NCBI RefSeq assembly: GCF_018449605.1
Contig: NZ_JAAVUW010000005.1
Coordinates: 310,001-374,000 of the forward strand
Reading direction: 5' to 3'
Origin: Luteibacter sp. dw_328
GTDB lineage: Bacteria > Pseudomonadota > Gammaproteobacteria > Xanthomonadales > Rhodanobacteraceae
Length of the DNA stretch: 64,000 nucleotides
A program made the position numbers and the translations under genes. The notes under the pieces were generated by a model. The model was not told the origin of the DNA and ran no database searches. It saw nothing but the letters and a program-made list of their open reading frames with translations. Position 1 is the stretch's first letter; each line of letters opens with the position of its first letter. Below, piece after piece: positions 1 to 64,000 of this stretch.

Positions 1-1
1 C

Positions 2-808
2 GCCTCAGCCATCGACGACTTTCCAGCGCGTGCCCGTGAGGCCTGGGCGGGACGCCTCGATACGCCGGTACGCCTCGCTGCCGCCCTGAAGCTGGTGGAG
101 TGGATGGCCAGCGGCGATCCGCCGACCCTGGAGGCCATGACGCGCTTCATTGGCCGCACCATCTTCAGCAACGACCAGGCGCTGGACAGACGCCTGCGCT
201 GGGAAGCCGGCCAGCTGGCTCGCACGCTGTATTCCGCGTCTGCCACGGATCCCTCCACGGACACGGAACCGGACGGCGGCGTCGTGCGCATCCTCATGGG
301 CTGCAACGACGTTGCGTGGCCGCGGAGTGAAGCCGAGATACGCGAATCCGCGCGACGTTATGCCGCGCGGTATTTCAACTTCACGGGTGACGCAACGATG
401 GAGGAGCTCACATGCTCGCGCTGGGGCGGCCCTGGTGCTCGCCAGCCGAATCTCACCGTACTGGGAAGCGCATCGCCATTCCTTCTGATCCAGTCCGAGA
501 AAGACACGTCCACGCCGCTGGCAGGCGCCAGTCACGTGCTCCATGCCTTCGCCAACGCGCGGATGCTACTCGTGCGTAACTCGAGCCTGCACGGCGTGTT
601 CAACTTCACGACGTCCCCATGCATCGAGCGAACGGCGTCACGCTACCTGCTCACCGGTGACCTGCCGGCCACACGATCGCGCGCGTTCGCGTGCAACGAG
701 GTGTTCGATAATCCCGTCGATGCAATGCCGGGCGGGCCATCCCAGACTGCGACCGAACCCACGCCCATGGAGGGGCCGCTCGTGCCAGCGGATCACGACG
801 AATTCTGA
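2..808 (+). CDS. Secreted S33-type alpha/beta hydrolase, C-terminal part (5' end outside window)
   Basis: The reading frame is open from the left edge to the stop at 806-808, so this is the last 268 residues of a longer protein. It aligns by eye with the C-terminal halves of the next two genes. Shared features are an Asp in the context QSEKDTSTPL (charge-relay acid), a His in SSLHGVFNF (catalytic His), a Cys just after it (SPCIERT) and the segment RYLLTGDLP. This is the TAP-like C-terminal domain of tripeptidyl-aminopeptidase-type hydrolases. The nucleophile serine and signal peptide must lie upstream. It is the first of three tandem paralogues on this strand. Substrate is unknown. Confidence 0.75.
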   Translation, partial: ASAIDDFPARAREAWAGRLDTPVRLAAALKLVEWMASGDPPTLEAMTRFIGRTIFSNDQALDRRLRWEAGQLARTLYSASATDPSTDTEPDGGVVRILMGCNDVAWPRSEAEIRESARRYAARYFNFTGDATMEELTCSRWGGPGARQPNLTVLGSASPFLLIQSEKDTSTPLAGASHVLHAFANARMLLVRNSSLHGVFNFTTSPCIERTASRYLLTGDLPATRSRAFACNEVFDNPVDAMPGGPSQTATEPTPMEGPLVPADHDEF

Positions 809-887
809 CACTGATCCGGTGCGTGCGCTGATGCCGACGGAGTGCGCCGCCTCCTAACGTAGGCGGCCCTTACAAGGCGCTGCCCTT

Positions 888-2585
888 ATGAAGAAGCAAG
901 TCACCCTGGCCATGTGGGGCATGTTGCTATGTCACGGCACGAGTTCCGCACAGGAAACACCGAACTGGCAGCTCCCCGCGTTGCAAGCCACGACGATCAC
1001 GTGGGCTCCATGCTCGCCGACGCTCGTACGAGCAAGCGCCTTTCGGCTGGGTGAGCGCTTGCGCTGCGGCACGATGTCCGTTCCGCTGGATCATCATCCC
1101 CAGGCCGGAAATATAGACGTCGCCCTCATCCGCGTCGCCGCGAGCGATCCGGCGCATCGGCAGGGTGCCATCTTCTTCAACCCGGGCGGGCCGGGCGAAA
1201 CCCCGATGCACTACCTGCCATCATTGGCACAGTACTGGGACGACGCGTATGCCGAACACCCCGTGCACGGGACGAAGAAACATCTCTCCGCGCAATTCGA
1301 CCTGATCGGCGTCGTTCCACGCGGGCTCGAAGGCGGCACTCGCTTTACGTGTACATCCGACGCCCAGTCGACCGACTACAACGACATCGTCGCCGATTCT
1401 TCGCCGGCGAATGTCCAGCGGATGGAAAGCTACATGCGTGCGACCGCTGCCGCGTGTCGCGCCAATCCGCTCCATCGGTTCATCAATACCGAGCAGACGG
1501 CGTATGACATGGAGGTCGCGCGCCAGTCATTGGGTGAACCGCGACTGCACTACCTGGGTTTTTCCTACGGCGCGTGGCTCGGCAGCTGGTATGCGGCCAC
1601 CTTCCCCGAACGAGTGGGACGCATGGTGCTCGATTCCAGCATGGACTGGACGGCCGATTGGGATACCAACGTCACCCGCAGCAAGGAGGCATCGCAGGCA
1701 AGATTCGATCGCCTTGTCGGCGAACCCGCTGCAAATGACACTGATCGCTATCGACTCGGAGCGGATGTCGCGACGGTTGTCGCCCAGGTCGAGGGCCTTA
1801 CCTTTCGGGTCCGGCAGGCCTGGGGCGGATTCTGGAAAACGCCCGAGGATCTCCTTGGGGCGCTGATCGTGTCGGACTGGCTGCGCGTCGAGCCTGACAT
1901 CAGCATTGAAACGCTCATCGCGCGTGCGCAGGCCTATCGATTCCATCATGAGGACGCCGTCGACACGGCGATACGCAACGCGGTCATAGACCAGCCATGG
2001 CGGCTCTTTCCGGGGACACATCAGCCCGAACCGTTTGCGCTCGACGCGGTCGACTCCGTGTTCTCGGCTGTCATGTGCAATGACATGCCTTACAACGGTG
2101 ATACCGCTCATCATCAAGCCAGGATTGCGACGCTCGCCCGGGCCCTTCCCACCGTGAACGGGCTGGGGCTGCAATACCACTGCGTGTACTGGGGAGGATC
2201 GCGGGCCATGCGTCCTCCGCTGAGCCGCATGAGTGCTGCCGGCGACATCCTCATGGTCCACGCCGCATTGGACCCGACGACACCGCTCGAGAGTGCCAAC
2301 GCCGCGTTCGAGCGCAGTGCCACGACTCACCTTCTCGTGGCTGAAGGTATCGACGAGCATGGCGTCTTTGGCTTCACGGATTCCGCGTGCATTGAGGATA
2401 CCGTCGGTCGCTACCTGCTCACCGGCATCCTGCCGGCGGGACGCAAATACCGTTGCGCAGCAACTCCGGCAGCACATGGTGGTCCCGAACGCGGATTCAC
2501 ACATCCGGGACGCGCCGCTGCACTTCGCGTGGAACTTTCGGGCATGCGTTCCACCTTGATCCCCGTGGGAGGGACCCATCTGTGA
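888..2585 (+). CDS. Secreted alpha/beta hydrolase, S33 tripeptidyl-aminopeptidase-like (paralogue 2 of 3)
   Basis: 565 residues with a signal peptide ending near SSAQ (residues 18-21). The TAP/S33 order of motifs is present: oxyanion-type NPGGPG near residue 100, nucleophile elbow GFSYG with Ser226, acid Asp462 (HAALDPTTPL) and His491 (DEHGVFGF). The motif usually written DPRGVG reads VPRGLEGG here, so the family Asp is missing. Cysteine pairs such as CSPTLV...RCGTM fit a periplasmic or secreted enzyme. Expected activity is a serine peptidase or esterase removing N-terminal peptides or acyl groups. The next gene overlaps its stop, suggesting translational coupling. Confidence 0.8.
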   Translation: MKKQVTLAMWGMLLCHGTSSAQETPNWQLPALQATTITWAPCSPTLVRASAFRLGERLRCGTMSVPLDHHPQAGNIDVALIRVAASDPAHRQGAIFFNPGGPGETPMHYLPSLAQYWDDAYAEHPVHGTKKHLSAQFDLIGVVPRGLEGGTRFTCTSDAQSTDYNDIVADSSPANVQRMESYMRATAAACRANPLHRFINTEQTAYDMEVARQSLGEPRLHYLGFSYGAWLGSWYAATFPERVGRMVLDSSMDWTADWDTNVTRSKEASQARFDRLVGEPAANDTDRYRLGADVATVVAQVEGLTFRVRQAWGGFWKTPEDLLGALIVSDWLRVEPDISIETLIARAQAYRFHHEDAVDTAIRNAVIDQPWRLFPGTHQPEPFALDAVDSVFSAVMCNDMPYNGDTAHHQARIATLARALPTVNGLGLQYHCVYWGGSRAMRPPLSRMSAAGDILMVHAALDPTTPLESANAAFERSATTHLLVAEGIDEHGVFGFTDSACIEDTVGRYLLTGILPAGRKYRCAATPAAHGGPERGFTHPGRAAALRVELSGMRSTLIPVGGTHL

Positions 2586-4270
2586 ACCTAGCGCTCGCAC
2601 GTCGGTCGTACGCAAACGCACTTCTGTGCGCCTCTTTCGCCGCAGTTTGCTTCATCTTTCCCATCGACCTCCGCGCAACGGCCACCACGACAGCGATCAC
2701 CTGGCGGGCGTGCACGCCGGAGCTTCTCGAAGCGGGGTGGATCGCCGCGCTTGGCGCGCGCCTCGAGTGCGGGACCATGCTGGCGTGGCTCGATGCGGAC
2801 ACCCCCGCGCTCGGGTCACTCACCGTGGGCCTCGTACGATTAAGGGCCGGCGATCCCGCGCGCCGCGAAGGCTCGATCTTCTTCAACTTCGGCGGACCCG
2901 GTGGCAATCCCCTGGATTTCCTGCCGGGCTTTGGCTACTTGTGGTCGACCCGCTCCCTCGACCACCCACTCGATGGCGACAAGCGACGCCTGACCGACCG
3001 TTACGACCTGATCGCCGTCATTCCCCGCGGGTTACGCGGTGGTACGCGCTTCACCTGTCGTCATCCCGAGGCGAGCGATGGACACGACCCCACGGTCGAC
3101 CTCGCCGACTGGAACTGGGACGGCTTCGCGAAGGATGCAAAAGCCTATGCCGCAGGTTGCGCTGCGGACCCACTCCATCCGCATGTGGGAACCCTTCAGC
3201 ACGTTCGGGATATGGAACAGGCTCGACTTGCCCTGCACGAGAACGTACTGAACTTTGTCGGCATCTCGTACGGCACGTGGGTCGGCGCGTTCTACGCCTC
3301 CGCGTACCCCGACCATGCGGGCCGCATCGTTCTCGACTCGGCGATGAATCATGCCGGCACCTTCGAAGACCAGCTGGCGGACGATCCTTACGAGCGCCAG
3401 TCGTCGTTTGCGCGAACCGCATTGCGCCCTGCCCTTGCCGCGCCGGCACTTTATGGCGTCGGCAGCGATGCCGACGAGGTCATGGCGCGTTTTCGCAACA
3501 TGCCTCATCGGGCACACGAAGCCTGGGCGTCGACGATCGACACCCCCGAGGAGCTGGTTGCCGCATTGACGATGGCCGACTGGATTCTGGCTGACGGGAA
3601 AGGCACGCAGGCTCATCTTCTCGCGCGCATGAAAGGCCACCGTTTCAGCCGCGATAGCGCCGTGGATAACGATATCCGTCGTGCCGCGATCAGATTTGCT
3701 GCGACGGCCGAGCAGGGCCTGGCTTTCGATTCCGAGGCCGAGCGCCTGGTCGACTTCTCGGTCTATCACGCGGTCGTTTGTGGCGATACGCCATGGCAGA
3801 AAAACCTGACGTCGTTGCGTGGGATGGCCAACAACATCGGGGCCAGGTATCCGGCTTCCAACGGCGTTCCTGTCACCGTCGGTCTGACGTGCCTGTACTG
3901 GCCCACGGCCCCGCGGTCGCGCCCTTCATTGGCGGGCCTCGCCAAGGCGCCGCCCATGCTCATGGTTCAAGCGGAGTTCGACCCAGCGACGCCGCTGACG
4001 GGGGCGATTCGTGCCTTCAACGCTTCGCCGAATGCTTACCTGGTGCTTGCACGTGGCATGACTGGGCACGGGGTATTCGGCAGCTCGGCCACGCCCTGCG
4101 TCGAGCGAGCCGTCGGTCGCTTCCTCCTCGAAGGAGAGCTACCGCGGCAACGCCTATCCGGCTGCGAGTTCGTGCCGACGCCGCCGTCGCGGCATGCCCG
4201 TGGCGTCGAAACACCTCTGGACGAAGGCGTCGTCCGCGATGAACTCGTGCGTCGCCTTCGAACGAGCTAA
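2582..4270 (+). CDS. Secreted alpha/beta hydrolase, S33 tripeptidyl-aminopeptidase-like (paralogue 3 of 3)
   Basis: 562 residues. I chose the GTG at 2582: it overlaps the previous stop (GTGA), has GGGAGGG about 9 nt upstream, and begins a plausible signal peptide (VNLALARRSY...FIFPIDLRA). The frame stays open upstream to an earlier ATG, but that extension overlaps the previous coding region and has no signal peptide. Catalytic residues by position are Ser229 (GISYGTWVG), Asp467 (QAEFDPATPL) and His496 (TGHGVFGS). As in its neighbour, the usual DPRG motif reads IPRGLRGG. The three copies probably arose by tandem duplication. The substrate cannot be read from the sequence. Confidence 0.8.
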   Translation: MNLALARRSYANALLCASFAAVCFIFPIDLRATATTTAITWRACTPELLEAGWIAALGARLECGTMLAWLDADTPALGSLTVGLVRLRAGDPARREGSIFFNFGGPGGNPLDFLPGFGYLWSTRSLDHPLDGDKRRLTDRYDLIAVIPRGLRGGTRFTCRHPEASDGHDPTVDLADWNWDGFAKDAKAYAAGCAADPLHPHVGTLQHVRDMEQARLALHENVLNFVGISYGTWVGAFYASAYPDHAGRIVLDSAMNHAGTFEDQLADDPYERQSSFARTALRPALAAPALYGVGSDADEVMARFRNMPHRAHEAWASTIDTPEELVAALTMADWILADGKGTQAHLLARMKGHRFSRDSAVDNDIRRAAIRFAATAEQGLAFDSEAERLVDFSVYHAVVCGDTPWQKNLTSLRGMANNIGARYPASNGVPVTVGLTCLYWPTAPRSRPSLAGLAKAPPMLMVQAEFDPATPLTGAIRAFNASPNAYLVLARGMTGHGVFGSSATPCVERAVGRFLLEGELPRQRLSGCEFVPTPPSRHARGVETPLDEGVVRDELVRRLRTS

Positions 4271-4276
4271 CGCTGG

Positions 4277-5464
4277 TCAGAACATGATCTGAGCGCGAAC
4301 CTCGACGATATGGGGATCGACACGAAGGTCGCGATGGTCGCTGATCGCACGGACGTAGTTGCCTTGAAGCTTGAGGTACTTCGTGAGGTACCAGTTCGTG
4401 CCGAACGTCCAGTCGTGTTCCGTGCCGCCCAACGTGGGGCCGTCGTCGAGATTGAGCGTGCTGTAACGGATCAGGAACTCCAGGGCGCCCCAGGGGCCCT
4501 TCGGCAAAACGTCGGAGACGTTGCCGCCGCTATAGGTCCTCGATTCGCCGGTGGCTACCCAGCTTCCGAAGGCGTACCAGCCGTGCGCCTCATAGGCCGG
4601 CTTGTTCTCGAGCTTCACTTTGGCGTCCAGATACTCGCTCTGCACCGACCAGGGTCCGTTGATCCAAAGCCCTTCGAGACCACGCCGGTCGACATGATCC
4701 GCCACGCTCAGAACGCCGGAGTCGATCAGGCGCTGGGTAGTGAGCCCGGCTTCCGGCAAGGCGCGAAGGCGCACGTTAGGTGGCGTGTAACGGTCGCGGC
4801 CGTCGGTCGTGCCATAGGGCGTTTCGCGCGACACCGAACCGCCGAGATGGAGCACGTTGCCCGGATCGTTCAACGGGGTCCACGCCGCGCGTCCGGCGAC
4901 CATCCGGCCGTCGACATCACCTTGAAGGTTGCCGCCGTTGTAGTAACCCAGCTGCACGAGGTAGGCCTTCCGGGTCAGCGCCCAGTCGATACCGATGCGA
5001 CGATTCGCATAGACCGCCTGCATCGGCAGCGACTGTTCCAGGAACGATGTGGTGCCCGTGCTGGTATTGCCTTCGAAGCCGACCGGCGTCTTCATGAAGC
5101 CGACGCGGACCGCGCCGTAGTCGTCGTTGAAGAGCGCCTTGGTCTGCAAGCGGAAGAATGTGTCGAGCCAGGTCTTCGCCTGGAAGTCGAATACGACAGT
5201 GGCGTCGTATACCCCTTTCTTGCGAATGAAGAAGCCGAATTCCTTGCGCCTATTCGTCTGCGCGTTCTCATACAGACCGTCATCGTGCGAGAAGCGATCG
5301 ACGTCATACTGGTACTTCACGGACAGGCCAAGGTCCGTGCCATCGGCGAATACGTAGTGTGTCGGCCAATTAGTGCGCCAGTCGTAGTTATTGCCCGGCG
5401 CATCGGCAGCCGACGCAAACACGGGCGCGATCAGCGCCAGGGCGCTGAGGACGATCTTCTTCAT
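4277..5464 (-). CDS. Phosphate-selective porin O/P family outer-membrane protein
   Basis: 395 residues. A signal peptide ends at ASA-AD near residue 20, the body alternates aromatic and charged beta-strand segments, and the protein ends in Phe (AQIMF), the usual outer-membrane beta-barrel C-terminal signal. The overall pattern (GLSVKYQYDVDRFS, GFFIRKKGVYDATVVFDF, VGFMKTPVGFEGNTSTG) matches the OprO/OprP family of trimeric anion porins. A GGGAGGGG ribosome site lies about 8 nt before the start. Whether it prefers phosphate, pyrophosphate or another anion is not readable. It lies downstream of glnA but is separated from it by a strong terminator. Confidence 0.85.
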   Translation of the reverse strand: MKKIVLSALALIAPVFASAADAPGNNYDWRTNWPTHYVFADGTDLGLSVKYQYDVDRFSHDDGLYENAQTNRRKEFGFFIRKKGVYDATVVFDFQAKTWLDTFFRLQTKALFNDDYGAVRVGFMKTPVGFEGNTSTGTTSFLEQSLPMQAVYANRRIGIDWALTRKAYLVQLGYYNGGNLQGDVDGRMVAGRAAWTPLNDPGNVLHLGGSVSRETPYGTTDGRDRYTPPNVRLRALPEAGLTTQRLIDSGVLSVADHVDRRGLEGLWINGPWSVQSEYLDAKVKLENKPAYEAHGWYAFGSWVATGESRTYSGGNVSDVLPKGPWGALEFLIRYSTLNLDDGPTLGGTEHDWTFGTNWYLTKYLKLQGNYVRAISDHRDLRVDPHIVEVRAQIMF

Positions 5465-5518
5465 GCAGGTACCCCTCCCAGGGATCAGCCGGCGGCACCA
5501 GCTGAGAGTTCGTAGGGA

Positions 5519-5548
5519 ACTATACCGCGCACGCAGGAATTCGCTAAA
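5519..5548 (-). promoter_or_regulatory. Candidate sigma70 promoter of the porin gene
   Basis: On the minus strand TATAGT (-10 like) is preceded by an 18-nt spacer and TTTAGC (weak -35). It lies 55-84 nt upstream of the porin start, after the glnA terminator. I saw no clear Pho box. Confidence 0.35.
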
Positions 5549-5565
5549 CCCTTCGAATCGAGCGC

Positions 5566-5591
5566 AAAAAAAGGGGCGCCGAAGCGCCCCT
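5566..5591 (-). terminator. Rho-independent terminator of glnA with UUCG loop
   Basis: Read on the minus strand the stem AGGGGCGC pairs with GCGCCCCT around a TTCG tetraloop and is followed by seven T residues. It lies 28 nt past the glnA stop and ends transcription before the porin promoter. Confidence 0.9.
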
Positions 5592-5618
5592 CTTCCCTCA
5601 CCCCGAGTTGGATCGCGA

Positions 5619-7031
5619 TCAGATCGCGTAGTACATCTGGAACTCGAGCGGGTGGGTGCTTGCGCGATAGCGGGTCACTTCCTGCATCTTCAGCGCGATG
5701 TAGCCGTCGATGAAGTCGTCGGTAAACACGCCGCCCGCCTTCAGGAACTCGCGATCCTTGTCGAGGGCGACGAGCGCCTCATCGAGGCTGGCGCAGACCT
5801 GCGGGATGTTCTTCTCCTCTTCCGGCGGCAGGTCGTAGAGATCCTTGTCGGCCGGTGCACCCGGGTCGATCTTGTTCAGGATGCCGTCGAGGCCAGCCAT
5901 CATCAGCACGGTGAAGGTCAGGTAGCCCGACTGCATCGGATCCGGGAAGCGGATTTCGATACGACGGCCCTTCGGGCTCGACACGTACGGGATACGGCAG
6001 GAGGCCGAGCGGTTGCGCGCCGAGTAGGCGAGCATCACCGGCGCTTCGAAGCCCGGAACCAGGCGCTTGTAGCTGTTCGTCGTCGAGTTGGCGAAGGCGT
6101 TGATGGCCCGGGCGTGCTTGAAGATGCCGCCGATGTACCACAGCGCCGTCTGCGACAGGCCACCGTAGAGGTCGCCGGCAAACAGGTTCTCGCCATTCTT
6201 CGACAGCGACTGGTGCACGTGCATACCCGAGCCGTTATCGCCGACGATCGGCTTCGGCATGAAGGTCACGGTCTTGCCGGCCTGGTGGGCGACGTTCTTG
6301 ATGACGTACTTCATCGTCATCAGTTCGTCGGCCTTCTTCACCAGGGTGTTGAAGCGCGTACCGATTTCGCACTGGCCCGCGTTGGCGACTTCATGGTGGT
6401 GCACTTCAACCACCTGGCCGAGCGACTCGAGCACCTTGCACATATCGGCGCGCAGGTCGCCCAGGCTGTCCACAGGCGCAACCGGGAAGTAACCGCCCTT
6501 CACGCCCGGACGGTGGCCGGTGTTGGTGCCGTCGTACTTGTAGCGCGACGACCAGGCGGCTTCTTCGGAGCCGATTTCGTAGAACACGCGGCCCATGTCG
6601 TTCTGCCAGCGGACCGAGTCGAAGATGAAGAACTCGGGCTCGGGACCGAAGAAAGCGGTATCGGCGATGCCGGTCGACTTCAGGTAGGCCTCGGCGCGCT
6701 TGGCGATCGAGCGCGGATCGCGGCCGTACGCCTGCATGGTGCTCGGCTCGAGCACGTCGCAATGCAGGATCAGCTGCTTGTGGGCGCTGAACGGATCGAG
6801 GTGAGCGGTTTCCGGATCCGGCATGAGCACCATGTCGGATTCATTGATGCCCTTCCAGCCGGCGATCGACGAACCGTCGAACATCTTGCCGTCTTCGAAG
6901 GTGCTCTCGTCGATGGCGTGAGCGGGAAACGTCGTGTGATGGTGCTTGCCGAGGATGTCGGCAAAGCGAAAATCAACGAACTCGATTTCCTCGTCCTGGA
7001 TCAGGTTCAGCACTTTCGAAGCGGCGGACAT
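5619..7031 (-). CDS. glnA: Glutamine synthetase type I
   Basis: 470 residues, the normal size for a bacterial GSI-beta dodecamer subunit. It makes glutamine from glutamate, ammonia and ATP in the cytoplasm. Visible motifs are [16 protein letters not shown], the metal/ATP block [11 protein letters not shown], and [10 protein letters not shown]. Tyr399 in [11 protein letters not shown] is the adenylylation site of enterobacterial enzymes, so GlnE-type control is expected. I chose the ATG at 7031 because GAGG lies 6 nt upstream. A longer reading from 7061 would overlap the sigma54 promoter and lacks a ribosome site. No glnK or ntrBC gene follows. Confidence 0.97.
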
Positions 7032-7062
7032 AAAAACCTCGGGTAGGTGGGCGGAGTCCATT

Positions 7063-7080
7063 TAGCAATCGCTATGCCAG
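7063..7080 (-). promoter_or_regulatory. Sigma54 (-24/-12) promoter of glnA
   Basis: Minus-strand CTGGCATAGCGATTGCTA matches TGGCAC-N5-TTGCA, with GG and GC exactly 10 nt apart. The predicted start of transcription is near 7053, about 20 nt before the glnA ATG. It fits the NtrC-type palindrome about 90 nt upstream. Confidence 0.8.
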
Positions 7081-7141
7081 CGCAGCCGCCATCGACGGAC
7101 CGGCCAGGACCAAGCTTTCGCATCATAGAACGGCGGCGAGG

Positions 7142-7182
7142 GCCATGTGCAAATGCACCAATGTGGTGCATTTGCACATGGC
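7142..7182 (-). promoter_or_regulatory. NtrC-type enhancer: 19-bp-arm perfect palindrome upstream of glnA
   Basis: Two perfect 19-nt arms (7142-7160 and 7164-7182) are separated by ATG. The core TGCACCA-N3-TGGTGCA (7154-7170) matches the NtrC (GlnG) consensus. It lies about 75 nt beyond the -24 element, a normal enhancer distance. A further TGCACCA half-site sits at 7184-7190. The arms extend well past the protein-binding core, so the DNA could also act as a bidirectional hairpin between glnA and the gene ending at 7204. Confidence 0.75.
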
Positions 7183-7203
7183 TTGCACCATGGATTCCCC
7201 TGG

Positions 7204-7899
7204 TCAGGTCCCCGCTGGCAAGCCGTCGATGAATTCACTCACGTGCCGGGCGCAGGCCTGAGGCGAGGCCTGCAGCAGTCCGTGCGGCCCTTCCACATCA
7301 ACGATTCGCGCCCCAGGCAGGACGTGCCGCATCCACTCGGCCGAGGAGGCCGGGACGAGCACGTCTCGTGTGGCGCGCAGACAGAGCACCGGCACGTCGA
7401 TGCCGGAAAGCGTCGTGCCCGCGTCCGCCGAGAGAACAGACCGTAAACGCCCGCGCAGGGTTGGTGCGTTCATGTCACCGACCGCTTCGATGAACTGCTT
7501 ACGGATATCGGCACCGGGCCGCCGTCCAAGAAGCGCGGGGGAGGCTAGCCGCGCGAATCCCCGTGAGACGCCGAGCAGGCCGATCAGTGGCGACAGATAA
7601 CGTGCCACCGGGCGTGGGTTACGCAGAAACGTCGAACAGAGGATGAGTCCTCGAAGACCCTCCGGCCGCTCCGCGGCCAGACTCGCGGCTACGGGTCCGG
7701 CAAACGACTCGCCAAGCAAGACGAAATCACGATGAGGCAAACGGTCACGAACCCAGGCCGTGAGTTCCGTGTAGCTGGTCGTGCCGCTCGCCGGGTATGG
7801 GATGACGCGCGCCGGGGTGACGTCGCCCAGTGCTGCGAGGAAGGGCCCGAAGAGCGTCCCGGTGCCATCCATGCCGGGCAGAAGCACCAGCTCAGGCAT
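7204..7899 (-). CDS. Small alpha/beta-fold hydrolase
   Basis: 231 residues. It opens with the strand and oxyanion block ELVLLPGMDGTG. The nucleophile elbow is GESFAG with Ser65, a probable acid is the Asp in LRATRDVLVP, and the His is in EGPHGLLQ near the C terminus. No signal peptide is seen, so it is probably cytoplasmic. The chosen ATG at 7899 overlaps the end of the upstream membrane-protein gene by 8 nt, implying a two-gene operon. It resembles esterase/lipase-like members of the fold. Substrate is unknown. Confidence 0.7.
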   Translation of the reverse strand: MPELVLLPGMDGTGTLFGPFLAALGDVTPARVIPYPASGTTSYTELTAWVRDRLPHRDFVLLGESFAGPVAASLAAERPEGLRGLILCSTFLRNPRPVARYLSPLIGLLGVSRGFARLASPALLGRRPGADIRKQFIEAVGDMNAPTLRGRLRSVLSADAGTTLSGIDVPVLCLRATRDVLVPASSAEWMRHVLPGARIVDVEGPHGLLQASPQACARHVSEFIDGLPAGT

Positions 7900-8713
7900 G
7901 CAGCGCGATGCCCGGCCCGATGCCGAAAACGAAAGCCGCGGCAACCACCACGGCGCCAATGATCCATGGCCACGACGCCCCCCACGGTTCTTCGCCAGTC
8001 GCGCCGACTGCCGCCGGGTCGGTCAGCGCCGGAACGAACAGCAGCCCGAGCATGCAGCCGAAACCGCCGCTCACTCCGGCCAGAAGAACGAGGCTCGGTA
8101 TCGGGTTCATCGCGGCACCGGCAACCAGCAGCAGGCTGCCGGCCACGTAGGACGGCCAGGTGAGGCGAGGGATGGCCTCACGCGCCATGCCGCCGACATC
8201 GAGCCGGAGGGCCAACGACACCGAAGCGATGCGCAGCGACAGGTAATAGCCAGCAGCACCCAATATGGCGAGTCCGACACGCCAGACCACGCGTGGCTCC
8301 CATCCTCCGATTACGACAGCCATATCGCCGAAATCGAGCATGCCCGAGTACATCGGGTAGCCAGTGCCATTGAGCAGGTTGACCGTCGCGAATAGCCAGA
8401 GGAAGAACGCTCCCGTTCCGAATGTCGTGAGACGACGAAACCAGGCAATCGCGAGCACACCCAGGACAACGTTCGCCAGTGGGCCGGCCAGAGCGACCCA
8501 ACGGCTGATGGCGCCGCTCGAATTAAGTGCGACGGTGGTCAGCGATACCGGGGTCACGTCGACCACGAGCAACGTAGCCACACCGTGTCCAAGGACTTCA
8601 TGGCACATGTCCATCGCCGCGTAGGCGACGATGGCGATGGACGCCGTCGTCGCGAGACGCCATGGCACAGCCGCGAAACGGCGACCTCCTTTCGATCGAG
8701 TCATGGCGTCCAT
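7892..8713 (-). CDS. M50-like multipass membrane protein with HExxH motif
   Basis: 273 residues from the ATG at 8713 (GGGG ribosome-site-like run just upstream; a second ATG at 8704 is possible). It has about seven hydrophobic segments. The first contains HEVLGH (residues 38-43), a zinc-binding HExxH. A later segment, NGTGYPMYSGMLDFGD, loosely recalls the second M50 motif (NxxPxxxxDG). This supports an intramembrane zinc metalloprotease relative (site-2-protease fold), but activity is unproven because the second motif is degenerate. It overlaps the following hydrolase gene and is divergent from the paralogous repeat proteins at 8810 and 9978. Confidence 0.6.
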   Translation of the reverse strand: MDAMTRSKGGRRFAAVPWRLATTASIAIVAYAAMDMCHEVLGHGVATLLVVDVTPVSLTTVALNSSGAISRWVALAGPLANVVLGVLAIAWFRRLTTFGTGAFFLWLFATVNLLNGTGYPMYSGMLDFGDMAVVIGGWEPRVVWRVGLAILGAAGYYLSLRIASVSLALRLDVGGMAREAIPRLTWPSYVAGSLLLVAGAAMNPIPSLVLLAGVSGGFGCMLGLLFVPALTDPAAVGATGEEPWGASWPWIIGAVVVAAAFVFGIGPGIALHA

Positions 8714-8809
8714 CCCTGCCCCTTCGGTTTCGGCGGATTGTGTCGCATCCCCTGCCCGCCGGCTACGGCTATCATCAGGCGGCAACGCACACCATGACAG
8801 GGGATGGAT

Positions 8810-9958
8810 ATGGCATCGCAGGGATATCGACGCGCGTTCGTAATGGTCGCACTGGCTTTCGGGGCGGCGCATGCGGCGCCCTGGTTGCCCAAGGACGCGT
8901 CACCTCTGGCAGCTTTCATGCAGCACGTCGCGACGGCCTCGGCGATTGCCGATCCGCTGGAGCGCTGCCTGAAGATGCCGGATCCACCGGGAACCCACTG
9001 GAACGCCGCAGGTGTGGCTGCCTACTGCCGTTACCACGCCGTAACTACGATGACCCCGGCACGGTTCCAGGCACTGATGGCGCAGGGCAAGGCCGCGACC
9101 GTGGACCGCGAGTTCGCCGGCTACCTTCGCGCGCAGATGGATGACCCGGCCGCTGCTGGGCGCCTCGACCATGCGATGTACGCGGCAGGCTTCCACGATG
9201 CCGGTGAAAAGACCCGGTCGGCCATCGATGCCTGGAAGCGACAGCGACCGGACAGCGCCTTCGCGTTTGCCGCAAGCGGCATGCAGTACCGGGCGGAGGC
9301 GGAACGCGGAGGCGGCACGGCGACCCCGCCACCGGTAGATAACGCGCGCGCGGACTTCGACCGTGCTGCCACCATGACGCCGGCCATACCTTCGATCTAC
9401 GCAGACATGTTTCTCGTCGGCGCCATGACCGGGGACACGACCTACGCGCAAGCTGCCTCGCAGCGCGGACTCGCGATGCAACCCGGCAACCTTTCCCTTC
9501 GGCTGCTCCAGGCCAGCGTAGCGAGCGGGGAGCAAGGCGGCAGCCGCGAGTCGCAGATACAGCAGCGAGCGGAGGCCGCGGCGCTGGCCGACCACTTTCC
9601 ACTCATGTGGGTGGTCGCCGGTCGCCTGTCCATCGCGATCGACAAGGAAGACGCCGGTGGTGCGCCGAACGACGGCAAACCGCTATTCGATCTGCCCGAA
9701 GTTGCCCCCGCAAGCGACCTTGGCCACCTTGCCAGTTGGGGTCGGTTAGGAGGCGACGGCGACGCCGCCATGATTCTCGCCGTCGAGGCCCTGCGGTTCG
9801 ATAGCGGACAGGAGGAAGCCCTCGAGGTCATCGGTGCCGTTGGCAGGCATAACGGTTACGCCGAGTGGTCAAAGGCCGCGCTGAAACGCGCAACGGCCGA
9901 GCACCCTGGAGCGGACGATGTCGCTCGCGTCTCGGCGAAGTGGCTACGCGAATTTTAA
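8810..9958 (+). CDS. Exported protein of unknown function with TPR-like helical repeats (paralogue of next gene)
   Basis: 382 residues, with a signal peptide ending near AHAAP. I chose the second ATG (8810) because AGGGG ends 6 nt before it. The first ATG (8804) abuts that ribosome site. The N-terminal domain has the block IADPLERCLKMPDPPGTHW then AAYCRY, shared almost word for word with the next gene. The rest is helical with repeat-like spacing (FDRAATMTPAIPSIYADM, LAVEALRFDSGQEEAL). I do not recognise the family with certainty. A periplasmic scaffold or Sel1/TPR-like role is possible. Confidence 0.65.
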   Translation: MASQGYRRAFVMVALAFGAAHAAPWLPKDASPLAAFMQHVATASAIADPLERCLKMPDPPGTHWNAAGVAAYCRYHAVTTMTPARFQALMAQGKAATVDREFAGYLRAQMDDPAAAGRLDHAMYAAGFHDAGEKTRSAIDAWKRQRPDSAFAFAASGMQYRAEAERGGGTATPPPVDNARADFDRAATMTPAIPSIYADMFLVGAMTGDTTYAQAASQRGLAMQPGNLSLRLLQASVASGEQGGSRESQIQQRAEAAALADHFPLMWVVAGRLSIAIDKEDAGGAPNDGKPLFDLPEVAPASDLGHLASWGRLGGDGDAAMILAVEALRFDSGQEEALEVIGAVGRHNGYAEWSKAALKRATAEHPGADDVARVSAKWLREF

Positions 9959-9977
9959 AGGCGACAAAGGGATGGAT

Positions 9978-11537
9978 ATGATCAAGCAGGGAAATCGACG
10001 CGCTCTTCTGTTGGGCGGGCTATTGCTGGCCGTCGCAGCGCTTGCCGCTTCAAAGGTCTGGCAGCCACCGGCGGCGACGCGCGCGAGTGGTCAGGGCCAG
10101 GCCACGGCCTCGTCGGCTTTCGAGGCGTTTATGACGCAGGTGCAATCGGCCTCGAAGATCGCCGACCCGATCGAGCGCTGTCTGCACATGCCCGACCCGC
10201 CCGGCTCGCATTGGCATGCGGACGGCGTGGCCGCGTATTGCCGATACCGCCTTACCGAAATGGCGGATATCAAGGGATTCCGTTCGCTTATCGCCGCCGG
10301 CAAAGGCGCCGAAGTCGACCGCATCCTGGCCGGCTACCTGCAAATGCAGATGCACGACGCCCGGTATCCGGCCATCTTCGATCAGGCAGTAAACCGTGCG
10401 GGCTTTGATGATGCCGACCCGGAAATGCGCGCAGCCATCGATGCCTGGATGCACCAGCGGCCAGATAGCGTCTTCGCCGTGGCAGCCAGCGGCATGCAGT
10501 ACCAGCGGGCGGCCTTTGAGGCGCGCGGCGCCGATCTCGCATCGAAAACCCGCGAGGAACAATGGCGCGCAGCACGACAGCTGGCGGCGTTCGCACGTCG
10601 CGACCTGGATCGTGCGGCGGCCATGTCGCCGGTCGTTCCGACGATCTACGCCGACATGCTTCGCATGGGCGTACTGGTCGGCGATCGTCGCTATGCGACG
10701 GCGGCTATCGAACGCGGGCATGTCGTGCAACCGAACAATTTCGTCCTACGCCTCGACCAGGCCAGTTTCACCGGCAGGAAGTGGGGTGGCAGCGCGGCCT
10801 GGGTCGACCAACAAGCCAAGGAGGCAGCCGCCGCTGCCGAGCACACGCCTCTGCTCTGGGTCGCGGCAAGCCATGCGCGTATTCAGGCCGCGACGGACGG
10901 GAACCTCACCCCACCGGCTGACGACGGATATCTTTCGCTGGCTAGTGACGTAGCCACGGGCCACGACTTCAGCCAGCTTGCCGCAGACGCCAACCGCGCC
11001 GGGCAGCGCGAAGAAGCCTTCGTGCTGGCGGTGGAGGCGCTGAGATTCGATAACTCGCAGGACGACGCACTCTACGTCGTCGGCAACCTGGGTAGCAAAG
11101 GCTACTACCGAGAATGGGCGAAGGCGGAACTCATCCGCGCCACACACGAACATCCGCGCTCCGTTGAGGTCACCGGAAGTGCGGGCGTCGCGCTGCGTCG
11201 CCTCCACGAGCCGGCGTTGGCGGAGCCTCTTCTGGTGTATGCGACGGAACATGGCGCCGATGACTGGGTCCTGGCGACGCTCGGCGATTTCTATTCGCAC
11301 GAAGGCAGGAACTACGCGAAGGCCGGCGCGATCGCCGACGAATTGATCCAACACAATCCCGCCAACCCCGACGGTTACGTCATTCGCGCGTGCGTGGACA
11401 AGGACACGAACAGCCCTAATCGCTATCGCTCGGCCAAGGACTTCCTCACTCGCTTCGGGAACGATGCTGACCAGCAGGGTCCCGCATCGGAGATCCGTGC
11501 GTGGCTTGCGGCGAACCCGGAGCCCTCGACGGGCTGA
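9978..11537 (+). CDS. Exported or membrane-anchored TPR-like protein of unknown function (longer paralogue)
   Basis: 519 residues, with an N-terminal hydrophobic segment LLLGGLLLAVAALAASKVW. The ATG at 9978 is preferred because AAAGGG lies 6 nt upstream, mirroring the arrangement at 8810. It repeats the block IADPIERCLHMPDPPGSHW...AAYCRY and then diverges. Its C-terminal third (RLHEPALAEPLLVYATEHG, LGDFYSHEGRNYAKAGAIAD) looks like further TPR helices that the first paralogue lacks. It starts 19 nt after the first paralogue, so the pair is probably co-transcribed. Function unknown. Confidence 0.65.
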   Translation: MIKQGNRRALLLGGLLLAVAALAASKVWQPPAATRASGQGQATASSAFEAFMTQVQSASKIADPIERCLHMPDPPGSHWHADGVAAYCRYRLTEMADIKGFRSLIAAGKGAEVDRILAGYLQMQMHDARYPAIFDQAVNRAGFDDADPEMRAAIDAWMHQRPDSVFAVAASGMQYQRAAFEARGADLASKTREEQWRAARQLAAFARRDLDRAAAMSPVVPTIYADMLRMGVLVGDRRYATAAIERGHVVQPNNFVLRLDQASFTGRKWGGSAAWVDQQAKEAAAAAEHTPLLWVAASHARIQAATDGNLTPPADDGYLSLASDVATGHDFSQLAADANRAGQREEAFVLAVEALRFDNSQDDALYVVGNLGSKGYYREWAKAELIRATHEHPRSVEVTGSAGVALRRLHEPALAEPLLVYATEHGADDWVLATLGDFYSHEGRNYAKAGAIADELIQHNPANPDGYVIRACVDKDTNSPNRYRSAKDFLTRFGNDADQQGPASEIRAWLAANPEPSTG

Positions 11538-11586
11538 TCGCATCGCCCCGCGGCTGCCCAGGGAAAGGTTTTGCCTGAAACACACA

Positions 11587-11638
11587 TCGATTACCCTGCC
11601 GGTACAGCCGTAATCGAGCTCTCCCCCTCAGGAGCTCG
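11587..11638. promoter_or_regulatory. Two overlapping inverted repeats before the acid phosphatase gene
   Basis: TCGATTAC (11587-11594) pairs with GTAATCGA (11610-11617) across 15 nt. CGAGCTC (11615-11621) pairs with GAGCTCG (11632-11638) across 10 nt. The arms overlap, so the two hairpins would be mutually exclusive. They lie 30-80 nt before the start codon. Function as operator or leader switch is speculative. Confidence 0.3.
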
Positions 11639-11667
11639 CGCCCACCCCTGCCATCGCGAATCCATCC

Positions 11668-13356
11668 ATGACGAAGAAAACCGAGAACGACACGCCGGAT
11701 GCCGGCCGACGCCGCCTGCTGGGCGGCATTGCCACGACCGGCGCGGTGCTTGCGCTGGGTGGGGTGGCCGAGGTCGCCGCTGGCGAATCGAAAGGACTTG
11801 CGCCTGCGCCGGGCGGCAAGGAACTCGACGCGCTGCTGGAAAAGCACGTACAGCACGTTGTCGTGATTTACGCGGAAAATCGTAGCTTCAATAACCTGTT
11901 TGCCGAGTTCCCGGGACTTCAGCAGCCGCTGGGTGCCGTGCCTCCGGAGCGTTACCTGCAGCGCGACCGCGATGGAAAGCCGCTGACGACGCTGCCGCCG
12001 ATATGGGGCGGCCTTGTACCGCACCAGCAGGTGGTCGACCACAAGCCTTACAAGGTCGGCGAGCAAGACATCACCGGCCTTCCGAACGCGCCGTGGGCCC
12101 TGCACACGGGAGACGGCACGCCGCTGCCGCACGGCGTGGTCACCCGCGATCTCGTGCACGCCTTCTACAACAACCAGCTGCAGATCAACGGCGGCAAGAA
12201 CGACGGATTCGTCGCCTGGGGCGACAACGGCGCGATGACGATGGGTCACTACGCGTCCTCGCCGGTGCATCTGCGCCTGTGGCGCCTCGCCGAGCAGTAC
12301 ACCCTGTGCGACAACTTCTTCATGGGTGCCTTCGGCGGCTCGTTCCTCAACCACCAGTATCTCGTCGCCGCGCAGCCGCCGTTCTATCCGGATGCAGACA
12401 AGAGTCCCTCGCAGTTCGGTATCGCGGTGACCGAGAGCGGTGATCCGCTCGACTATCGCCTGAAGATGGCGGAGGAGTCCCCGGCCAGCGCCATGCAGGG
12501 CAAGCCGAAATTCGCTCACCACAGCCAGCTCACGCCCGACTTCTTCGCCGTCAATACCATCGGGCCGCCCTATTCGCCGGGCTTCAACGTCGATCCGAAG
12601 AATCCGTTGCTCGCCGACGCCACGAGTGCGAACACGCTGGTTCCGCAGAAGCACAAGCACATCGGTGACGTGCTCTCGGAGAAGGGCGTGGACTGGGCCT
12701 GGTATGGCGGTGGCTTCCAGGCCGCTCTGGACGGCAAGGGCGAGGGCGATAGCGACGACAAGCAGTTCCCGCAGACGCCGAATTTCCAGCCGCACCACCA
12801 ACCGCTCAATTATTTCGTCACGCTCGCGCCGGGTACCGAGGCGCGCAAACGGCACCTGCGCGACGGTGGCCTGGGTGAGACGGCGAAGACCAATCTGTTC
12901 CTTGCCGACGTCGCCGCCGGCAAGCTGCCACCCGTGACGTTCTATAAACCGCAGGGCGATCTCAACATGCATGCCGGGTATTCGGACGTCGAAGCTGGCG
13001 ACCGCCATATCGCGGGCGTCGTGCATGCGCTGCGCTCGAGTCCACAGTGGAAGGACATGCTCGTCATCGTCACATTCGACGAGAACGGTGGCTGGTGGGA
13101 CCACGTCGCTCCGCCGAAGGGCGATCGTTGGGGACCGGGTACGCGTATTCCGGCGTTGGTGGTCTCGCCGTATGCGAAGAAGGGGCATGTCGAGCATACG
13201 ATCTACGACACGGGCTCGATTGCGCGGTTGCTGACGCGGCGGTTCAAGCTGGAGAAGTTGCCGGGGTTGAAGATGCGAGAGGATGCGATGGTTGCGGCGG
13301 GTGGACCGGCGGCGGGTGATCTTACGGAGACGCTGGATTTTCCGGCGGTCGGTTAG
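11668..13356 (+). CDS. Tat-exported acid phosphatase / phospholipase C family phosphoesterase (AcpA-like)
   Basis: 562 residues. The N terminus has a twin-arginine signal (GRRRLLGG, residues 13-20) followed by a hydrophobic stretch, predicting folded export to the periplasm. The family signature HVVVIYAENRSFNNLF near residue 60 supplies metal-binding Glu-Asn. Later motifs include CDNFFMGAFGGSFLNHQ and FDENGGWWDHVAPP, the second metal site of the PF04185 phosphoesterase family (AcpA, PlcN/PlcC). It is expected to hydrolyse phosphomonoesters or phospholipid head groups. It stands alone, followed by REP-like repeats and a convergent efflux operon. Confidence 0.85.
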   Translation: MTKKTENDTPDAGRRRLLGGIATTGAVLALGGVAEVAAGESKGLAPAPGGKELDALLEKHVQHVVVIYAENRSFNNLFAEFPGLQQPLGAVPPERYLQRDRDGKPLTTLPPIWGGLVPHQQVVDHKPYKVGEQDITGLPNAPWALHTGDGTPLPHGVVTRDLVHAFYNNQLQINGGKNDGFVAWGDNGAMTMGHYASSPVHLRLWRLAEQYTLCDNFFMGAFGGSFLNHQYLVAAQPPFYPDADKSPSQFGIAVTESGDPLDYRLKMAEESPASAMQGKPKFAHHSQLTPDFFAVNTIGPPYSPGFNVDPKNPLLADATSANTLVPQKHKHIGDVLSEKGVDWAWYGGGFQAALDGKGEGDSDDKQFPQTPNFQPHHQPLNYFVTLAPGTEARKRHLRDGGLGETAKTNLFLADVAAGKLPPVTFYKPQGDLNMHAGYSDVEAGDRHIAGVVHALRSSPQWKDMLVIVTFDENGGWWDHVAPPKGDRWGPGTRIPALVVSPYAKKGHVEHTIYDTGSIARLLTRRFKLEKLPGLKMREDAMVAAGGPAAGDLTETLDFPAVG

Positions 13357-13359
13357 AGC

Positions 13360-13424
13360 ATCGCCGATGAATCGGCTCCCACAGGAGGCGCTTAGCTCGT
13401 TGTGGGAGCCGCTTCAGCGGCGAT
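13360..13424. repeat. REP-like inverted pair
   Basis: Unit 1 (13360-13383, read on minus) contains GCCGATTCATCGGC. Unit 2 (13401-13424, read on plus) contains GCCGCTTCAGCGGC. Both are preceded by TGTGGGAGCC or its complement. The hairpin arms differ by paired changes (GAT/ATC versus GCT/AGC), preserving the fold. They lie between two convergent genes and may also act as a bidirectional terminator. Confidence 0.8.
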
Positions 13425-13454
13425 AACCCGACCCCTCAGCGCCAGGCACGCCCC

Positions 13455-15005
13455 TCAATGCCCCGGCGTACCACCCGATGCAAACGGCGGCTTCGCAAAC
13501 CAGATCGCCACCATCGCGACCAGAAAAATCAGCGCGAACCCGAAGAACACATCGTTCACCGCCAGCGTCGCAGCCTGCAGGTCGACGATACGGTTGAGCG
13601 CGGCGTTCGCGGTCGGCCCCTGCACACCCAGCGCCTGGAACCGGTCCAGGTATTCGGTCGTCGTTCGGCTTCCGGCGCTGACATTTTCCGCTAGCACGGC
13701 GTGGTGGTAAGTCGTTCGATGCGAGTACATCGTGGTGCTCACTGCCGTAGCGATGCTGCCCGCCAGCGTCCGGAAGAAATTCGACAGGCCTGACGCACTG
13801 GCCACTTCGTCGTCCGGCATGCCCGAAAGGATGATCTGGTTCACCGGCACGAAGAACAGGGCGATGCCCGCACCCATGCAAAGACGCGGCAGGGCCATGT
13901 CGCTGTAGGCGGCATTCGTACTCAGCGCGGACATGTAGAACGATGCACCCGCGAACACCGCAAAGCCGATGGTGTTCAGCAGACGCAGATCGAACTTGCT
14001 CTGGAACACGCCGACGATGGGCGACAGCACGATCGCAAGGATGCCGATGGGCGCGACGACGAAGCCGGCCCAGGTCGCCGTGTAACCAAGGACCTCCTGC
14101 ACCCACATCGGCATGACGACGGTACCGCCGAAGAAGGCGAACATGCCCAGCGAAAGACAGAGCACACCGACGAAGAAGTTTCGTCTTCCCAGTAGTCGCA
14201 GTTCCACCACGGGGTGCTTGTGCATGAGCTCCCAGGCGATGAGAAAGGTGATGCAGACCAGCGATACGATGGCCAACACGACGATGGTCTTCGAAGTGAA
14301 CCAGTCGTCGTCGTTGCCGTTATCGAGCATGAACTGCAGGCAGCCCACACCCACGGCCAGAAGGAACAGTCCGATCGCGTCGATCGGCATCTTGACCACT
14401 TTCGACTCGCGATCACGCAGCAGCGCATAAGTGACGACAACAGCGAAGATGCCGACCGGGATGTTGATGAAGAAAATCCACGACCAATGATAGTTATCGG
14501 TGATCCAACCGCCGAGGATGGGTCCGAACACCGGCGCGACAACGACGGTCATGGCCCATAGCGCCAACGCGATGGGTCGTCTCGCCACGGGATAATTGTT
14601 GAGCAACAGGGTCTGCGACAGCGGCACCATGGGGCCCGAGACAGCGCCCTGCAACAGGCGAAAGACGATCAGCATCGGCATGCTCGTCGAGAACCCGCAA
14701 AGCGCCGAGAACACGACGAACAGTGTGACCGAGATCATGAACGTACGCACTTCACCGAAGCGACGCGCGACCCAACCGGTCAGGGGCTGCATGACCGCGC
14801 TTGCCATCGAGTAGGCACTGATGGCCATGGTGCCTTCGTTGCTGCTCACGCCGACATTGCCGGCGATGGTTCGCACCGACACATTGACGATGGAGATATC
14901 GAGCACCTCCATGAAGGTGGCCAGTGCCACGCCCGCGGTGAGCAACACGAGCGCACCACCGGTCAGCGGTGGTCTCGATGCGCCGTTGCCGTTCTGCCCT
15001 GCCAT
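13455..15005 (-). CDS. emrB: MFS multidrug efflux permease, DHA2 (EmrB/QacA) family
   Basis: 516 residues with about 14 membrane segments. The DHA2 motif A region reads TGWVARRFGEVRTF, the first helix carries LDISIVNVSV (motif D1), and motif C-like PVFGPILGGWI follows. It would expel hydrophobic drugs with proton antiport through the adaptor encoded 3 nt upstream and the outer-membrane channel before that. The C terminus ends with TM 14 and a short tail. Gene order channel-adaptor-permease on one strand supports a self-sufficient tripartite pump. Confidence 0.92.
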   Translation of the reverse strand: MAGQNGNGASRPPLTGGALVLLTAGVALATFMEVLDISIVNVSVRTIAGNVGVSSNEGTMAISAYSMASAVMQPLTGWVARRFGEVRTFMISVTLFVVFSALCGFSTSMPMLIVFRLLQGAVSGPMVPLSQTLLLNNYPVARRPIALALWAMTVVVAPVFGPILGGWITDNYHWSWIFFINIPVGIFAVVVTYALLRDRESKVVKMPIDAIGLFLLAVGVGCLQFMLDNGNDDDWFTSKTIVVLAIVSLVCITFLIAWELMHKHPVVELRLLGRRNFFVGVLCLSLGMFAFFGGTVVMPMWVQEVLGYTATWAGFVVAPIGILAIVLSPIVGVFQSKFDLRLLNTIGFAVFAGASFYMSALSTNAAYSDMALPRLCMGAGIALFFVPVNQIILSGMPDDEVASASGLSNFFRTLAGSIATAVSTTMYSHRTTYHHAVLAENVSAGSRTTTEYLDRFQALGVQGPTANAALNRIVDLQAATLAVNDVFFGFALIFLVAMVAIWFAKPPFASGGTPGH

Positions 15006-15008
15006 CGA

Positions 15009-16430
15009 TCAACCGCCGCGCTTGGCCGGGACCGGCTTCGGGGTCGCATCCACGGTGTTGGCGCGGATGATTTCCTCGGCGTGCTGGTCAGCTTCGCCCA
15101 TCTCCTGCTCATAGACATTCGTGCTTGCCAACGGCTTGCCGCGAGCGGTATCGGACAACACGCGACCATCGCGGTCGTGCGTATCGACGTTGACGTCGGT
15201 GGACAGGCCGATGCGCAGCGGATGCTTGCGCAGGTCCTCGGCATCGATCGCAATGCGTACCGGCAGGCGCTGAACCACCTTGATCCAGTTACCGGTGGCG
15301 TTCTCGGCCGGGAGCAATGAGAACGCACTGCCCGTGCCGGCGTTAAGGCCGATCACCTTGCCGTGATATTCCACGTCGGAATACATGTCCGTGGTGATCT
15401 TTACCGGCTGACCGATGCGGATGTGCTCGAGCTGCGTCTCCTTGAAGTTCGCGTCCACCCACAGGTCCGACAACGGCACGACGGTGAGCAGATCCTGGCC
15501 TGCCTGGATGCGCTGGCCCACCTGCACCTGGCGGCGCGCGGCATAACCTTCGATCGGCGAAACGATGGCGTTGCGGCCGTTGTTGACCCACGCGTTACGG
15601 AACTGGGAACGCGCCTGGATCACCGCCGGATAGGTATCGACGGTGGTGCCGTCGACCTGCGCATGCGCCGCTGCCGCTTCGCGCTCGGAGGCGTCCAGTG
15701 CGGCCTTCGCCTGTTCCATCTGGCGCTTGCCGCTATCGACTTCCTCGGCGGATACGGCACGGCGCTCAAGCAGCGGATGGCGACGGTTGTATTCGTCGCG
15801 CGCCTGCTCGTACTGGGCACGCCGCTGCGGGATCGCGGCGTCGGCCTGGTTGGCCTGCTGCATCTTTGCCTGGGCCTCGCGTACGGCCTGCGCGAGCTGG
15901 CCCTCCGCGTTCATCAGGGCAACGTTGGCATCCACGGGGTCGAGCTTGATCAGCACCTGGCCTGCATGGACACGCTCGGTTTCCTCGGCGTCCACCTCGA
16001 TGACGGTACCGGCAACACGCGATGAGATCGTCACCATGTCGCCTTGTACGTAAGCGTCATCGGTGGTCTCGCGTTTGGAGAGCACGAAGATATAGAACAG
16101 CAACCAGCCCAGGGCGGCGAGGATGAAGACCGCGGCAATGATGGAGAGGACGATGACCTTCTTGCGCTTGGCTTTCGGGTCTTCTTTTTTGTCGTCGTCC
16201 TTGCCGTCCTTGTCTTTACCATCCTTGTCCTTGCCGTCTTTCTCCTTGTCCTTGCCGTCCTTGTCTTCCCCGTCGTCGTCGCCCTCCTTCTCGTCGTGCT
16301 TCTCCTCGTCACGCTCGCCGCGCGGCGACTCGTCACCGTACTTGTGCAGGTACTTGTAGCGATACTTGAAAGGCAGCGGCGCGGTGCCGGTTTCGCCGTC
16401 GTCGCGCGGCTCGTCGTTTTCTGGGGTCAT
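15009..16430 (-). CDS. emrA: HlyD/EmrA-type membrane-fusion protein with unusual charged N-terminal tail
   Basis: 473 residues. Residues about 32-91 are almost entirely K, D, E and G, with repeated KDGKDK-type units, and lie on the cytoplasmic side. One membrane helix follows (about 91-117). The standard EmrA periplasmic part then starts with TTDDAYVQGDMVTISSRVAG, a coiled-coil hairpin rich in Ala/Gln (about 195-275) and the barrel segment VNVDTHDRDG. It links the inner-membrane permease to the outer-membrane channel. Its start overlaps the stop of the channel gene by 4 nt (ATGA). The charged tail is longer than the family norm. Confidence 0.9.
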   Translation of the reverse strand: MTPENDEPRDDGETGTAPLPFKYRYKYLHKYGDESPRGERDEEKHDEKEGDDDGEDKDGKDKEKDGKDKDGKDKDGKDDDKKEDPKAKRKKVIVLSIIAAVFILAALGWLLFYIFVLSKRETTDDAYVQGDMVTISSRVAGTVIEVDAEETERVHAGQVLIKLDPVDANVALMNAEGQLAQAVREAQAKMQQANQADAAIPQRRAQYEQARDEYNRRHPLLERRAVSAEEVDSGKRQMEQAKAALDASEREAAAAHAQVDGTTVDTYPAVIQARSQFRNAWVNNGRNAIVSPIEGYAARRQVQVGQRIQAGQDLLTVVPLSDLWVDANFKETQLEHIRIGQPVKITTDMYSDVEYHGKVIGLNAGTGSAFSLLPAENATGNWIKVVQRLPVRIAIDAEDLRKHPLRIGLSTDVNVDTHDRDGRVLSDTARGKPLASTNVYEQEMGEADQHAEEIIRANTVDATPKPVPAKRGG

Positions 16431-17944
16431 CGCGGGGAGTCCTTGCCGGTGTTGCCAGCCGGAAGAGCGGGAGCGTCGTCAGCGTAGTAACCGCCGCCGA
16501 GCGCGTGGATGAGGGAAAGGTTTGCCGAAAGCATCTGGCTGGTGAGCTGCAGGCGCGCGTCGCGCTGCTGGTCGAGCTGCATGTCGGCGTTGAGCCAGGT
16601 GCGATCGTCGATCAGACCTTTCGAGCGACGGTCGGCCGCCTTGGTCCGCTGGGCCGCGCTGGCGTCGTACTGCCGGTCTACCTGCACGCGCTGGTCGTCG
16701 AGCATCTGCAGGGTCGTGACGCTCTGGGCAATCTGGCCGGCCGCCTGCACGACGGCACCGTCGTATTGCGCCACGGCGGTGTCGAGCTGCGCCTGGGCGC
16801 TCTCGAACTGGGCGCGAAGGCGTCCACCGCTGAAGATTGGTAGCTGGATGGACGGACCGATGTTTGCGAGCTTCAGGTCGGTACGCGTGCCCGACCCAAG
16901 ATCCGGATAGGTCCGCAGGAAGGCCGCCAGTCCCGTGAGACTCACGTCGGGGTAGTAAGCCTTACGGGTCTGGTCGATGTTCTTCGAGGAGGCCTCGATC
17001 TGCCAACGGGCGGCGGTGATATCGGGACGCCGCGCCAGCAAGCCCAACCGCGCGTCGGCGGGCAGCGTGGTGTCGGGCGTCGGCAGGGGAGACGGCGTGA
17101 GCGTGCCGAGATCCTTGGGCGAGACGCCGGCAAGCGCGGCCAACTGCACGAGGTCGAGGCTCGCCGCGCCTTCGAGCTGGGCCACAGCGCGTCGCTGCTG
17201 GGCGAGCTGGCCATCGGCCTGGTCGAGCGAGGTGGGATCGTCGAGGCCGGCGTGCACACGTAGCTCGACCAGCTCGCGGTATTGCGCCGAGCTGTCCGCC
17301 GCGTGCCGGGCGACCTGGAGCCGCGCCTGCTGCGCCTGCCAGTCGTAATAGGTGTTGACCACGTTGTACTGCAGCGACGTCGCCGCCGACGCGCGCTCTG
17401 CTTCAGCGGCACGGGCCTGGCCGACGGCAGCGGATACGGCGTCCTTCTGCTTGCCCCAGATGTCGAGATCCCAGGTGGCCAGCGCGCCGGCTGCCCCGCT
17501 GTTGCTCCAGCTCTTGCCAGGGTTGAGCTGGAAGCTCTGGGCGCTGCCGGCTGCACCCGGCACGTCGCCTTTGACGGCGACATCGCTGTATCCGTGGGTC
17601 CCACTGAGCAAGCCGCGCACCTGCGGGTTCAGATCGGCCCGCGCGGAATCCACCGCGCGCGTCGCCGTGCGATAGCGTGCCTCGGCCTGCTCCAGGTCCG
17701 GCGAGCCACGCATGGCGATATCGACGATCCGATCGAGCTGTGCGTCGCCGTAACGCTTCCACCACTCCGGCTGCGGCCAACCGGCCTGGGTCGTAGGCAA
17801 GCCGGCGATCGGCACCTCCTCCCGAGGCGCGAAGGCAGGCGGGCGCACCGCTGGCGCGCAGGCGGCGACGAACAGGGCGGTGCCGAGAACGGCGATACGG
17901 ACACCGCCGCATCGGCGACGGAACCGGCTTGGGGAGGACGCCAT
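16427..17944 (-). CDS. NodT/OprM-family outer-membrane efflux lipoprotein (TolC-like)
   Basis: 505 residues. A signal peptide ends in the lipobox FVAAC, with lipidated Cys29. Two OEP repeats follow, with the helical-barrel patterns typical of the family (RYRTATRAVDSARADLNPQV, QADGQLAQQRRAVAQLEGA, TKADRRSKGLIDDRTWLNAD). It forms the trimeric outer-membrane duct for the EmrAB pump encoded immediately downstream. It is the first gene of the operon. The intergenic region before it carries tandem and inverted repeats that may bind a regulator. Confidence 0.9.
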   Translation of the reverse strand: MASSPSRFRRRCGGVRIAVLGTALFVAACAPAVRPPAFAPREEVPIAGLPTTQAGWPQPEWWKRYGDAQLDRIVDIAMRGSPDLEQAEARYRTATRAVDSARADLNPQVRGLLSGTHGYSDVAVKGDVPGAAGSAQSFQLNPGKSWSNSGAAGALATWDLDIWGKQKDAVSAAVGQARAAEAERASAATSLQYNVVNTYYDWQAQQARLQVARHAADSSAQYRELVELRVHAGLDDPTSLDQADGQLAQQRRAVAQLEGAASLDLVQLAALAGVSPKDLGTLTPSPLPTPDTTLPADARLGLLARRPDITAARWQIEASSKNIDQTRKAYYPDVSLTGLAAFLRTYPDLGSGTRTDLKLANIGPSIQLPIFSGGRLRAQFESAQAQLDTAVAQYDGAVVQAAGQIAQSVTTLQMLDDQRVQVDRQYDASAAQRTKAADRRSKGLIDDRTWLNADMQLDQQRDARLQLTSQMLSANLSLIHALGGGYYADDAPALPAGNTGKDSPR

Positions 17945-17986
17945 GGCATTCCAGGTGAAGGCTGCTTACGACGGTGAAAAATATCA

Positions 17987-18022
17987 GCGCACCGCGTGCG
18001 CACCGCGTGACGGTGGCCGTCA
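17987..18022. promoter_or_regulatory. Tandem 11-bp repeat plus inverted repeat between the efflux operon and uppP
   Basis: GCGCACCGCGT occurs twice head-to-tail (17987-17997, 17998-18008). It is followed immediately by the perfect inverted repeat TGACGG-TGG-CCGTCA (18008-18022). The position, 43-78 nt upstream of the outer-membrane channel start, fits a regulator-binding site. No cognate regulator gene is adjacent. Confidence 0.35.
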
Positions 18023-18066
18023 GCGGCTAAGCTATGCGCCGTCCCCTCGCCCGGAATGCTTAGCCA

Positions 18067-18861
18067 GTGAACGACCTGATCAGCGCCATCCTCCTCGGCA
18101 TCGTCGAAGGGATCACCGAGTTCCTTCCCGTCTCCAGCACCGGTCACCTGCTCATCGCAGAGCGCTGGCTCGGCGCGCGCTCGGACCTGTTCAACGTAGC
18201 GATCCAGGCGGGCGCCATCCTCGCGGTGACCTTCATTTACTGGCGCACCCTGTGGAGCATGGTCCAGAACTGGCGGCGCCCGGAGACGCGCGACTACGTC
18301 ATGAAGCTCGCCGTGGCGTTCCTCATCACGGCAGCCCTCGGCCTGGTCGTGACCAAACTCGGTTTCAAACTGCCGGAGACGATCACCCCGATTGCCTGGG
18401 CGTTGATCATCGGCGGCATCTGGATGATTGCGGCCGAGAAGGTCGCGATGCACCGTCCCGACCAGGTGGCGATCACGTGGCGCGTGGCGATCCTGGTTGG
18501 CCTGGCGCAAATTGTTGCGGGCATCTTCCCGGGTACATCGCGCTCCGCGTCGACGATCTTCGTCGCCATGCTTGCGGGCACCAGTAACCGCGCGGCCGCC
18601 ACCGAGTTCGCCTTCCTTGTCGGCATTCCGACCATGTACGCCGCCACGGGCTACGAGTTGCTGAAGACCTTCAGGCAGGGCGGTGCCGCCGGCGAAGACT
18701 GGACCGGACTCGGCGTCGCTTTCGTCGTCTCCACGCTCGTCGCCTTCGTCGCGGTGAAGTGGCTGCTCGGTTACATCCGCTCGCACAAGTTCACCGTGTT
18801 CGCCGTGTATCGCATCATCCTCGGCATCGCGCTGTTGCTTCTGCTTCCTGCGGGTGGTTGA
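18067..18861 (+). CDS. uppP: Undecaprenyl-diphosphatase (UppP/BacA)
   Basis: 264 residues with about eight membrane helices. It recycles undecaprenyl diphosphate to the monophosphate carrier for peptidoglycan and other envelope polymers, and over-supply gives bacitracin resistance. The two family signatures are present: GIVEGITEFLPVSSTGHLL near residues 11-29, with Glu14 and Glu18, and the phosphate-binding PGTSRSAST in the second half. The start codon is GTG. It is divergent from the efflux operon and followed 15 nt later by a regulator gene. Confidence 0.95.
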   Translation: MNDLISAILLGIVEGITEFLPVSSTGHLLIAERWLGARSDLFNVAIQAGAILAVTFIYWRTLWSMVQNWRRPETRDYVMKLAVAFLITAALGLVVTKLGFKLPETITPIAWALIIGGIWMIAAEKVAMHRPDQVAITWRVAILVGLAQIVAGIFPGTSRSASTIFVAMLAGTSNRAAATEFAFLVGIPTMYAATGYELLKTFRQGGAAGEDWTGLGVAFVVSTLVAFVAVKWLLGYIRSHKFTVFAVYRIILGIALLLLLPAGG

Positions 18862-18876
18862 GTCACCGGCCCGGCC

Positions 18877-20469
18877 ATGAACACCCGCTACCGGCTGCTC
18901 GATCTGACGATCGACCTCGCGCGCCAGCGGGTGGAGCGCGGTGACATCGCGCTCGATGTGGCCGGACTCAGTTTCCAGCTATTGGCGTGCCTGATCGAAC
19001 GCGGCGATCGCGTCGTTGGCTTCGACGAGCTGATGGAGGTCGTCTGGGCGCCCGCCGTGGTGAACGAGGAAACCGTGACCCAGCGCGTTCGCCTGCTGCG
19101 TCAGGCGCTGGGTGACGATGCGCGCCAGCCACGCTATATCCGCACCGTGCGCGGACGCGGATACCAGCTGGGTGCGCCGCCCGAACCTCTCGCCGAGGAA
19201 ATCGCGCCGCGACGGCATGCGATCTGGCCGGCACTCGCCGCCGTTGGCGTACTGGCCGCCGTCGCGCTGGGTGCCGGTTTCCTTGGCCGCGAACAGAAGC
19301 CAGTACCGACCGCGCAAGAGGAACTTCTCCAGCGCGCCCATTGGTATGCCGCCATGGGCCAGCGCGAAAACAACGAACGCGCGCTCGCCCTCTACGACGG
19401 TGCCTTGCACGAGGCCCCCGACGATGCCGACGCGCTGACCGGTGCGAGTCGGACGCGGTCGGCACGCACCTGTCTCTACAACACCGGGGCGGATGACGCG
19501 CGCGATGCGTTACGGCTGGCGGGGCGCGCCGTCGCATTGCGGCCCGATCTCGCCGACGCGTGGTCCGCACTGGGCTATGCGCGCGATTGCCTTGGCGATA
19601 TCTCCGGCGCTATCGCCGGATACGAACAAGCCGTGCGACTGGAACCTTCCGACGACGCCAGCCGCTCGTCGGCCGCCTACCTGTATCAGGAGCAAGGGCG
19701 TCTGGCGGATGCCTTGCGAGCCAATCTCGACCTGCACGGCGACCCGGCACGCGTACGTTTCCGCGACGTCCAGGTCGCGCGCGAGTACGAACTGCTCGGT
19801 TTCGGCGCGGCGGCCGAGGTCCGTTATCGACGCGTCTTCGAACTGTCGCCAGACAACGTTTTCTCCAACCTTGCCTGGCCCGCCTTCCTTTTCGCGCACG
19901 GTCGCTTCGACGAAGCGCGCGCGGCGCTGGACCAGGCCCGGGCGCGGGGTACGCCGCGCGCTGAGCTGGCGCAGCTGGATGGCGAACTCGCCCTGCGTCG
20001 CAATGACCCGGTCGCCGCGGCCAACGCGTTCGCCGAAGCCCATGCGATTCGCCCCGACTCAAGGCTCCAGACGACACTCGCGGCCGTCTATGGGCGCGTT
20101 CCTGCCAGCCCGGCGTGGCTCGCCGATCGTATTGCGCAGACCCGCTCCAGCCTGGTTGACGACCCATGGCCATCCAGCCGGCTCGAACTGGCGGTCCTGC
20201 TGCAGGCAACCGGCGATCGGCGCGGTGCGATTGCCGCCCTTTCCGACGCGGTGGACAAGGGGTGGCGAGACGCGGGCTACCTCCGCGCCTCGCCCTTGTT
20301 CGCCTCCATCGCCGGGGATCCGGCTTTCGAGGCGGTGCTCGCTGCTATCGATCGCCGGGTCACGGCGGAACGGGAAAGGGTGCTTGCGGCGCCCTGGTGC
20401 CCCGCCGACCTGAAAACCCGGCAGCTTATGCAGGAAAGCAATCAGCGCGGCAGGGACTTAAGAATGTAA
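18877..20469 (+). CDS. CadC-like winged-helix transcriptional regulator with TM helix and TPR domain
   Basis: 530 residues in three parts: an OmpR/PhoB-type winged helix (about 5-98, ending IRTVRGRGYQLG), one membrane helix (about 116-136), and a periplasmic or C-terminal TPR array (about 145-450) with repeats such as DAWSALGYARDCLGDISGAIAGYEQAVRLEP. This is the architecture of membrane-bound one-component regulators that sense a signal outside and bind DNA inside. The ribosome site is weak. Its 3' end overlaps the convergent serine-hydrolase gene by 28 nt. Its targets are unknown; uppP is its direct upstream neighbour. Confidence 0.85.
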   Translation: MNTRYRLLDLTIDLARQRVERGDIALDVAGLSFQLLACLIERGDRVVGFDELMEVVWAPAVVNEETVTQRVRLLRQALGDDARQPRYIRTVRGRGYQLGAPPEPLAEEIAPRRHAIWPALAAVGVLAAVALGAGFLGREQKPVPTAQEELLQRAHWYAAMGQRENNERALALYDGALHEAPDDADALTGASRTRSARTCLYNTGADDARDALRLAGRAVALRPDLADAWSALGYARDCLGDISGAIAGYEQAVRLEPSDDASRSSAAYLYQEQGRLADALRANLDLHGDPARVRFRDVQVAREYELLGFGAAAEVRYRRVFELSPDNVFSNLAWPAFLFAHGRFDEARAALDQARARGTPRAELAQLDGELALRRNDPVAAANAFAEAHAIRPDSRLQTTLAAVYGRVPASPAWLADRIAQTRSSLVDDPWPSSRLELAVLLQATGDRRGAIAALSDAVDKGWRDAGYLRASPLFASIAGDPAFEAVLAAIDRRVTAERERVLAAPWCPADLKTRQLMQESNQRGRDLRM

Positions 20470-21551
20470 TCGCGGAAGATGGCCTGGGACTGGGGGTGGG
20501 CGAAGCTCTTGTTGTAAGCCTTGCTGGTGACGACGGTGACCAGGCCGCGTTCGGGCAGGACGAACACATAGTTGCCGCCGTTGCCGCTCATGGCCCAGAC
20601 CTTCGTTTCCACACCGCTTATCGGGAAGCGGAACTGCCACCACAGGTAGCCATAGTCCGCATCGTCGCGAGCCTGGGCATGGGGCGTCAGCATGGTGGTC
20701 ACCCACGCCTTCGGCAGCACCTGCTTGCCATGCCACCGACCGCCATCGGCAGCGAGCAGGCCGATTCTGGCGAGGTCGCGGGACCGGTATCGCGTGCCGC
20801 CTCCGCCCATGCCGACGCCCTCACTCGAGGTATTCCACTTCACCTGGGTGATGCCCAGCGGCTGTTCCAGCGCTTCGTGCGCGAACCGGGCCAGCGGCAT
20901 CTTCGTCGCCCGCTCCACCACGGCGCCGGCCAGGAAGGCACCGGCGGTGCAGTAGGAGAATGTGCGCCCATACGGCGAATCCTTCGGACGGGTGACCCAG
21001 GGCGCGTAACCGCGAATCGGGATGTTCAGGGCGAAGTCCAGCCAGCGTTCGGAGACGTACATGCGCTCCTCGTTACCGGCGGAGAATTCATTCTCGTCAT
21101 CACACTCGAGGATCGAGCTCATCGTGATGAGGTCTTCGAGGGTGATCGCCGCCCGGCGCGGGTCCGGATGAGCGATGGAAATCTCGGGAAAGTATGCGTA
21201 CACGGGGGCCGACACGTCACGGATCGCCCCGCGCTGGATGGCGGCGCCGACGAGCATGGCCGTCAGGCTCTTGCTGGCCGAGCGGACGTCGTTGAGCAGG
21301 TCGGCCGAGCCGTCGTTGAAATAGTGCTCGTAGACCAGCTGGCCGTGGTCGACCACCAGCACGCTGGTGATCTGCTTGAAGCTGCCGTCGACCATCTTGT
21401 CGTCGAGGCTGGCGAGCGTGGCGGTGTCCCAGCCAAGCTTCGCGGCGTCGGCGACTGACCAGCCGTCAGGGGAGGCTACGGGCGGCTGGTATTGGCTGGC
21501 CGCGACCGGGAAGGCGGCGACGAGGATCAGGGCGGCAAAGGTGCGGCGCAT
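20442..21551 (-). CDS. Beta-lactamase-fold serine hydrolase (class C/ EstB-like), exported
   Basis: 369 residues with a signal peptide (MRRTFAALILVAAFPVAAS). The catalytic SxxK motif is S91-A-S-K94. The second motif position reads YCT where family members usually have YSN or YxN, and a Gly-rich SGNGGNY segment stands for the KTG/HxG position near the C terminus. Likely a periplasmic esterase, D-amino-peptidase or 6-aminohexanoate-dimer-hydrolase-type enzyme rather than a true beta-lactamase. It converges on and overlaps the regulator gene ending at 20469. Confidence 0.8.
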   Translation of the reverse strand: MRRTFAALILVAAFPVAASQYQPPVASPDGWSVADAAKLGWDTATLASLDDKMVDGSFKQITSVLVVDHGQLVYEHYFNDGSADLLNDVRSASKSLTAMLVGAAIQRGAIRDVSAPVYAYFPEISIAHPDPRRAAITLEDLITMSSILECDDENEFSAGNEERMYVSERWLDFALNIPIRGYAPWVTRPKDSPYGRTFSYCTAGAFLAGAVVERATKMPLARFAHEALEQPLGITQVKWNTSSEGVGMGGGGTRYRSRDLARIGLLAADGGRWHGKQVLPKAWVTTMLTPHAQARDDADYGYLWWQFRFPISGVETKVWAMSGNGGNYVFVLPERGLVTVVTSKAYNKSFAHPQSQAIFRDYILKSLPR

Positions 21552-21637
21552 GGTGGGGCTCCTTGGGAAGAGCCCCGAGTGGACTGCCTTGCGTCATGAA
21601 GCGCCTGACGTCCGGGTGAAGTTTTGTGAAGTCTCGC

Positions 21638-22621
21638 TTACGCCACCGCCGCGATACGCGCCGGCTCGCCCCTGCGGATCCTTTCCAGCTCGGCCATCTG
21701 CTGCTGCACGATCTGGCATTGCGGCGTGCTGGTGCGCTGGAACAGCTCACTGGTCCACTCGATGAAGGCCTGCACGCGCGCCGAGAGGTGGCGCTTCTGC
21801 GGGTAGACGATCCAGAGGTTGGAGCCGGTGGAGATCGTGTCCGTCATGATGATCTCGAGCAGGCCCTTGTCGAGCGCGCTCGCAGCGAGGCAATGGGGTG
21901 CCTGGATGATGCCCAGACCGGCAATGGCCGCCTGGATCACCGATTCGCCGTCGTTGATCATCATGTGGGCATCCACGTCCACGGCGACGCGACCACTCGG
22001 GGAGTCGAACTGCCACTGGGACGGCTTGCCCGTGCTCGGGTGGACGAAATTGACCGTGCGATGGGTCTTCAGGTGTTCGATGGTCGTCGGCACGCCGTGG
22101 CGGGCCAGGTAGGCCGGCGAGGCACAGAGTACGTTGCTGAAATGACCGATCTTGCGCGCGATCAGGCTGGAATCGGCCAGCTCACCCATGCGAATGGCGC
22201 AATCGAATCCTTCCTCGTTCAGGTCGAACGGGAAGTCGCACATGGTCAGCTCGAGGCGGATATCGGGAAACTTTGCCTCGAATTCGGCGAGGTTCGGGAT
22301 GAGCGCCGCACGCCCGACAGCGGACGACGCCGCCACCCTGAGCTTGCCCGCAGGCTTCGTTTTCGCATACCCCAAGGCTTCGGTGGCCTCGGTCAGATCG
22401 GCGAGGATCTCCTTGCAACGTGCGTAGAACGCGGAGCCATCGTCGGTCAAACGCAGTGAACGCGTCGAGCGAAAAAAGAGCCGGGCACCGAGGCTTTCCT
22501 CCAGGCGGGAAATCGCCCGACTGACACCCGACGGCGTCATCTCAAGATGCTGCGCTGCGGAAGAAAAGCTCTTGGCCTCAACCACGCGCACAAAAACGCT
22601 GATAGCGGAAAAGTCTTCCAT
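21638..22621 (-). CDS. LysR-family transcriptional regulator divergent from the RND operon
   Basis: 327 residues. The N-terminal HTH (about 1-60) contains SFSSAAQHLEMTPSGVSRAISRLEESLGARLFFRSTRSLRLT. The C-terminal part is the periplasmic-binding-protein-like effector domain (about 90-295, with the segment LSARVQAFIEWTSELF near the end). Divergent placement next to a MexEF-OprN-like pump is typical of local regulators of such pumps. A perfect CTGTGA-A-TCACAG palindrome sits 28 nt before its start and may be its own operator. The true effector is unknown. Confidence 0.9.
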   Translation of the reverse strand: MEDFSAISVFVRVVEAKSFSSAAQHLEMTPSGVSRAISRLEESLGARLFFRSTRSLRLTDDGSAFYARCKEILADLTEATEALGYAKTKPAGKLRVAASSAVGRAALIPNLAEFEAKFPDIRLELTMCDFPFDLNEEGFDCAIRMGELADSSLIARKIGHFSNVLCASPAYLARHGVPTTIEHLKTHRTVNFVHPSTGKPSQWQFDSPSGRVAVDVDAHMMINDGESVIQAAIAGLGIIQAPHCLAASALDKGLLEIIMTDTISTGSNLWIVYPQKRHLSARVQAFIEWTSELFQRTSTPQCQIVQQQMAELERIRRGEPARIAAVA

Positions 22622-22649
22622 CGCGGACTCCGGGGGTCTTCATTCGTGA

Positions 22650-22662
22650 CTGTGAATCACAG
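22650..22662. promoter_or_regulatory. Perfect 13-bp palindrome in the LysR/RND intergenic region
   Basis: CTGTGA-A-TCACAG, 29-41 nt upstream of the LysR start codon. Arm spacing of 1 nt excludes an ordinary CRP site (which needs 6). Best guess is an autoregulatory LysR site. Confidence 0.35.
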
Positions 22663-22733
22663 GCGCGATGATTGTAGACCCATTTAAGCCTTGACGAGCA
22701 AGACTTAGATTACGCCCCCTGAGACGGACCGGC

Positions 22734-22764
22734 TTGATCTCAACCAAGGTTGAGGTTGCATCCT
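22734..22764 (+). promoter_or_regulatory. SoxR/MerR-type promoter with 19-bp spacer driving the RND operon
   Basis: The 18-mer at 22738-22755, TCTCAACCAAGGTTGAGG, matches CCTCAA-N6-TTGAGG at 11 of 12 conserved half-site positions. It overlaps a stretched promoter: TTGATC (22734-22739), 19-nt spacer, CATCCT (22759-22764). A long spacer with a dyad inside it is characteristic of MerR-family activation, and this dyad resembles the SoxR box. No soxR gene lies in the window. Confidence 0.55.
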
Positions 22765-22815
22765 GCACCGCCGCACGACTTTCCCGCCTACTTATCAAGC
22801 TCTCAGGACATCGTC

Positions 22816-24024
22816 ATGAAGAAGAAACTCCTGTTCGGTTCGTCCGCGCTCGCGGTCGCGATCGCTTCGGCGCTCTGGCTCAGCGCCGGCAGCTCGCCGA
22901 CGCACGCCGCCGAGCCCGCCGCCGCCAAGCCCGCACCGGAAGTCACCGTGGCCCAGGTGTTGCTGCGTCCCGTCTCCGATGCCAACGCGTTCACCGGCCG
23001 CATCCAGGCGGTGGATACGATCCAGATCAAGCCGCGTGTCAGCGGCTACGTCGACTCGGTGCATTTCCGCGAGGGCGCCGCCGTGAAGAAGGGCGACCTG
23101 CTCTTCACCATCGACCCCCGCCCGTACCGCGCCGAGACTGACCGCCTTGCCGCCAACCTCGCCCAGGCCAGGGCGGAAGCGAAGAATGCGGACGCCAATG
23201 CGGCCCGCGGCAGCAAGCTGGTCCAGCAGCACGCCGTGTCTCAGGAAGAAGCCGACCGTCTCGATACCGCCGCCGCCAGCGCCAAGGCGCAGGTCGCTTC
23301 GGTACAGGCAGCGCTGGATAACGCCCGCCTCAATCTTTCCTTCACCGAGGTTCGCGCCCCCGTGGACGGCAAGGTCAGCAATGCCCAGATCACCGCCGGC
23401 AACCTCGTCACCCCGACCGACACGCTGACCAGCGTCGTCACCGTCGACCCGATGTATGTCTACTTCGACGTGGACGAGCAGACCTTCCTCAAGCTCGATC
23501 GCCTGCGCCGCGCCAGTGGCCATGCGCCCGACGTGGAAATGGGTCTGGCCGACGAACAGGGCTATCCGCACATCGGCAAGATCGACTTCGTCGACAACCA
23601 GATTCGCGCCGGTGCCGGCACGATCCGTCTGCGCGCCGTGTTCCCGAACACCGACGGCGAGTACACCGCCGGCCTGTTCGCGCGCGTCGAACTGCGTAGC
23701 GGCAACACCCAGCCGCGCGCCCTGATCGACGACAAGGCTGTGGGTACCGACCTCGGTAACAAGTTCGTCTACGTCGTCGGCAAGGACAAGAAGGTGGAAT
23801 ACCGCCGCGTATCGACCGGTGCCCTTGTGGATGGCTTGCGCGTGGTCGACTCCGGCCTCAACGCCGAGGACGTCGTGGTCGTGAACGGCCTGCAGCGCGT
23901 GCGCCCGGGCGTGGAAGTGAATGCGAAGCGCGTGGCGATGGCCTCGCTGGTGCCGGAAAGCGCGCGTAACGTCGCCGCCGCCCGTCCCGCCGGCGTCGAC
24001 AGCGTGGCGAAGACCCAGGACTGA
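22816..24024 (+). CDS. RND efflux periplasmic adaptor (MexE/AcrA type)
   Basis: 402 residues from the ATG at 22816 (AGGA about 8 nt upstream). An export signal (KKKLLFGSSALAVAIASALWL) has no lipobox Cys. The biotinyl-lipoyl half-motifs IKPRVSGYVDSVHFREGAAVKKGDLLFTIDP and NLSFTEVRAPVDGKVSN flank an alpha-hairpin (about 115-185). The beta-barrel and membrane-proximal domains follow. It couples the inner-membrane RND pump encoded 6 nt downstream to the outer-membrane channel. It is the first gene of a four-gene operon. Confidence 0.93.
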   Translation: MKKKLLFGSSALAVAIASALWLSAGSSPTHAAEPAAAKPAPEVTVAQVLLRPVSDANAFTGRIQAVDTIQIKPRVSGYVDSVHFREGAAVKKGDLLFTIDPRPYRAETDRLAANLAQARAEAKNADANAARGSKLVQQHAVSQEEADRLDTAAASAKAQVASVQAALDNARLNLSFTEVRAPVDGKVSNAQITAGNLVTPTDTLTSVVTVDPMYVYFDVDEQTFLKLDRLRRASGHAPDVEMGLADEQGYPHIGKIDFVDNQIRAGAGTIRLRAVFPNTDGEYTAGLFARVELRSGNTQPRALIDDKAVGTDLGNKFVYVVGKDKKVEYRRVSTGALVDGLRVVDSGLNAEDVVVVNGLQRVRPGVEVNAKRVAMASLVPESARNVAAARPAGVDSVAKTQD

Positions 24025-24030
24025 TTCCTC

Positions 24031-27000
24031 ATGAAAATCGCGCAATATTTTGTTGAACGCCCCATCCTGGCGGGCGTGCTGTCGGTGCTGTTCCTGATCG
24101 CGGGCGGTATCGCCGTGTTCAAGCTGCCCATCAGCGAATACCCGGAGGTCGTCCCACCGACCGTCGTGGTCAAGGCGAGCTATCCCGGCGCCAACCCGAA
24201 GGTCATCGCCGAAACCGTCGCCACGCCGCTCGAAGAACAGATCAACGGCGTGGAAGGCATGCTCTACACCTCGTCGCAGTCCACCAGCGATGGCCAGATG
24301 ACCCTGACGGTCACCTTTGCCCTCGGCACCGACCTCGACAACGCGCAGGTGCAGACGCAGAACCGCGTCGCGCAGGCCCTGCCCCGACTGCCCGAGGAAG
24401 TGCAGCGTCTCGGTGTCACGACGACCAAGAGCTCGCCCGACCTGACCATGGTCGTGCATCTGACCTCGCCGGATAACCGTTACGACATGCTGTACCTGTC
24501 GAACTATGCCCGTACGCGCATCAAGGACCAGCTTGCCCGTCTCGACGGCGTGGGCGATGTTCAGCTGTTCGGCGCGGGCGAGTACAGCATGCGCGTGTGG
24601 ATGAACCCGGAGAAGCTGGCCATCCGCAACCTGACCACGGGTGACGTGATCAAGGCGGTGCGCGAGCAGAACATCGAAGTGGCTGCCGGTGCACTCAACG
24701 CGCCTCCCGGCCCGAACTCGAATGCCTTCCAGGTCAACATCAACACGCAAGGCCGCCTCGTCACCGAGGACGACTTCCTCAATATCATCGTGCGTAGCGA
24801 CCCCACCGGTTCGGTCACCCACCTGCGCGACGTCGCTCGCGTGGAACTGGGCTCCAGCAGCTATGCCCTGCGCAGCCTGCTGAATAACCGCGAAGCCGTG
24901 GCGATTCCGATCTTCCAGCGCCCGGGCTCGAACGCCATCGCGATTTCCGATGAAGTGCGCGCGGAGATGGCAACGCTGAAGAAGGACTTCCCGCAAGGCG
25001 TCGACTACACCATCGTCTACGATCCGACCGTGTTCGTGCGTGGCTCGATCGAAGCGGTCGTGCACACATTGTTCGAAGCGATCATCCTCGTCGTGCTCGT
25101 GGTGATCCTGTTCCTGCAGACCTGGCGCGCATCGATCATTCCGCTCGTCGCCGTGCCGGTTTCACTGATCGGCACGTTCGCGGTGATGTACCTGGTCGGC
25201 TTTTCCCTCAATGCACTGTCGCTGTTCGGGCTGGTGCTGGCCATCGGTATCGTCGTCGACGATGCGATCGTCGTCGTGGAGAACGTCGAACGACATATCG
25301 AGCATGGTCTCGATCCGAAAATGGCCACGCGCCAGGCCATGACCGAAGTGACCGGCCCGATTGTCGCCACGGCGCTGGTGCTGTGTGCCGTGTTCGTCCC
25401 CGCCGCCTTCATCAGTGGTCTGACCGGCCAGTTCTATCGCCAGTTCGCCCTGACGATCGCTATCTCGACCGTGATCTCCGCCTTCAACTCGCTGACCCTG
25501 AGCCCGGCACTCGCCGCGCTGCTGCTGAAGGGCCGTGATGAGCCGAAGGATAAGCTCACCGTACTGATGGACCGCAGCCTCGGCTGGGTCTTCCGTCCGT
25601 TCAATCGCGTTTTCGAGCGTGCCTCGAACTCGTACGTCGGCGGCGTGAAGAAGATCCTGCGTTTCGCGGTGGTGATGCTGGTGCTGTATGCCGGCCTGGT
25701 TGGCCTGGGTGTGCTCGGCTTCGCGAAGACCCCGACCGGTTTCGTCCCGCCGCAGGACAAGCAGTACCTGGTCGCGTTCGCGCAGCTACCGGATGCCGCC
25801 TCGCTCGACCGCACCGAAACCGTCATCCGCGAAATGGGCGACATCGCCCTGAAAGACCCGGGCGCTGCGAACGCCGTGCAGTTCCCGGGACTGTCGATCA
25901 ACGGTTTCACTAACAGCACCAACTCGGGCATCGTCTTCGTTACGCTGAAGCCATTCGAGGAGCGCCGCGACAAGGATCTCTCCGCGGACGCCATCGTTGC
26001 ACGCCTCAACGCGAAGTTCGCTTCGATCCAGGGTGCGTACATCGCGATCTTCCCGCCGCCGCCGGTAAACGGCCTCGGTACGATCGGTGGTTTCCGCATC
26101 CAGCTCGAGGATCGTGGTGACCTCGGCTTCGACGAGTTGTACAAGCAGACCCAGGGCATCATCGGGGCCAGCCAGAAAACGCCGGAGCTCGCTCATCTGT
26201 TCAGCAGCTTCCAGGTGAACGTGCCGCAGTTCGACGCCGACATCGATCGTGAGAAGGCCAAGTCCGAAGGTATCGATCTGGGCGACGTGTTCCAGACCAT
26301 GCAGGCGTACCTGGGCTCGCTCTACGTCAACGACTTCAACCGCTTCGGTCGCACCTACCAGGTGAACGTGTCGGCAGAGCCGTCGTTCCGTCACGAACCG
26401 TCCGATGTGGTCGGCCTCAAGACCCGCAATGCCGCCGGTGACCTCGTGCCGCTCGGCTCGTTCCTGACGATGCGCCAGACCAACGGCCCGGATCGCGTGC
26501 AGCACTACAACGGCTACCCGACCGCCGAGATCAACGGCGGCGCGGCACCGGGATACAGCACGGGACAGGCGCAGGAAGCGATGGAGAAGCTGGTCAACAC
26601 GAGCCTGCCCAACGGCATGAGCTACGAGTGGACGGAGCTGACCTACCAGCAGATCCTTGCCGGTAACACTGCGGTACTGGTGTTCCCGCTGTCGGTACTG
26701 CTCGTCTTCCTGGTGCTGGCATCGTTGTACGAGAGCCTGAGCTTGCCACTGGCGGTCATCCTGATCGTACCGATGGTGCTGCTGTCCGCTATCGCCGGCG
26801 TGATCGTCACTGGCGGCGACAACAACATCTTCACCCAGATCGGCCTGATCGTGCTGGTGGGCCTGGCCTGCAAGAACGCCATCCTCATCGTCGAGTTCGC
26901 TCGCGAGGCCGAGATCGAAGGCATGAACCGTGTGGACGCCGTGCTCGAAGCGGCCCGCCTGCGACTGCGTCCGATCCTGATGACCTCGTTCGCCTTCATC

Positions 27001-27222
27001 ATGGGTGTGGTGCCGCTGGTGACCTCGCACGGTGCCGGTGCGGAGATGCGTCATGCGATGGGCGTGGCGGTATTCGCCGGCATGCTCGGTGTCACCTTCT
27101 TCGGCCTGATCTTCACCCCGCTCTTCTATGTGCTGATCCGCGGTTGGAACGAACGCTCGGCAGCGAACCGTGCTGCACGTCGTGAGCGTCGTCTCCTTGA
27201 ACACGCGGCTCGGGAGTCGTGA
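24031..27222 (+). CDS. RND multidrug efflux permease, HAE1 family (MexF-like)
   Basis: 1063 residues, the family's usual length, with 12 membrane helices and two large periplasmic loops. Helix 1 is preceded by MKIAQYFVERPILAGVLS. The proton-relay helix reads IGIVVDDAIVVVENVERH, with the paired Asp. The HAE1 motif GANPKVIAETVATPLEEQINGVEGM and the later GLACKNAILIVEFA are visible. It exports amphiphilic drugs by proton antiport as a trimer. The overall pattern is closer to MexF than to AcrB/MexB, judged by eye. Confidence 0.95.
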   Translation: MKIAQYFVERPILAGVLSVLFLIAGGIAVFKLPISEYPEVVPPTVVVKASYPGANPKVIAETVATPLEEQINGVEGMLYTSSQSTSDGQMTLTVTFALGTDLDNAQVQTQNRVAQALPRLPEEVQRLGVTTTKSSPDLTMVVHLTSPDNRYDMLYLSNYARTRIKDQLARLDGVGDVQLFGAGEYSMRVWMNPEKLAIRNLTTGDVIKAVREQNIEVAAGALNAPPGPNSNAFQVNINTQGRLVTEDDFLNIIVRSDPTGSVTHLRDVARVELGSSSYALRSLLNNREAVAIPIFQRPGSNAIAISDEVRAEMATLKKDFPQGVDYTIVYDPTVFVRGSIEAVVHTLFEAIILVVLVVILFLQTWRASIIPLVAVPVSLIGTFAVMYLVGFSLNALSLFGLVLAIGIVVDDAIVVVENVERHIEHGLDPKMATRQAMTEVTGPIVATALVLCAVFVPAAFISGLTGQFYRQFALTIAISTVISAFNSLTLSPALAALLLKGRDEPKDKLTVLMDRSLGWVFRPFNRVFERASNSYVGGVKKILRFAVVMLVLYAGLVGLGVLGFAKTPTGFVPPQDKQYLVAFAQLPDAASLDRTETVIREMGDIALKDPGAANAVQFPGLSINGFTNSTNSGIVFVTLKPFEERRDKDLSADAIVARLNAKFASIQGAYIAIFPPPPVNGLGTIGGFRIQLEDRGDLGFDELYKQTQGIIGASQKTPELAHLFSSFQVNVPQFDADIDREKAKSEGIDLGDVFQTMQAYLGSLYVNDFNRFGRTYQVNVSAEPSFRHEPSDVVGLKTRNAAGDLVPLGSFLTMRQTNGPDRVQHYNGYPTAEINGGAAPGYSTGQAQEAMEKLVNTSLPNGMSYEWTELTYQQILAGNTAVLVFPLSVLLVFLVLASLYESLSLPLAVILIVPMVLLSAIAGVIVTGGDNNIFTQIGLIVLVGLACKNAILIVEFAREAEIEGMNRVDAVLEAARLRLRPILMTSFAFIMGVVPLVTSHGAGAEMRHAMGVAVFAGMLGVTFFGLIFTPLFYVLIRGWNERSAANRAARRERRLLEHAARES

Positions 27223-27224
27223 TC

Positions 27225-28658
27225 ATGAAAACCATTCTCCGTAGTACGGCCCTGTTCGCGGCCCTCGTCCTCGCCGGTTGCGCGAGCGTGGGCCCCGATT
27301 ACCACGCCCCGAAAGAAGCGCCGGTCACACTGCAAGGTGTGGACCCGGCGCAGCAGACCAGCGCGGCCTTCCAGGCACAGTGGTGGAAGCAATTCGGTGA
27401 CCCGACGCTCGACAACCTGATCGTCCGGGCTGCCCAGGGCAGCCCGGACCTGAGGATCGCGGTAGCCCGCCTGAAACAGGCGCGCGCCGCCCTCGGTACC
27501 GCGAAGTCGCAGCAGATTCCGGATATCGAGACCGGCGTGGACTATTCACGTGCCCGGGAACAACAACCGGGCTTCACCGACCAGCGCCAGACGATCACCT
27601 CGTATCAGGCCGGTTTCGATGCGTCGTGGGAGCTCGACCTGTTCGGCGGCATCCGCCGTTCGGTCGAAGCCGCGCGTGCCGATGCCGGTGCCGGTGAGGC
27701 CTCCCTGCAGGACGCCCAGGTCACGCTGTTCGCCGAAGTCGCACGTAACTATTTCGACCTGCGCGGCACCCAGCTGCGCATCGATGTGGCCAAGCGCGAC
27801 ATCACCAACCAGCAGGACTCGCTGAAGGTGATCAATGCGCGTGTGGAGGTCGGGACGGGTGCCGAGCAGGACCTCGCTTCGGCCAAGGCGCGCCTGGCTT
27901 CCGTCGAAGCGCAGCTACCCGTGCTCGAAACCCAGGCCCAGGCCGACCAGTTCCGCATCGCGGTGCTGCTCGGCGCGCGCCCGGGTGAGCTCGACATCGA
28001 TCTCTCGCCGGCTACCTTCAAGCCGATCGACGTCAGCCTCGCCATCGGCGGTGCCGATGAAGTGCTGCAGCGTCGCCCGGATATCCGCATCGCCGAGCGC
28101 GAGCTCGCCGCCGCGAACGCCCGTATCGGCGTGGCCAAGGCGGATTACTTTCCGCATATCACGCTGGGCGGATTCGTCGGCTTCCTTGCCGGCCGCAGCA
28201 ATGACTTCGGCGGTGCGGATTCGCGCGCATGGCAGCTTGCGCCCAGCATCTCCTGGTCGGGCCTCAATGTGCAGCGCGTGGCCTCTGGCGTGAGAGGTGC
28301 GCGTGCACGGGCCGAAGAGGCGCAGGCCAACTACGACCGCACGGTGCTTACCGCCCTGGAGGACGTCGACAATTCACTGGTCGGCTTCAACCAGCAGCGT
28401 ATCCGCGTCGAAAAGCTGGTCGTGCAGGCCAAGGAAAGCCGCCGTGCCGCGGAGCTTGCCAAGCTTCGCTATGACGCGGGCCGTACGGATTACCTGGAAC
28501 TGCTTGACGCCGAGCGTACGCAGCTCTCGGCGGAAGATCAGCTGGCGGAAGCCGAAGCCGGCATCAACACCCGCGCCGTGTCGCTCTACAAGGCGCTCGG
28601 TGGCGGCTGGCAGGCCTGCGGCAACAACGCGTGTAGCGAGGTTGCGAAAGCCCCATGA
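27225..28658 (+). CDS. NodT/OprN-type outer-membrane efflux lipoprotein
   Basis: 477 residues from the ATG at 27225, with GGGAG 8 nt upstream. A GTG 6 nt earlier overlaps the previous stop and is less likely. The lipobox LAGC (Cys19) is followed by the family start SVGPDYHAPKEAP. Two OEP repeats with long heptad helices follow (WKQFGDPTLDNLIVRAAQGSPDLR, WELDLFGGIRRSVEAARAD). It is the outer-membrane channel of the RND pump encoded upstream. The stop overlaps the next start by 4 nt. Confidence 0.93.
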   Translation: MKTILRSTALFAALVLAGCASVGPDYHAPKEAPVTLQGVDPAQQTSAAFQAQWWKQFGDPTLDNLIVRAAQGSPDLRIAVARLKQARAALGTAKSQQIPDIETGVDYSRAREQQPGFTDQRQTITSYQAGFDASWELDLFGGIRRSVEAARADAGAGEASLQDAQVTLFAEVARNYFDLRGTQLRIDVAKRDITNQQDSLKVINARVEVGTGAEQDLASAKARLASVEAQLPVLETQAQADQFRIAVLLGARPGELDIDLSPATFKPIDVSLAIGGADEVLQRRPDIRIAERELAAANARIGVAKADYFPHITLGGFVGFLAGRSNDFGGADSRAWQLAPSISWSGLNVQRVASGVRGARARAEEAQANYDRTVLTALEDVDNSLVGFNQQRIRVEKLVVQAKESRRAAELAKLRYDAGRTDYLELLDAERTQLSAEDQLAEAEAGINTRAVSLYKALGGGWQACGNNACSEVAKAP

Positions 28659-29428
28659 GCGCCGCGAAGGTTCATCGCCTGCCCGTGCAGACGAAGCGAT
28701 CGAACCCGACCGCCGCGGAACCGCCGCTCACCCAGCGCATCGCGCTGGTGAGCGGCGCCAATCGCGGGATCGGACTTGAGGTTTCGAAGCAGCTTGCATC
28801 GCTCGGCGTTACCGTCTTCATGGGCATGCGCCAGCCGGGCAAGGGCGAAAAGGCCCTGAAGTCGGTGCGAGACATGGGCGGTGACGCGTACGCGATCAAG
28901 CTCGACGTGACACGTGCAGCCGATATCGAGGCGGCCGTCGCCAACATCGATGGCCGTTTCGGGCGACTGGATATTCTCGTCAACAATGCGGGTGGTTACT
29001 TCGACCACGATGCCCGCGTGTCGAAGCCTGATCTTGAACTCATTCGCGGCGCACTCGAAACTAACCTGCTCGGAGCGTGGTGCCTCACCGCCGCAGCGGT
29101 ACCGCTGATGCGGCGTCATGGGTATGGACGCGTGGTCAACGTTTCGAGCGAGTGCGCCGTGAGCAACATGTGTGGCGAAACGGCTCCCGCCTATCGCATT
29201 TCCAAGGCAGCGCTCAATGCCTATACACAAGTGGCGGCGCGCGAGCTTGAGGGCAGTGGCATTCTCGTGAACGCGGTGTGTCCGGGCTGGACGGCCACCT
29301 CGCTCGGAGGTAGCGGCGGACGCCCCGTCGCCGACAGTGCCGAAGGGATCGTCTGGGCCGCACTCCTTTCGGAGCGCGAAGCCGCGAACGGCGGGTTCTT
29401 CCGGGATCACGCCAGGCTTGCCTGGTAG
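28655..29428 (+). CDS. Short-chain dehydrogenase/reductase at the end of the RND operon
   Basis: 257 residues. Rossmann motif GANRGIG (34-40), NNAG (110-113), active-site Tyr180-x3-Lys184 (AYRISK) and the C-terminal PGWTAT segment define a classical SDR, with NADP(H) preference suggested by the Arg after GAN. The first about 25 residues are an extra polar extension. It starts inside the stop of the channel gene (ATGA), so it is translated with the pump. A role in reducing a carbonyl or quinone-like pump substrate is a fair inference, and it fits the redox-type operator in the promoter. Confidence 0.9.
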   Translation: MSAAKVHRLPVQTKRSNPTAAEPPLTQRIALVSGANRGIGLEVSKQLASLGVTVFMGMRQPGKGEKALKSVRDMGGDAYAIKLDVTRAADIEAAVANIDGRFGRLDILVNNAGGYFDHDARVSKPDLELIRGALETNLLGAWCLTAAAVPLMRRHGYGRVVNVSSECAVSNMCGETAPAYRISKAALNAYTQVAARELEGSGILVNAVCPGWTATSLGGSGGRPVADSAEGIVWAALLSEREAANGGFFRDHARLAW

Positions 29429-29468
29429 AAGGTTGGTTGGAGTCCTCAATTCTTGGGGTCTCCCGCCG

Positions 29469-30869
29469 TTACTGTTGTCCCGCCGCCAGCCGGTGGGCCT
29501 TGTCGTAAAGCGACTGCGCCTTTTCCCGATCGCCTTTCTTCTGGTACGCCTCGGCCAGGCTATCCCACGCGTTCGACGACTGCGCGAACAGGTGCGTGTT
29601 GAGGATGAATACGCGAATGCATGCGTCGACACCGAGGTTCTCGCATATCGTATAACCACTCGCATTGACGGCCCGCTCGAGGTCCTTCCCCTTGAGCGCG
29701 GACTGCTTGCCAAGGAATCGCTCCATGGCGGCCATGGTGCTGTCGGTGGATGGCCCTGTTGCGAAAGCGATGAGGCGCTCCTGCAGTGCTTCCGCTGGGA
29801 AATCGTCGGGCGCAACGGCGGCCATCGCGCTGTCCACCAGTACGCGTGACCAGACGTTTTTGGCGCTCCCGCTGGTGACGTAGATGACAGTGTACCTGTC
29901 GCCGCCGAGGTCACCTCTGAAGAGGAGGCGCACCCTGACCTTGGTGCCCCCGTCGTGCCCGACGTTCCAATAGAGGTCGCTGTTACCGTATTCCCAGCCC
30001 GTGGCGAAATCGCCGGTTCGGCCGTTTGGCAGCGTCGACTTCTGCCACAGCTTGCTGAGCGTCACCTTGTCGACCAGCTCACCTCGTGCCATGGCACCGA
30101 GGAAAACGCGCAGGTCGTCCACGGTCGAGAACAGCGATGCGTGCCCGTAACCATACAGGGGCCACACGATCGGCGGATCACGTTGCAGTTTTCCGTTCTT
30201 CCCGATGTATTCCGTGACGGCCCGGTCAGCGGGCACGGCGGATGCACCGAGAAACGTTCCACGCAGCCCAAGCCGACGCACGATGCGTTCGGCCACGATC
30301 TGTGGATAGGGCTTGCCGTAGTGTGCCTCCAGCAGCGCTGCAAGGACCACGTAGTTGGCCTGCGTGTAACGCGTCTGGGTTCCCGGGGGGAACTGCAGCG
30401 GTTTGTCTGCCAGAGCGGCGAACATCGCTTTCACCGTCGGTGGATACGGCCCGGACGGATGGTCCTTGTCGAAATAATCCGGAATGCCCGAGGTGTGATC
30501 GAGGAAGTTACGGACGGTGATCGCCTTCCAGCTGGCGGGGAGATCCGGAACGTATCGACTGGCCGGCTGGTCGACCTCCACGTCACCTTGTTCGATCAGC
30601 TGCATCACCAGGGTGTTGGTGAACAGCTTGGCCACGGAGTACATCTCGAAGACGCTATCCACGCTTGCGCTGCCGCTCGCCCCGCGGAACAGCACCTCGT
30701 CGTTGTGGGTGACAATGACCGCCTGCCCGGCAATGCCATAACGCTGCTGATTGATCTTCAGCTGTTCCGCCATGCGTGCCGCGGGCGTGTCGGTCGAGGT
30801 GGCATGCGCCACCGGAAACAGAAGAAGTGCTGCCAACAACGTGAGGCCCGAGCGATGCCGTTGTTCCAT
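29469..30869 (-). CDS. Exported beta-lactamase-fold serine hydrolase with TPR-like tail
   Basis: 466 residues. Signal peptide to about residue 23 (VAHA), then the beta-lactamase-like domain: S78-V-A-K81 (SxxK), YTQANY at the Tyr-motif position and HDGG at the third motif. A short helical tail of about 110 residues at the C terminus has a TPR-like unit (SNAWDSLAEAYQKKGDREKAQSLYDKA). The C-terminal repeat is common in secreted EstB/penicillin-binding relatives. Substrate unknown; D-Ala peptides or esters are candidates. It converges on the RND operon. Confidence 0.85.
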   Translation of the reverse strand: MEQRHRSGLTLLAALLLFPVAHATSTDTPAARMAEQLKINQQRYGIAGQAVIVTHNDEVLFRGASGSASVDSVFEMYSVAKLFTNTLVMQLIEQGDVEVDQPASRYVPDLPASWKAITVRNFLDHTSGIPDYFDKDHPSGPYPPTVKAMFAALADKPLQFPPGTQTRYTQANYVVLAALLEAHYGKPYPQIVAERIVRRLGLRGTFLGASAVPADRAVTEYIGKNGKLQRDPPIVWPLYGYGHASLFSTVDDLRVFLGAMARGELVDKVTLSKLWQKSTLPNGRTGDFATGWEYGNSDLYWNVGHDGGTKVRVRLLFRGDLGGDRYTVIYVTSGSAKNVWSRVLVDSAMAAVAPDDFPAEALQERLIAFATGPSTDSTMAAMERFLGKQSALKGKDLERAVNASGYTICENLGVDACIRVFILNTHLFAQSSNAWDSLAEAYQKKGDREKAQSLYDKAHRLAAGQQ

Positions 30870-31017
30870 TGATCACCTGCAAGAGCGAAGTGCGTGCCCT
30901 TTCCTTACGCGGCACGAAGCGTATCCGCGAAGCTTAGGAAGGTACGGGCGTTCTTCGCAAGCCTTGAGGCCACCGGTTCACCGCATGGCCACGGCTGCGC
31001 TGCCGCCAGAACCCCGC

Positions 31018-32286
31018 TCACTCGGCGATGATCGCTTCGGTGAAGAATCCCGGGCTACCGAAGTTACCCGACTTCAACACGAGGCGCAGGTTCGCGTGCC
31101 GTCGCCCGAGCGCGTGCAGCATCGGCACACCCGGCGCGAGCTCGCGGCCGATAAGGAAGGCTTCGATGCCGAGCCGGTCGACGACCGCGCCCGAGGTCTC
31201 ACCGCCCGCGACGATCAGCCGCGAGAGCCCTTCGTCCGCCAGTTGGGAGGCGATCTCGGCGATCGCTCCCTCAAGCAGGGCCGACACACACTGCACGCCG
31301 TGCGAGGCCTGGAGGGCGGCGACACGATCGGGGGAGGCGCTGGTCGCGACGATGGCCGGACCCTCCGCCAGATGCCGACGGGCCCAGTCGACCGCGGCTT
31401 TCACGCTCGCGGTGCCCGCAATCAACTCTTCGGCGCCAAGACGCAGCACTGGCCATTCGTGTTCGGCGATGTCCAGTTGCTCGAGGGTGGCCGCCGAGCA
31501 GCTGCCAGCGAGCACCAGCGATCCTCGCAAGTCGTCGGGGGCGCGCATCATGCCGACATCACCAAGGCTCTCCCGGTCGACGACGATGGCTCGGGCCAAA
31601 CCAAGACCCAAGCCCGACGCGCCTGTCGACACATGGTCGTCCAACGCCACACGCCCCAACACCTCGAGGTCACTGTCGGTCACGGCATCGGCGATCACGC
31701 TACCGCAGCCGCTTAGTCGCAGCCGTGACAGCTCGGTCCGCACGACGTCGTCACCGGCGCGGATCACCGCCAGCGAGAGCAGCCCTACCGGCAGACGGCT
31801 CTGGGCAGTCATCAGGCGGAGCAGGCTGGAGTCCCGCATGGGCGTGATCGGATGGTCCTTGAGGGGACTCTCATCGAGGCGGTCGCCGCCCACGAACAAA
31901 TGCCCCTGGTAGACCGTGCGTCGATTGCGCGGAAAGGCCGGGCAAACGATGGGCATGGCACGATGTGGCATAGCCAGGGCTTCGGTCACCGGTCCGATGT
32001 TGCCCTCGGCCGTCGAATCGAACGTCGAGCAGATCTTGAACAACACGTGTGCCGCGCCGTGCGACCTCAACCACGCGTCCGCGGCGAGCGACTGTCGCAC
32101 GGCGACGTCGGCGGAAACCGAACGGCTTTTCAGCGCAACGACAACGGCGTCCACGTCGGGCAGCACCATGCCCTCGGGCGGTACACCGATCGTCTGCACC
32201 ACCCGCAGGCCATTGCCCGCCAGCGTGCTGGCCAGGTCCGAGGCGCCGGTGTAGTCATCGGCAATGGCGCCGAGATAGAGACTCAT
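31018..32286 (-). CDS. otnK: 3-oxo-tetronate kinase (DUF1537 four-carbon acid sugar kinase)
   Basis: 422 residues. The N terminus LGAIADDYTGASDLASTL is the DUF1537 signature for the sugar-acid site, and the C-terminal domain (about 270-415) with LIVAGGETSGAVVDRLG binds ATP. The enzyme phosphorylates C4 of 3-oxotetronate in threonate/erythronate catabolism. Its start overlaps otnI by 4 nt, and ltnD precedes that gene. Otn kinases, isomerases and class II aldolases are known to cluster, which makes the substrate class firm, though threonate versus erythronate is not settled. Confidence 0.92.
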   Translation of the reverse strand: MSLYLGAIADDYTGASDLASTLAGNGLRVVQTIGVPPEGMVLPDVDAVVVALKSRSVSADVAVRQSLAADAWLRSHGAAHVLFKICSTFDSTAEGNIGPVTEALAMPHRAMPIVCPAFPRNRRTVYQGHLFVGGDRLDESPLKDHPITPMRDSSLLRLMTAQSRLPVGLLSLAVIRAGDDVVRTELSRLRLSGCGSVIADAVTDSDLEVLGRVALDDHVSTGASGLGLGLARAIVVDRESLGDVGMMRAPDDLRGSLVLAGSCSAATLEQLDIAEHEWPVLRLGAEELIAGTASVKAAVDWARRHLAEGPAIVATSASPDRVAALQASHGVQCVSALLEGAIAEIASQLADEGLSRLIVAGGETSGAVVDRLGIEAFLIGRELAPGVPMLHALGRRHANLRLVLKSGNFGSPGFFTEAIIAE

Positions 32287-33071
32287 GCTGCCACCTTTGC
32301 GCCGTTCGTCCAGGGTGCCAGCCAGCCGAGGCCATCCTCGGTACGTCCGCGTGGACGGTACTCACAGCCGATATGCCCGATGTACCCGAGCCGGTCCAGT
32401 TCGGCGAACAGGAACGCATAGTTCAGCTCCTCGCCGTCGGGCTCGTGGCGCGACGGTACGCTCGCGACCTGGATGTGACTAAGTACAGGCATCGCACGGC
32501 GCAGGCGCATGGTCACGTCCCCATGAATGATCTGCGCGTGATACAGGTCGAGCTGAAGCTTCAGGTTCGGCAGGCGCAGTTCTTCGATAAGCGCGAGAGC
32601 GGCGTCGACGTCGCTCATGAAGTAGCCGGGCATGTCACGACGGTTGACCGGCTCCAGCAGTACGTCGATCCCAAGCCCCATCGCGCGCTCAGCGCACCAT
32701 CGGATCGATTCACGGTAGGCGCGCCAATGGTGGTCATCGTTCGGGGCAATGCCTGCCATCAGGTGTACACGCGGCACGCGTAGCGCCCGGATGTAAGGCG
32801 TGGCGCGTTCGAAGGCTGCGCGCACGTCGGCGGCGCGCGCGGGGATGGCCGCCATCCCGCGTTCTCCGGCCGCCCAGTCGCCGGCGGGAAGATTCATCAG
32901 CACCACGGCCAGGCCGTTACGTTCTACGCGGTCGACCACGTGCTCCACCGGATGGTCATAGGGAAACAGGAACTCGACCGCACCGAAACCTGCCGCCGCC
33001 GCCGCATCGAAGCGGTCGAGGAAGTCGTGCTCGTTGAACATCATCGTGAGGTTGGCAGCAAAGCGCGGCAT
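32283..33071 (-). CDS. otnI: 2-oxo-tetronate isomerase (hydroxypyruvate isomerase family)
   Basis: 262 residues from the ATG at 33071. The protein opens MPRFAANLTMMFNEHDFLDRFDAAAAAGFGAVEFLFPYDHP, the usual start of the Hyi/OtnI TIM barrel. Metal and sugar residues are visible in LLEPVNRRDMPGYF, LQLDLYHAQIIHGD and GCEYRPRG. It interconverts 2-oxo- and 3-oxotetronate between the LtnD and OtnK steps. The gene is sandwiched between ltnD (10-nt gap) and otnK (4-nt overlap). Hydroxypyruvate isomerase itself is the alternative, but context favours OtnI. Confidence 0.9.
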   Translation of the reverse strand: MPRFAANLTMMFNEHDFLDRFDAAAAAGFGAVEFLFPYDHPVEHVVDRVERNGLAVVLMNLPAGDWAAGERGMAAIPARAADVRAAFERATPYIRALRVPRVHLMAGIAPNDDHHWRAYRESIRWCAERAMGLGIDVLLEPVNRRDMPGYFMSDVDAALALIEELRLPNLKLQLDLYHAQIIHGDVTMRLRRAMPVLSHIQVASVPSRHEPDGEELNYAFLFAELDRLGYIGHIGCEYRPRGRTEDGLGWLAPWTNGAKVAA

Positions 33072-33081
33072 GGCAATTCCC

Positions 33082-34071
33082 TTAGCGGCGGTCGATGGAT
33101 GTGGCGGGTTCACCCGGCAGGCCGATGCCTGCGATGCGCGCGTACAGGCGGGCCACCGAGGCATCGTCGTCGCGCCCCATTCCCGCCGCGGATGTCATCA
33201 CGAAGAGTTGCAGCGCGGCGCTGGCGAGCGGTACGGGGAAGACGCTGGTCCGGCCCATGTCCAGGACGATCCCGAGGTCCTTCACGAAGATGTCGACGGC
33301 GCTTCGCGGCGAGTAGTCACCGTCGATCATGTGCGGGACGCGGTTCTCGAACATCCACGAGTTACCTGCCGAGGCCGTGATCACTTCGTACACCTGCTGG
33401 AGATCGAGGCCTTCGTTGGCAGCGAAGGCGATAGCCTCCGCGGCTGCCGCAATGTGCACGCCCGCCAGTAGCTGGTTGACCATCTTGAACGCTGCGCCCT
33501 GCCCCGCGACATGGCCGAGCCGGTAGACCTTGCCGGCGATCGCGTCGAGTACGCACTCTGCACGGTCGAAGGCAGCGGCGCTTCCGGATGCCATGACCGT
33601 CAGGCTGCCATCGGCCGCGCGCCCTGCTCCTCCGCTGATGGGTGCATCGAGGTAATGGCGGCCACTGGCTTCGACCTGCCGCGCCAGGTCGCGCGCCCTG
33701 CCCGGTGCCATCGTGGCACATGAAACGAACACGCCATCGGGCGCCATGCGCGTCGCGATGCCGTCGGTGCCGAAGAGGAGTGCTTCGGTCTGATCAGCGT
33801 TGACGACCACGCTGACAACGACGTCAGCGAGCTCGGCGGCGGCTGTCGCCGATGTGGCGACGTGTCCGCCGAGCGAGGCAAAGGCATTACGCCGATCCTC
33901 GCCGGGATCGAAGCCCGTGACGTGCGCGCCGGCACGCAGCAGACTCGTAGCGACACCGAGCCCCATGGAGCCAAGTCCCGCAACGACCACGCTCAGGCCA
34001 GCCCATCGGTCCGCCGTGGGGGGACTCGTCGAATTAACGCCGGGGATCGTGTCCGATCCGCTCATCGACAT
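33082..34071 (-). CDS. ltnD: L-threonate dehydrogenase, 3-hydroxyisobutyrate dehydrogenase family
   Basis: 329 residues. After a 25-residue polar leader, the NAD-binding motif is VVVAGLGSMGLGVATSLL (GLGSMG at 32-37). The substrate loop DAPISGGAGRAADGSL and catalytic Lys in AAFKMVNQLL follow the beta-hydroxyacid dehydrogenase pattern. It oxidises threonate (or a related C4 acid) at C2. ATG at 34071 has GGAG 7 nt upstream. It heads the ltnD-otnI-otnK operon, and its promoter shares the island's operator. Confidence 0.88.
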   Translation of the reverse strand: MSMSGSDTIPGVNSTSPPTADRWAGLSVVVAGLGSMGLGVATSLLRAGAHVTGFDPGEDRRNAFASLGGHVATSATAAAELADVVVSVVVNADQTEALLFGTDGIATRMAPDGVFVSCATMAPGRARDLARQVEASGRHYLDAPISGGAGRAADGSLTVMASGSAAAFDRAECVLDAIAGKVYRLGHVAGQGAAFKMVNQLLAGVHIAAAAEAIAFAANEGLDLQQVYEVITASAGNSWMFENRVPHMIDGDYSPRSAVDIFVKDLGIVLDMGRTSVFPVPLASAALQLFVMTSAAGMGRDDDASVARLYARIAGIGLPGEPATSIDRR

Positions 34072-34096
34072 ACGGTTCTCCAGAAGATTGTTGGAC

Positions 34097-34111
34097 TGAT
34101 TGCGCTACCAT
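34097..34111. promoter_or_regulatory. Acid-sugar regulon operator (ltnD/otnC copy)
   Basis: TGATTGCGCTACCAT lies between the two divergent start codons, 25-40 nt from each. It is the exact reverse complement of 41143-41157 near the LacI-type gene. The 14-nt core is an imperfect palindrome (TGRTWGCGCWAYCA). A LacI-family repressor bound here would block both transcripts. Confidence 0.7.
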
Positions 34112-34136
34112 CGCGTTACCCACAGGAGCCGGTGCC

Positions 34137-34808
34137 ATGAGCGAGTCACGCCTGCGTGAGCAGATCTGCCTCTTCGCCCGATCGATGTTCGAACGCGGCC
34201 TTACCCATGGGTCGTCCGGCAACATCAGTGCCGTCCTTGACGATGGCGGGCTGCTGATGACGCCTACCGATGCATCGCTGGGATTCCTCGACCCTGCGCG
34301 CCTCTCGCGTTTCGATGCGCAAGGCCGCTTCGTCGATGGCGACAAGCCCACCAAGGAAGCGCCGCTGCACAAGGCGCTGTACGAATCGCGTACAGGCTCG
34401 GGCGCCGTGGTCCATCTGCATTCCACGCACGCCGTGGCGCTGTCCATGCTTCCCGGCCTCGATCCATCGTCCGTGTTGCCACCGCTGACGCCGTACTACG
34501 TGATGCGCGTCGGCGATACGGCTCTCATTCCTTACCATCGCCCGGGCGATCCCGCCGTGGCCGACGCCATCCGCGGCCTGGCCGGGCGCTACGCTTCCGT
34601 CCTGCTGGCCAACCACGGGCCCGTCGTCGCGGGCACCTCGCTCGCGGCGGCCGTGAACGCGATGGAGGAACTGGAGGAAACCGCGAAGCTGCACATGCTC
34701 CTTCGCGGCCTCGATCCGCGCATCCTCTCGCCTTCCCAGGTCGATGATCTCTCCCGTGCGTTCGGCACGACCGGCGCAGTGTCGCCGCATGACGATCACT
34801 CCCACTGA
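34137..34808 (+). CDS. otnC: 3-oxo-tetronate 4-phosphate decarboxylase (class II aldolase family)
   Basis: 223 residues. Class II aldolase features are GNISAV (29-34), Glu74 in KEAPLHK, the zinc ligands His93 and His95 in VVHLHSTHA, and a third His in LLANHGPVV. It decarboxylates 3-oxotetronate 4-phosphate to dihydroxyacetone phosphate, which enters glycolysis. AGGAG lies 8 nt before the ATG. It is transcribed alone, divergent from ltnD, with a shared operator between. Unlike many genomes it is not in the same transcript as otnK. It ends 1 nt before the convergent racemase-family gene. Confidence 0.9.
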   Translation: MSESRLREQICLFARSMFERGLTHGSSGNISAVLDDGGLLMTPTDASLGFLDPARLSRFDAQGRFVDGDKPTKEAPLHKALYESRTGSGAVVHLHSTHAVALSMLPGLDPSSVLPPLTPYYVMRVGDTALIPYHRPGDPAVADAIRGLAGRYASVLLANHGPVVAGTSLAAAVNAMEELEETAKLHMLLRGLDPRILSPSQVDDLSRAFGTTGAVSPHDDHSH

Positions 34809-34809
34809 C

Positions 34810-35493
34810 TCATGCCGCTCGTTCCAGCTGGCCGCGCAGCAGCTCCGCGACGCGCTCCATGCCAAGGCGCGGACTGGTCAGCACCGGCACATCGAAGCGG
34901 ACACCCGGCTTGTCGACGACGCGCCCCATCGATACTTGCGCGAGCACGATGAGATCGACATCGGCAGCCAGTTCACGCAACGCCCGTTCGACGATCATGT
35001 CGTGCTCATCGGCACGACCCGCAAGCAGGGCATCGAACGCGCCCTCGCACAGGGCTCGCGTGACACGTACGGATTTGCCCGCTTCATGCGCCACGCGCTC
35101 GATGAGCCGCGCCGTGGGGTCGAGCGTGGTCTGCACCGTCGCCGCGACGCCGATGCGCGTGGCGCTGGCGACCGCACGCTCAGCCATTGCCTGATCCACC
35201 TTCAGTATCGGCACCGAGAGCAGCGGGCGCACCGTGTCCGCCGCTTCACCCACGGACGAGCACGCATTGAGGATAAGGGTCGCACCCATTTCCTGCCCGA
35301 TCATCATGTACTGGGCAAGGCGGCGGGTTACCGCCGGGGTAACGTGGCCGGCCGCCATCGTGTCCTTGAGCAGGCTGTCGTCGACGAGATTGACGATACG
35401 CACACCCGGCAACAACTCCGGCCCGAGCGAACTCAACGGCTGAACGGTGACGGGTCCGGTATGGACGATTACGAGCGTGGTCTGAGTAGGCAT
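34810..35493 (-). CDS. Aspartate/glutamate racemase superfamily protein
   Basis: 227 residues. The first half has the cysteine site LILNACSSVGE (Cys78). The position of the second catalytic cysteine in true racemases reads VLAQVSMGRV, without Cys. Members with one cysteine need not be racemases; decarboxylases and cis-trans isomerases share this fold. It is the last gene of the ABC-SDR transcript in the acid-sugar island, so it probably handles a hydroxy- or oxo-acid there. The reaction cannot be assigned from sequence. Confidence 0.75.
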   Translation of the reverse strand: MPTQTTLVIVHTGPVTVQPLSSLGPELLPGVRIVNLVDDSLLKDTMAAGHVTPAVTRRLAQYMMIGQEMGATLILNACSSVGEAADTVRPLLSVPILKVDQAMAERAVASATRIGVAATVQTTLDPTARLIERVAHEAGKSVRVTRALCEGAFDALLAGRADEHDMIVERALRELAADVDLIVLAQVSMGRVVDKPGVRFDVPVLTSPRLGMERVAELLRGQLERAA

Positions 35494-35513
35494 GGTTTCA
35501 TCCTCCGTCGGAT

Positions 35514-36404
35514 TCAGGGCTTCACGTAACGGCGCCAGTTGTGCGCCTCCTGGAAACCCAGCACGTCACGTGTCTTGCGGTTGGAGAGCAGCGTCTCGTA
35601 CTCGCCGAGTTCGCCCTTGACCGGCACGTTCGGAAAATAGCGGCGGAGCAGTTCGGCGGTCGGAAGATCGGACGAGGCGTCGTTGTTGGCGGCGTTGAAG
35701 ATCTGGAAGCCGAGGCCATCCTTCTGGATGCCGAGGTCCACGATCTGGCCGAGGTCGCGGGCGTCGATGTAACTCCAGGCGATGCGCTTGCGGAAATCGG
35801 GCTTGGCGAAGAAGCCGGGGAAACCTGCGTACTCATGCGGTTCGATGACGTTACCGATGCGAATCGCATAAATATCCATCCCCGTACGACCGGCGAAGGC
35901 CTGCGCGGTCTTCTCGTTGCAGATCTTGGAAAGGGCATAGCTGTCGCGCGGATCGACCGGGTAGTCCTCATCGAGCGGAAAATATTCCGGATCGCGCGGC
36001 GTGTGATTGAACACCAGGCCATACGTCGTCTCGCTGGAGGCGATGATCACCTTGCGAATGCCCAGCTTCGCGGCGGCTTCGATCACGTTGTAGGTACCCA
36101 TCACGTTGATGCGGTAAACCTCGTTGTCCGGCACGATCATGATGCGTGGGATTGCAGCGAAGTGAACGACAGCATCGATGGGCTCGGGTGCCAGGTTCGG
36201 GTCGAATTCGTGCAGACCCGTGTAGCTCGACAGGGCATTGAACACCTGGCCCGAGTCCGTGATATCCGTAATGAGGGTGCGGACTGCCGGGTTATCGAGC
36301 GGCTTCGTGTCGAGGTTGAGTACGCGATAGCCCTGGTCGACCAGGTACTGCACGACATGGCGCCCGGCCTTGCCGCTACCGCCGGTGAAGATGACGCGTT
36401 TCAT
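35514..36404 (-). CDS. NAD(P)-dependent epimerase/dehydratase-family SDR in the acid-sugar island
   Basis: 296 residues. The extended-SDR nucleotide motif is FTGGSGKAGRHVV (residues 6-18), with HFAAIPR and the catalytic Tyr-Lys pair in DSYALSKICNEK. The C-terminal part binds substrate. D-erythronate dehydrogenase (DenD) belongs to this superfamily and works with OtnI/K/C, so a second entry dehydrogenase for the pathway is the leading idea. A sugar 1-dehydrogenase making the C4 or C5 acid is the other option. It sits 21 nt downstream of the ABC substrate-binding gene. Confidence 0.8.
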   Translation of the reverse strand: MKRVIFTGGSGKAGRHVVQYLVDQGYRVLNLDTKPLDNPAVRTLITDITDSGQVFNALSSYTGLHEFDPNLAPEPIDAVVHFAAIPRIMIVPDNEVYRINVMGTYNVIEAAAKLGIRKVIIASSETTYGLVFNHTPRDPEYFPLDEDYPVDPRDSYALSKICNEKTAQAFAGRTGMDIYAIRIGNVIEPHEYAGFPGFFAKPDFRKRIAWSYIDARDLGQIVDLGIQKDGLGFQIFNAANNDASSDLPTAELLRRYFPNVPVKGELGEYETLLSNRKTRDVLGFQEAHNWRRYVKP

Positions 36405-36425
36405 GGAAACTCCTTGGGGGATGGG

Positions 36426-37421
36426 TCAGAACTTGTACTGGTCGATGTTCTCGGCGGTGAAGATCAGCGGCTCACTGAAGATGATCACCTTGTCCTTGAC
36501 GGTGTAGTCGCCAAGGCCGGGAACGGAGAATGTGTCGTTGGGCTTGAGCGCATTGTTGGCGGCGAGGCGGGCGACATGCATCACCAACTGGCCCTCCTTC
36601 ACCTCGTCCCACAACGGGCTGGCCTTGATGATGCCGGCCTTCACGTACTGCCGGATCGCGTCGGGATTGCTGCATCCGGTAACGAAAACCTTGCCGGTGC
36701 GGCCGAGCTTTTGCACCGCCGCTGCCGCCCCGACCTCGGAAGCCCCGTCGGGCGCGATGATGGCCGCGACATTCGGATGCGCCTGCAGGATATTCAGCCC
36801 CGCGGTCAGCGACTTCGACGGATCGGACTGACCGTATTCGGTCGTGACTATCTTCATCTTCGGATAGGCGGTCTTCATGTACGCGGTCAGCGCATTGATC
36901 CACTCGTTCTGGATCGTGGCGTCCTTGGTCGACGATAGAATCGCCACTTCCGAATCGGCGGGAATGTACTTGGCGACCGAGTCGACCAGCGCCTTGCCGA
37001 ACGCCGGGTACTCGGTATTCTGGATGAAGAAGTCACGTGCATCGGGCGACACGTCACTGTCGTAGGAGACCACCTTGATGCCCTGCTTCATCGCACGCTT
37101 CAGTGCCGGTGCAAGCTGGGTCGGGTTGTTCGACGTGGTGGTGATGACATCGAACTTGCGGGCGATGAGACTGTTGAAGACGTCGACCTGGCCCTGCGCC
37201 GACGCGGTGACCGGGCCGGTGTAGAGAAAGTCGATGTTCAGCGTTTTTGCCGCCGCCTCGGCGCCCTGCTGGTTGGCCTTGAAGACGGACAGGCCAACCA
37301 GTTTCGGCACCATGGCCACCTTGATCCGTTTCGACGTATCGACGGTCTGGGCGGAGACAGCAGAGGCGATGGCCAGGGTAGCGGCGGCGGCCAGCACGAG
37401 CATGCGACGGGCGGTGATCAT
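36426..37421 (-). CDS. Sugar ABC transporter periplasmic binding protein (RhaS/LsrB-like)
   Basis: 331 residues with a Sec signal ending AVSAQ near residue 25. It is a periplasmic-binding-protein type 1 fold of the ribose class. Segments such as VPKLVGLSVFKANQQGA, ALKRAMKQGIKVVSYDSD, VTTEYGQSDPSKSL and FTAENIDQYKF resemble LsrB and RhaS. Compared from memory with LsrB, two AI-2 contact positions differ (Asp to Ile before QNEW, Ala to Gly after APD), arguing against AI-2. Context suggests a tetronate or related sugar acid as ligand. Confidence 0.88.
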   Translation of the reverse strand: MITARRMLVLAAAATLAIASAVSAQTVDTSKRIKVAMVPKLVGLSVFKANQQGAEAAAKTLNIDFLYTGPVTASAQGQVDVFNSLIARKFDVITTTSNNPTQLAPALKRAMKQGIKVVSYDSDVSPDARDFFIQNTEYPAFGKALVDSVAKYIPADSEVAILSSTKDATIQNEWINALTAYMKTAYPKMKIVTTEYGQSDPSKSLTAGLNILQAHPNVAAIIAPDGASEVGAAAAVQKLGRTGKVFVTGCSNPDAIRQYVKAGIIKASPLWDEVKEGQLVMHVARLAANNALKPNDTFSVPGLGDYTVKDKVIIFSEPLIFTAENIDQYKF

Positions 37422-37450
37422 GACTCCCTCCTGTGGATGGATAGCGACGC

Positions 37451-38548
37451 TCAGGGCGCGTCGTGACGAGTGGCGTCGGGTCCCGCGATGGCGGGTCGGC
37501 GGATGAGTGCGAGCAGGCGCTTACCGAAGCCGCCGACCCGCGTGCTGAAGATGTTGCGGATGGCGATCGAGCCGATCAGGATCGCGCCGGTCAGCATGGA
37601 GGTCACCATGTCCGAGAATCCGGCGATGAGCATGCCCTGACGAAGCAGGCCGAGCAGGAGTACGGCGACGATGACACCGCCCATGCGGCCTTCGCCGCCG
37701 AAGATGCTGACACCACCAAGCACGACCATCGCAATAGTGGTGAGCAGAAGCACGTCGCCCATGTCGGCGCGCGCCGCGCTGTAATAGGCCGACAACACGA
37801 GACCGGCGAGCGCCGCCATCATGCCGCTGATGACATAAGCCGCCGCCAGCACACGCGGCACGCGGATGCCGGAATAGCGTGCGGCCTCACTGTTGTAACC
37901 GACGGTGACGAGCTTGCGACCGAACGCGCTGCGGGTGACCAGTAACCAGAACAGCACGGCCAGCGGAATGAAGATAAGTAGTTGGTACGGGAACTGGAAA
38001 CTGCCCCACGCCATGGCGCCCGAACCCATGTTGTTGAAAGCATCGGGGAACCCCGACGGCGGCGAGTCGCCAGCGACGGCCACCGCTGCGCTCGTATAGA
38101 TGAAACTCGTCGCCAGCGTCGCGATCAGCGGTTCGATACGCAGAAGCACGATGACGGCCGCATTGATGCCGCCGAGCAAGCCGCCCATGGCCAGACCGAG
38201 CAGGCTCGCCACCCAGATGTTCAGCCCCATCGTCGCCCAAAGCTGCGCCGCGACAACGGCGGCGAGACTCGCGGTAGCACCGACCGACAGATCGATGCCT
38301 CCGGTGAAGATCACCAGTGACAGACCGAGCGCGACGATGCCGAACGGCAGGAAGTTGCTGGTCATGGCAAGGAAGCCGGACAGGTTGTCGAAGAACCCCG
38401 GCACGCCCAGACCGAAACTCGTCGTCACGATGATCAGCAGGACCAGCAGCGAGAGCTCCCAGCCGCCCAGGGAAAAGAGCCGACGTCGCCTCTTCGCCAT
38501 GGTCAGGTCGTCACCCGGGGTTGCACCGACGGTGGGCGAGACGCTCAT
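37451..38548 (-). CDS. Sugar ABC transporter permease (RbsC family), subunit 2
   Basis: 365 residues with 9-10 hydrophobic helices after a basic N-terminal tail (KRRRRLF). Family motifs include the EAA-like SVGATASLAAVVAAQL and GGVSIFGGEGRMGGVIVAVLLLGLLRQG. It pairs with the permease encoded just upstream (4-nt overlap), giving a heterodimeric channel as in AraGH-like and Lsr/Rha systems. A long charged C-terminal tail (KRLLALIRRPAIAGPDATRHDAP) is cytoplasmic. Confidence 0.9.
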   Translation of the reverse strand: MSVSPTVGATPGDDLTMAKRRRRLFSLGGWELSLLVLLIIVTTSFGLGVPGFFDNLSGFLAMTSNFLPFGIVALGLSLVIFTGGIDLSVGATASLAAVVAAQLWATMGLNIWVASLLGLAMGGLLGGINAAVIVLLRIEPLIATLATSFIYTSAAVAVAGDSPPSGFPDAFNNMGSGAMAWGSFQFPYQLLIFIPLAVLFWLLVTRSAFGRKLVTVGYNSEAARYSGIRVPRVLAAAYVISGMMAALAGLVLSAYYSAARADMGDVLLLTTIAMVVLGGVSIFGGEGRMGGVIVAVLLLGLLRQGMLIAGFSDMVTSMLTGAILIGSIAIRNIFSTRVGGFGKRLLALIRRPAIAGPDATRHDAP

Positions 38549-39537
38549 GCGCGCGCTCCTCGACGACCAAAACCGGCCTGGACGGCAGCGAGAATCATCA
38601 GGCCCTCACCCGCCGAGTACCAGATCGGCGGCACATGCAGGAAGACCAGGGCTGTCAGTACCACGGAAAGAAAAAGGCTGCCGAGTACCGTGCCGATGAG
38701 ATTGCCGCGGCCACCGGCGATGGCTGTGCCGCCGATCAGCGATACGGCGATGGATTGCAACTCGATGTGATCACCCGTGCCCGCGGTGACCGTAGCCGAG
38801 CCCGTGTAGCAGAGGAACATCAGCCCGGCGAACGCCGCGAGCATCCCGGACAGCGCGTAAACGCGAATGCGCACCCAGGTGACGGGCAGACCGGCCGCAT
38901 ACGCGGCGGAAGCGTTGTTACCGATGGCCAGCACCGCGCGTCCGAATCCCGTGTGGCGCAGCACGTACCAGCACAAAGCCAGGATCACGAGAAGTACGAC
39001 CACGGGCGTGGGGATGGGAACGACGTCTAGCAAATGGCCGTTACCAAACGCCGCGAACGTCGGGGATACCGCGTCGACCTGCGTGCCGTCGGAGTAGATG
39101 AAGGTCAGTCCGCTGTAGAGGCTATACGTACCCAGGGTCACGACGATCGGGGGAATGTCCATCGTCGCCACGAGAACGCCATTGATCGTCCCCAGGACCA
39201 GCCCGATGCATAGCGCCAGCGGTAACGCGGCGGCGAGGGACAGACCGTGCGTCTGCGCCAGCAATCCGCAGACCATCGCCGCCAGACCGAGGATCGGTGC
39301 CACCGACAGGTCAATGCCGCGCATCGCGATCACCAGCGTCTGACCCAGCGCCACGAGCGAAAGCACCACCGAGTTGAGCAGCATGAAGCGCAGGTTCTGC
39401 GCACCGACAAAGTCATGGTTGAGCAGACCGACGGTTATCGTCAGGCCGACCGTCACGGCGACCAGGGTCAATTCGCGCGTCATGGTGAAACGCGGGGCGA
39501 TGGCGCGCCGGCGCGAAGGCATGGCGACAGCACTCAT
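38545..39537 (-). CDS. Sugar ABC transporter permease (RbsC family), subunit 1
   Basis: 330 residues, about nine membrane helices. The family segment AMRGIDLSVAPILGLAAMVCGLL and the C-terminal block GGTAIAGGRGNLIGTVLGSLFLSVVLTAL are visible. It overlaps the ATPase gene before it (39534-39537) and the second permease after it (38545-38548) by 4 nt each, so all are translated in a coupled series. Substrate is shared with the binding protein encoded downstream. Confidence 0.9.
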   Translation of the reverse strand: MSAVAMPSRRRAIAPRFTMTRELTLVAVTVGLTITVGLLNHDFVGAQNLRFMLLNSVVLSLVALGQTLVIAMRGIDLSVAPILGLAAMVCGLLAQTHGLSLAAALPLALCIGLVLGTINGVLVATMDIPPIVVTLGTYSLYSGLTFIYSDGTQVDAVSPTFAAFGNGHLLDVVPIPTPVVVLLVILALCWYVLRHTGFGRAVLAIGNNASAAYAAGLPVTWVRIRVYALSGMLAAFAGLMFLCYTGSATVTAGTGDHIELQSIAVSLIGGTAIAGGRGNLIGTVLGSLFLSVVLTALVFLHVPPIWYSAGEGLMILAAVQAGFGRRGARA

Positions 39538-41078
39538 GGCGCCCCCTCCGCATGTGCGCTACCCAGGTACGACGCGCTGACTGCGGCAGGATTGATCTGG
39601 TCCCCGGTCAGTTCCGCGACAAGCTCACCTTCGTAGAGCGAAAGCACGCGGTCGCACAGGCGCACCAGCTCTTCTGTTTCCGAGGAGATCACCAACACGG
39701 CCATGCCGTCACGCGCCATGGCTTCGATCAGTTCGTAGATTTCTTCCTTCGACCCGACGTCGACGCCCCGCGTCGGCTCATCGAGAATGGCGACCTTCGG
39801 CCCGGTAGCGATCCACTTGCTGAAGACGACCTTCTGCTGGTTGCCGCCGGACAGCTCGCGCAGCGGTTGGTCGAGCCCGGCGCAGCGCACGCGGAAGTCG
39901 CGCACCGCTGTCGCACCCAGGCGTGTCTCGTCCGCGTCGCTGAGCAGGCCGGCGGACTGGCGCACACGTTCGAGCAGGCCGGAGGTGACGTTCTGGGCGA
40001 TCGTCATCGATAGCACCGCACCGTGGCGTGCGCGATCCTCCGGCACGTACACCAGTCCTTTGCGAATCAGGTCGTGGCAGGGTTTGCTGGTGACGGTCTC
40101 CCCCGCGAGGCGGACGCTGCCGGCCGTTGGCCGCCGGACGCCGAAGATCGTTTCCGCGATTTCCGTGCGGCCCGCGCCGACCAGGCCGGCTAATCCGAGG
40201 ATCTCCCCGCGGCGCAGCTGAAAGCCGATGCGACGGAAGCTGGGCTCGCTGGCCAGGCCGTCCACCTCGAGCACGGTCTGTTCGGTGACGTAGCTGGATT
40301 CTCGCCGCGGTATGTCGCGCAGGGTGCGCCCCACCATCGTCGAAAGCAGGCGGGCCCGGTCGAAGCTTCCGCGCTCCGCGCTGTCGACCAGGCGCCCGTC
40401 GCGCAGGACGGCGATGTCATCGCTGATCTCAAGCACTTCCTCGGTGCGATGACTGATAAAGCTCAACGTGCAGCCGTCGGCCGCGAGGCGGCGCATGATG
40501 ACGAACAGGTTGTCCACCTCATGCGAGGTGAGCGGTGAGGTCGGTTCGTCGAAAAGGATGATGCGACAGTCGTGCAACAGCGCCTTGGCGCACTCCACCA
40601 GCTGAAGCTGCGCGAGGCTCAGCGTCTTTGCGCAGCTGTCGATGTCGATATCCAGGTCGAGCATCCGCAGCACGGCCTGTGCACGCCGGCGCACGTCCTT
40701 CCAGTCGACGTGACGGAAGATCGCGCCGGTCATTGGCAGCCGACCGAGGAACATCGTCTCCGCGACGGTCAACTCAGGAAGCAAAAGCGGCTCCTGCGGC
40801 ACGAGATGAATGCCGTGCGCGTGAGCGGCGTGAGGCGACGCCAACCGCAGGGATTCACCATTGAGCGTGAGTTCGCCGGCGCTGGGCTGCAGCTGGCCGG
40901 CAAGGATGCGGAACATCGTCGACTTGCCGGCGCCGTTCTCACCCATGAGAGTCAGGATGCGTCCGGGGCGAAGCTCCAGGTCGATGCCGCGCAGGACTTC
41001 AACGGGGCCGAAGCGCTTTGCGATGCCGCGTGCACCGAGAAGGGCCTGCGCGACGGGTTCGCGGGACAACTGAATCAC
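39534..41078 (-). CDS. Sugar ABC transporter ATP-binding protein with two nucleotide-binding domains (RbsA/MglA family)
   Basis: 514 residues from a GTG at 41078, with GGAGG 4 nt upstream. A TTG 15 nt earlier is possible. Domain 1 has Walker A GENGAGKST, an atypical signature LSLAQLQLVECAKAL and Walker B IILFDEPTSPL. Domain 2 has a degenerate Walker A (GLVGAGRTE), as usual for this family, a good signature LSGGNQQKVVFSKW and Walker B VAILDEPTRG. It powers the importer of the acid-sugar island and is first in a six-gene minus-strand transcript. The operator lies 65 nt upstream. Confidence 0.92.
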   Translation of the reverse strand: MIQLSREPVAQALLGARGIAKRFGPVEVLRGIDLELRPGRILTLMGENGAGKSTMFRILAGQLQPSAGELTLNGESLRLASPHAAHAHGIHLVPQEPLLLPELTVAETMFLGRLPMTGAIFRHVDWKDVRRRAQAVLRMLDLDIDIDSCAKTLSLAQLQLVECAKALLHDCRIILFDEPTSPLTSHEVDNLFVIMRRLAADGCTLSFISHRTEEVLEISDDIAVLRDGRLVDSAERGSFDRARLLSTMVGRTLRDIPRRESSYVTEQTVLEVDGLASEPSFRRIGFQLRRGEILGLAGLVGAGRTEIAETIFGVRRPTAGSVRLAGETVTSKPCHDLIRKGLVYVPEDRARHGAVLSMTIAQNVTSGLLERVRQSAGLLSDADETRLGATAVRDFRVRCAGLDQPLRELSGGNQQKVVFSKWIATGPKVAILDEPTRGVDVGSKEEIYELIEAMARDGMAVLVISSETEELVRLCDRVLSLYEGELVAELTGDQINPAAVSASYLGSAHAEGAP

Positions 41079-41142
41079 AACACCTCCGACCAACGCGTTT
41101 GAATGCGGGTACCACGTGTGGCCGGACTATAGGCCCGTAGAA

Positions 41143-41157
41143 ATGGTAGCGCAATCA
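41143..41157. promoter_or_regulatory. Acid-sugar regulon operator (ABC/LacI copy)
   Basis: ATGGTAGCGCAATCA is the exact reverse complement of 34097-34111. It sits between the ABC operon (start 41078) and the divergent LacI gene (start 41302), closer to the ABC promoter. A separate small dyad TAAAA-GG-TTTTA lies at 41174-41185 and could be part of the lacI-side promoter. Confidence 0.7.
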
Positions 41158-41301
41158 TTTCAGGGTATTGATGTAAAAGGTTTTAATGGTGCGGTGCACA
41201 ACAAGGCACCGCCAGCGATGGCTGGTAGGCGTTCGTCGTTTGCATCATCATCCCCCTTCAATCAGGGTGTTAGCGCGAACATCGAAGGAGTCGGTCAACC
41301 C

Positions 41302-42324
41302 ATGAGTCCCGCCAAAGTCCCCGCCGAACGCACGGCGACACTGAAAGACGTGGCCGAGCACGCGGGCGTCTCGCCGATGACGGTGTCGCGCGCCTTGAAC
41401 AAGCCCGAGACGGTCTCCGATGCCTTGCGCGCGCGCATCGATGCGGCGATCGACGCACTGGGCTATGTCCAGAACCATGTGGCCGGTGCGCTGGCTTCGG
41501 CGGGTTCCAACGTCATTCCCGTGATCGTACCGTCGCTGTCGAACACCGTTTTCGTCGAGATCGTCGCGGGCATCCAGGAAGTGGCGCAAGCTGCCGGGTA
41601 TCAACTGATGCTGGGTAATACCGAGTACGACCTCGAACGCGAGTACACCGCGGTTTCCACCTTCCTGGGCTGGTCACCGCCCGGCATGATCATTGCCGGC
41701 ATGCGCCACCTCGACCGCACGCGCCATCTGCTCAAGCGCTGGGGCAAGCCTGTCGTTGAAACGATGGAGTTCGGCGCGCAGCCGATCGACATGAACGTCG
41801 GCTTGTCGCACTACAAGGCGGGTGAGGCGATGGCCGAACATCTCGTCGCGCGTGGCTACCGGCAGATCGTCTTCGTCGGCTGCCGTCTCGATGCGGACTA
41901 TCGCGCCGCGCAGCGATACAAAGGCATGGATCGCGTGTTGGCGAAACACGGACTGGCCCGGCGCGAAGCGCTGTCGTATGAAGAGCCAAGCAATCCCGCG
42001 CGCGGTGGCGATGCGCTGATGGAAGTGCTGAGCATGAAGCCGAAGGCCGACGCGATTTTCTTCGCCAACGACGACCTCGCCGTCGGCGCCATCCTTCGCG
42101 CGCAGCGCGAAGGTATCGCGGTTCCCAAACGGATCGCCATCGCCGGCTTCAACGGCCTGCCCTTCGCCAGCCTGGTGACGCCAGCGCTGACTACCATCAT
42201 GTCGCCTCGCCATGAAATCGGCCGTATCGCAGCGCAGCAACTGATCGAGCGTATTTCCGGTCGCACGCCGACCAAACGTCGTGTGGATGTTTCATTCGAG
42301 ATGCAGGTACGCGAAAGCACCTGA
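41302..42324 (+). CDS. LacI-family transcriptional regulator of the acid-sugar island (GntR-type)
   Basis: 340 residues from the ATG at 41302 with AAGGAG 11 nt upstream. The HTH is at about 13-32 (TLKDVAEHAGVSPMTVSRAL), followed by the hinge ALGYVQNHVAGALAS and a periplasmic-binding-like effector domain with DAIFFANDDLAVGAILRAQREG. It is divergent from the ABC operon. The identical dyad in both the ABC and ltnD/otnC promoters makes it the likely repressor of all three transcripts, relieved by a C4 acid or intermediate. Confidence 0.9.
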   Translation: MSPAKVPAERTATLKDVAEHAGVSPMTVSRALNKPETVSDALRARIDAAIDALGYVQNHVAGALASAGSNVIPVIVPSLSNTVFVEIVAGIQEVAQAAGYQLMLGNTEYDLEREYTAVSTFLGWSPPGMIIAGMRHLDRTRHLLKRWGKPVVETMEFGAQPIDMNVGLSHYKAGEAMAEHLVARGYRQIVFVGCRLDADYRAAQRYKGMDRVLAKHGLARREALSYEEPSNPARGGDALMEVLSMKPKADAIFFANDDLAVGAILRAQREGIAVPKRIAIAGFNGLPFASLVTPALTTIMSPRHEIGRIAAQQLIERISGRTPTKRRVDVSFEMQVREST

Positions 42325-42339
42325 GATGCTTTAGCCGGC

Positions 42340-43506
42340 TCAGCGCGAGATGATGTGCGCAAACCACTCCCATCCACGCAGCTTGGCGGTGATGAGCTTC
42401 ACGCAGGTCAACATCGGTACGGCGAGCAACGCCCCGGGAATGCCCCAGATCCAACCCCAGACCAGCAGCCATAGCAGGATGGCGACGGGGCTCAGCCGTG
42501 AACGGCGACCCTGAAGCATCGGCGTCAGCAGGTTACCTTCGATCGCCGTGATGCCGGCGAAGGTGGCCGCAGGCAATAACGCCGGGCCCAGTTCCTGGAA
42601 GTGCAGCACGCCGACGATCGACAGGATCGTCGTCGTCGTGATGGCGCCGACGTAGGGAATGAAGTTGGCGATGGCAGCGACGGAGCCCCAAAGCAGGGGA
42701 TCGGGCACGCCGTAGAGGTAAAGCATGCCGGCCGTCACCAGCCCGAGTGTCACATTGATAGCCGCCGTAAGCAGCAGATAACTCGATACCTCGGTCTGGA
42801 TGCTGCGCACGATGCTTACCGTGTGCCGCTTGTAGGCGAAGGTTGGCGATATCTCCACCGCTCGCCGCAGGATTTCGTCGCCGTAGACGAGGAAGAAGAA
42901 CACCAGTAGCGCCACGGTGAGCACGCTGGCCAGCACTTTCGGCGCGCCAGCAACGATGTCCCAGGCGGTGAAGGCGAAATCGTTGCTGGCCTGCGGTGCG
43001 TTGCGCGCAACCGTGCCGCCGACCAGTGTCTGCGTGGCCCGACTCGCCGCTTCGATCTGCTGCGTCATCGGTTTGATCTTCGGCGCGAAGGTGCGCATGG
43101 CGGCCGGCGCTTCATGGAACCAGTTCAGTGCGGGCGTCGACAGCGTTGCGACGGCGGAGACCAGTCCGACGCCAAGTAGCAGCATGACGGTGACCGCCGC
43201 AAACCAGCGCGGCAGTCGAATGCGCGCCGCGGCCACGACGATCGGGTTCAGTGCCAGCCCGATGAAAGCGGCAAGCACGAGGGGAACGAGCAACGATTTG
43301 CCGATCGCCACCGTGTAGACGGTGGCCAGCAGGATCATGGCGGTCAGTGAGATGCGAATAGCGACCAGGTGCCGCGAGATACGTCGTGTGCTGCGACTGC
43401 TACCGGGTTTCCGGCGCGCCCGTGCGACGGCAAGCGAGGACACGGCGACGCCTGGCGGCGCCGGGGACGGAACCGGTGCAGGCAAAGGGCTGGGAAAGTC
43501 GCTCAC
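42340..43506 (-). CDS. AI-2E family transporter (PerM-like permease)
   Basis: 388 residues. A proline/basic N-terminal tail of about 45 residues is followed by 7-8 membrane helices with the AI-2E pattern, including the long amphipathic middle region and the ends ANFIPYVGAI and LLVWGWIWGIPGALLAVPML. The family name does not prove autoinducer export; relatives include Na+/H+ antiporters and uncharacterised permeases. It overlaps the start-side neighbour (43503-43506) and ends a run of small membrane-protein genes. Confidence 0.9.
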   Translation of the reverse strand: MSDFPSPLPAPVPSPAPPGVAVSSLAVARARRKPGSSRSTRRISRHLVAIRISLTAMILLATVYTVAIGKSLLVPLVLAAFIGLALNPIVVAAARIRLPRWFAAVTVMLLLGVGLVSAVATLSTPALNWFHEAPAAMRTFAPKIKPMTQQIEAASRATQTLVGGTVARNAPQASNDFAFTAWDIVAGAPKVLASVLTVALLVFFFLVYGDEILRRAVEISPTFAYKRHTVSIVRSIQTEVSSYLLLTAAINVTLGLVTAGMLYLYGVPDPLLWGSVAAIANFIPYVGAITTTTILSIVGVLHFQELGPALLPAATFAGITAIEGNLLTPMLQGRRSRLSPVAILLWLLVWGWIWGIPGALLAVPMLTCVKLITAKLRGWEWFAHIISR

Positions 43507-43832
43507 GCCGTGCCGTCGGCAGCGTCGGCCGCGGCGTCGGCTGCGTTACCGGCGAAGTCACCCAGGAAGCTGCCTGCCGCCATGGAGATCACTTTGCCAA
43601 TGATGTCGGCGGTGCCGCCGGCAACGAGCCCGCTCACGCCGGGAATGGCGAGCGGATTGACCTTGATGCTGCTCAGCAGCACGCCGGAGCCGGCAGCGAG
43701 ACCCAGGACAGTAAGAGGGTATTCGTAGCCACGGGCGATAAGCGCCGCGGCCGGTTCGACGGTCTTTTCCCGTGCGATGGCTACTTCGGCCCGAGCCTTT
43801 GTGACCCTCGCCATATTGTTGAAGATGCCCAT
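43503..43832 (-). CDS. Small hydrophobic protein of unknown function
   Basis: 109 residues. A polar N-terminal third (NNMARVTKARAEVAIAREKTVEP) is followed by two hydrophobic segments rich in Gly/Ala (LTVLGLAAGSGVLLSSI; PLAIPGVSGLVAGGTADIIGKV). The C terminus repeats Ala-Ala-Asp. I do not recognise the family. It lies 3 nt after the holin-superfamily gene and overlaps the permease gene by 4 nt, so it is almost certainly expressed. Confidence 0.6.
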   Translation of the reverse strand: MGIFNNMARVTKARAEVAIAREKTVEPAAALIARGYEYPLTVLGLAAGSGVLLSSIKVNPLAIPGVSGLVAGGTADIIGKVISMAAGSFLGDFAGNAADAAADAADGTA

Positions 43833-43835
43833 CGT

Positions 43836-44318
43836 TCAGTCCTTAACCTTGAGCTCGCCTTCGGCCTTACCCTGCTTCGCCGCTTCCCGGGCAAGTGTTG
43901 CCAGTTCGGCGCGAGAGGCCGGAAGGGTAAGCCAGTGCATGCCCCGACGGAAGACCAGAATCGCCAGTACGAGCAGAATCAGCTGCAGACCGGCGAGCGC
44001 AGCGAGCGCCCAGGCCCAGGAGCCGAACCACTGCGCGAGCCCCCAGCCCGCCAGGGCAAGCAGCGTCAATCCAAGCGCCACGGCGAAGACGATAGCCGCC
44101 AGCCCCATGAACAGCATCATCGTGATGCCGCTTCGGGCCAGGCTCAATTCGGCGAGGATCAACCGAAGCTGCGCACCGAACAGGCTCTTCAGGCCCACGC
44201 CGAGCCTGCGCACGTCGTCGAACCAGGCGGGAATCTTTACACCGGCGCCCTTGGGCGCTTGCGCGCCCGGCACCGGCTCTTCCACGTCACTCTGCCCCGA
44301 GGGACCGTCTTCCAACAT
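43836..44318 (-). CDS. Phage-holin superfamily III-type small membrane protein
   Basis: 160 residues. About 55 residues of N-terminal polar sequence precede an amphipathic helix (LGVGLKSLFGAQLRLILAELSLA) and two membrane helices (GITMMLFMGLAAIVFAVALGLTLL; WALAALAGLQLILLVLAILVF). The pattern matches the Actino-holin/YqjE group often encoded beside DUF883 proteins, as here. Despite the name, these chromosomal proteins are envelope-stress associated, not lytic. Fits the neighbouring ElaB/YqjD-like gene. Confidence 0.75.
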   Translation of the reverse strand: MLEDGPSGQSDVEEPVPGAQAPKGAGVKIPAWFDDVRRLGVGLKSLFGAQLRLILAELSLARSGITMMLFMGLAAIVFAVALGLTLLALAGWGLAQWFGSWAWALAALAGLQLILLVLAILVFRRGMHWLTLPASRAELATLAREAAKQGKAEGELKVKD

Positions 44319-44344
44319 GCGTCTTGCCCCCGGGGAGAAGTGGA

Positions 44345-44734
44345 TCAGCTACGCAGGATGCGACCGGCCAACCAGCCGGCAGCGATCGCCAGCGCAATGG
44401 ACTGTACCGGCTTCTCGCGAACGTAGTCGCGCGCCGTGTCCAGCCAGTCGTTCGCCGTATCCACGGCCTCGCCATACACTTCCTTGCCGCGGAGCTTTGC
44501 CTCTTCGGCCTTCTCGGCAGCGCGAGTGGCGCCGTAAGCGGCCTTGTCGGTGGCGTTGTGCAGCGACGACTCAACCTTGTCGGCAGCGCGGTCCACGGCG
44601 TCCTTCGTACGGTCGATGGTGTCGGACGTGGCCTGCTTCACTCGCTCGGCACTGGCGTCGATGCGCTCGGCGGCCGAAACGGTGTTCGCGGCGGCGGTCG
44701 CGACGTTGGCGACATGGTCGGCGGGTTTGTTCAT
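44345..44734 (-). CDS. DUF883 (ElaB/YqjD-like) membrane-anchored helical protein
   Basis: 129 residues from the ATG at 44734 with GGAG 9 nt upstream. The body is a long charged helix rich in Ala, Asp and Lys (ASAERVKQATSDTIDRTKDAVDRAADKV). The C terminus is the DUF883 anchor VREKPVQSIALAIAAGWLAGRIL. E. coli homologues bind ribosomes at the membrane in stationary phase. It lies 26 nt upstream of the holin-type gene, reproducing the yqjD-yqjE order. Confidence 0.8.
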   Translation of the reverse strand: MNKPADHVANVATAAANTVSAAERIDASAERVKQATSDTIDRTKDAVDRAADKVESSLHNATDKAAYGATRAAEKAEEAKLRGKEVYGEAVDTANDWLDTARDYVREKPVQSIALAIAAGWLAGRILRS

Positions 44735-44934
44735 GACGAAGTTCTCCGGAAGCGGGATAGGACACGGTAAAGCAGGAAGGGTGAGGTAAAGGTCATCATT
44801 GCCGCGGTGCCCGACGGGGTGCAATCCGTTCGCGACCCGATCGGCGGACCACGCAAAGAGCGGGCTCCTGGCGCCCTCGACTGTCGCAGCAGAACCCCTC
44901 GCTGCGACAAGGACGCCTCGCCAGCCCACGGCAG

Positions 44935-45093
44935 CTACACGCTGCGGCCGCGGAAGAACGAGATGATGGCCAGGATAAGGAAGATGATGAAAAGGATCTT
45001 CGCAATACCTGCGGCCGTGCCTGCTATGCCGCCGAAGCCGAATACCGCCGCGATGATTGCGATGACGAGGAAGACGAGGGCGTAGTGCAGCAT
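44935..45093 (-). CDS. DUF1328 small membrane protein (YtjA-like)
   Basis: 52 residues. It starts [22 protein letters not shown], continues [19 protein letters not shown] and ends in RGRSV, which is the DUF1328 pattern: two helices with a Gly-rich turn. These proteins are stress-induced and uncharacterised. A GGAG lies about 11 nt before the ATG. It is separated by 200 nt from the DUF883 gene, so it may have its own transcript. Confidence 0.85.
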
Positions 45094-45213
45094 GGTCGGG
45101 GTACTCCAGTGGGTGGGATGGCGCGAGCCCATTTAGTCCCGGCCACCGCGCATACCGCGTGAAGCCCCGCCACCTCACTCAAAAGTCGTTCAGCCTTGCG
45201 CTTCACTTGGTCG

Positions 45214-45837
45214 TCACGCTTTCACTTTCGGATTGAGCGAATAGGTACCGGTGATTACCGCCTCGTCCACCACATGTCCCTTGATGACATCGCGCAACTC
45301 GGCAAGCGAGAAGCCGTTTTCGAGCAGCACGGTGTCTACATCCAGTGCGTAGACGTGGAAGTGGTAGTGGTGCGGGATCGAGTCGTTCCACGGCGGACAG
45401 GGGCCGTCGTACCCGTGGTAGTGACCTTCCATATCCCGATCGCCCTTGAACCAGCCCGTGTAATCGTTAAGCCCCTGGACCGAACCCGGCGGCCCGACCG
45501 GATCTTTCTTTCCACGCGCCACGACGCCTTCGCCACAAGCGCCCTCGCCCAGCTCGCGGCACTCCAGCGGGATGTTGGCCATCAGCCAGTGCACGAATTC
45601 CACGCGCGGCAGGTGCCGGGGAACCTCGCGACCTTCCACGTTCACATCATCCGGCTTCGACGGCACGTCCGTATCGATCACGGCGATGGCGAACGACTTC
45701 GCGGTCGCCGGCACCTCGGTCCAGGCCAGGTGCGGCGTCACGTTGCCCGCCGGCTTGATCGGCTCGCCGATCTCCATGAAGGCGTACGTGGCCGGAATCG
45801 GCTTGCCGTTTTCGATGCTGTCGCTCTTCAGGCGCAT
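45214..45837 (-). CDS. YbhB/YbcL-family (phosphatidylethanolamine-binding-like) protein
   Basis: 207 residues from the ATG at 45837 (GAGGA 8 nt upstream). The family ligand-binding pattern is present: NVTPHLAWTEVPATAKSFAIAVIDTDVP, then VEFVHWLMANIP and YDGPCPPWNDSIPHHYHFHVYALD (the conserved GPCPP and HYHF). No export signal. PEBP-like bacterial proteins may bind small anions or phosphate; function is unproven. Divergence from relatives includes an insert with GWFKGDRDMEGHYHG. Confidence 0.85.
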   Translation of the reverse strand: MRLKSDSIENGKPIPATYAFMEIGEPIKPAGNVTPHLAWTEVPATAKSFAIAVIDTDVPSKPDDVNVEGREVPRHLPRVEFVHWLMANIPLECRELGEGACGEGVVARGKKDPVGPPGSVQGLNDYTGWFKGDRDMEGHYHGYDGPCPPWNDSIPHHYHFHVYALDVDTVLLENGFSLAELRDVIKGHVVDEAVITGTYSLNPKVKA

Positions 45838-45899
45838 AGGGATGTCCTCGGATTCTAAGAAAGGTTGCCCAGTCTTGCTCCGCGGCTGCGAAGACCAGG

Positions 45900-46901
45900 T
45901 CAGCGGGCGATCGCGTCGAAACGGGCCGCTATGTAGTCGTCGGTGAAACTGGTCATGCCGAAATCGCGGATGAAGCCGCAATGGCCGCCGTAGCTGGCGA
46001 TATCGAGCTCGATATTCGGCGGCAGGCGCAGGGCATGGAACGCACCGATTGGAATGACCGGATCGTCGCTCGAGGTCAGGATGGTGGCCGGAACATGCAT
46101 GTTCATCAGCCGGTCGCCAGCGATCGAGTAGCCATCGAGGTAGGCCTCGAGCGAACCGAAATCCGTGTGGCGAAGCACCAGGGAGGCCGTCAGCTCGCGC
46201 ATGTTCTGCTTGAGTTCGTTGAGCTCGAAGTAGGTCTGCTGCGGAAAGGCCTCTTGCTTCAGGCGAAGGGAGCGGCGCCATTTCTGCATGAAGTAGGCGT
46301 GGTAGATCCACGGCGCTTCCTTCTCGAGCGAAAACAGGCCTTCCGCAGGATCGACGATAGGGCATACCGCGAGGACGTAATCCAGCGGCACGCCTTGCGC
46401 GGGCGCCAGCATGGCGGCACGCAGCGCGAAGTTGCCGCCGAGCGAGAAACCCGCCACACCGATGGTCTTTGCCGGGAACATCCGGGCGATCTCACCGAGG
46501 GCGGCAACCACCTCGTCGATCCGACAGGAATGGAATAGCGCCTCGTTCAGGCCGTGGCTATCGCCATGGTCGCGGAAATTCAGGCGAAAGACGTCCCAGC
46601 CGTCTTCGAGCAGGCGGCTGCCCGTCTGCAGCACGTAGGTTGAGTCGACACTGCCTTCCCAGCCGTGGAACAGGATGGCCAGACCGCGTGACTCGCGGCC
46701 GGTGGTCTGCGCCGTATAGCGGCCACTCAGGCGATCGCCCTGCCCCACGTCGACCAGCACTTCGCGCGCGCCCACCTGCACCTGCTGTGCCCGTTTAGGC
46801 AACAGCCGGCGACGAACGCCGCTGGAAGAAAGCATGGTCTGGATGTGCCCGCTGCGCAGCGGCCACGGCGGCAGGAAGTCTGAGCCTTTGGGCAGACTCA
46901 T
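45900..46901 (-). CDS. YheT/EMB-8-type alpha/beta hydrolase
   Basis: 333 residues. The N-terminal motif PPWPLRSGHIQTML is diagnostic for the YheT family (GHxQTM). Then LFHGWEGSVDSTY (oxyanion), VFRLNFRDHGDSHGLNE and the nucleophile elbow GFSLGGNF follow. Asp in TSSDDPVIPIG and His in YGGHCGF complete the triad. Related enzymes are medium- to long-chain acyl esterases. It overlaps the acyltransferase gene upstream by 4 nt, which suggests a joint role in lipid turnover. Confidence 0.88.
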   Translation of the reverse strand: MSLPKGSDFLPPWPLRSGHIQTMLSSSGVRRRLLPKRAQQVQVGAREVLVDVGQGDRLSGRYTAQTTGRESRGLAILFHGWEGSVDSTYVLQTGSRLLEDGWDVFRLNFRDHGDSHGLNEALFHSCRIDEVVAALGEIARMFPAKTIGVAGFSLGGNFALRAAMLAPAQGVPLDYVLAVCPIVDPAEGLFSLEKEAPWIYHAYFMQKWRRSLRLKQEAFPQQTYFELNELKQNMRELTASLVLRHTDFGSLEAYLDGYSIAGDRLMNMHVPATILTSSDDPVIPIGAFHALRLPPNIELDIASYGGHCGFIRDFGMTSFTDDYIAARFDAIAR

Positions 46902-47698
46902 GCGGGCGTGTCGGTGTCCAGGGCCAGCGCGATACGTTCGCGCGATGCCTCGGCCATGCGCCGGCGGCCATCGGCCGATACCGGCACCGGCTCGAGGAAG
47001 TGCACTTCGACGTCGAGCGGGGCTTCGCCCAACAGGCGGATGACGTTACCCATGAAGGTCTCGTTTTCGCGAAATCCCGCATCGATCACCCGGCGGCCCT
47101 GGCGCGCAAAGCGCAACGCGACCGGCTGGACGGGCACGTCGGCGTCGAGCGCCGCCTGGAAGATCCGCGCGTGGAACACACGCAGGACGCCGTTGTGCCC
47201 GGTGCCGCCCTCGGGGAACACCGCGACCGATCGGCCCGCGTGGAGGCGCTCGACCATCACGGCCATGACCGAGGCCAGCGAATGGTTGCTGCCGCGGCGA
47301 TGGAAAATCGTGCCGCCGCGCGCGGCCATCCAGCCCACGAGTGGCCAGCCTGCGATCTCCGCCTTGGCGACGAAACAGGCGGCACGCTGCGAATGCACCA
47401 CCGTGATGTCCAGCCAGGAGGTGTGATTGGCGACGAAGAGGACCGGATCCGGAAGCGGCGTGCCGAAACGTCGGCTGCGGAAGCCGAATATGCGGAGCAG
47501 CAGGACCGACCACAGGCGGATGGCGCGGTGGGCGAACGGCTCGCGGCCGTTCTTCATCACGCCGCTGGCCCAGGTCAGGATGAAGGCGCAGATCAGAATG
47601 GCGACCACGATGTGCAGCAGCACCAGCGGAATTCGCCATAGATAGCGAAGCGGACGCATGCGGTCGCGGGAGTTCAGATTGGCGGAGGTGGCTTCCAT
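46898..47698 (-). CDS. PlsC-type lysophospholipid acyltransferase
   Basis: 266 residues from the ATG at 47698 (ribosome site poor; a GTG 9 nt earlier and an ATG at 47659 are alternatives). One N-terminal membrane helix (LVLLHIVVAILICAFILTW), then acyltransferase motif I NHTSWLD, motif II GTIFHRRG and motif III FPEGGTG. It transfers acyl groups to lysophosphatidate or other lysolipids such as ornithine lipid precursors. It is upstream of and overlaps the YheT-type hydrolase. Confidence 0.88.
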   Translation of the reverse strand: MEATSANLNSRDRMRPLRYLWRIPLVLLHIVVAILICAFILTWASGVMKNGREPFAHRAIRLWSVLLLRIFGFRSRRFGTPLPDPVLFVANHTSWLDITVVHSQRAACFVAKAEIAGWPLVGWMAARGGTIFHRRGSNHSLASVMAVMVERLHAGRSVAVFPEGGTGHNGVLRVFHARIFQAALDADVPVQPVALRFARQGRRVIDAGFRENETFMGNVIRLLGEAPLDVEVHFLEPVPVSADGRRRMAEASRERIALALDTDTPA

Positions 47699-47781
47699 CA
47701 AGAACACAAGATTAACGATGGCCGAGCCGTGCCGCTAGAGGAAGTTGTCTTTGTTCTTAAGACACGCGGGCTTGCGACGTG

Positions 47782-48261
47782 CTAACCGGGCACGTTACCG
47801 AGCGGCAAGGCCGTTGAAGCCTTGACGGTCCGCAGGACGAAGCTCGTATTCACGTCGGCAACGCCCGCCGCATTGAGCAGGCGATCGAGCAGAAAACGAG
47901 AGAATCCCTCCAGGTCCGCGACGTAGACCTGGAGCAGATAGTCCATGTCGCCCGTCAGCGCGTAGCAGGACACCACCTCGTCCCACTGCGCCACCTGCTC
48001 GGTGAACCGGTCGATCGCCTCGGCCTCGTGCCGGGAGAGTTGCACGCGGACGAAGGCCTGGAGCCCGAGCCCCAGCGCGCGCGGTTCCAGGTGGGCGCCG
48101 TAGCCGGCGATCACGCCGTCAGCCTCGAGCTTTTGCACCCGGCGCAGGCACGCCGAAGGGGAGAGATTCACCTCGGTAGCCAGCTCGGCGTTGGTCATCC
48201 GACCGTTGGACTGGAGGATGGCGAGGATGCGCCGGTCCGTGCGGTCAAATCCCGTTTGCAT
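47782..48261 (-). CDS. Lrp/AsnC-family transcriptional regulator
   Basis: 159 residues from the ATG at 48261. HTH (about 5-55) reads DRTDRRILAILQSNGRMTNAELATEVNLSPSACLRRVQKLE. The ligand-binding RAM domain follows (LQAFVRVQLSRHEAEAIDRF, SCYALTGDMDYLLQVYV). It is divergent from phenylalanine hydroxylase, a common arrangement for amino-acid-sensing activators of phhA. An inverted repeat at 48295-48327 is a candidate binding site. Confidence 0.92.
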   Translation of the reverse strand: MQTGFDRTDRRILAILQSNGRMTNAELATEVNLSPSACLRRVQKLEADGVIAGYGAHLEPRALGLGLQAFVRVQLSRHEAEAIDRFTEQVAQWDEVVSCYALTGDMDYLLQVYVADLEGFSRFLLDRLLNAAGVADVNTSFVLRTVKASTALPLGNVPG

Positions 48262-48294
48262 GATTCTGTCGCCACCTGATCTATTTAAGACACA

Positions 48295-48327
48295 TTGTTG
48301 CACCATCAGGCCGCTGCTGCGCAACAA
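48295..48327. promoter_or_regulatory. Inverted repeat in the Lrp/phhA intergenic region
   Basis: TTGTTGC (48295-48301) and GCAACAA (48321-48327) form a 7-bp dyad with a 19-nt spacer between the divergent genes. A site for the adjacent Lrp-type protein is possible. Confidence 0.3.
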
Positions 48328-48400
48328 CACAAGCCTATTGCGGCCCTTCCTCGCTAAGCTGGCCACTCATCAGCCCGCAGCAGCCCCAAGGAGGCCCGCC

Positions 48401-49288
48401 ATGGACACCCCCCGTCGCGTCGAACACCAGCAGACCGATCGAGGCTATGTGCCCGTTTACGCGACCGGCACCGTGGAGCAGCCGTGGGAGAACTATTCGA
48501 CAACGGACCACGAGGTCTGGGACACCCTGTACAAGCGCCAGCGCGAGCTTCTGCCGGCTTACGCCTGCCAGGAGTTTCTCGACGGCGTGGAGCGTTTCGG
48601 CCTGGGCGATGGCGGTATTCCGCGCTTTTCCGACCTGAACAAGGTGCTGGGTGAGGCCACCGGCTGGGAAGTGGTGGCCGTGGAAGGACTGTTGCCGGAC
48701 GAAGTCTTCTTCGACCACCTGGCCAACCGGCGTTTTCCGGTCAGCTGGTGGATTCGTAAACCGGATCAGCTCGATTACCTGTCCGAACCGGACCTGTTCC
48801 ACGACTTGTTCGGTCACGTGCCGCTGCTGCTCAACCCTGTGTTCGCCGATTACATGCAGGCTTACGGCAATGGCGGCATGAAGGCGCACGCGATCGGACC
48901 CGAAGCGCTGATGAACCTTACGCGCCTCTACTGGTACACCGTGGAATTCGGCCTGATCCGTACGGAGAAGGGCCTGCGCATCTACGGCGCGGGCATCGTC
49001 AGCTCCAAGGGCGAGTCCATCTACTCGATCGACTCCACGGCGCCGAACCGCATCGGCTTCGACCTGGAGCGTGTGATGAACACCCGCTACAGGATCGATA
49101 CGTTCCAGCAGACGTACTTCGTCATCGACGATTTCGCGCAACTGTTCGATGCGACCCGTCCGGACTTCACGCCGATCTACGAGAAGCTCGGCCAGAGCAC
49201 GTCCGTGGCGGCGAGCGATGTCCTTTCGACGGATCAAGTCTTCCATCGGGGCACCCGTGAGGGCTTCGCTTCAGGCGCCGACAACTGA
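48401..49288 (+). CDS. phhA: Phenylalanine-4-hydroxylase
   Basis: 295 residues, from ATG 48401 with a perfect AAGGAGG 6 nt upstream. The monomeric bacterial enzyme converts phenylalanine to tyrosine with tetrahydropterin and O2. Iron ligands are His134, His139 (DLFHDLFGHVP) and Glu182 (YWYTVEFG). The pterin-side segment GLLPDEVFFDHLANRRFPV is intact. No pterin dehydratase (phhB) gene is adjacent. Regulation by the divergent Lrp-type protein is likely. Confidence 0.97.
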   Translation: MDTPRRVEHQQTDRGYVPVYATGTVEQPWENYSTTDHEVWDTLYKRQRELLPAYACQEFLDGVERFGLGDGGIPRFSDLNKVLGEATGWEVVAVEGLLPDEVFFDHLANRRFPVSWWIRKPDQLDYLSEPDLFHDLFGHVPLLLNPVFADYMQAYGNGGMKAHAIGPEALMNLTRLYWYTVEFGLIRTEKGLRIYGAGIVSSKGESIYSIDSTAPNRIGFDLERVMNTRYRIDTFQQTYFVIDDFAQLFDATRPDFTPIYEKLGQSTSVAASDVLSTDQVFHRGTREGFASGADN

Positions 49289-49322
49289 ATCTCAACGGGC
49301 GCCTAACGAACCGGCGTCTACG

Positions 49323-49607
49323 ATGGACTTACTTTCCGCTGAACAGGGTGTGTCCATCGTGGTCGTCTTCGATATTCCGTTCGAGTCCGTGGGTCCGGGT
49401 CTCTGGCTATTGCAGAAGAACGAAACGGAATACGGCGAGTTTTGCTCGCGGGACGACGCCCTGGAATGCGCGGTGAGCGAGGCGCGGCGGATTGAGCAGG
49501 CCAACGCGCTATCCGACATCGTTCTGAACATCGAAGGAAATGACGGTCGCTGGCGGGCGTTCGACACGTCGATCCGGCCCTACGCGAGCCGTAGCCGCAC
49601 GATCTGA
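49323..49607 (+). CDS. Small conserved-looking protein of unknown function
   Basis: 94 residues from an ATG at 49323, 34 nt after phhA. The core GLWLLQKNETEYGEFCSRDDALECAVSEARRI loosely resembles DUF2188-like small domains (aromatic strand, then a helix with an Ala repeat). No signal or membrane helix. No clear ribosome site. The composition is consistent with real coding, but the family is not certain. Confidence 0.5.
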   Translation: MDLLSAEQGVSIVVVFDIPFESVGPGLWLLQKNETEYGEFCSRDDALECAVSEARRIEQANALSDIVLNIEGNDGRWRAFDTSIRPYASRSRTI

Positions 49608-49681
49608 TCCAGTTTCGAAGATTTCCCTGATGGGCGGGTGGGTCTATGACTTGCCCGCCCGTTTCTTTGTGGGGGCTGCTT

Positions 49682-49793
49682 TGTGAGGGAGCCGGTATGC
49701 CGGCGATAGCGGGCGCGTCTTCACCGCTTCGTGGGTTTTTCGCCGCTGAAGCGGCTCCTACATTTGCCTATTGCCGCTGAAGCGGCTCCCGCA
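49682..49793. repeat. Cluster of three REP-like units
   Basis: Unit 1 at 49682-49710 contains GCCGGTATGCCGGC after TGTGAGGGA. Units at 49740-49761 and 49772-49793 contain GCCGCTGAAGCGGC before TCCTACA or TCCCGCA. Same family as the elements at 13360 and 63121. The rest of the gap 49608-49969 holds the terminator below and no gene. Confidence 0.75.
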
Positions 49794-49833
49794 AAAAATA
49801 AAACCCCGGCAGCCAGGGGAGGAGCTGCCGGGG
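49789..49833 (-). terminator. Rho-independent terminator downstream of the SGNH hydrolase gene
   Basis: On the minus strand CCCCGGCAGC pairs with GCTGCCGGGG (10-bp stem, 10-nt loop), followed by TTTTATTTTTTGC. It lies about 136 nt after the stop at 49970. Confidence 0.8.
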
Positions 49834-49969
49834 TCGGTGTCGGGTCCAGGCTATCAGGGGAAATAGCGGGACCCGGGACAGAGGGACCAATGGAAGCCGG
49901 TCGTCTGACAACAGGTCGCCTCTCGGCGATCACAGACTTAGATAAGGGCGATCGCGTGAAGTTCCCGCA

Positions 49970-50677
49970 TTACGGGGTAGGCGCGTTTTGCCTACGTTTA
50001 TCTTCAGCGGCCATCGCGTGTTCTGCGAGCCACGGCTTCACCTGTGCAACCCACAGTGCATAGCCCTTCGCGTTCATATGTAACCCATCGTCGATGAACA
50101 GATCCGACATCGGCTGACCCTTCGCGTCGAGCATCGCCGGCACCACGTCGAGGAAGGCCACGTTCTTCTGAGTCATCGCCCACTGCCGAATCAGCATGTC
50201 CGCCTGAAGGATGTTCGGCAGCAAGGCGACGCGCGCGACACTGGGTTTGATCGCGATGAAGGCGACAGGCAGATCGGGTTGCGTCTCACGCACCTTGCCG
50301 ACGAAGGCGGCGAAGTCGTCGCGGACCTGCTCCGGCGAGTCGCCGCCCTGGAGATCGTTGTCACCGGCATACATCACCAGCGCCGCGGGGTGGTAAGGCG
50401 TCACGATGCGGTCGGCGAACGCCGTCGCATCGTCCAGGTCGGAGCCGCCGAAGCCACGGTTGATCACGCGGTAGCGCGGAAAATCCGTAGCCAGCGTCTT
50501 CCAGAAGCGAATCGACGAACTGCCGATGAAGAGCACGGCGTTGGCGGGCGGCGGGCTGGCCTTGTCCGAGGCCTCGAAGGCTTCGATGTCCGCGTTCCAC
50601 TTTCCGTGGTCGGAATCTTTCGCCACGGCGCCGAAGGAAATAACGAAAAGGGTGAGAACAAGCGTCAGACATTTCAT
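49970..50677 (-). CDS. Exported SGNH/GDSL hydrolase
   Basis: 235 residues from the ATG at 50677 (a GTG 9 nt upstream is an alternative). Signal peptide MKCLTLVLTLFVISFGAVAK. Block I reads LFIGSSSIRFW (GSSS in place of GDS), block II NRGFGGSD, block III YAGDNDLQGG, block V DDGLHMNAKGY with the Asp-His pair. Serine esterase or acetylhydrolase acting in the periplasm on acylated glycans or lipids. Single gene with its own terminator. Confidence 0.85.
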   Translation of the reverse strand: MKCLTLVLTLFVISFGAVAKDSDHGKWNADIEAFEASDKASPPPANAVLFIGSSSIRFWKTLATDFPRYRVINRGFGGSDLDDATAFADRIVTPYHPAALVMYAGDNDLQGGDSPEQVRDDFAAFVGKVRETQPDLPVAFIAIKPSVARVALLPNILQADMLIRQWAMTQKNVAFLDVVPAMLDAKGQPMSDLFIDDGLHMNAKGYALWVAQVKPWLAEHAMAAEDKRRQNAPTP

Positions 50678-50695
50678 CTGAAACACCGTAACCGC

Positions 50696-51403
50696 TTACG
50701 GTCTGCGCGGTAAACCCTGGCGCTCTATCGGTGTGACCTTCAATACCGCTTCGACACGCATACCGTTCCAGCGATAAATGAGATGTTCCGCCTGCACGCA
50801 CGGCGCCACGAGATCGGGGTAGAACACCGCGATGCACTCGCCCCCTTCATGGCGCGCACTGTCGTAGACGATGCCGTTGGAGCCGTCGTCCCGCAGGGCG
50901 CGGGCCAGCTTCACGCTCGCCACATAGGAGTCGGGATCGTGCTCGGCCGGCCAGCCGCCGCGAATGTCGTGCAGCTTGCCCGCGATGGCCGTCTTGTAAC
51001 AACGCACCTGCACGTCGGTGGGCGGCTCGTGCGTGGCGGCGAGGAAGGCTTCGCGATGGAATACCGTCTCCTCGATGGCCGTGGCCACGCTGTGCGCGGC
51101 GTAGAACACGCCCCAGTGCCCGTCGGAGAACCGACTGCCCTCGGGTGGAATGTGCGCAAAGGCAGCCATGATCGGCGTCGTGCCCGGCCCAGAGACGCGC
51201 CGACCCGGCGGCACCAGGCGCAACGCGCCGATTTCGTCCCGCAGGCGTGGGTTGGTCAGCGATTCGATCGCCATGACCGCGTCGATGTCCCTGGGCTCGG
51301 TAATCCTGTCGAACAGACCGACGGGCGGGAACCGGCTGGGGACGATGCGGTAGGCATGGGTCCAGCGAATGCGCCGGAGCGGCGGCGTTTGCGAGGCACT
51401 CAT
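50696..51403 (-). CDS. RES-domain toxin of a type II toxin-antitoxin pair
   Basis: 235 residues. The RES fold pattern is visible: Arg19 in HAYRIVPSRF, the central GVFYAAHSVATAIEETVFHR with Tyr101 and Glu111/112, and a C-terminal beta region. RES toxins (MbcT/ParT type) degrade or transfer ADP-ribose from NAD+. Its start overlaps the antitoxin stop by 4 nt (ATGA), the standard order antitoxin-toxin. The first 30 residues and the loop near RRVSGPGTTP are longer than in compact members. Chromosomal copy, flanked by a non-coding repeat block. Confidence 0.88.
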   Translation of the reverse strand: MSASQTPPLRRIRWTHAYRIVPSRFPPVGLFDRITEPRDIDAVMAIESLTNPRLRDEIGALRLVPPGRRVSGPGTTPIMAAFAHIPPEGSRFSDGHWGVFYAAHSVATAIEETVFHREAFLAATHEPPTDVQVRCYKTAIAGKLHDIRGGWPAEHDPDSYVASVKLARALRDDGSNGIVYDSARHEGGECIAVFYPDLVAPCVQAEHLIYRWNGMRVEAVLKVTPIERQGLPRRP

Positions 51404-51801
51404 CCGTTCCAGCCGCGCTGCGCGTCCAGGTACTGACGCACGACGTAGAGATCGGCAACGTTGCCCGACAGCATGCGTTCCAACGCGGGTTGACCGCCGA
51501 AGAGCGAGGCGTCGTTGGGCTTGCGCAGCCAGGCATCTGCCTGGGCAGGATCGGGAAAGAGGATCTGGAGGTCCTTCCAGATGCCCAGCAGATAGCTGAT
51601 GCGCTCGATCACGTCGCGGGACGGGGCACCATCCTGCTGCTTCTTCCACTTGAAGTACGTGGATTCGGGCGGGTCGCCGAGCAGCGTGCGTTGCTCGGTG
51701 ACCCGAAGTTTCCAGCGTTCGGCCAGGGCGAAGAAGGCCCGGAGCGCGGGACCACCGAGATCACCGGTGGGCGTGGGTTCGGCATGGATGACTGAGTGCA
51801 T
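51400..51801 (-). CDS. Antitoxin of the Xre/MbcA/ParS family (DUF2384)
   Basis: 133 residues from the ATG at 51801. The N-terminal half is an Xre-like helical DNA-binding part (LAERWKLRVTEQRTLLGDPPESTYFKW). The C-terminal DUF2384 toxin-binding segment reads DVIERISYLLGIWKDLQILFPDPAQADAWLRKPNDASLFGGQPALERML. It neutralises the RES toxin encoded 4 nt overlapping downstream and represses the pair. Imperfect tandem repeats upstream (51831-51853) could be its operator. Confidence 0.9.
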   Translation of the reverse strand: MHSVIHAEPTPTGDLGGPALRAFFALAERWKLRVTEQRTLLGDPPESTYFKWKKQQDGAPSRDVIERISYLLGIWKDLQILFPDPAQADAWLRKPNDASLFGGQPALERMLSGNVADLYVVRQYLDAQRGWNG

Positions 51802-51830
51802 CGTTGCTCTACCTGTGGAGTTATTTGGCA

Positions 51831-51853
51831 ATATAACCCACATATAGACCCAC
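51831..51853 (-). promoter_or_regulatory. Candidate promoter/operator of the RES-Xre pair
   Basis: ATATAACCCAC and ATATAGACCCAC lie side by side (plus-strand reading), 30-52 nt before the antitoxin start. On the minus strand they give GGGTYTATAT twice and include TATATT-like -10 sequence. Tandem direct sites suit autorepression. Confidence 0.4.
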
Positions 51854-51926
51854 GTCACGGTATCTTTTATTTTGGTTCATCGCGGAATTCCGGGCTGCGG
51901 AACGCGTGGACGTAGCGGCGCAGAGC

Positions 51927-52060
51927 CTTCGGTGCCCACCCTCGCTGCTCAGACACGTCCTCCGCGTTTCGTACCGGAAAGTCCGCTGCGCGGACCATGT
52001 TCTTATTGGCCTACGGCCGCTCCACTTGTGCGGAACTCGCCTCGAGGGTGGGCACCGAAG
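51927..52060. repeat. 134-bp structured element, copy A
   Basis: Bounded by a perfect 18-bp inverted repeat, CTTCGGTGCCCACCCTCG / CGAGGGTGGGCACCGAAG. Inside are an 11-nt GGCC-TAC-GGCC hairpin and GTCCGC-TGC-GCGGAC. The first 24 and last 35 inner nucleotides are identical to copy B read in reverse. The middle is variable. No plausible gene here; overlapping reading frames have no family similarity. Confidence 0.8.
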
Positions 52061-52302
52061 ACTCTTCCCATCCCTGAGGTTCGTGCGGGTCGAGCCGACA
52101 AAGAAGCGCCGCTGCGGCTGCTGGCTCGTCGCCATTGCCAAACGGTCGACCCCCGGCGCGCCGAGATCGTCCGCGTAAGGCAGCGCAGTGGGCTCGCCGC
52201 GCCGGAGATGACGTATCTGCACGACCGCCGTAACCGCGGGCTTCGGTGGCAACACCCACGCCCAACGGCTCTCCTCCCACCCAACCGTATCGTCGTGAGA
52301 GA
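52061..52302. other. GC-rich spacer between the two structured elements
   Basis: 242 nt between copies A and B. It has several short dyads (for example GGTCGACC-type around 52144-52151) but no convincing gene, promoter or repeat family. Confidence 0.4.
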
Positions 52303-52436
52303 CCTTGGTGTCCACCCTCGAGGCGAGTTCCGCACAAGTGGAGCGGCCGTAGGCCAGTTAGGTACATGGGCCGCGTGAGCGGCCGTCCTTTTCGAACGCG
52401 GAGGACGTGTCTGAGCAGCGAGGGTGGACACCAAGG
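52303..52436. repeat. 134-bp structured element, copy B (inverted)
   Basis: Exactly the same length as copy A, in the opposite orientation. Ends are CCTTGGTGTCCACCCTCG / CGAGGGTGGACACCAAGG, a perfect 18-bp inverted repeat that differs from copy A at three positions, all compensated in the opposite arm. The internal hairpin reads GGCCGC-GTGA-GCGGCC. The pairing extends a few bases outside the ends (GAGACC / GGTCTC). Confidence 0.8.
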
Positions 52437-52578
52437 TCTCCCCACGAAGCGCCCAAGTGTAGGGAGCGATGGCAACGCCGAGCCCGCGAGGCCGAAGGCG
52501 AGCCATGCGCGCGGGCGAGGGCGAAAGAACGCCCGGCCTGAAAGCCGAGCGTCTCACCCCGGTAATCCACGATGAGCC
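52437..52578. other. Non-coding flank between element B and the DUF885 gene
   Basis: GC-rich sequence with a 7-bp hairpin at 52531-52550 (minus strand GCTCGGC-N6-GCCGGGC, then GTTCTTTCG) that could weakly terminate the DUF885 transcript. No gene seen. Confidence 0.35.
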
Positions 52579-54315
52579 TTATTTTTTGGAGGCGATCCAG
52601 GCGTCTACGTGTTGCTCGAGCACGGGGAGGGGGACCGAGCCCAGGGCCAGCACGGTGTCGTGGAAGGCGCGCAGGTCGAATTTCTCGCCCAGCTGGGCTT
52701 CGGCACGCTCGCGCAGCTCGCGGATCTTCAGGTAGCCCAGCTCATAGGACAACGCCTGGCCGGGCCAGCTGATGTACCGATCCACTTCGTTGGCGATCTC
52801 GCGCTGACTCAGGGCCGTGTTCTGCGTGAGGTAATCGATCGCCTGCTGGCGGGTCCAGCCCAGATGATGGATGCCGGTGTCGACCACGAGACGGCAGGCG
52901 CGCCACATCTGGTAGGTGAGAAAGCCGAAGTGTTCGTAGGGCGTGTGGTAGATGCCCATCTCCTCGCCCAGATACTCCGAATACAGCGCCCAGCCCTCGC
53001 CGTAGGCGGAGATGTAGCCGTCGCGACGGAAGGGCGGCAAGCCGTCCTGTTCCGCGGAAAGCCCCAACTGCAAGGCATGGCCCGGCATGGACTCATGCAG
53101 GGTCAGCGCGGGCATGTTGAACAGCGGACGCGACGGCAGGTCGTAGGTATTGACCAGATAGACGTCCGCGCCGCCGCGGCCGGAGGTGTAGTACGGCGCG
53201 ATATCCGCCGGCACCGGCTCGATCGCAAAACGCTGGCGCGGCAACAGGCCGAAATACTTGCCCAGCTTGCCGTCCACCTGCTTGGCCACCCATGCCGTAC
53301 GCATGAGCAGCTCGTCGGGCGTCTTCGCGTAGAACTGGGGATCCGTACGCAGGAACTGCAGGAAGGCGGGGAAGTCACCCTTGAAGCCGGTGTCCTTCAT
53401 GGTCTCCAGCATGGCTTCGTGGATTTTCGCCACCTCGCGCAGGCCGATCGCATGGATCTGGTCGGGTGTCAGTTCCAGCGTGGTGTACTCGCGGATTTGC
53501 TGCCGATAGTAGGCCTTGCCATCCGGGAGCGATTCGGCGGCCAGCGTGGGCCGGGCCTTAGGCACGTACTCGGTGCGAAAGAAGGTCAGCAATTTGCCGT
53601 ATGCGGGGATGACACCCTGTGCGATCGCCTTGCGTGCGTCGGCGCGGAGCCCCTCGGCGTCCTTGGCCGGCATGGACTTCGGCAGCGTCTTGAACGGCTT
53701 GTAGAGCGCGCTGTCTTCGGGGTTCTTCAGTTCGGCCACGGCGGCGATCGACACATCGCGCCCGTTGAGCACCTCGCGAGGAACCGTAAAGCCGCGCGCC
53801 AGCCCCAGGCGCATGTTGGCGATTTCCTGATCCATGTAGGCCGGAATCTGCCGCACGCGCTCGATGTAGTGCTGGTAGTCCTCGCGCGTGCGCAGGTCGT
53901 CGCCGTGCAGCACATAGCCCACGTCGGACCAAAAGGCCGAGTCGCTGTTGAACGGCATCTGCCACTGCGCGAAACGCTGTGCGGCCGCGAGGTTGAAGAT
54001 CTGCTCGCGGTACACGGCGTAGTCGACACGAACCGTGCCGCTCAGGCTATGTGGGTCGATGCGGTCCAGTTGTGCCAGTACGTCGTCCCAGTAGGCCAGT
54101 CGCCTGGCCTGGCTGGCGGCATCCACCGTATCCAGTCGTCCGTCACCGGGCTGGGCCTCGCCGGAGGTGAGGATGCCTGCCTGTCCGTTACGCCAGGTCC
54201 ATTCCTTCGAATAGATGCCCTTGAAGGCCTCGTCCGGCGACGCGGGCGGCGCGGCGGCGTGGGCGGTAGCGGCGAAAACACCAGCGAAGGCAATGGCGCG
54301 GATCCAGGGGGACAT
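52579..54315 (-). CDS. DUF885-family exported metalloprotein
   Basis: 578 residues from the ATG at 54315, which begins a clean signal peptide (MSPWIRAIAFAGVFAATAHA). An ATG 33 nt earlier would bury it. The family metal site HESMPGHALQ (HExxxGH) lies about 400 residues in, with a likely third ligand in YGEGWALYSE. DUF885 proteins are large helical proteins resembling M32-like carboxypeptidases; a peptidase role is inferred, not shown. It ends 142 nt from the structured element block. Confidence 0.88.
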   Translation of the reverse strand: MSPWIRAIAFAGVFAATAHAAAPPASPDEAFKGIYSKEWTWRNGQAGILTSGEAQPGDGRLDTVDAASQARRLAYWDDVLAQLDRIDPHSLSGTVRVDYAVYREQIFNLAAAQRFAQWQMPFNSDSAFWSDVGYVLHGDDLRTREDYQHYIERVRQIPAYMDQEIANMRLGLARGFTVPREVLNGRDVSIAAVAELKNPEDSALYKPFKTLPKSMPAKDAEGLRADARKAIAQGVIPAYGKLLTFFRTEYVPKARPTLAAESLPDGKAYYRQQIREYTTLELTPDQIHAIGLREVAKIHEAMLETMKDTGFKGDFPAFLQFLRTDPQFYAKTPDELLMRTAWVAKQVDGKLGKYFGLLPRQRFAIEPVPADIAPYYTSGRGGADVYLVNTYDLPSRPLFNMPALTLHESMPGHALQLGLSAEQDGLPPFRRDGYISAYGEGWALYSEYLGEEMGIYHTPYEHFGFLTYQMWRACRLVVDTGIHHLGWTRQQAIDYLTQNTALSQREIANEVDRYISWPGQALSYELGYLKIRELRERAEAQLGEKFDLRAFHDTVLALGSVPLPVLEQHVDAWIASKK

Positions 54316-54360
54316 GCAGGAGACCGTTGGCGGGGAAACCCCGATCATCGCATTCCCGGA

Positions 54361-55065
54361 TCATTCCAGTCCCGCGTAATGCCCCCGCATCGTGTCCAGG
54401 TAAGCCTGCAGGTCACGCCCGGGCGCATCGGCAAACGTCTCGCCTTCGTTCCGGCAATCCACGATGCGGTCCGGCCGGAAGTTGCGGAACGCCTGGCGAT
54501 GGCGACACCACGTGCCCAGGGTCCAGGCGCCACCCCAGAACGACAGGCACAGCGGCTCGACCTCCCGCGTGGAGGTGCGCCCTTCCGCGTCGCGGTAGTC
54601 CAGGCAGAGCACACAGTGCCCGACGATGGCCGCGTGCAGGCGATCGAGCATCACGGCAACCTGGTTCTGGAAGGGATCGCGCCAGATCGGCGCGAAGATC
54701 TTCGATTGCGCCGAACGCTCGCGCAGGTCGGGCGGCAGTACCGCCTCGATCTTGATCAGTGCCGACTGCGCCTCGCGCGCCAGCCGCTCGCCAGCGAACG
54801 CGCGGACAAACCGCGTTCCGGCGACCAGGGCTTCGAGTTCGTCCGCGGAGAACATCAGCGGTGGGATGTCCGAGCCCTTGCGCAGGACGTACCCGACGCC
54901 GGCCTCGCCTTCGATCGGTACACCGGAGAGCTGGAGGTCGGCGACATCGCGATAGACGGTGCGCAGGGAGACTTCGAGTGTGCTGGCCAGCTGCCGCGCG
55001 GGCAGCGCCGTACGCCGCCCGCGCAGGGCGTTGATGATGAGGAACAGGCGGTCGGCGCGGCGCAT
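54361..55065 (-). CDS. YafY-type HTH-WYL transcriptional regulator
   Basis: 234 residues. Winged HTH (about 3-60: RADRLFLIINALRGRRTALPARQLASTLEVSLRTVYRDVADLQLSG) followed by a WYL-like domain (about 135-220: CVLCLDYRDAEGRTSTREVEPLCLSFWGGAWTLGTWCRHRQAFRNFRPDRI). WYL proteins sense ligands such as nucleotides or DNA damage products. It follows the GST gene on the same strand. A strong dyad before the GST operon (56000-56033) is a possible target. Confidence 0.9.
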   Translation of the reverse strand: MRRADRLFLIINALRGRRTALPARQLASTLEVSLRTVYRDVADLQLSGVPIEGEAGVGYVLRKGSDIPPLMFSADELEALVAGTRFVRAFAGERLAREAQSALIKIEAVLPPDLRERSAQSKIFAPIWRDPFQNQVAVMLDRLHAAIVGHCVLCLDYRDAEGRTSTREVEPLCLSFWGGAWTLGTWCRHRQAFRNFRPDRIVDCRNEGETFADAPGRDLQAYLDTMRGHYAGLE

Positions 55066-55080
55066 GTCCGAATCATCGCC

Positions 55081-55099
55081 TCCCGCGCGGGGCGCGGGA
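55081..55099 (-). terminator. Hairpin between GST and WYL genes
   Basis: TCCCGCGC-N3-GCGCGGGA, 8-bp stem, 36 nt after the GST stop. No T tract follows, so it may be an attenuator or mRNA-stabilising hairpin rather than a full terminator. Confidence 0.35.
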
Positions 55100-55134
55100 A
55101 GCGACGAATGTCATGGCTACGCATATCCAACCCC

Positions 55135-55773
55135 TCACGCGACGGCGAGCGTCTGCGCGCGAGCCAGCGCGGCATCCTGCCCGGCGGCACGGCAGATGGC
55201 CGGGCGGGCCATCAGGCGGGCCACATAGTCCTCGAACACCGTGCGACGCGGCACGATACCGAAGCGCATGGTCCAGTCCAGGGCACTGGCCCAGAGGATA
55301 TCCGCGGCGGTGAAGCGGTCCCCGAACATCCACGGACCGGCCGCCAGCTGTGCTTCGATCATGTCCATGACGGTGTCGAAGTCGCCGTACGGACAGGTCG
55401 ACGTAGGCGCGGGCTCATGCTTCATGAAGCGATCCATCACCGCTGGCTCGAAGCACGAACCATAGAACGACAGCCAGCGCAGGTACGGTCCGCGCAGCGG
55501 ATCGCCGAGGCCGGGCGCGAGGCCGGCTTCCGGGAACAGGTCGGCGAGGTAGGTGAAGATCGCCGGCCGTTCGGTGACCAGGCCGCCCAGGTGCTCGATG
55601 GCCGGCACCTTGCCCATCGGATTGACCTTCAGGTAAGCCGGCTGGCGCTGCTCGCCCTCGACCAGGTTCATCACATGGATGTCGTACTGCGCACCAAGCT
55701 CTTCGAGCAGCATCAGCGTGCTCCCGGAACGGCTGTTCGGCGCGTGGTGGAACTTGATCCGACTGGCATTCAT
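55135..55773 (-). CDS. Glutathione S-transferase
   Basis: 212 residues. N-terminal thioredoxin-like domain (about 5-85: [30 protein letters not shown], cis-Pro region [12 protein letters not shown], then [20 protein letters not shown], the usual Glu/Ser site for glutathione). All-helical C-terminal domain (about 95-205). Related to bacterial beta/theta-like GSTs. It overlaps the 61-residue gene upstream by 4 nt. Co-transcription with the WYL regulator is possible. Confidence 0.9.
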
Positions 55774-55955
55774 GCGTGCAATTCCCTTGTGGTCTTCGTG
55801 GATGTCTTCGATGCCGGCCTGGCAGGCACGGCCCCTGTCCGCGATACCGGCGGACGCGCCGCGTCGGGAGCGAACCGGTACTGCCCGTCCATCAGCAACC
55901 CCCGGCGCCCGAGCGGCGCGTAGAGCACGGCGAGACGATCGAGAAAGCGATTCAT
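55770..55955 (-). CDS. Small protein preceding GST, unknown
   Basis: 61 residues starting [19 protein letters not shown], followed by a Pro/Ala/Thr-rich tail. No family recognised. Its stop overlaps the GST start (ATGA), which supports translation and coupling. No database check was possible. Confidence 0.45.
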
Positions 55956-55999
55956 GCGACTTCCCTCTCCGTTGCTTCGACTGGAAGGACAGTCTGCGG

Positions 56000-56033
56000 G
56001 AGGGCTACTGACAGCGTTCTGTCAGCAGCCCTC
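56000..56033. promoter_or_regulatory. Near-perfect 15-bp-arm inverted repeat between GST operon and fbp
   Basis: GAGGGCT-A-CTGACAG, loop CGTT, CTGTCAG-C-AGCCCTC: two 7-bp perfect blocks on each side of one A/C mismatch. It lies 45 nt upstream of the small-protein start and 58 nt upstream of fbp. The TGACAG-N4-CTGTCA core fits a dimeric regulator; the WYL protein nearby is the obvious candidate. Confidence 0.55.
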
Positions 56034-56090
56034 TGGCGCCGTTCACCCCGCATCCGGACAATGCGTGGTTTAGCGCCTGAGTCCGTCCCG

Positions 56091-57116
<1,026 letters not shown>

Positions 57117-57123
57117 ACCACCG

Positions 57124-57148
57124 GCAGGGCGGCGCCTCGCCGCCCTGC
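57124..57148 (+). terminator. Hairpin downstream of fbp
   Basis: GCAGGGCGGCG pairs with CGCCGCCCTGC, an 11-bp perfect stem with a 3-nt loop, 8 nt after the fbp stop. The poly-T tail is weak (TTCC). Confidence 0.55.
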
Positions 57149-57222
57149 TTCCGCCACTTAGCCGTCATTCGTGCGCCGCCCCGCTGCCCGATGATCCGCC
57201 AGCCCCCTCTCGGTTCGCTTCC

Positions 57223-58149
57223 ATGATGCTTCGCACCCGCACCCGCACCTGGCTTCCGCTGGTTTTCACCGCCCTGCTTTCCGGTTGCTTCGGCGGCACG
57301 AAACCGGATGCCCGACTGGACAATGCCGTGCCCGTGCTGGCGGCCAAGCCGCGGATTGGCCTGGCACTCGGCGGCGGTGCGGCCAAGGGCTTCGCCCATA
57401 TCGGCGTCATCAAGATGCTGGAAGCCAGCGGCATCCACGTGGACGTGGTGTCGGGAACCAGCGCCGGCAGCGTGGTCGGCGTCCTTTACGCCAGCGGCAT
57501 GGATGCGTTCCAGTTGCAGGAAACCGCCTTCTCGCTGGACGAAGGCAAGATCCGCGATGTCCGCTTCTTCTCGGGCGGCATGGTTCAGGGGCAGAAGCTG
57601 CAGGACTACGTCAACGACCTGCTGAAGAACACGCCGATTGAAAAGCTCCACACGCCGTTCGCGGCGGTGGCTACCGAACTCGAGACCGGTGAGCGGGCCA
57701 TTTTCGTCCGTGGCAACGCCGGCCAGGCCGTGCGCGCCTCGAGCAGCATCCCCGGTGTGTTCGAACCGGTGGAAATCAACGGCAAGCATTTCGTCGACGG
57801 CGGCGTGGTCAGTCCGGTCCCTGTGGATGCCGCGCGCCAGCTCGGTGCCGACATCGTCATCGCCGTGGATATCTCCGCACGTCCGGACGGAAGCAACCCG
57901 GCCGGCATGGTCGGCATCGTCGGCCAGTCGATCACCATCATGGGACGCAAGCTGGCCGAGCAGGAGCTCGGCCGTGCCGACATCGTGATCAGGCCGAAGG
58001 TCGGCCAGATCGGCCCGACCGACTTCGATCAGAAGAACGTCGCGATCCTCGAGGGCGAGCGCGCGGCGCTTGCCGCGATTCCTTCGATCAAGGCGAAAAT
58101 CGCCGAGAAGACGGCTGCCATGGGCAAGCCGCCCGTCCCGGCGCACTGA
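57223..58149 (+). CDS. Patatin-like phospholipase lipoprotein (RssA-like)
   Basis: 308 residues from 57223 (an in-frame second ATG follows at once). Lipobox LLSGC with Cys22 anchors it in a membrane. Patatin dyad: oxyanion GGGAAKG (50-56), nucleophile GTSAG with Ser80, and Asp in HFVDGGVVSPVPV. The family hydrolyses acyl chains of phospholipids. Being lipidated, it most likely works in the periplasm. No ribosome site stands out. It converges with the cytochrome c gene 11 nt later. Confidence 0.9.
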   Translation: MMLRTRTRTWLPLVFTALLSGCFGGTKPDARLDNAVPVLAAKPRIGLALGGGAAKGFAHIGVIKMLEASGIHVDVVSGTSAGSVVGVLYASGMDAFQLQETAFSLDEGKIRDVRFFSGGMVQGQKLQDYVNDLLKNTPIEKLHTPFAAVATELETGERAIFVRGNAGQAVRASSSIPGVFEPVEINGKHFVDGGVVSPVPVDAARQLGADIVIAVDISARPDGSNPAGMVGIVGQSITIMGRKLAEQELGRADIVIRPKVGQIGPTDFDQKNVAILEGERAALAAIPSIKAKIAEKTAAMGKPPVPAH

Positions 58150-58160
58150 GTGGTCCAGCG

Positions 58161-59465
58161 CTAGAGATCCCGGCGCTTGGCCACATCCGCCGCCGTCACT
58201 TCGCCCTGCTTGCCGCCAAAGTGGCCGATCACGAAGTTCGCCAGGGCGGCCACTTCAGGATCGCTGTAGCCGTGACCGAACGCCGGCATGTAGACATCGG
58301 TGTCGCCGATGCGCATGGTCACGCCGTGCAGGATCGCCTGGGTGACGTTGGCACCCTTGGGATCATTCACGCCGCGCGTGCCCGCCAGGCCCGCATATGG
58401 GGTCTGTTGTCCCACGCCATTCCACTGGTGGCAGCTGGCGCACGCACCTTCGAACAAGCGCTTGCCGTCTGCGTTCTCACCGTCCACGTCGCCTCCCGGC
58501 GCGGCGGCGTTCGACGCGACCACGGCTTTCGGGGCCGGATCGACCACGACAGGATCCGTGCCCTCGCGGGCCGGGACGGTACGTAGCCAGGTCACCAACG
58601 CGGCCGTGTCTTCGGGCTTGAGGAACTGCAGGCTATGCGCCACGGCTTCACCCATCGGACCCATGGCCGAAGCATGGCCGTCGGCGTGACCGGTGCGCAG
58701 GTACTGGGTCAGTGCCTCATCGCTCCACTTACCGATGCCGTGGGTTTCGTTGGACGTAATGTTCCAGGCACGCCAGCCCTGCAGCTCCGCGCCGGCCAGT
58801 GCCTGGCTGTGTTTCAGACCGAAGCCGAGATTGCGTGGCGTGTGGCATTCGGCGCAGTGACCCAGCGGCCCGGCCAGATACGCGCCCGCGTTCCATTGCG
58901 GCGTGCGCGAGGGGTCGTTCTCGAAGCGCTGGCTGCGGAAGAACGCCGCATTCCAGAAGCCCATCGCCCAGCGCTGGTTGAACGGGAAGCCCAGGTCGTT
59001 CGGCCGTTCCGGCTGGCGCACCTTCGGCAGGGTGAAGAGATACGCCTTGATCGCCAGCACGTCCGCCCGGCTGAGCTGGGTGTAAGCGGTATAGGGGAAC
59101 GCCGGATACAGGTGCTTGCCGTCCTTGCGCACGCCCTCACGCACGGCGCGAACGAAGTCATCATCGCTCCATGCACCGATACCGGTCTCGACGTCTGCGG
59201 TGATGTTGGAGGAGTAGATGGTGCCGAACGGTAGCTTGAAAGGCAGGCCCCCCGCGAAGGGTTTACCCGTCTCCGGCACGGTATGACAGGCGATGCAGTC
59301 GGCGGCGCGAGCGAGGTATTCGCCGCGCGCGACCGGATCGGCGTTCGTCGGCGCGCCGACGATGAGCGGCGATGTACCGGCAGCCGGATCCTTGCGATTG
59401 AGAACGAAATACGCCACGGTGCCAATGACCAGGAGGAGGACGACAACAACGAGGAAGCGTTTCAT
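58161..59465 (-). CDS. Triheme c-type cytochrome subunit
   Basis: 434 residues. An uncleaved or signal-anchor helix ([19 protein letters not shown]) precedes three CxxCH sites (CIACH near residue 57, CAECH, CASCH), each followed by a distal Met region. This is the layout of membrane-bound alcohol/aldehyde/gluconate dehydrogenase cytochrome subunits, which pass electrons to quinone or an oxidase. It overlaps the large molybdenum hydroxylase gene (59462-59465) by 4 nt and is third in that operon. Confidence 0.9.
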   Translation of the reverse strand: MKRFLVVVVLLLVIGTVAYFVLNRKDPAAGTSPLIVGAPTNADPVARGEYLARAADCIACHTVPETGKPFAGGLPFKLPFGTIYSSNITADVETGIGAWSDDDFVRAVREGVRKDGKHLYPAFPYTAYTQLSRADVLAIKAYLFTLPKVRQPERPNDLGFPFNQRWAMGFWNAAFFRSQRFENDPSRTPQWNAGAYLAGPLGHCAECHTPRNLGFGLKHSQALAGAELQGWRAWNITSNETHGIGKWSDEALTQYLRTGHADGHASAMGPMGEAVAHSLQFLKPEDTAALVTWLRTVPAREGTDPVVVDPAPKAVVASNAAAPGGDVDGENADGKRLFEGACASCHQWNGVGQQTPYAGLAGTRGVNDPKGANVTQAILHGVTMRIGDTDVYMPAFGHGYSDPEVAALANFVIGHFGGKQGEVTAADVAKRRDL

Positions 59466-61735
59466 GCGACGTCCCCCTTACCGGTGCCGTTATCCGCGAC
59501 GTGCTTGAGCGCCTCGGCCGATGCGGCCAGCGACGTACGTGTCACCGGAAGCTCGGTCAGGCGCACGCTGGTCGCCGCAAAAATGGCATTGGCGAGCGCG
59601 GGCGCAGCGATGGCCGTTCCGACTTCACCGAGGCCGCCAGGTGACTCGCTGCTGTTCACGGTAAACACCTCGATAGCCGGCGTCTCGTTGATGCGTAGCG
59701 AGCGGTAGTTGTGGAAGTTGCTCTGCTCGATCATGCCGTCCTTGAGCGTGATGCCGTTGAACAGCGCTGCGCTCAATCCAAATAGCAGCCCGCCCTGCAC
59801 CTGCGCCTGGACGGAACTGGGGTTGATGGCGATGCCGACGTCCACGGCGACCACCGCACGGCGCAGGCGGACCTCGCCCTGCGCCGTCACCTCGACCTCG
59901 ACGATGGCGCACACATGACTCCCGAACGGCGACGCCACCGCGATGCCACGTCCCACACGCGCCGGCAATGGCTGGCTGCCCCAGCCGATCTTTTCCGCGG
60001 CAAGGTTCAATACACCGAGGGGACGCGAACCCGCCTTCATCAGCGACCGACGGTAGGCAAGTGGATCCTTCCCGGCCGTCTGCGCGAGATGATCGATGAA
60101 GCTCTCGACGATGAACAGGTTGTGCGTGGGTCCGACGCCGCGCCACCAACCAACGACGAGGCCGGGAGGCATTTCATGGCGTACCCACTCGACCAGCACG
60201 TTGTCCATGTCGTAAGGCAGGTCAGCGGCCGATTCGATGGCATCGCTATCCATGCCGTCCTTGCCCATGGCCGCGGGCAACCACCGCCCCAGGACGGTGC
60301 CGCTGGTGATGCGGTGTTTCCACGAAGTGGGCTTGCCGTCGTCGCCCAGGGTGGCCGAGATGCGATCGAAATAAAGCGGGCGCACGCGATCGTGACGGAT
60401 GTCTTCCTCGCGGCTCCAGATCACCTTCAGCGGATACGACACCTGCTTCGCAAAGGCGACCGCCTGCTCGACCTGGTCGGTTTCCAGGCGGCGGCCGAAA
60501 CCGCCGCCCAGGTATTGGTTGTTGACCGTTACCGCCTCGAGCGGAATGCCACAGATACGCGCGGCCTCTTTCTGCGCGCGCGTGGGCACCTGGGTGCCTG
60601 TCCAGATCTCACACTTGCCCGGTGTCACGTGCACGGTGGCGTTGAGCGGCTCCATCGGCGCATGCGCCAGCATCGGCGTGACGAAGGTCATCTCCACCGC
60701 CTTGCCGCCGGCCGCTGCCTCGCCCTTGGGCTTGCGGCCGATCAGCGCGGGGCCGTTGCGTGAGCTTTCCTGTAGCGCGGCGATCAGCGTGGCGGTATCG
60801 AGATGCTCATTGACGCCGTGACGCCATTCGATGTCCAGAGCCTCCAGGCCGCGGTACGCCGCCCAGTAGTGTTCACCGACCACGGCGACCGCGTTGTCGA
60901 GCTTGATGACGTCGACCACACCGGCCATCGCGCGCGCCTTCGTATCGTCGACGCTGCCGAGCGTGCCGGCCAGTTCGGGACTCGTACGCACCGCCGCATA
61001 CTTCATGCCCGGCACTTTCACATCGATGCCGAACTGCGTGCCGCCATTGACCTTGTCCGGGGAATCCACCCGGCGCAGCGGCTTGCCGATGACGGTGAAG
61101 TCTTTGGGATCCTTCAGCGTGACTTTCGCCGGTTGTGGCAGCTTGCCTGCCGCTTCAGCCACGGCACCGAAGCCGAGCGTGCGACCGGAGGGCACGTGCG
61201 TGATCGTGGCGCGCGACACCGAACAACTGGCGGGGTCGACGTGCCATTGCGCGGCGGCGGCGGCGATCAACATCTCGCGAGCGACCGCACCCGCTTCGCG
61301 CAACGATTGCCATTGGCCGCGCGTGCTGGTCGAGCCGCCGGTGATCTGTCCGCCACCCAGCAGGGCAATGCCATAGAGCGCGTCGCTGGGAATCGAATGC
61401 TCGACCTTGATCTGGTCGAGCCCGACACCGAGTTCCTCGGCGAGCATCATCGAGATGCCGGTGTAGATGGCCTGGCCCATCTCCGCGCTGGGCATCACCA
61501 GTCGCACGCTTCCATCGGCGTCGATGCGGATGAAGGCGTTGGGTGCGAAGGGTGGGTTGCCGTCTGCCGCGGCCGCGGCTTCGTCCGTCGGCTGCCGACG
61601 GGGATTCATCTGGGCGACGGCGGGACCAAGGCCCGCCGTCCACAGGAAGGCGACGGCGAGGCCGCCACCCGCAAGCTTCATCGCGGCGCGGCGACCGCTG
61701 TCGACTTCGGCGCCGGGGGGTGTGCGCGTCTTCAT
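59462..61735 (-). CDS. Tat-exported xanthine-dehydrogenase-family molybdopterin subunit (IorB-like)
   Basis: 757 residues. Twin-arginine signal ([20 protein letters not shown]) places it in the periplasm. The body is the aldehyde-oxidoreductase/IorB type with [35 protein letters not shown] and the C-terminal [20 protein letters not shown] (Glu base region). The usual separate FAD subunit is absent, as in isoquinoline 1-oxidoreductase-type enzymes. It overlaps the 2Fe-2S subunit before it and the cytochrome after it by 4 nt. Likely oxidises an aldehyde or N-heterocycle. Confidence 0.92.
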
Positions 61736-62226
61736 GCGGCACTCCCGTCGACGACGACCTGCAGGCCCTGGGGTTGCCCCGTCGCGGCCTGTTTAATGGC
61801 CTCGCGAATACGCACGTACGTGCCGCAGCGACAGATGTTGCCGGCCATGGCGGTGTCGATATCCCGATCGGTCGGGTTCGGTGTGCGCGCCAGCAGCGCT
61901 GCCGCGGACATGATCTGCCCCGACTGGCAGTAGCCGCACTGCACGACGTCGACGGCGAGCCAGGCCTGCTGCACCTTGGCGCCTTCGGGCGTCAGCCCGA
62001 TCGCTTCGATGGTCGTCACGGCGCGATTACCGACGGCCGACACCGGCATCTGGCAGGAGCGGATCGGCTGGCCATCGATGTGCACTGTGCACGCGCCGCA
62101 TTGCGCGATACCGCAACCGAACTTGGTGCCGGTCAATCCGATCACGTCGCGAAGCACCCAGAGCAACGGCATATCGGGTGGGACGTCAGCCTGTCGATCT
62201 TCACCATTCACGCGCAACGTAACCAT
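61732..62226 (-). CDS. 2Fe-2S subunit of the molybdenum hydroxylase (IorA-like)
   Basis: 164 residues from the ATG at 62226 (GAGGGA 7 nt upstream). Plant-type cluster [21 protein letters not shown], then the second cluster CGYCQSGQ...CRCG in the helical domain. It relays electrons from the molybdopterin subunit encoded just downstream. No Tat signal, so it is probably carried out with the large subunit. Confidence 0.94.
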
Positions 62227-62339
62227 GGTCGTCCCTCGGCTGGTGGAACCCGGAGGCCCCATTGGCTGATCCACAAGCAGGCTGTCAGGTTACGCCGAAT
62301 GGGGCGTTGTGCGGTCCGTAGAAATGGACGCTATTTGGA

Positions 62340-62362
62340 TAAAACCGTCGCGAGGGACGGTA
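62340..62362 (-). terminator. Candidate terminator of the TetR gene
   Basis: Minus strand ACCGTC-N6-GACGGT then TTTTA. It lies about 46 nt after the tetR stop and upstream of the IorAB operon; the 62227-62407 gap also holds that operon's promoter region. Confidence 0.5.
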
Positions 62363-62407
62363 AGGACGACGGCCCACCTGGGCAAGCCGCCGTCCGCGGT
62401 CGGCAAA

Positions 62408-62992
62408 TCAACCGGCTTCGATCAGTTCCAGCGCGGACTGGCGGCCGAGTGCCAGAATCTCATCTGACAAGGCCGGCTCGGCAACGGCACGCGACAGCGA
62501 CAGCGAACCGACCATCGAGGCGAACACGGCCATCGACAGGGTGCGGCGGCGTTTGCCACGCACGGCGTCCGGCAGGGTGCCGGCAATGACCTCCACCATT
62601 TCGCCGAAGCCCTCGGTGAAGGCAGCGCGGGTCTCGACCGGCCGGCGGCCCATCTCGGCAGACAGCGCCGCGGCAACGCACCCCGTTTCCGGATGGTCGC
62701 GGTGCTCTGCCGACAGGTAGCCGTTGACCAGGGTCCGATATCCCTCGCCCCGTGAGGCGGCGATGCGCGCGGCCATTCTCTCGGCCGCACTCGTGGCGCC
62801 GTTGGCGACGCTCTCCCGAACGAGGTCTTCCTTCGACCCGAAGTGGTTGTAGAAACCACCCTGGGTCAGGCCGACATCGTTCATCAGACTGACCACGCCG
62901 ACGGCATCGATCCCATCGGCGCGAAAACGCTCGGAGGCGGCCTCGACGATCTTCTGCCGAGTCTGCTCCTTGTGACCTTTCTCATAACGCAT
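62408..62992 (-). CDS. TetR-family transcriptional regulator
   Basis: 194 residues from the ATG at 62992 with GGGAG 9 nt upstream (a GTG at 62998 is in frame but too near that ribosome site). HTH: RQKIVEAASERFRADGIDAVGVVSLMNDVGLTQGGFYNHFGSKEDL. C-terminal ligand domain with a PETGC segment. It precedes the IorAB-cytochrome operon on the same strand and is the likely local regulator. Confidence 0.9.
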   Translation of the reverse strand: MRYEKGHKEQTRQKIVEAASERFRADGIDAVGVVSLMNDVGLTQGGFYNHFGSKEDLVRESVANGATSAAERMAARIAASRGEGYRTLVNGYLSAEHRDHPETGCVAAALSAEMGRRPVETRAAFTEGFGEMVEVIAGTLPDAVRGKRRRTLSMAVFASMVGSLSLSRAVAEPALSDEILALGRQSALELIEAG

Positions 62993-63120
62993 GCTCACTT
63001 ACTCCCTTTGGGGACGTCGTCCCCTGCCCGTGAGCGGATTGTAACCAATCCTTGCGGGTTGAAATGTCGAGCGTCATGGTGCGCCGCGGCGTAGCCGGCA
63101 CAGGGCGGTAACAGTCTTTC

Positions 63121-63203
63121 TGTAGGAGCCGATTCATCGGCGATCCCGCGGCAGCGGGCGGGGTTGAGGCAAGCACCCGTTCGCCGATGAATCGGCTCCT
63201 ACG
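63121..63203. repeat. REP-like inverted pair
   Basis: TGTAGGAGCCGATTCATCGG (63121 on) and its mirror CCGATGAATCGGCTCCTACG (to 63202) flank a GC-rich middle with GCGGCAGCGG. Same family as the elements at 13360 and 49682. Confidence 0.8.
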
Positions 63204-64000
63204 GGGGTGCGGTATCGCCTGTGGCGCGGAGCACTTCGTCGACGAAGGCGCGCAAGCGTGGAAGGTGGCGAAGATCCTTGTGGTAGCCGAGCCAGACGTC
63301 GCGACCGGGAGGTGTTTCGCCCAGATCGATGCGGCGCAGACCGGGCGTCGCGTCACCCAGTGGACAAGGCAGCACCGCGATACCCACGCCGAGCGCGCAG
63401 GCGCGTGCCTGCGCCTCGCGGCTGTTGCTGCGGAAGGCTACGCGAGTGTCGGGCAGGCGTGAGTGCAGCCATGCCACGTCGGGCATGTCGCCGAAGGCGG
63501 TGTCCATCGTGATCCGTTGGGGCGTCACTGTATCGTCGTGCGTCGTCGCGATGTAGGCCGCGTATGGCATATGCAGAAGCCTGCGCTGTGCAATGTCCGG
63601 CTCGTCGAACGGCGCGATGCGGAAGACGAGATCCGCCTCACGGCGCGCCAGGCTCAGCCGTCGCGCATCCGTGATCAGTTCGATGGTCACCGCCGGATGG
63701 CGACGATGCATCGCTGCAATCGCGGGAGTCAGCACGTGCGCGCCGAACCAATCCGATGACGACACGCGCAGATCACCTTCCAGTTCGCCCGCCTGACCGC
63801 TGGCGGCACGAGCGATACCCAGCGCTTCGGATTCCATCCGTTCGGCGTGCGCGAGCACGGCCGCACCCTCGTCGGTGAGGACGAACCCTTCGCTGGTCCG
63901 CTGGAACAGGGTCAGGCCCAGGGACGCTTCAAGCGCGCGGATGCGCCGGCCCATGGTCGGCTGGGTCCGGCCAAGTTCGCGCCCGGCAGCGCCGAGCGTG
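63199..64000 (-). CDS. LysR-family regulator, 5' end outside window
   Basis: The frame is open to the right edge. The visible N-terminal part TLGAAGRELGRTQPTMGRRI is the second half of a LysR HTH, followed by the effector domain with WLGYHKDLRHLPRLRAFVDEVL near the end. About 266 residues are seen; roughly 25-30 are missing. An internal ATG at 63954 would omit most of the HTH and is not the true start. Target unknown. Confidence 0.88.
   Translation of the reverse strand, partial: TLGAAGRELGRTQPTMGRRIRALEASLGLTLFQRTSEGFVLTDEGAAVLAHAERMESEALGIARAASGQAGELEGDLRVSSSDWFGAHVLTPAIAAMHRRHPAVTIELITDARRLSLARREADLVFRIAPFDEPDIAQRRLLHMPYAAYIATTHDDTVTPQRITMDTAFGDMPDVAWLHSRLPDTRVAFRSNSREAQARACALGVGIAVLPCPLGDATPGLRRIDLGETPPGRDVWLGYHKDLRHLPRLRAFVDEVLRATGDTAPP

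Follow-up and report, generated by a model that had tools for sequence, protein, structure and literature searches.

What are the two inverted palindromic sequences that lie between a RES-Xre gene pair and a DUF885 gene in Luteibacter sp. dw_328, and how did they get there? Both are found in the 64,000-nt stretch of DNA analysed here, termed the window, and are referred to as modules A and B. An initial annotation, made from the bare sequence, had described them as equal in length (134 nt), opposite in orientation and closed by perfect 18-bp end repeats, with three end differences that are each matched in the opposite arm, internal hairpins that change as a pair and identical inner blocks. Renewed comparison bears this description out. 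With B reversed, 99 of 134 positions are identical, the end repeats can be followed over 23 nt in A (96% identity) and over 22 nt in B (100%), and the matched end differences, the hairpins and the identical inner blocks are all present. The module features are as follows.

51927..52060, plus strand: module A, 134 nt (sequence, own-genome matches and covariation)
51927..51944, plus strand: 5' arm of the 18-bp terminal stem of module A (inverted-repeat comparison)
52043..52060, plus strand: 3' arm of the same 18-bp stem (inverted-repeat comparison)
51981..51995, plus strand: hairpin P3 of module A, GTCCGC-TGC-GCGGAC, covarying between species (module alignment)
52008..52018, plus strand: hairpin P4 of module A, GGCC-TAC-GGCC, stem unchanged in 49 of 49 modules (module alignment)
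52303..52436, minus strand: module B, 134 nt, inverted (sequence, alignment to A)
52369..52384, minus strand: hairpin P3 of module B, GGCCGC-TCAC-GCGGCC (alignment to A)
52345..52355, minus strand: hairpin P4 of module B (alignment to A, module alignment)

Folded as RNA, single modules reach z-scores between -5.5 and -8.0. Within the window, a 21-nt core pattern is found in A and B and nowhere else, also when two mismatches are allowed. The structure of A and B is not a chance product.

A search of the organism's own genome (5.05 Mb, 21 contigs) returned 40 scored module matches and revealed that conservation continues past both modules. Away from most contig ends, 35 copies or fragments could be identified, with further pieces located at contig ends. 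The 35 fetched loci comprise 27 with two modules, five with one module, two fused palindromes and one copy cut at a contig end; paired modules are inverted, with starts usually about 380 bp apart. Re-orienting 30 copies exposed the ends of a larger element, namely GGTTCATCGCGGAATTCCGGG on the left and CCCCGGTAATCCACGATGAGCC on the right, the latter being the reverse complement of a sequence similar to the left end. The terminal inverted repeats of the window element are imperfect and start with GGTTCATCG and GGCTCATCG. Target-site duplications, which the initial annotation had proposed to look for, were found in the form of TTATTTT on both sides. We read the feature as a 705-bp non-autonomous transposon, a miniature inverted-repeat transposable element (MITE) with ISL3-type ends in which the paired 134-nt modules are passengers, and assign this reading a probability of about 0.8. 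The frame drawn by the initial annotation was thus right in its two modules and too small in its extent, both being internal to an element with ends and a duplication of its own. The features of this element are as follows.

51874..52578, plus strand: complete element, 705 bp, ISL3-type MITE without transposase gene (sequence and own-genome copy comparison)
51867..51873, no strand: TTATTTT (7 bp), target-site duplication on the left side (sequence; identical 7 bp at the right end)
51874..51894, plus strand: left terminal inverted repeat, GGTTCATCGCGGAATTCCGGG (copy comparison; likeness to ISL3 ends)
52061..52302, no strand: spacer separating modules A and B, of lower conservation, 65-83% in three shared insertions (identity comparison)
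52557..52578, minus strand: right terminal inverted repeat, reading inward GGCTCATCGTGGATTACCGGGG (copy comparison, sequence)
52579..52585, no strand: right copy of the target-site duplication, TTATTTT, holding the TAA stop of the DUF885 gene (sequence)

The DUF885 open reading frame (52579-54348) adjoins the right side of the element. On the left, the ATG at 51801, taken as the start of the xre antitoxin gene, is located 72 bp from the element, and a longer open reading frame on this side begins at a GTG at 51858. The RES-Xre pair highlighted by the initial annotation is real, as judged by Pfam matches, but incidental, because other copies sit elsewhere. One of them (L032, G000:C15, 982-1446) is found inside the terminator of the tmRNA gene (ARAGORN 982-1377), and a toxin-antitoxin-linked function was rejected on account of copies at such other sites. 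The sequence downstream of the tmRNA gene varies between Luteibacter genomes.

No transposase gene or other gene was recognised within the element, and its assignment rests on its ends. A 1311-bp ISL3 insertion sequence in a genome of another genus (L328/L111, G161) carries the ends GGTTCTTCACGGATTACCGGGG and GGTTCTTCGCGGAAGTCCGGG. Both are the same in the Luteibacter copy L155, and the window ends are close variants of them, which identifies the element as an ISL3-type MITE. The transposase frame of L328/L111 is split in two, so this insertion sequence may be inactive; ISL3s with an intact frame, for example L095, carry close variants of the element ends as well. Related ends and 8-bp duplications are also found on ISL3 insertion sequences of other genera. 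Relatives of the L095 transposase were found in 23 of 233 family genomes (E <= 1e-20). The organism's own genome gave no match at this threshold, and its sole, weak PF01610 match falls in a fatty-acid desaturase (PF00487) and was rejected as an ISL3 transposase. The MITE has ISL3-like ends, an 8-bp duplication, many copies, empty sites and no internal transposase gene, and no autonomous partner was found in its own genome; a fossil MITE, or one that is mobilised from time to time, can do without such a partner. Most likely, an ISL3 transposase acting in trans would have bound the GG...CC ends and moved the element. The initial annotation had also suggested a hairpin-dependent mobile element. 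Mobility holds, but hairpin dependence is not needed as an explanation, because the ISL3-type ends lie outside both modules. With ISL3 insertion sequences and MITEs, the element shares the GG...CC ends (those of L328 in particular), the 8-bp A/T-rich duplications and, as in other MITEs, the lack of a transposase gene; it differs in its inverted pair of conserved folded modules, its strong terminator preference and the fact that no transposase was detected in its own genome.

To define target sites, 114 loci were examined for ends, yielding 56 with two candidate ends at no more than 5 errors, some of them poor, and 58 without an end pair. A strict-end set, requiring at most 3 errors at both ends and applying no duplication filter, consists of 36 copies from 7 genomes, including 15 from the own genome. 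At least 5 of 8 bases are duplicated in 31 of these 36 copies and at most 4 of 8 in the other five. Six copies have a full 8/8 duplication (L053, L149, L152, L177, L187 and L055), and in the window copy 7 bp agree. As most duplications are homopolymeric, each on its own is weak evidence.

The locations of these copies are strongly biased. With an intrinsic terminator defined, by script, as a T tract adjoined by a stem of 5 bp or more, 35 of the 36 strict-end copies occupy such a terminator tract, compared with 5 of 38 A/T homopolymer-rich 8-mers of the window (Fisher p = 1.3e-14), where the control tracts all come from this one stretch, the copies are not all independent, since insertions L049/L144 and L056/L145 are each common to two species, and target choice is mixed with survival, since insertions into genes would be purged. 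An earlier, duplication-filtered set gave 35 of 36 in terminators against 5 of 40 control tracts and 34 of 2000 random positions. The sole strict-end copy outside a terminator is the window's own. A one-module version with ISL3-type ends is likewise found in a terminator in genome G005. The mobile part of the feature is an ISL3-type MITE, and its target preference is unusual.

This preference is probably a property of the ISL3 branch with GGTTC ends. From 60 partly overlapping loci, 12 ISL3s were taken whose ends could be recognised and in which 5 or more of 8 bases are duplicated. Ten of them have GGTTC ends, and seven of these ten are located in terminators, compared with neither of the two with other ends. 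We propose that the element inserts into 8-bp targets rich in T, which in most cases are the T tracts of intrinsic terminators and would become duplicated in the process. Duplications are present and terminator hairpins intact at inserted copies, and a terminator whose T tract is duplicated should still function, making the insertion harmless; termination would thus be kept. If so, terminator T tracts would represent safe landing sites.

Other mobile elements are known to use terminators. IS1272, a member of the IS1182 family, is reported to target terminator hairpins often and to cut at the hairpin without target duplication (PMC4923244), and group IIC introns are reported to recognise the terminator stem-loop (PMC7161350). 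The Luteibacter element resembles IS1272 in targeting terminators but duplicates the T tract and leaves the hairpin intact, which does not fit terminator targeting of the IS1182/IS1272 type. Group IIC introns are retroelements, a ribozyme with an encoded protein; the Luteibacter element has DNA-type ends, a duplication and no recognised gene. Our data suggest that one ISL3 branch and its MITEs use a terminator strategy with a mechanism unlike that of either group. In the accessible parts of the open-licence literature, including PMC4923244, PMC7161350, PMC4133298 and PMC9208149, we found no description of the element or of ISL3 terminator targeting.

The element is widespread in its genus. The initial annotation's proposal to search host and related genomes for further copies was fruitful: besides the many own-genome copies described above, a DNA search detected the whole element or pieces of it in 16 of 23 Luteibacter genomes, own genome included. 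A covariance-model search, limited to 14 scored candidates per genome and strictly filtered, detected the module in 14 of 233 family genomes, all of them Luteibacter and including the own genome and a weak case (G007), that is, in 14 of the 23 genomes of the genus. In a species-level genome collection, at least 80 stretches contain the exact 21-nt core pattern, and 80 of 80 among the matches listed are named Luteibacter. Viral contigs gave no exact match to this pattern, and no relatives of the element were found in plasmids, phages or E. coli. The folded modules are a structured repeat, confined to Luteibacter in these searches and present in more than one element type.

Comparison of insertion sites between genomes revealed empty as well as filled sites. 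At the tmRNA site, 21 other genomes have a match and the element is absent from the 140 nt compared; the downstream sequence is too different there to define a base-exact empty site, so the flanks of six other own-genome copies were joined and searched in eight genomes instead. The joined-flank sites of L035, L037, L040 and L049 align uninterrupted to G010 (72-81% identity) and that of L037 also to G016. Base alignments of empty sites were obtained for L037 (G010 and G016), L040 and L049, the shorter L049 alignment being in essence confined to one side. In G014 the L049 site is filled (L144), with both flanks matching. With one matching flank each, the L056 site is filled in G014 (L145) and the L033 site in G010 (L119). 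Some insertions are thus common to several species and others are not.

We analysed the modules using an alignment of 49 distinct modules from 13 genomes, selected out of 183 distinct ones, in which 97.9% of cells at paired positions are paired. Two-sided changes are found at 10 of 39 pairs and involve 78 cells; the shuffled mean is 26.6, with none of 500 shuffles reaching 78, and sliding the partners gives 1-7. These counts are a shuffle comparison, not R-scape, and inflated by relatedness. Further pair types stand out less, at 22 versus 18.3 in shuffles (4 of 500), and one outer-stem pair is unpaired in 18 of 49 modules. Between species, the P3 stem changes from GCCGC/GCGGC to GCGCC/GGCGC, GCCCC/GGGGC or GCTGC/GCAGC. 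The conserved structure with changing sequence noted initially from two copies therefore holds between species. In three shared insertions, modules are 90-96% identical compared with 55-84% for spacer and arms, and 40 random pairs of 26 own-genome copies have mean identities of 94% in A, 78% in the spacer and 93% in B. Core changes are species-specific and common to A and B types; the end stems, by contrast, remain of A or B type from one species to the next. On our reading, the outer stem and one hairpin are held by pairing and the core by sequence, with the A and B cores changing together, and this concerted change may be due to gene conversion or a shared binding partner.

Gene conversion could, in principle, account for the modules as a whole. 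If copies were homogenised by it and template switching in hairpins yielded compensatory pairs, covarying modules would arise without selection or function. The core variants common to A and B types within one genome fit such a process, for example position 30 of the trimmed alignment, a C in G000 and a gap in G014, or the A-to-G change at position 25 together with the gap at position 30 in G012. So does the low number of non-Watson-Crick cells, in which G.U is not favoured over C.A (18 versus 101 in the outer stem). However, homogenisation would need to cover the core yet spare spacer and stems. A- and B-type end stems remain distinct in the five species in which both types are well sampled, and the core is retained in species that carry the module in other elements. 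We therefore hold functionless modules to be doubtful, and rate a selected fold, be it RNA or DNA, above pure homogenisation, as a judgement and not a proof. It should be noted that dozens of natural copies per genome make selected folding and hairpin-templated repair experimentally distinguishable.

Our working reading is that each module functions as a folded unit, which would be either a putative RNA read from the spacer towards the outside, on the strand complementary to the one modelled, or a DNA fold that serves as the site of a protein. The first version, a structured RNA serving the element or its host, was already suggested by the initial annotation and can be entertained tentatively. 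In 45 of 49 modules, the strand complementary to the modelled one gives the better fold, with consensus energies of -67.7 versus -57.1 kcal/mol, and many core nucleotides that have no predicted partner are invariant or nearly so. In the outer stem, C.A combinations on the modelled strand, which would be G.U on its complement, occur in 101 cells (32 genome-by-pair events) against 18 cells (17 events) for G.U (p = 0.04), an excess that does not favour an RNA of the modelled strand itself but shrinks to 24 versus 16 events (p = 0.27) once one column is removed. Together, C.A excess and fold energies weakly favour the complement strand, if an RNA exists at all. A functional RNA would, however, be unusual in having two opposed modules in each element and dozens of copies in one genome. 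Positions 51500-52900 gave 0 matches at E <= 1 to the Rfam 15 covariance models, and a known RNA family was rejected on this basis. The conserved core motif that integron attC sites carry at the ends of their palindrome was not seen on inspection by eye.

Modules also occur in elements that lack recognisable ISL3-type ends. By eye, no ISL3-type ends could be recognised within 150 nt of the outer modules at 20 loci of genomes G003, G018 and G001. In G003 (L185 and L348-L357), the elements that contain the modules are larger and palindromic, with GGTTCATTCGC...GCGAATGCATGT as a repeated arm and no visible duplication, and repeats beginning GTAGGAGC are located nearby. In G022, two modules that form a diverged inverted pair stand 2.4 kb apart and enclose a candidate phage-defence system of two genes (L222, G022:C83:30600-36100, 1517-4025), with PADLOC matches to PDC-M02A and PDC-M02B, encoding a DUF4365 protein and a 386-aa protein. 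In G018, an ordinary pair, unlike the diverged one of G022, with modules about 970 bp apart, encloses a 228-aa open reading frame on the minus strand (L359, G018:C1:4844370-4847100, 802-2037), which has no Pfam match and whose product looks like a secreted protein. The modules are a clear example of a structure with covariation that a transposon has dispersed and that different kinds of carrier contain.

Such arrangements are reminiscent of REPINs, which consist of two palindromic units in inverted orientation moved by RAYT transposases. Two inverted palindromic units and many copies are common to both; the Luteibacter units differ in being 134 nt long instead of short REP sequences and in the presence of ISL3 ends and a target duplication. 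By analogy, the inverted module pair could itself be the mobility signal, recognised by an enzyme that moves the enclosed DNA, with ISL3 ends being a later addition. The 20 loci without recognised ISL3 ends and the different contents enclosed in G022 and G018 would fit this scenario, which we nevertheless consider improbable. No enzyme was found, and RAYT (PF01797) is encoded in 22 of 23 genus genomes, including ones in which no module was found, and so does not track the module (14 of 23), ruling it out as a partner. The G003 arm, starting with GGTTCATTCGC, could be a diverged ISL3 end. Further, an IS30-type element in G009, another possible content, is more simply explained as an insertion into a fused palindrome, and IS30 was rejected as a partner on the same grounds. 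A broader and likewise improbable version would make the module the recognition or processing unit of a so far undescribed mobility system in Luteibacter acting on folded DNA or RNA, in which inverted pairs bound movable, cargo-carrying units, for example candidate phage-defence genes, and one lineage was captured by terminator-steering ISL3 ends. The ISL3-type MITE with passenger modules remains our preferred reading of the window element. Rickettsia palindromic elements and other bacterial palindromic repeats are dispersed palindromic units of about 100-150 bp and by description similar to the modules, which are carried by ISL3-type ends.

In the G009 locus (L226, G009:C1:826900-830500, 1024-2525), the IS30-type transposase gene (HTH_38, rve) is found at the centre of the fused module palindrome, and the flanking inverted repeats of the IS30-type element are about 64 bp long by eye. 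Fused palindromic module versions are also present in the own genome (L173 and L176), apparently resulting from loss between A and B, and L176 has ISL3-type ends and a terminator location.
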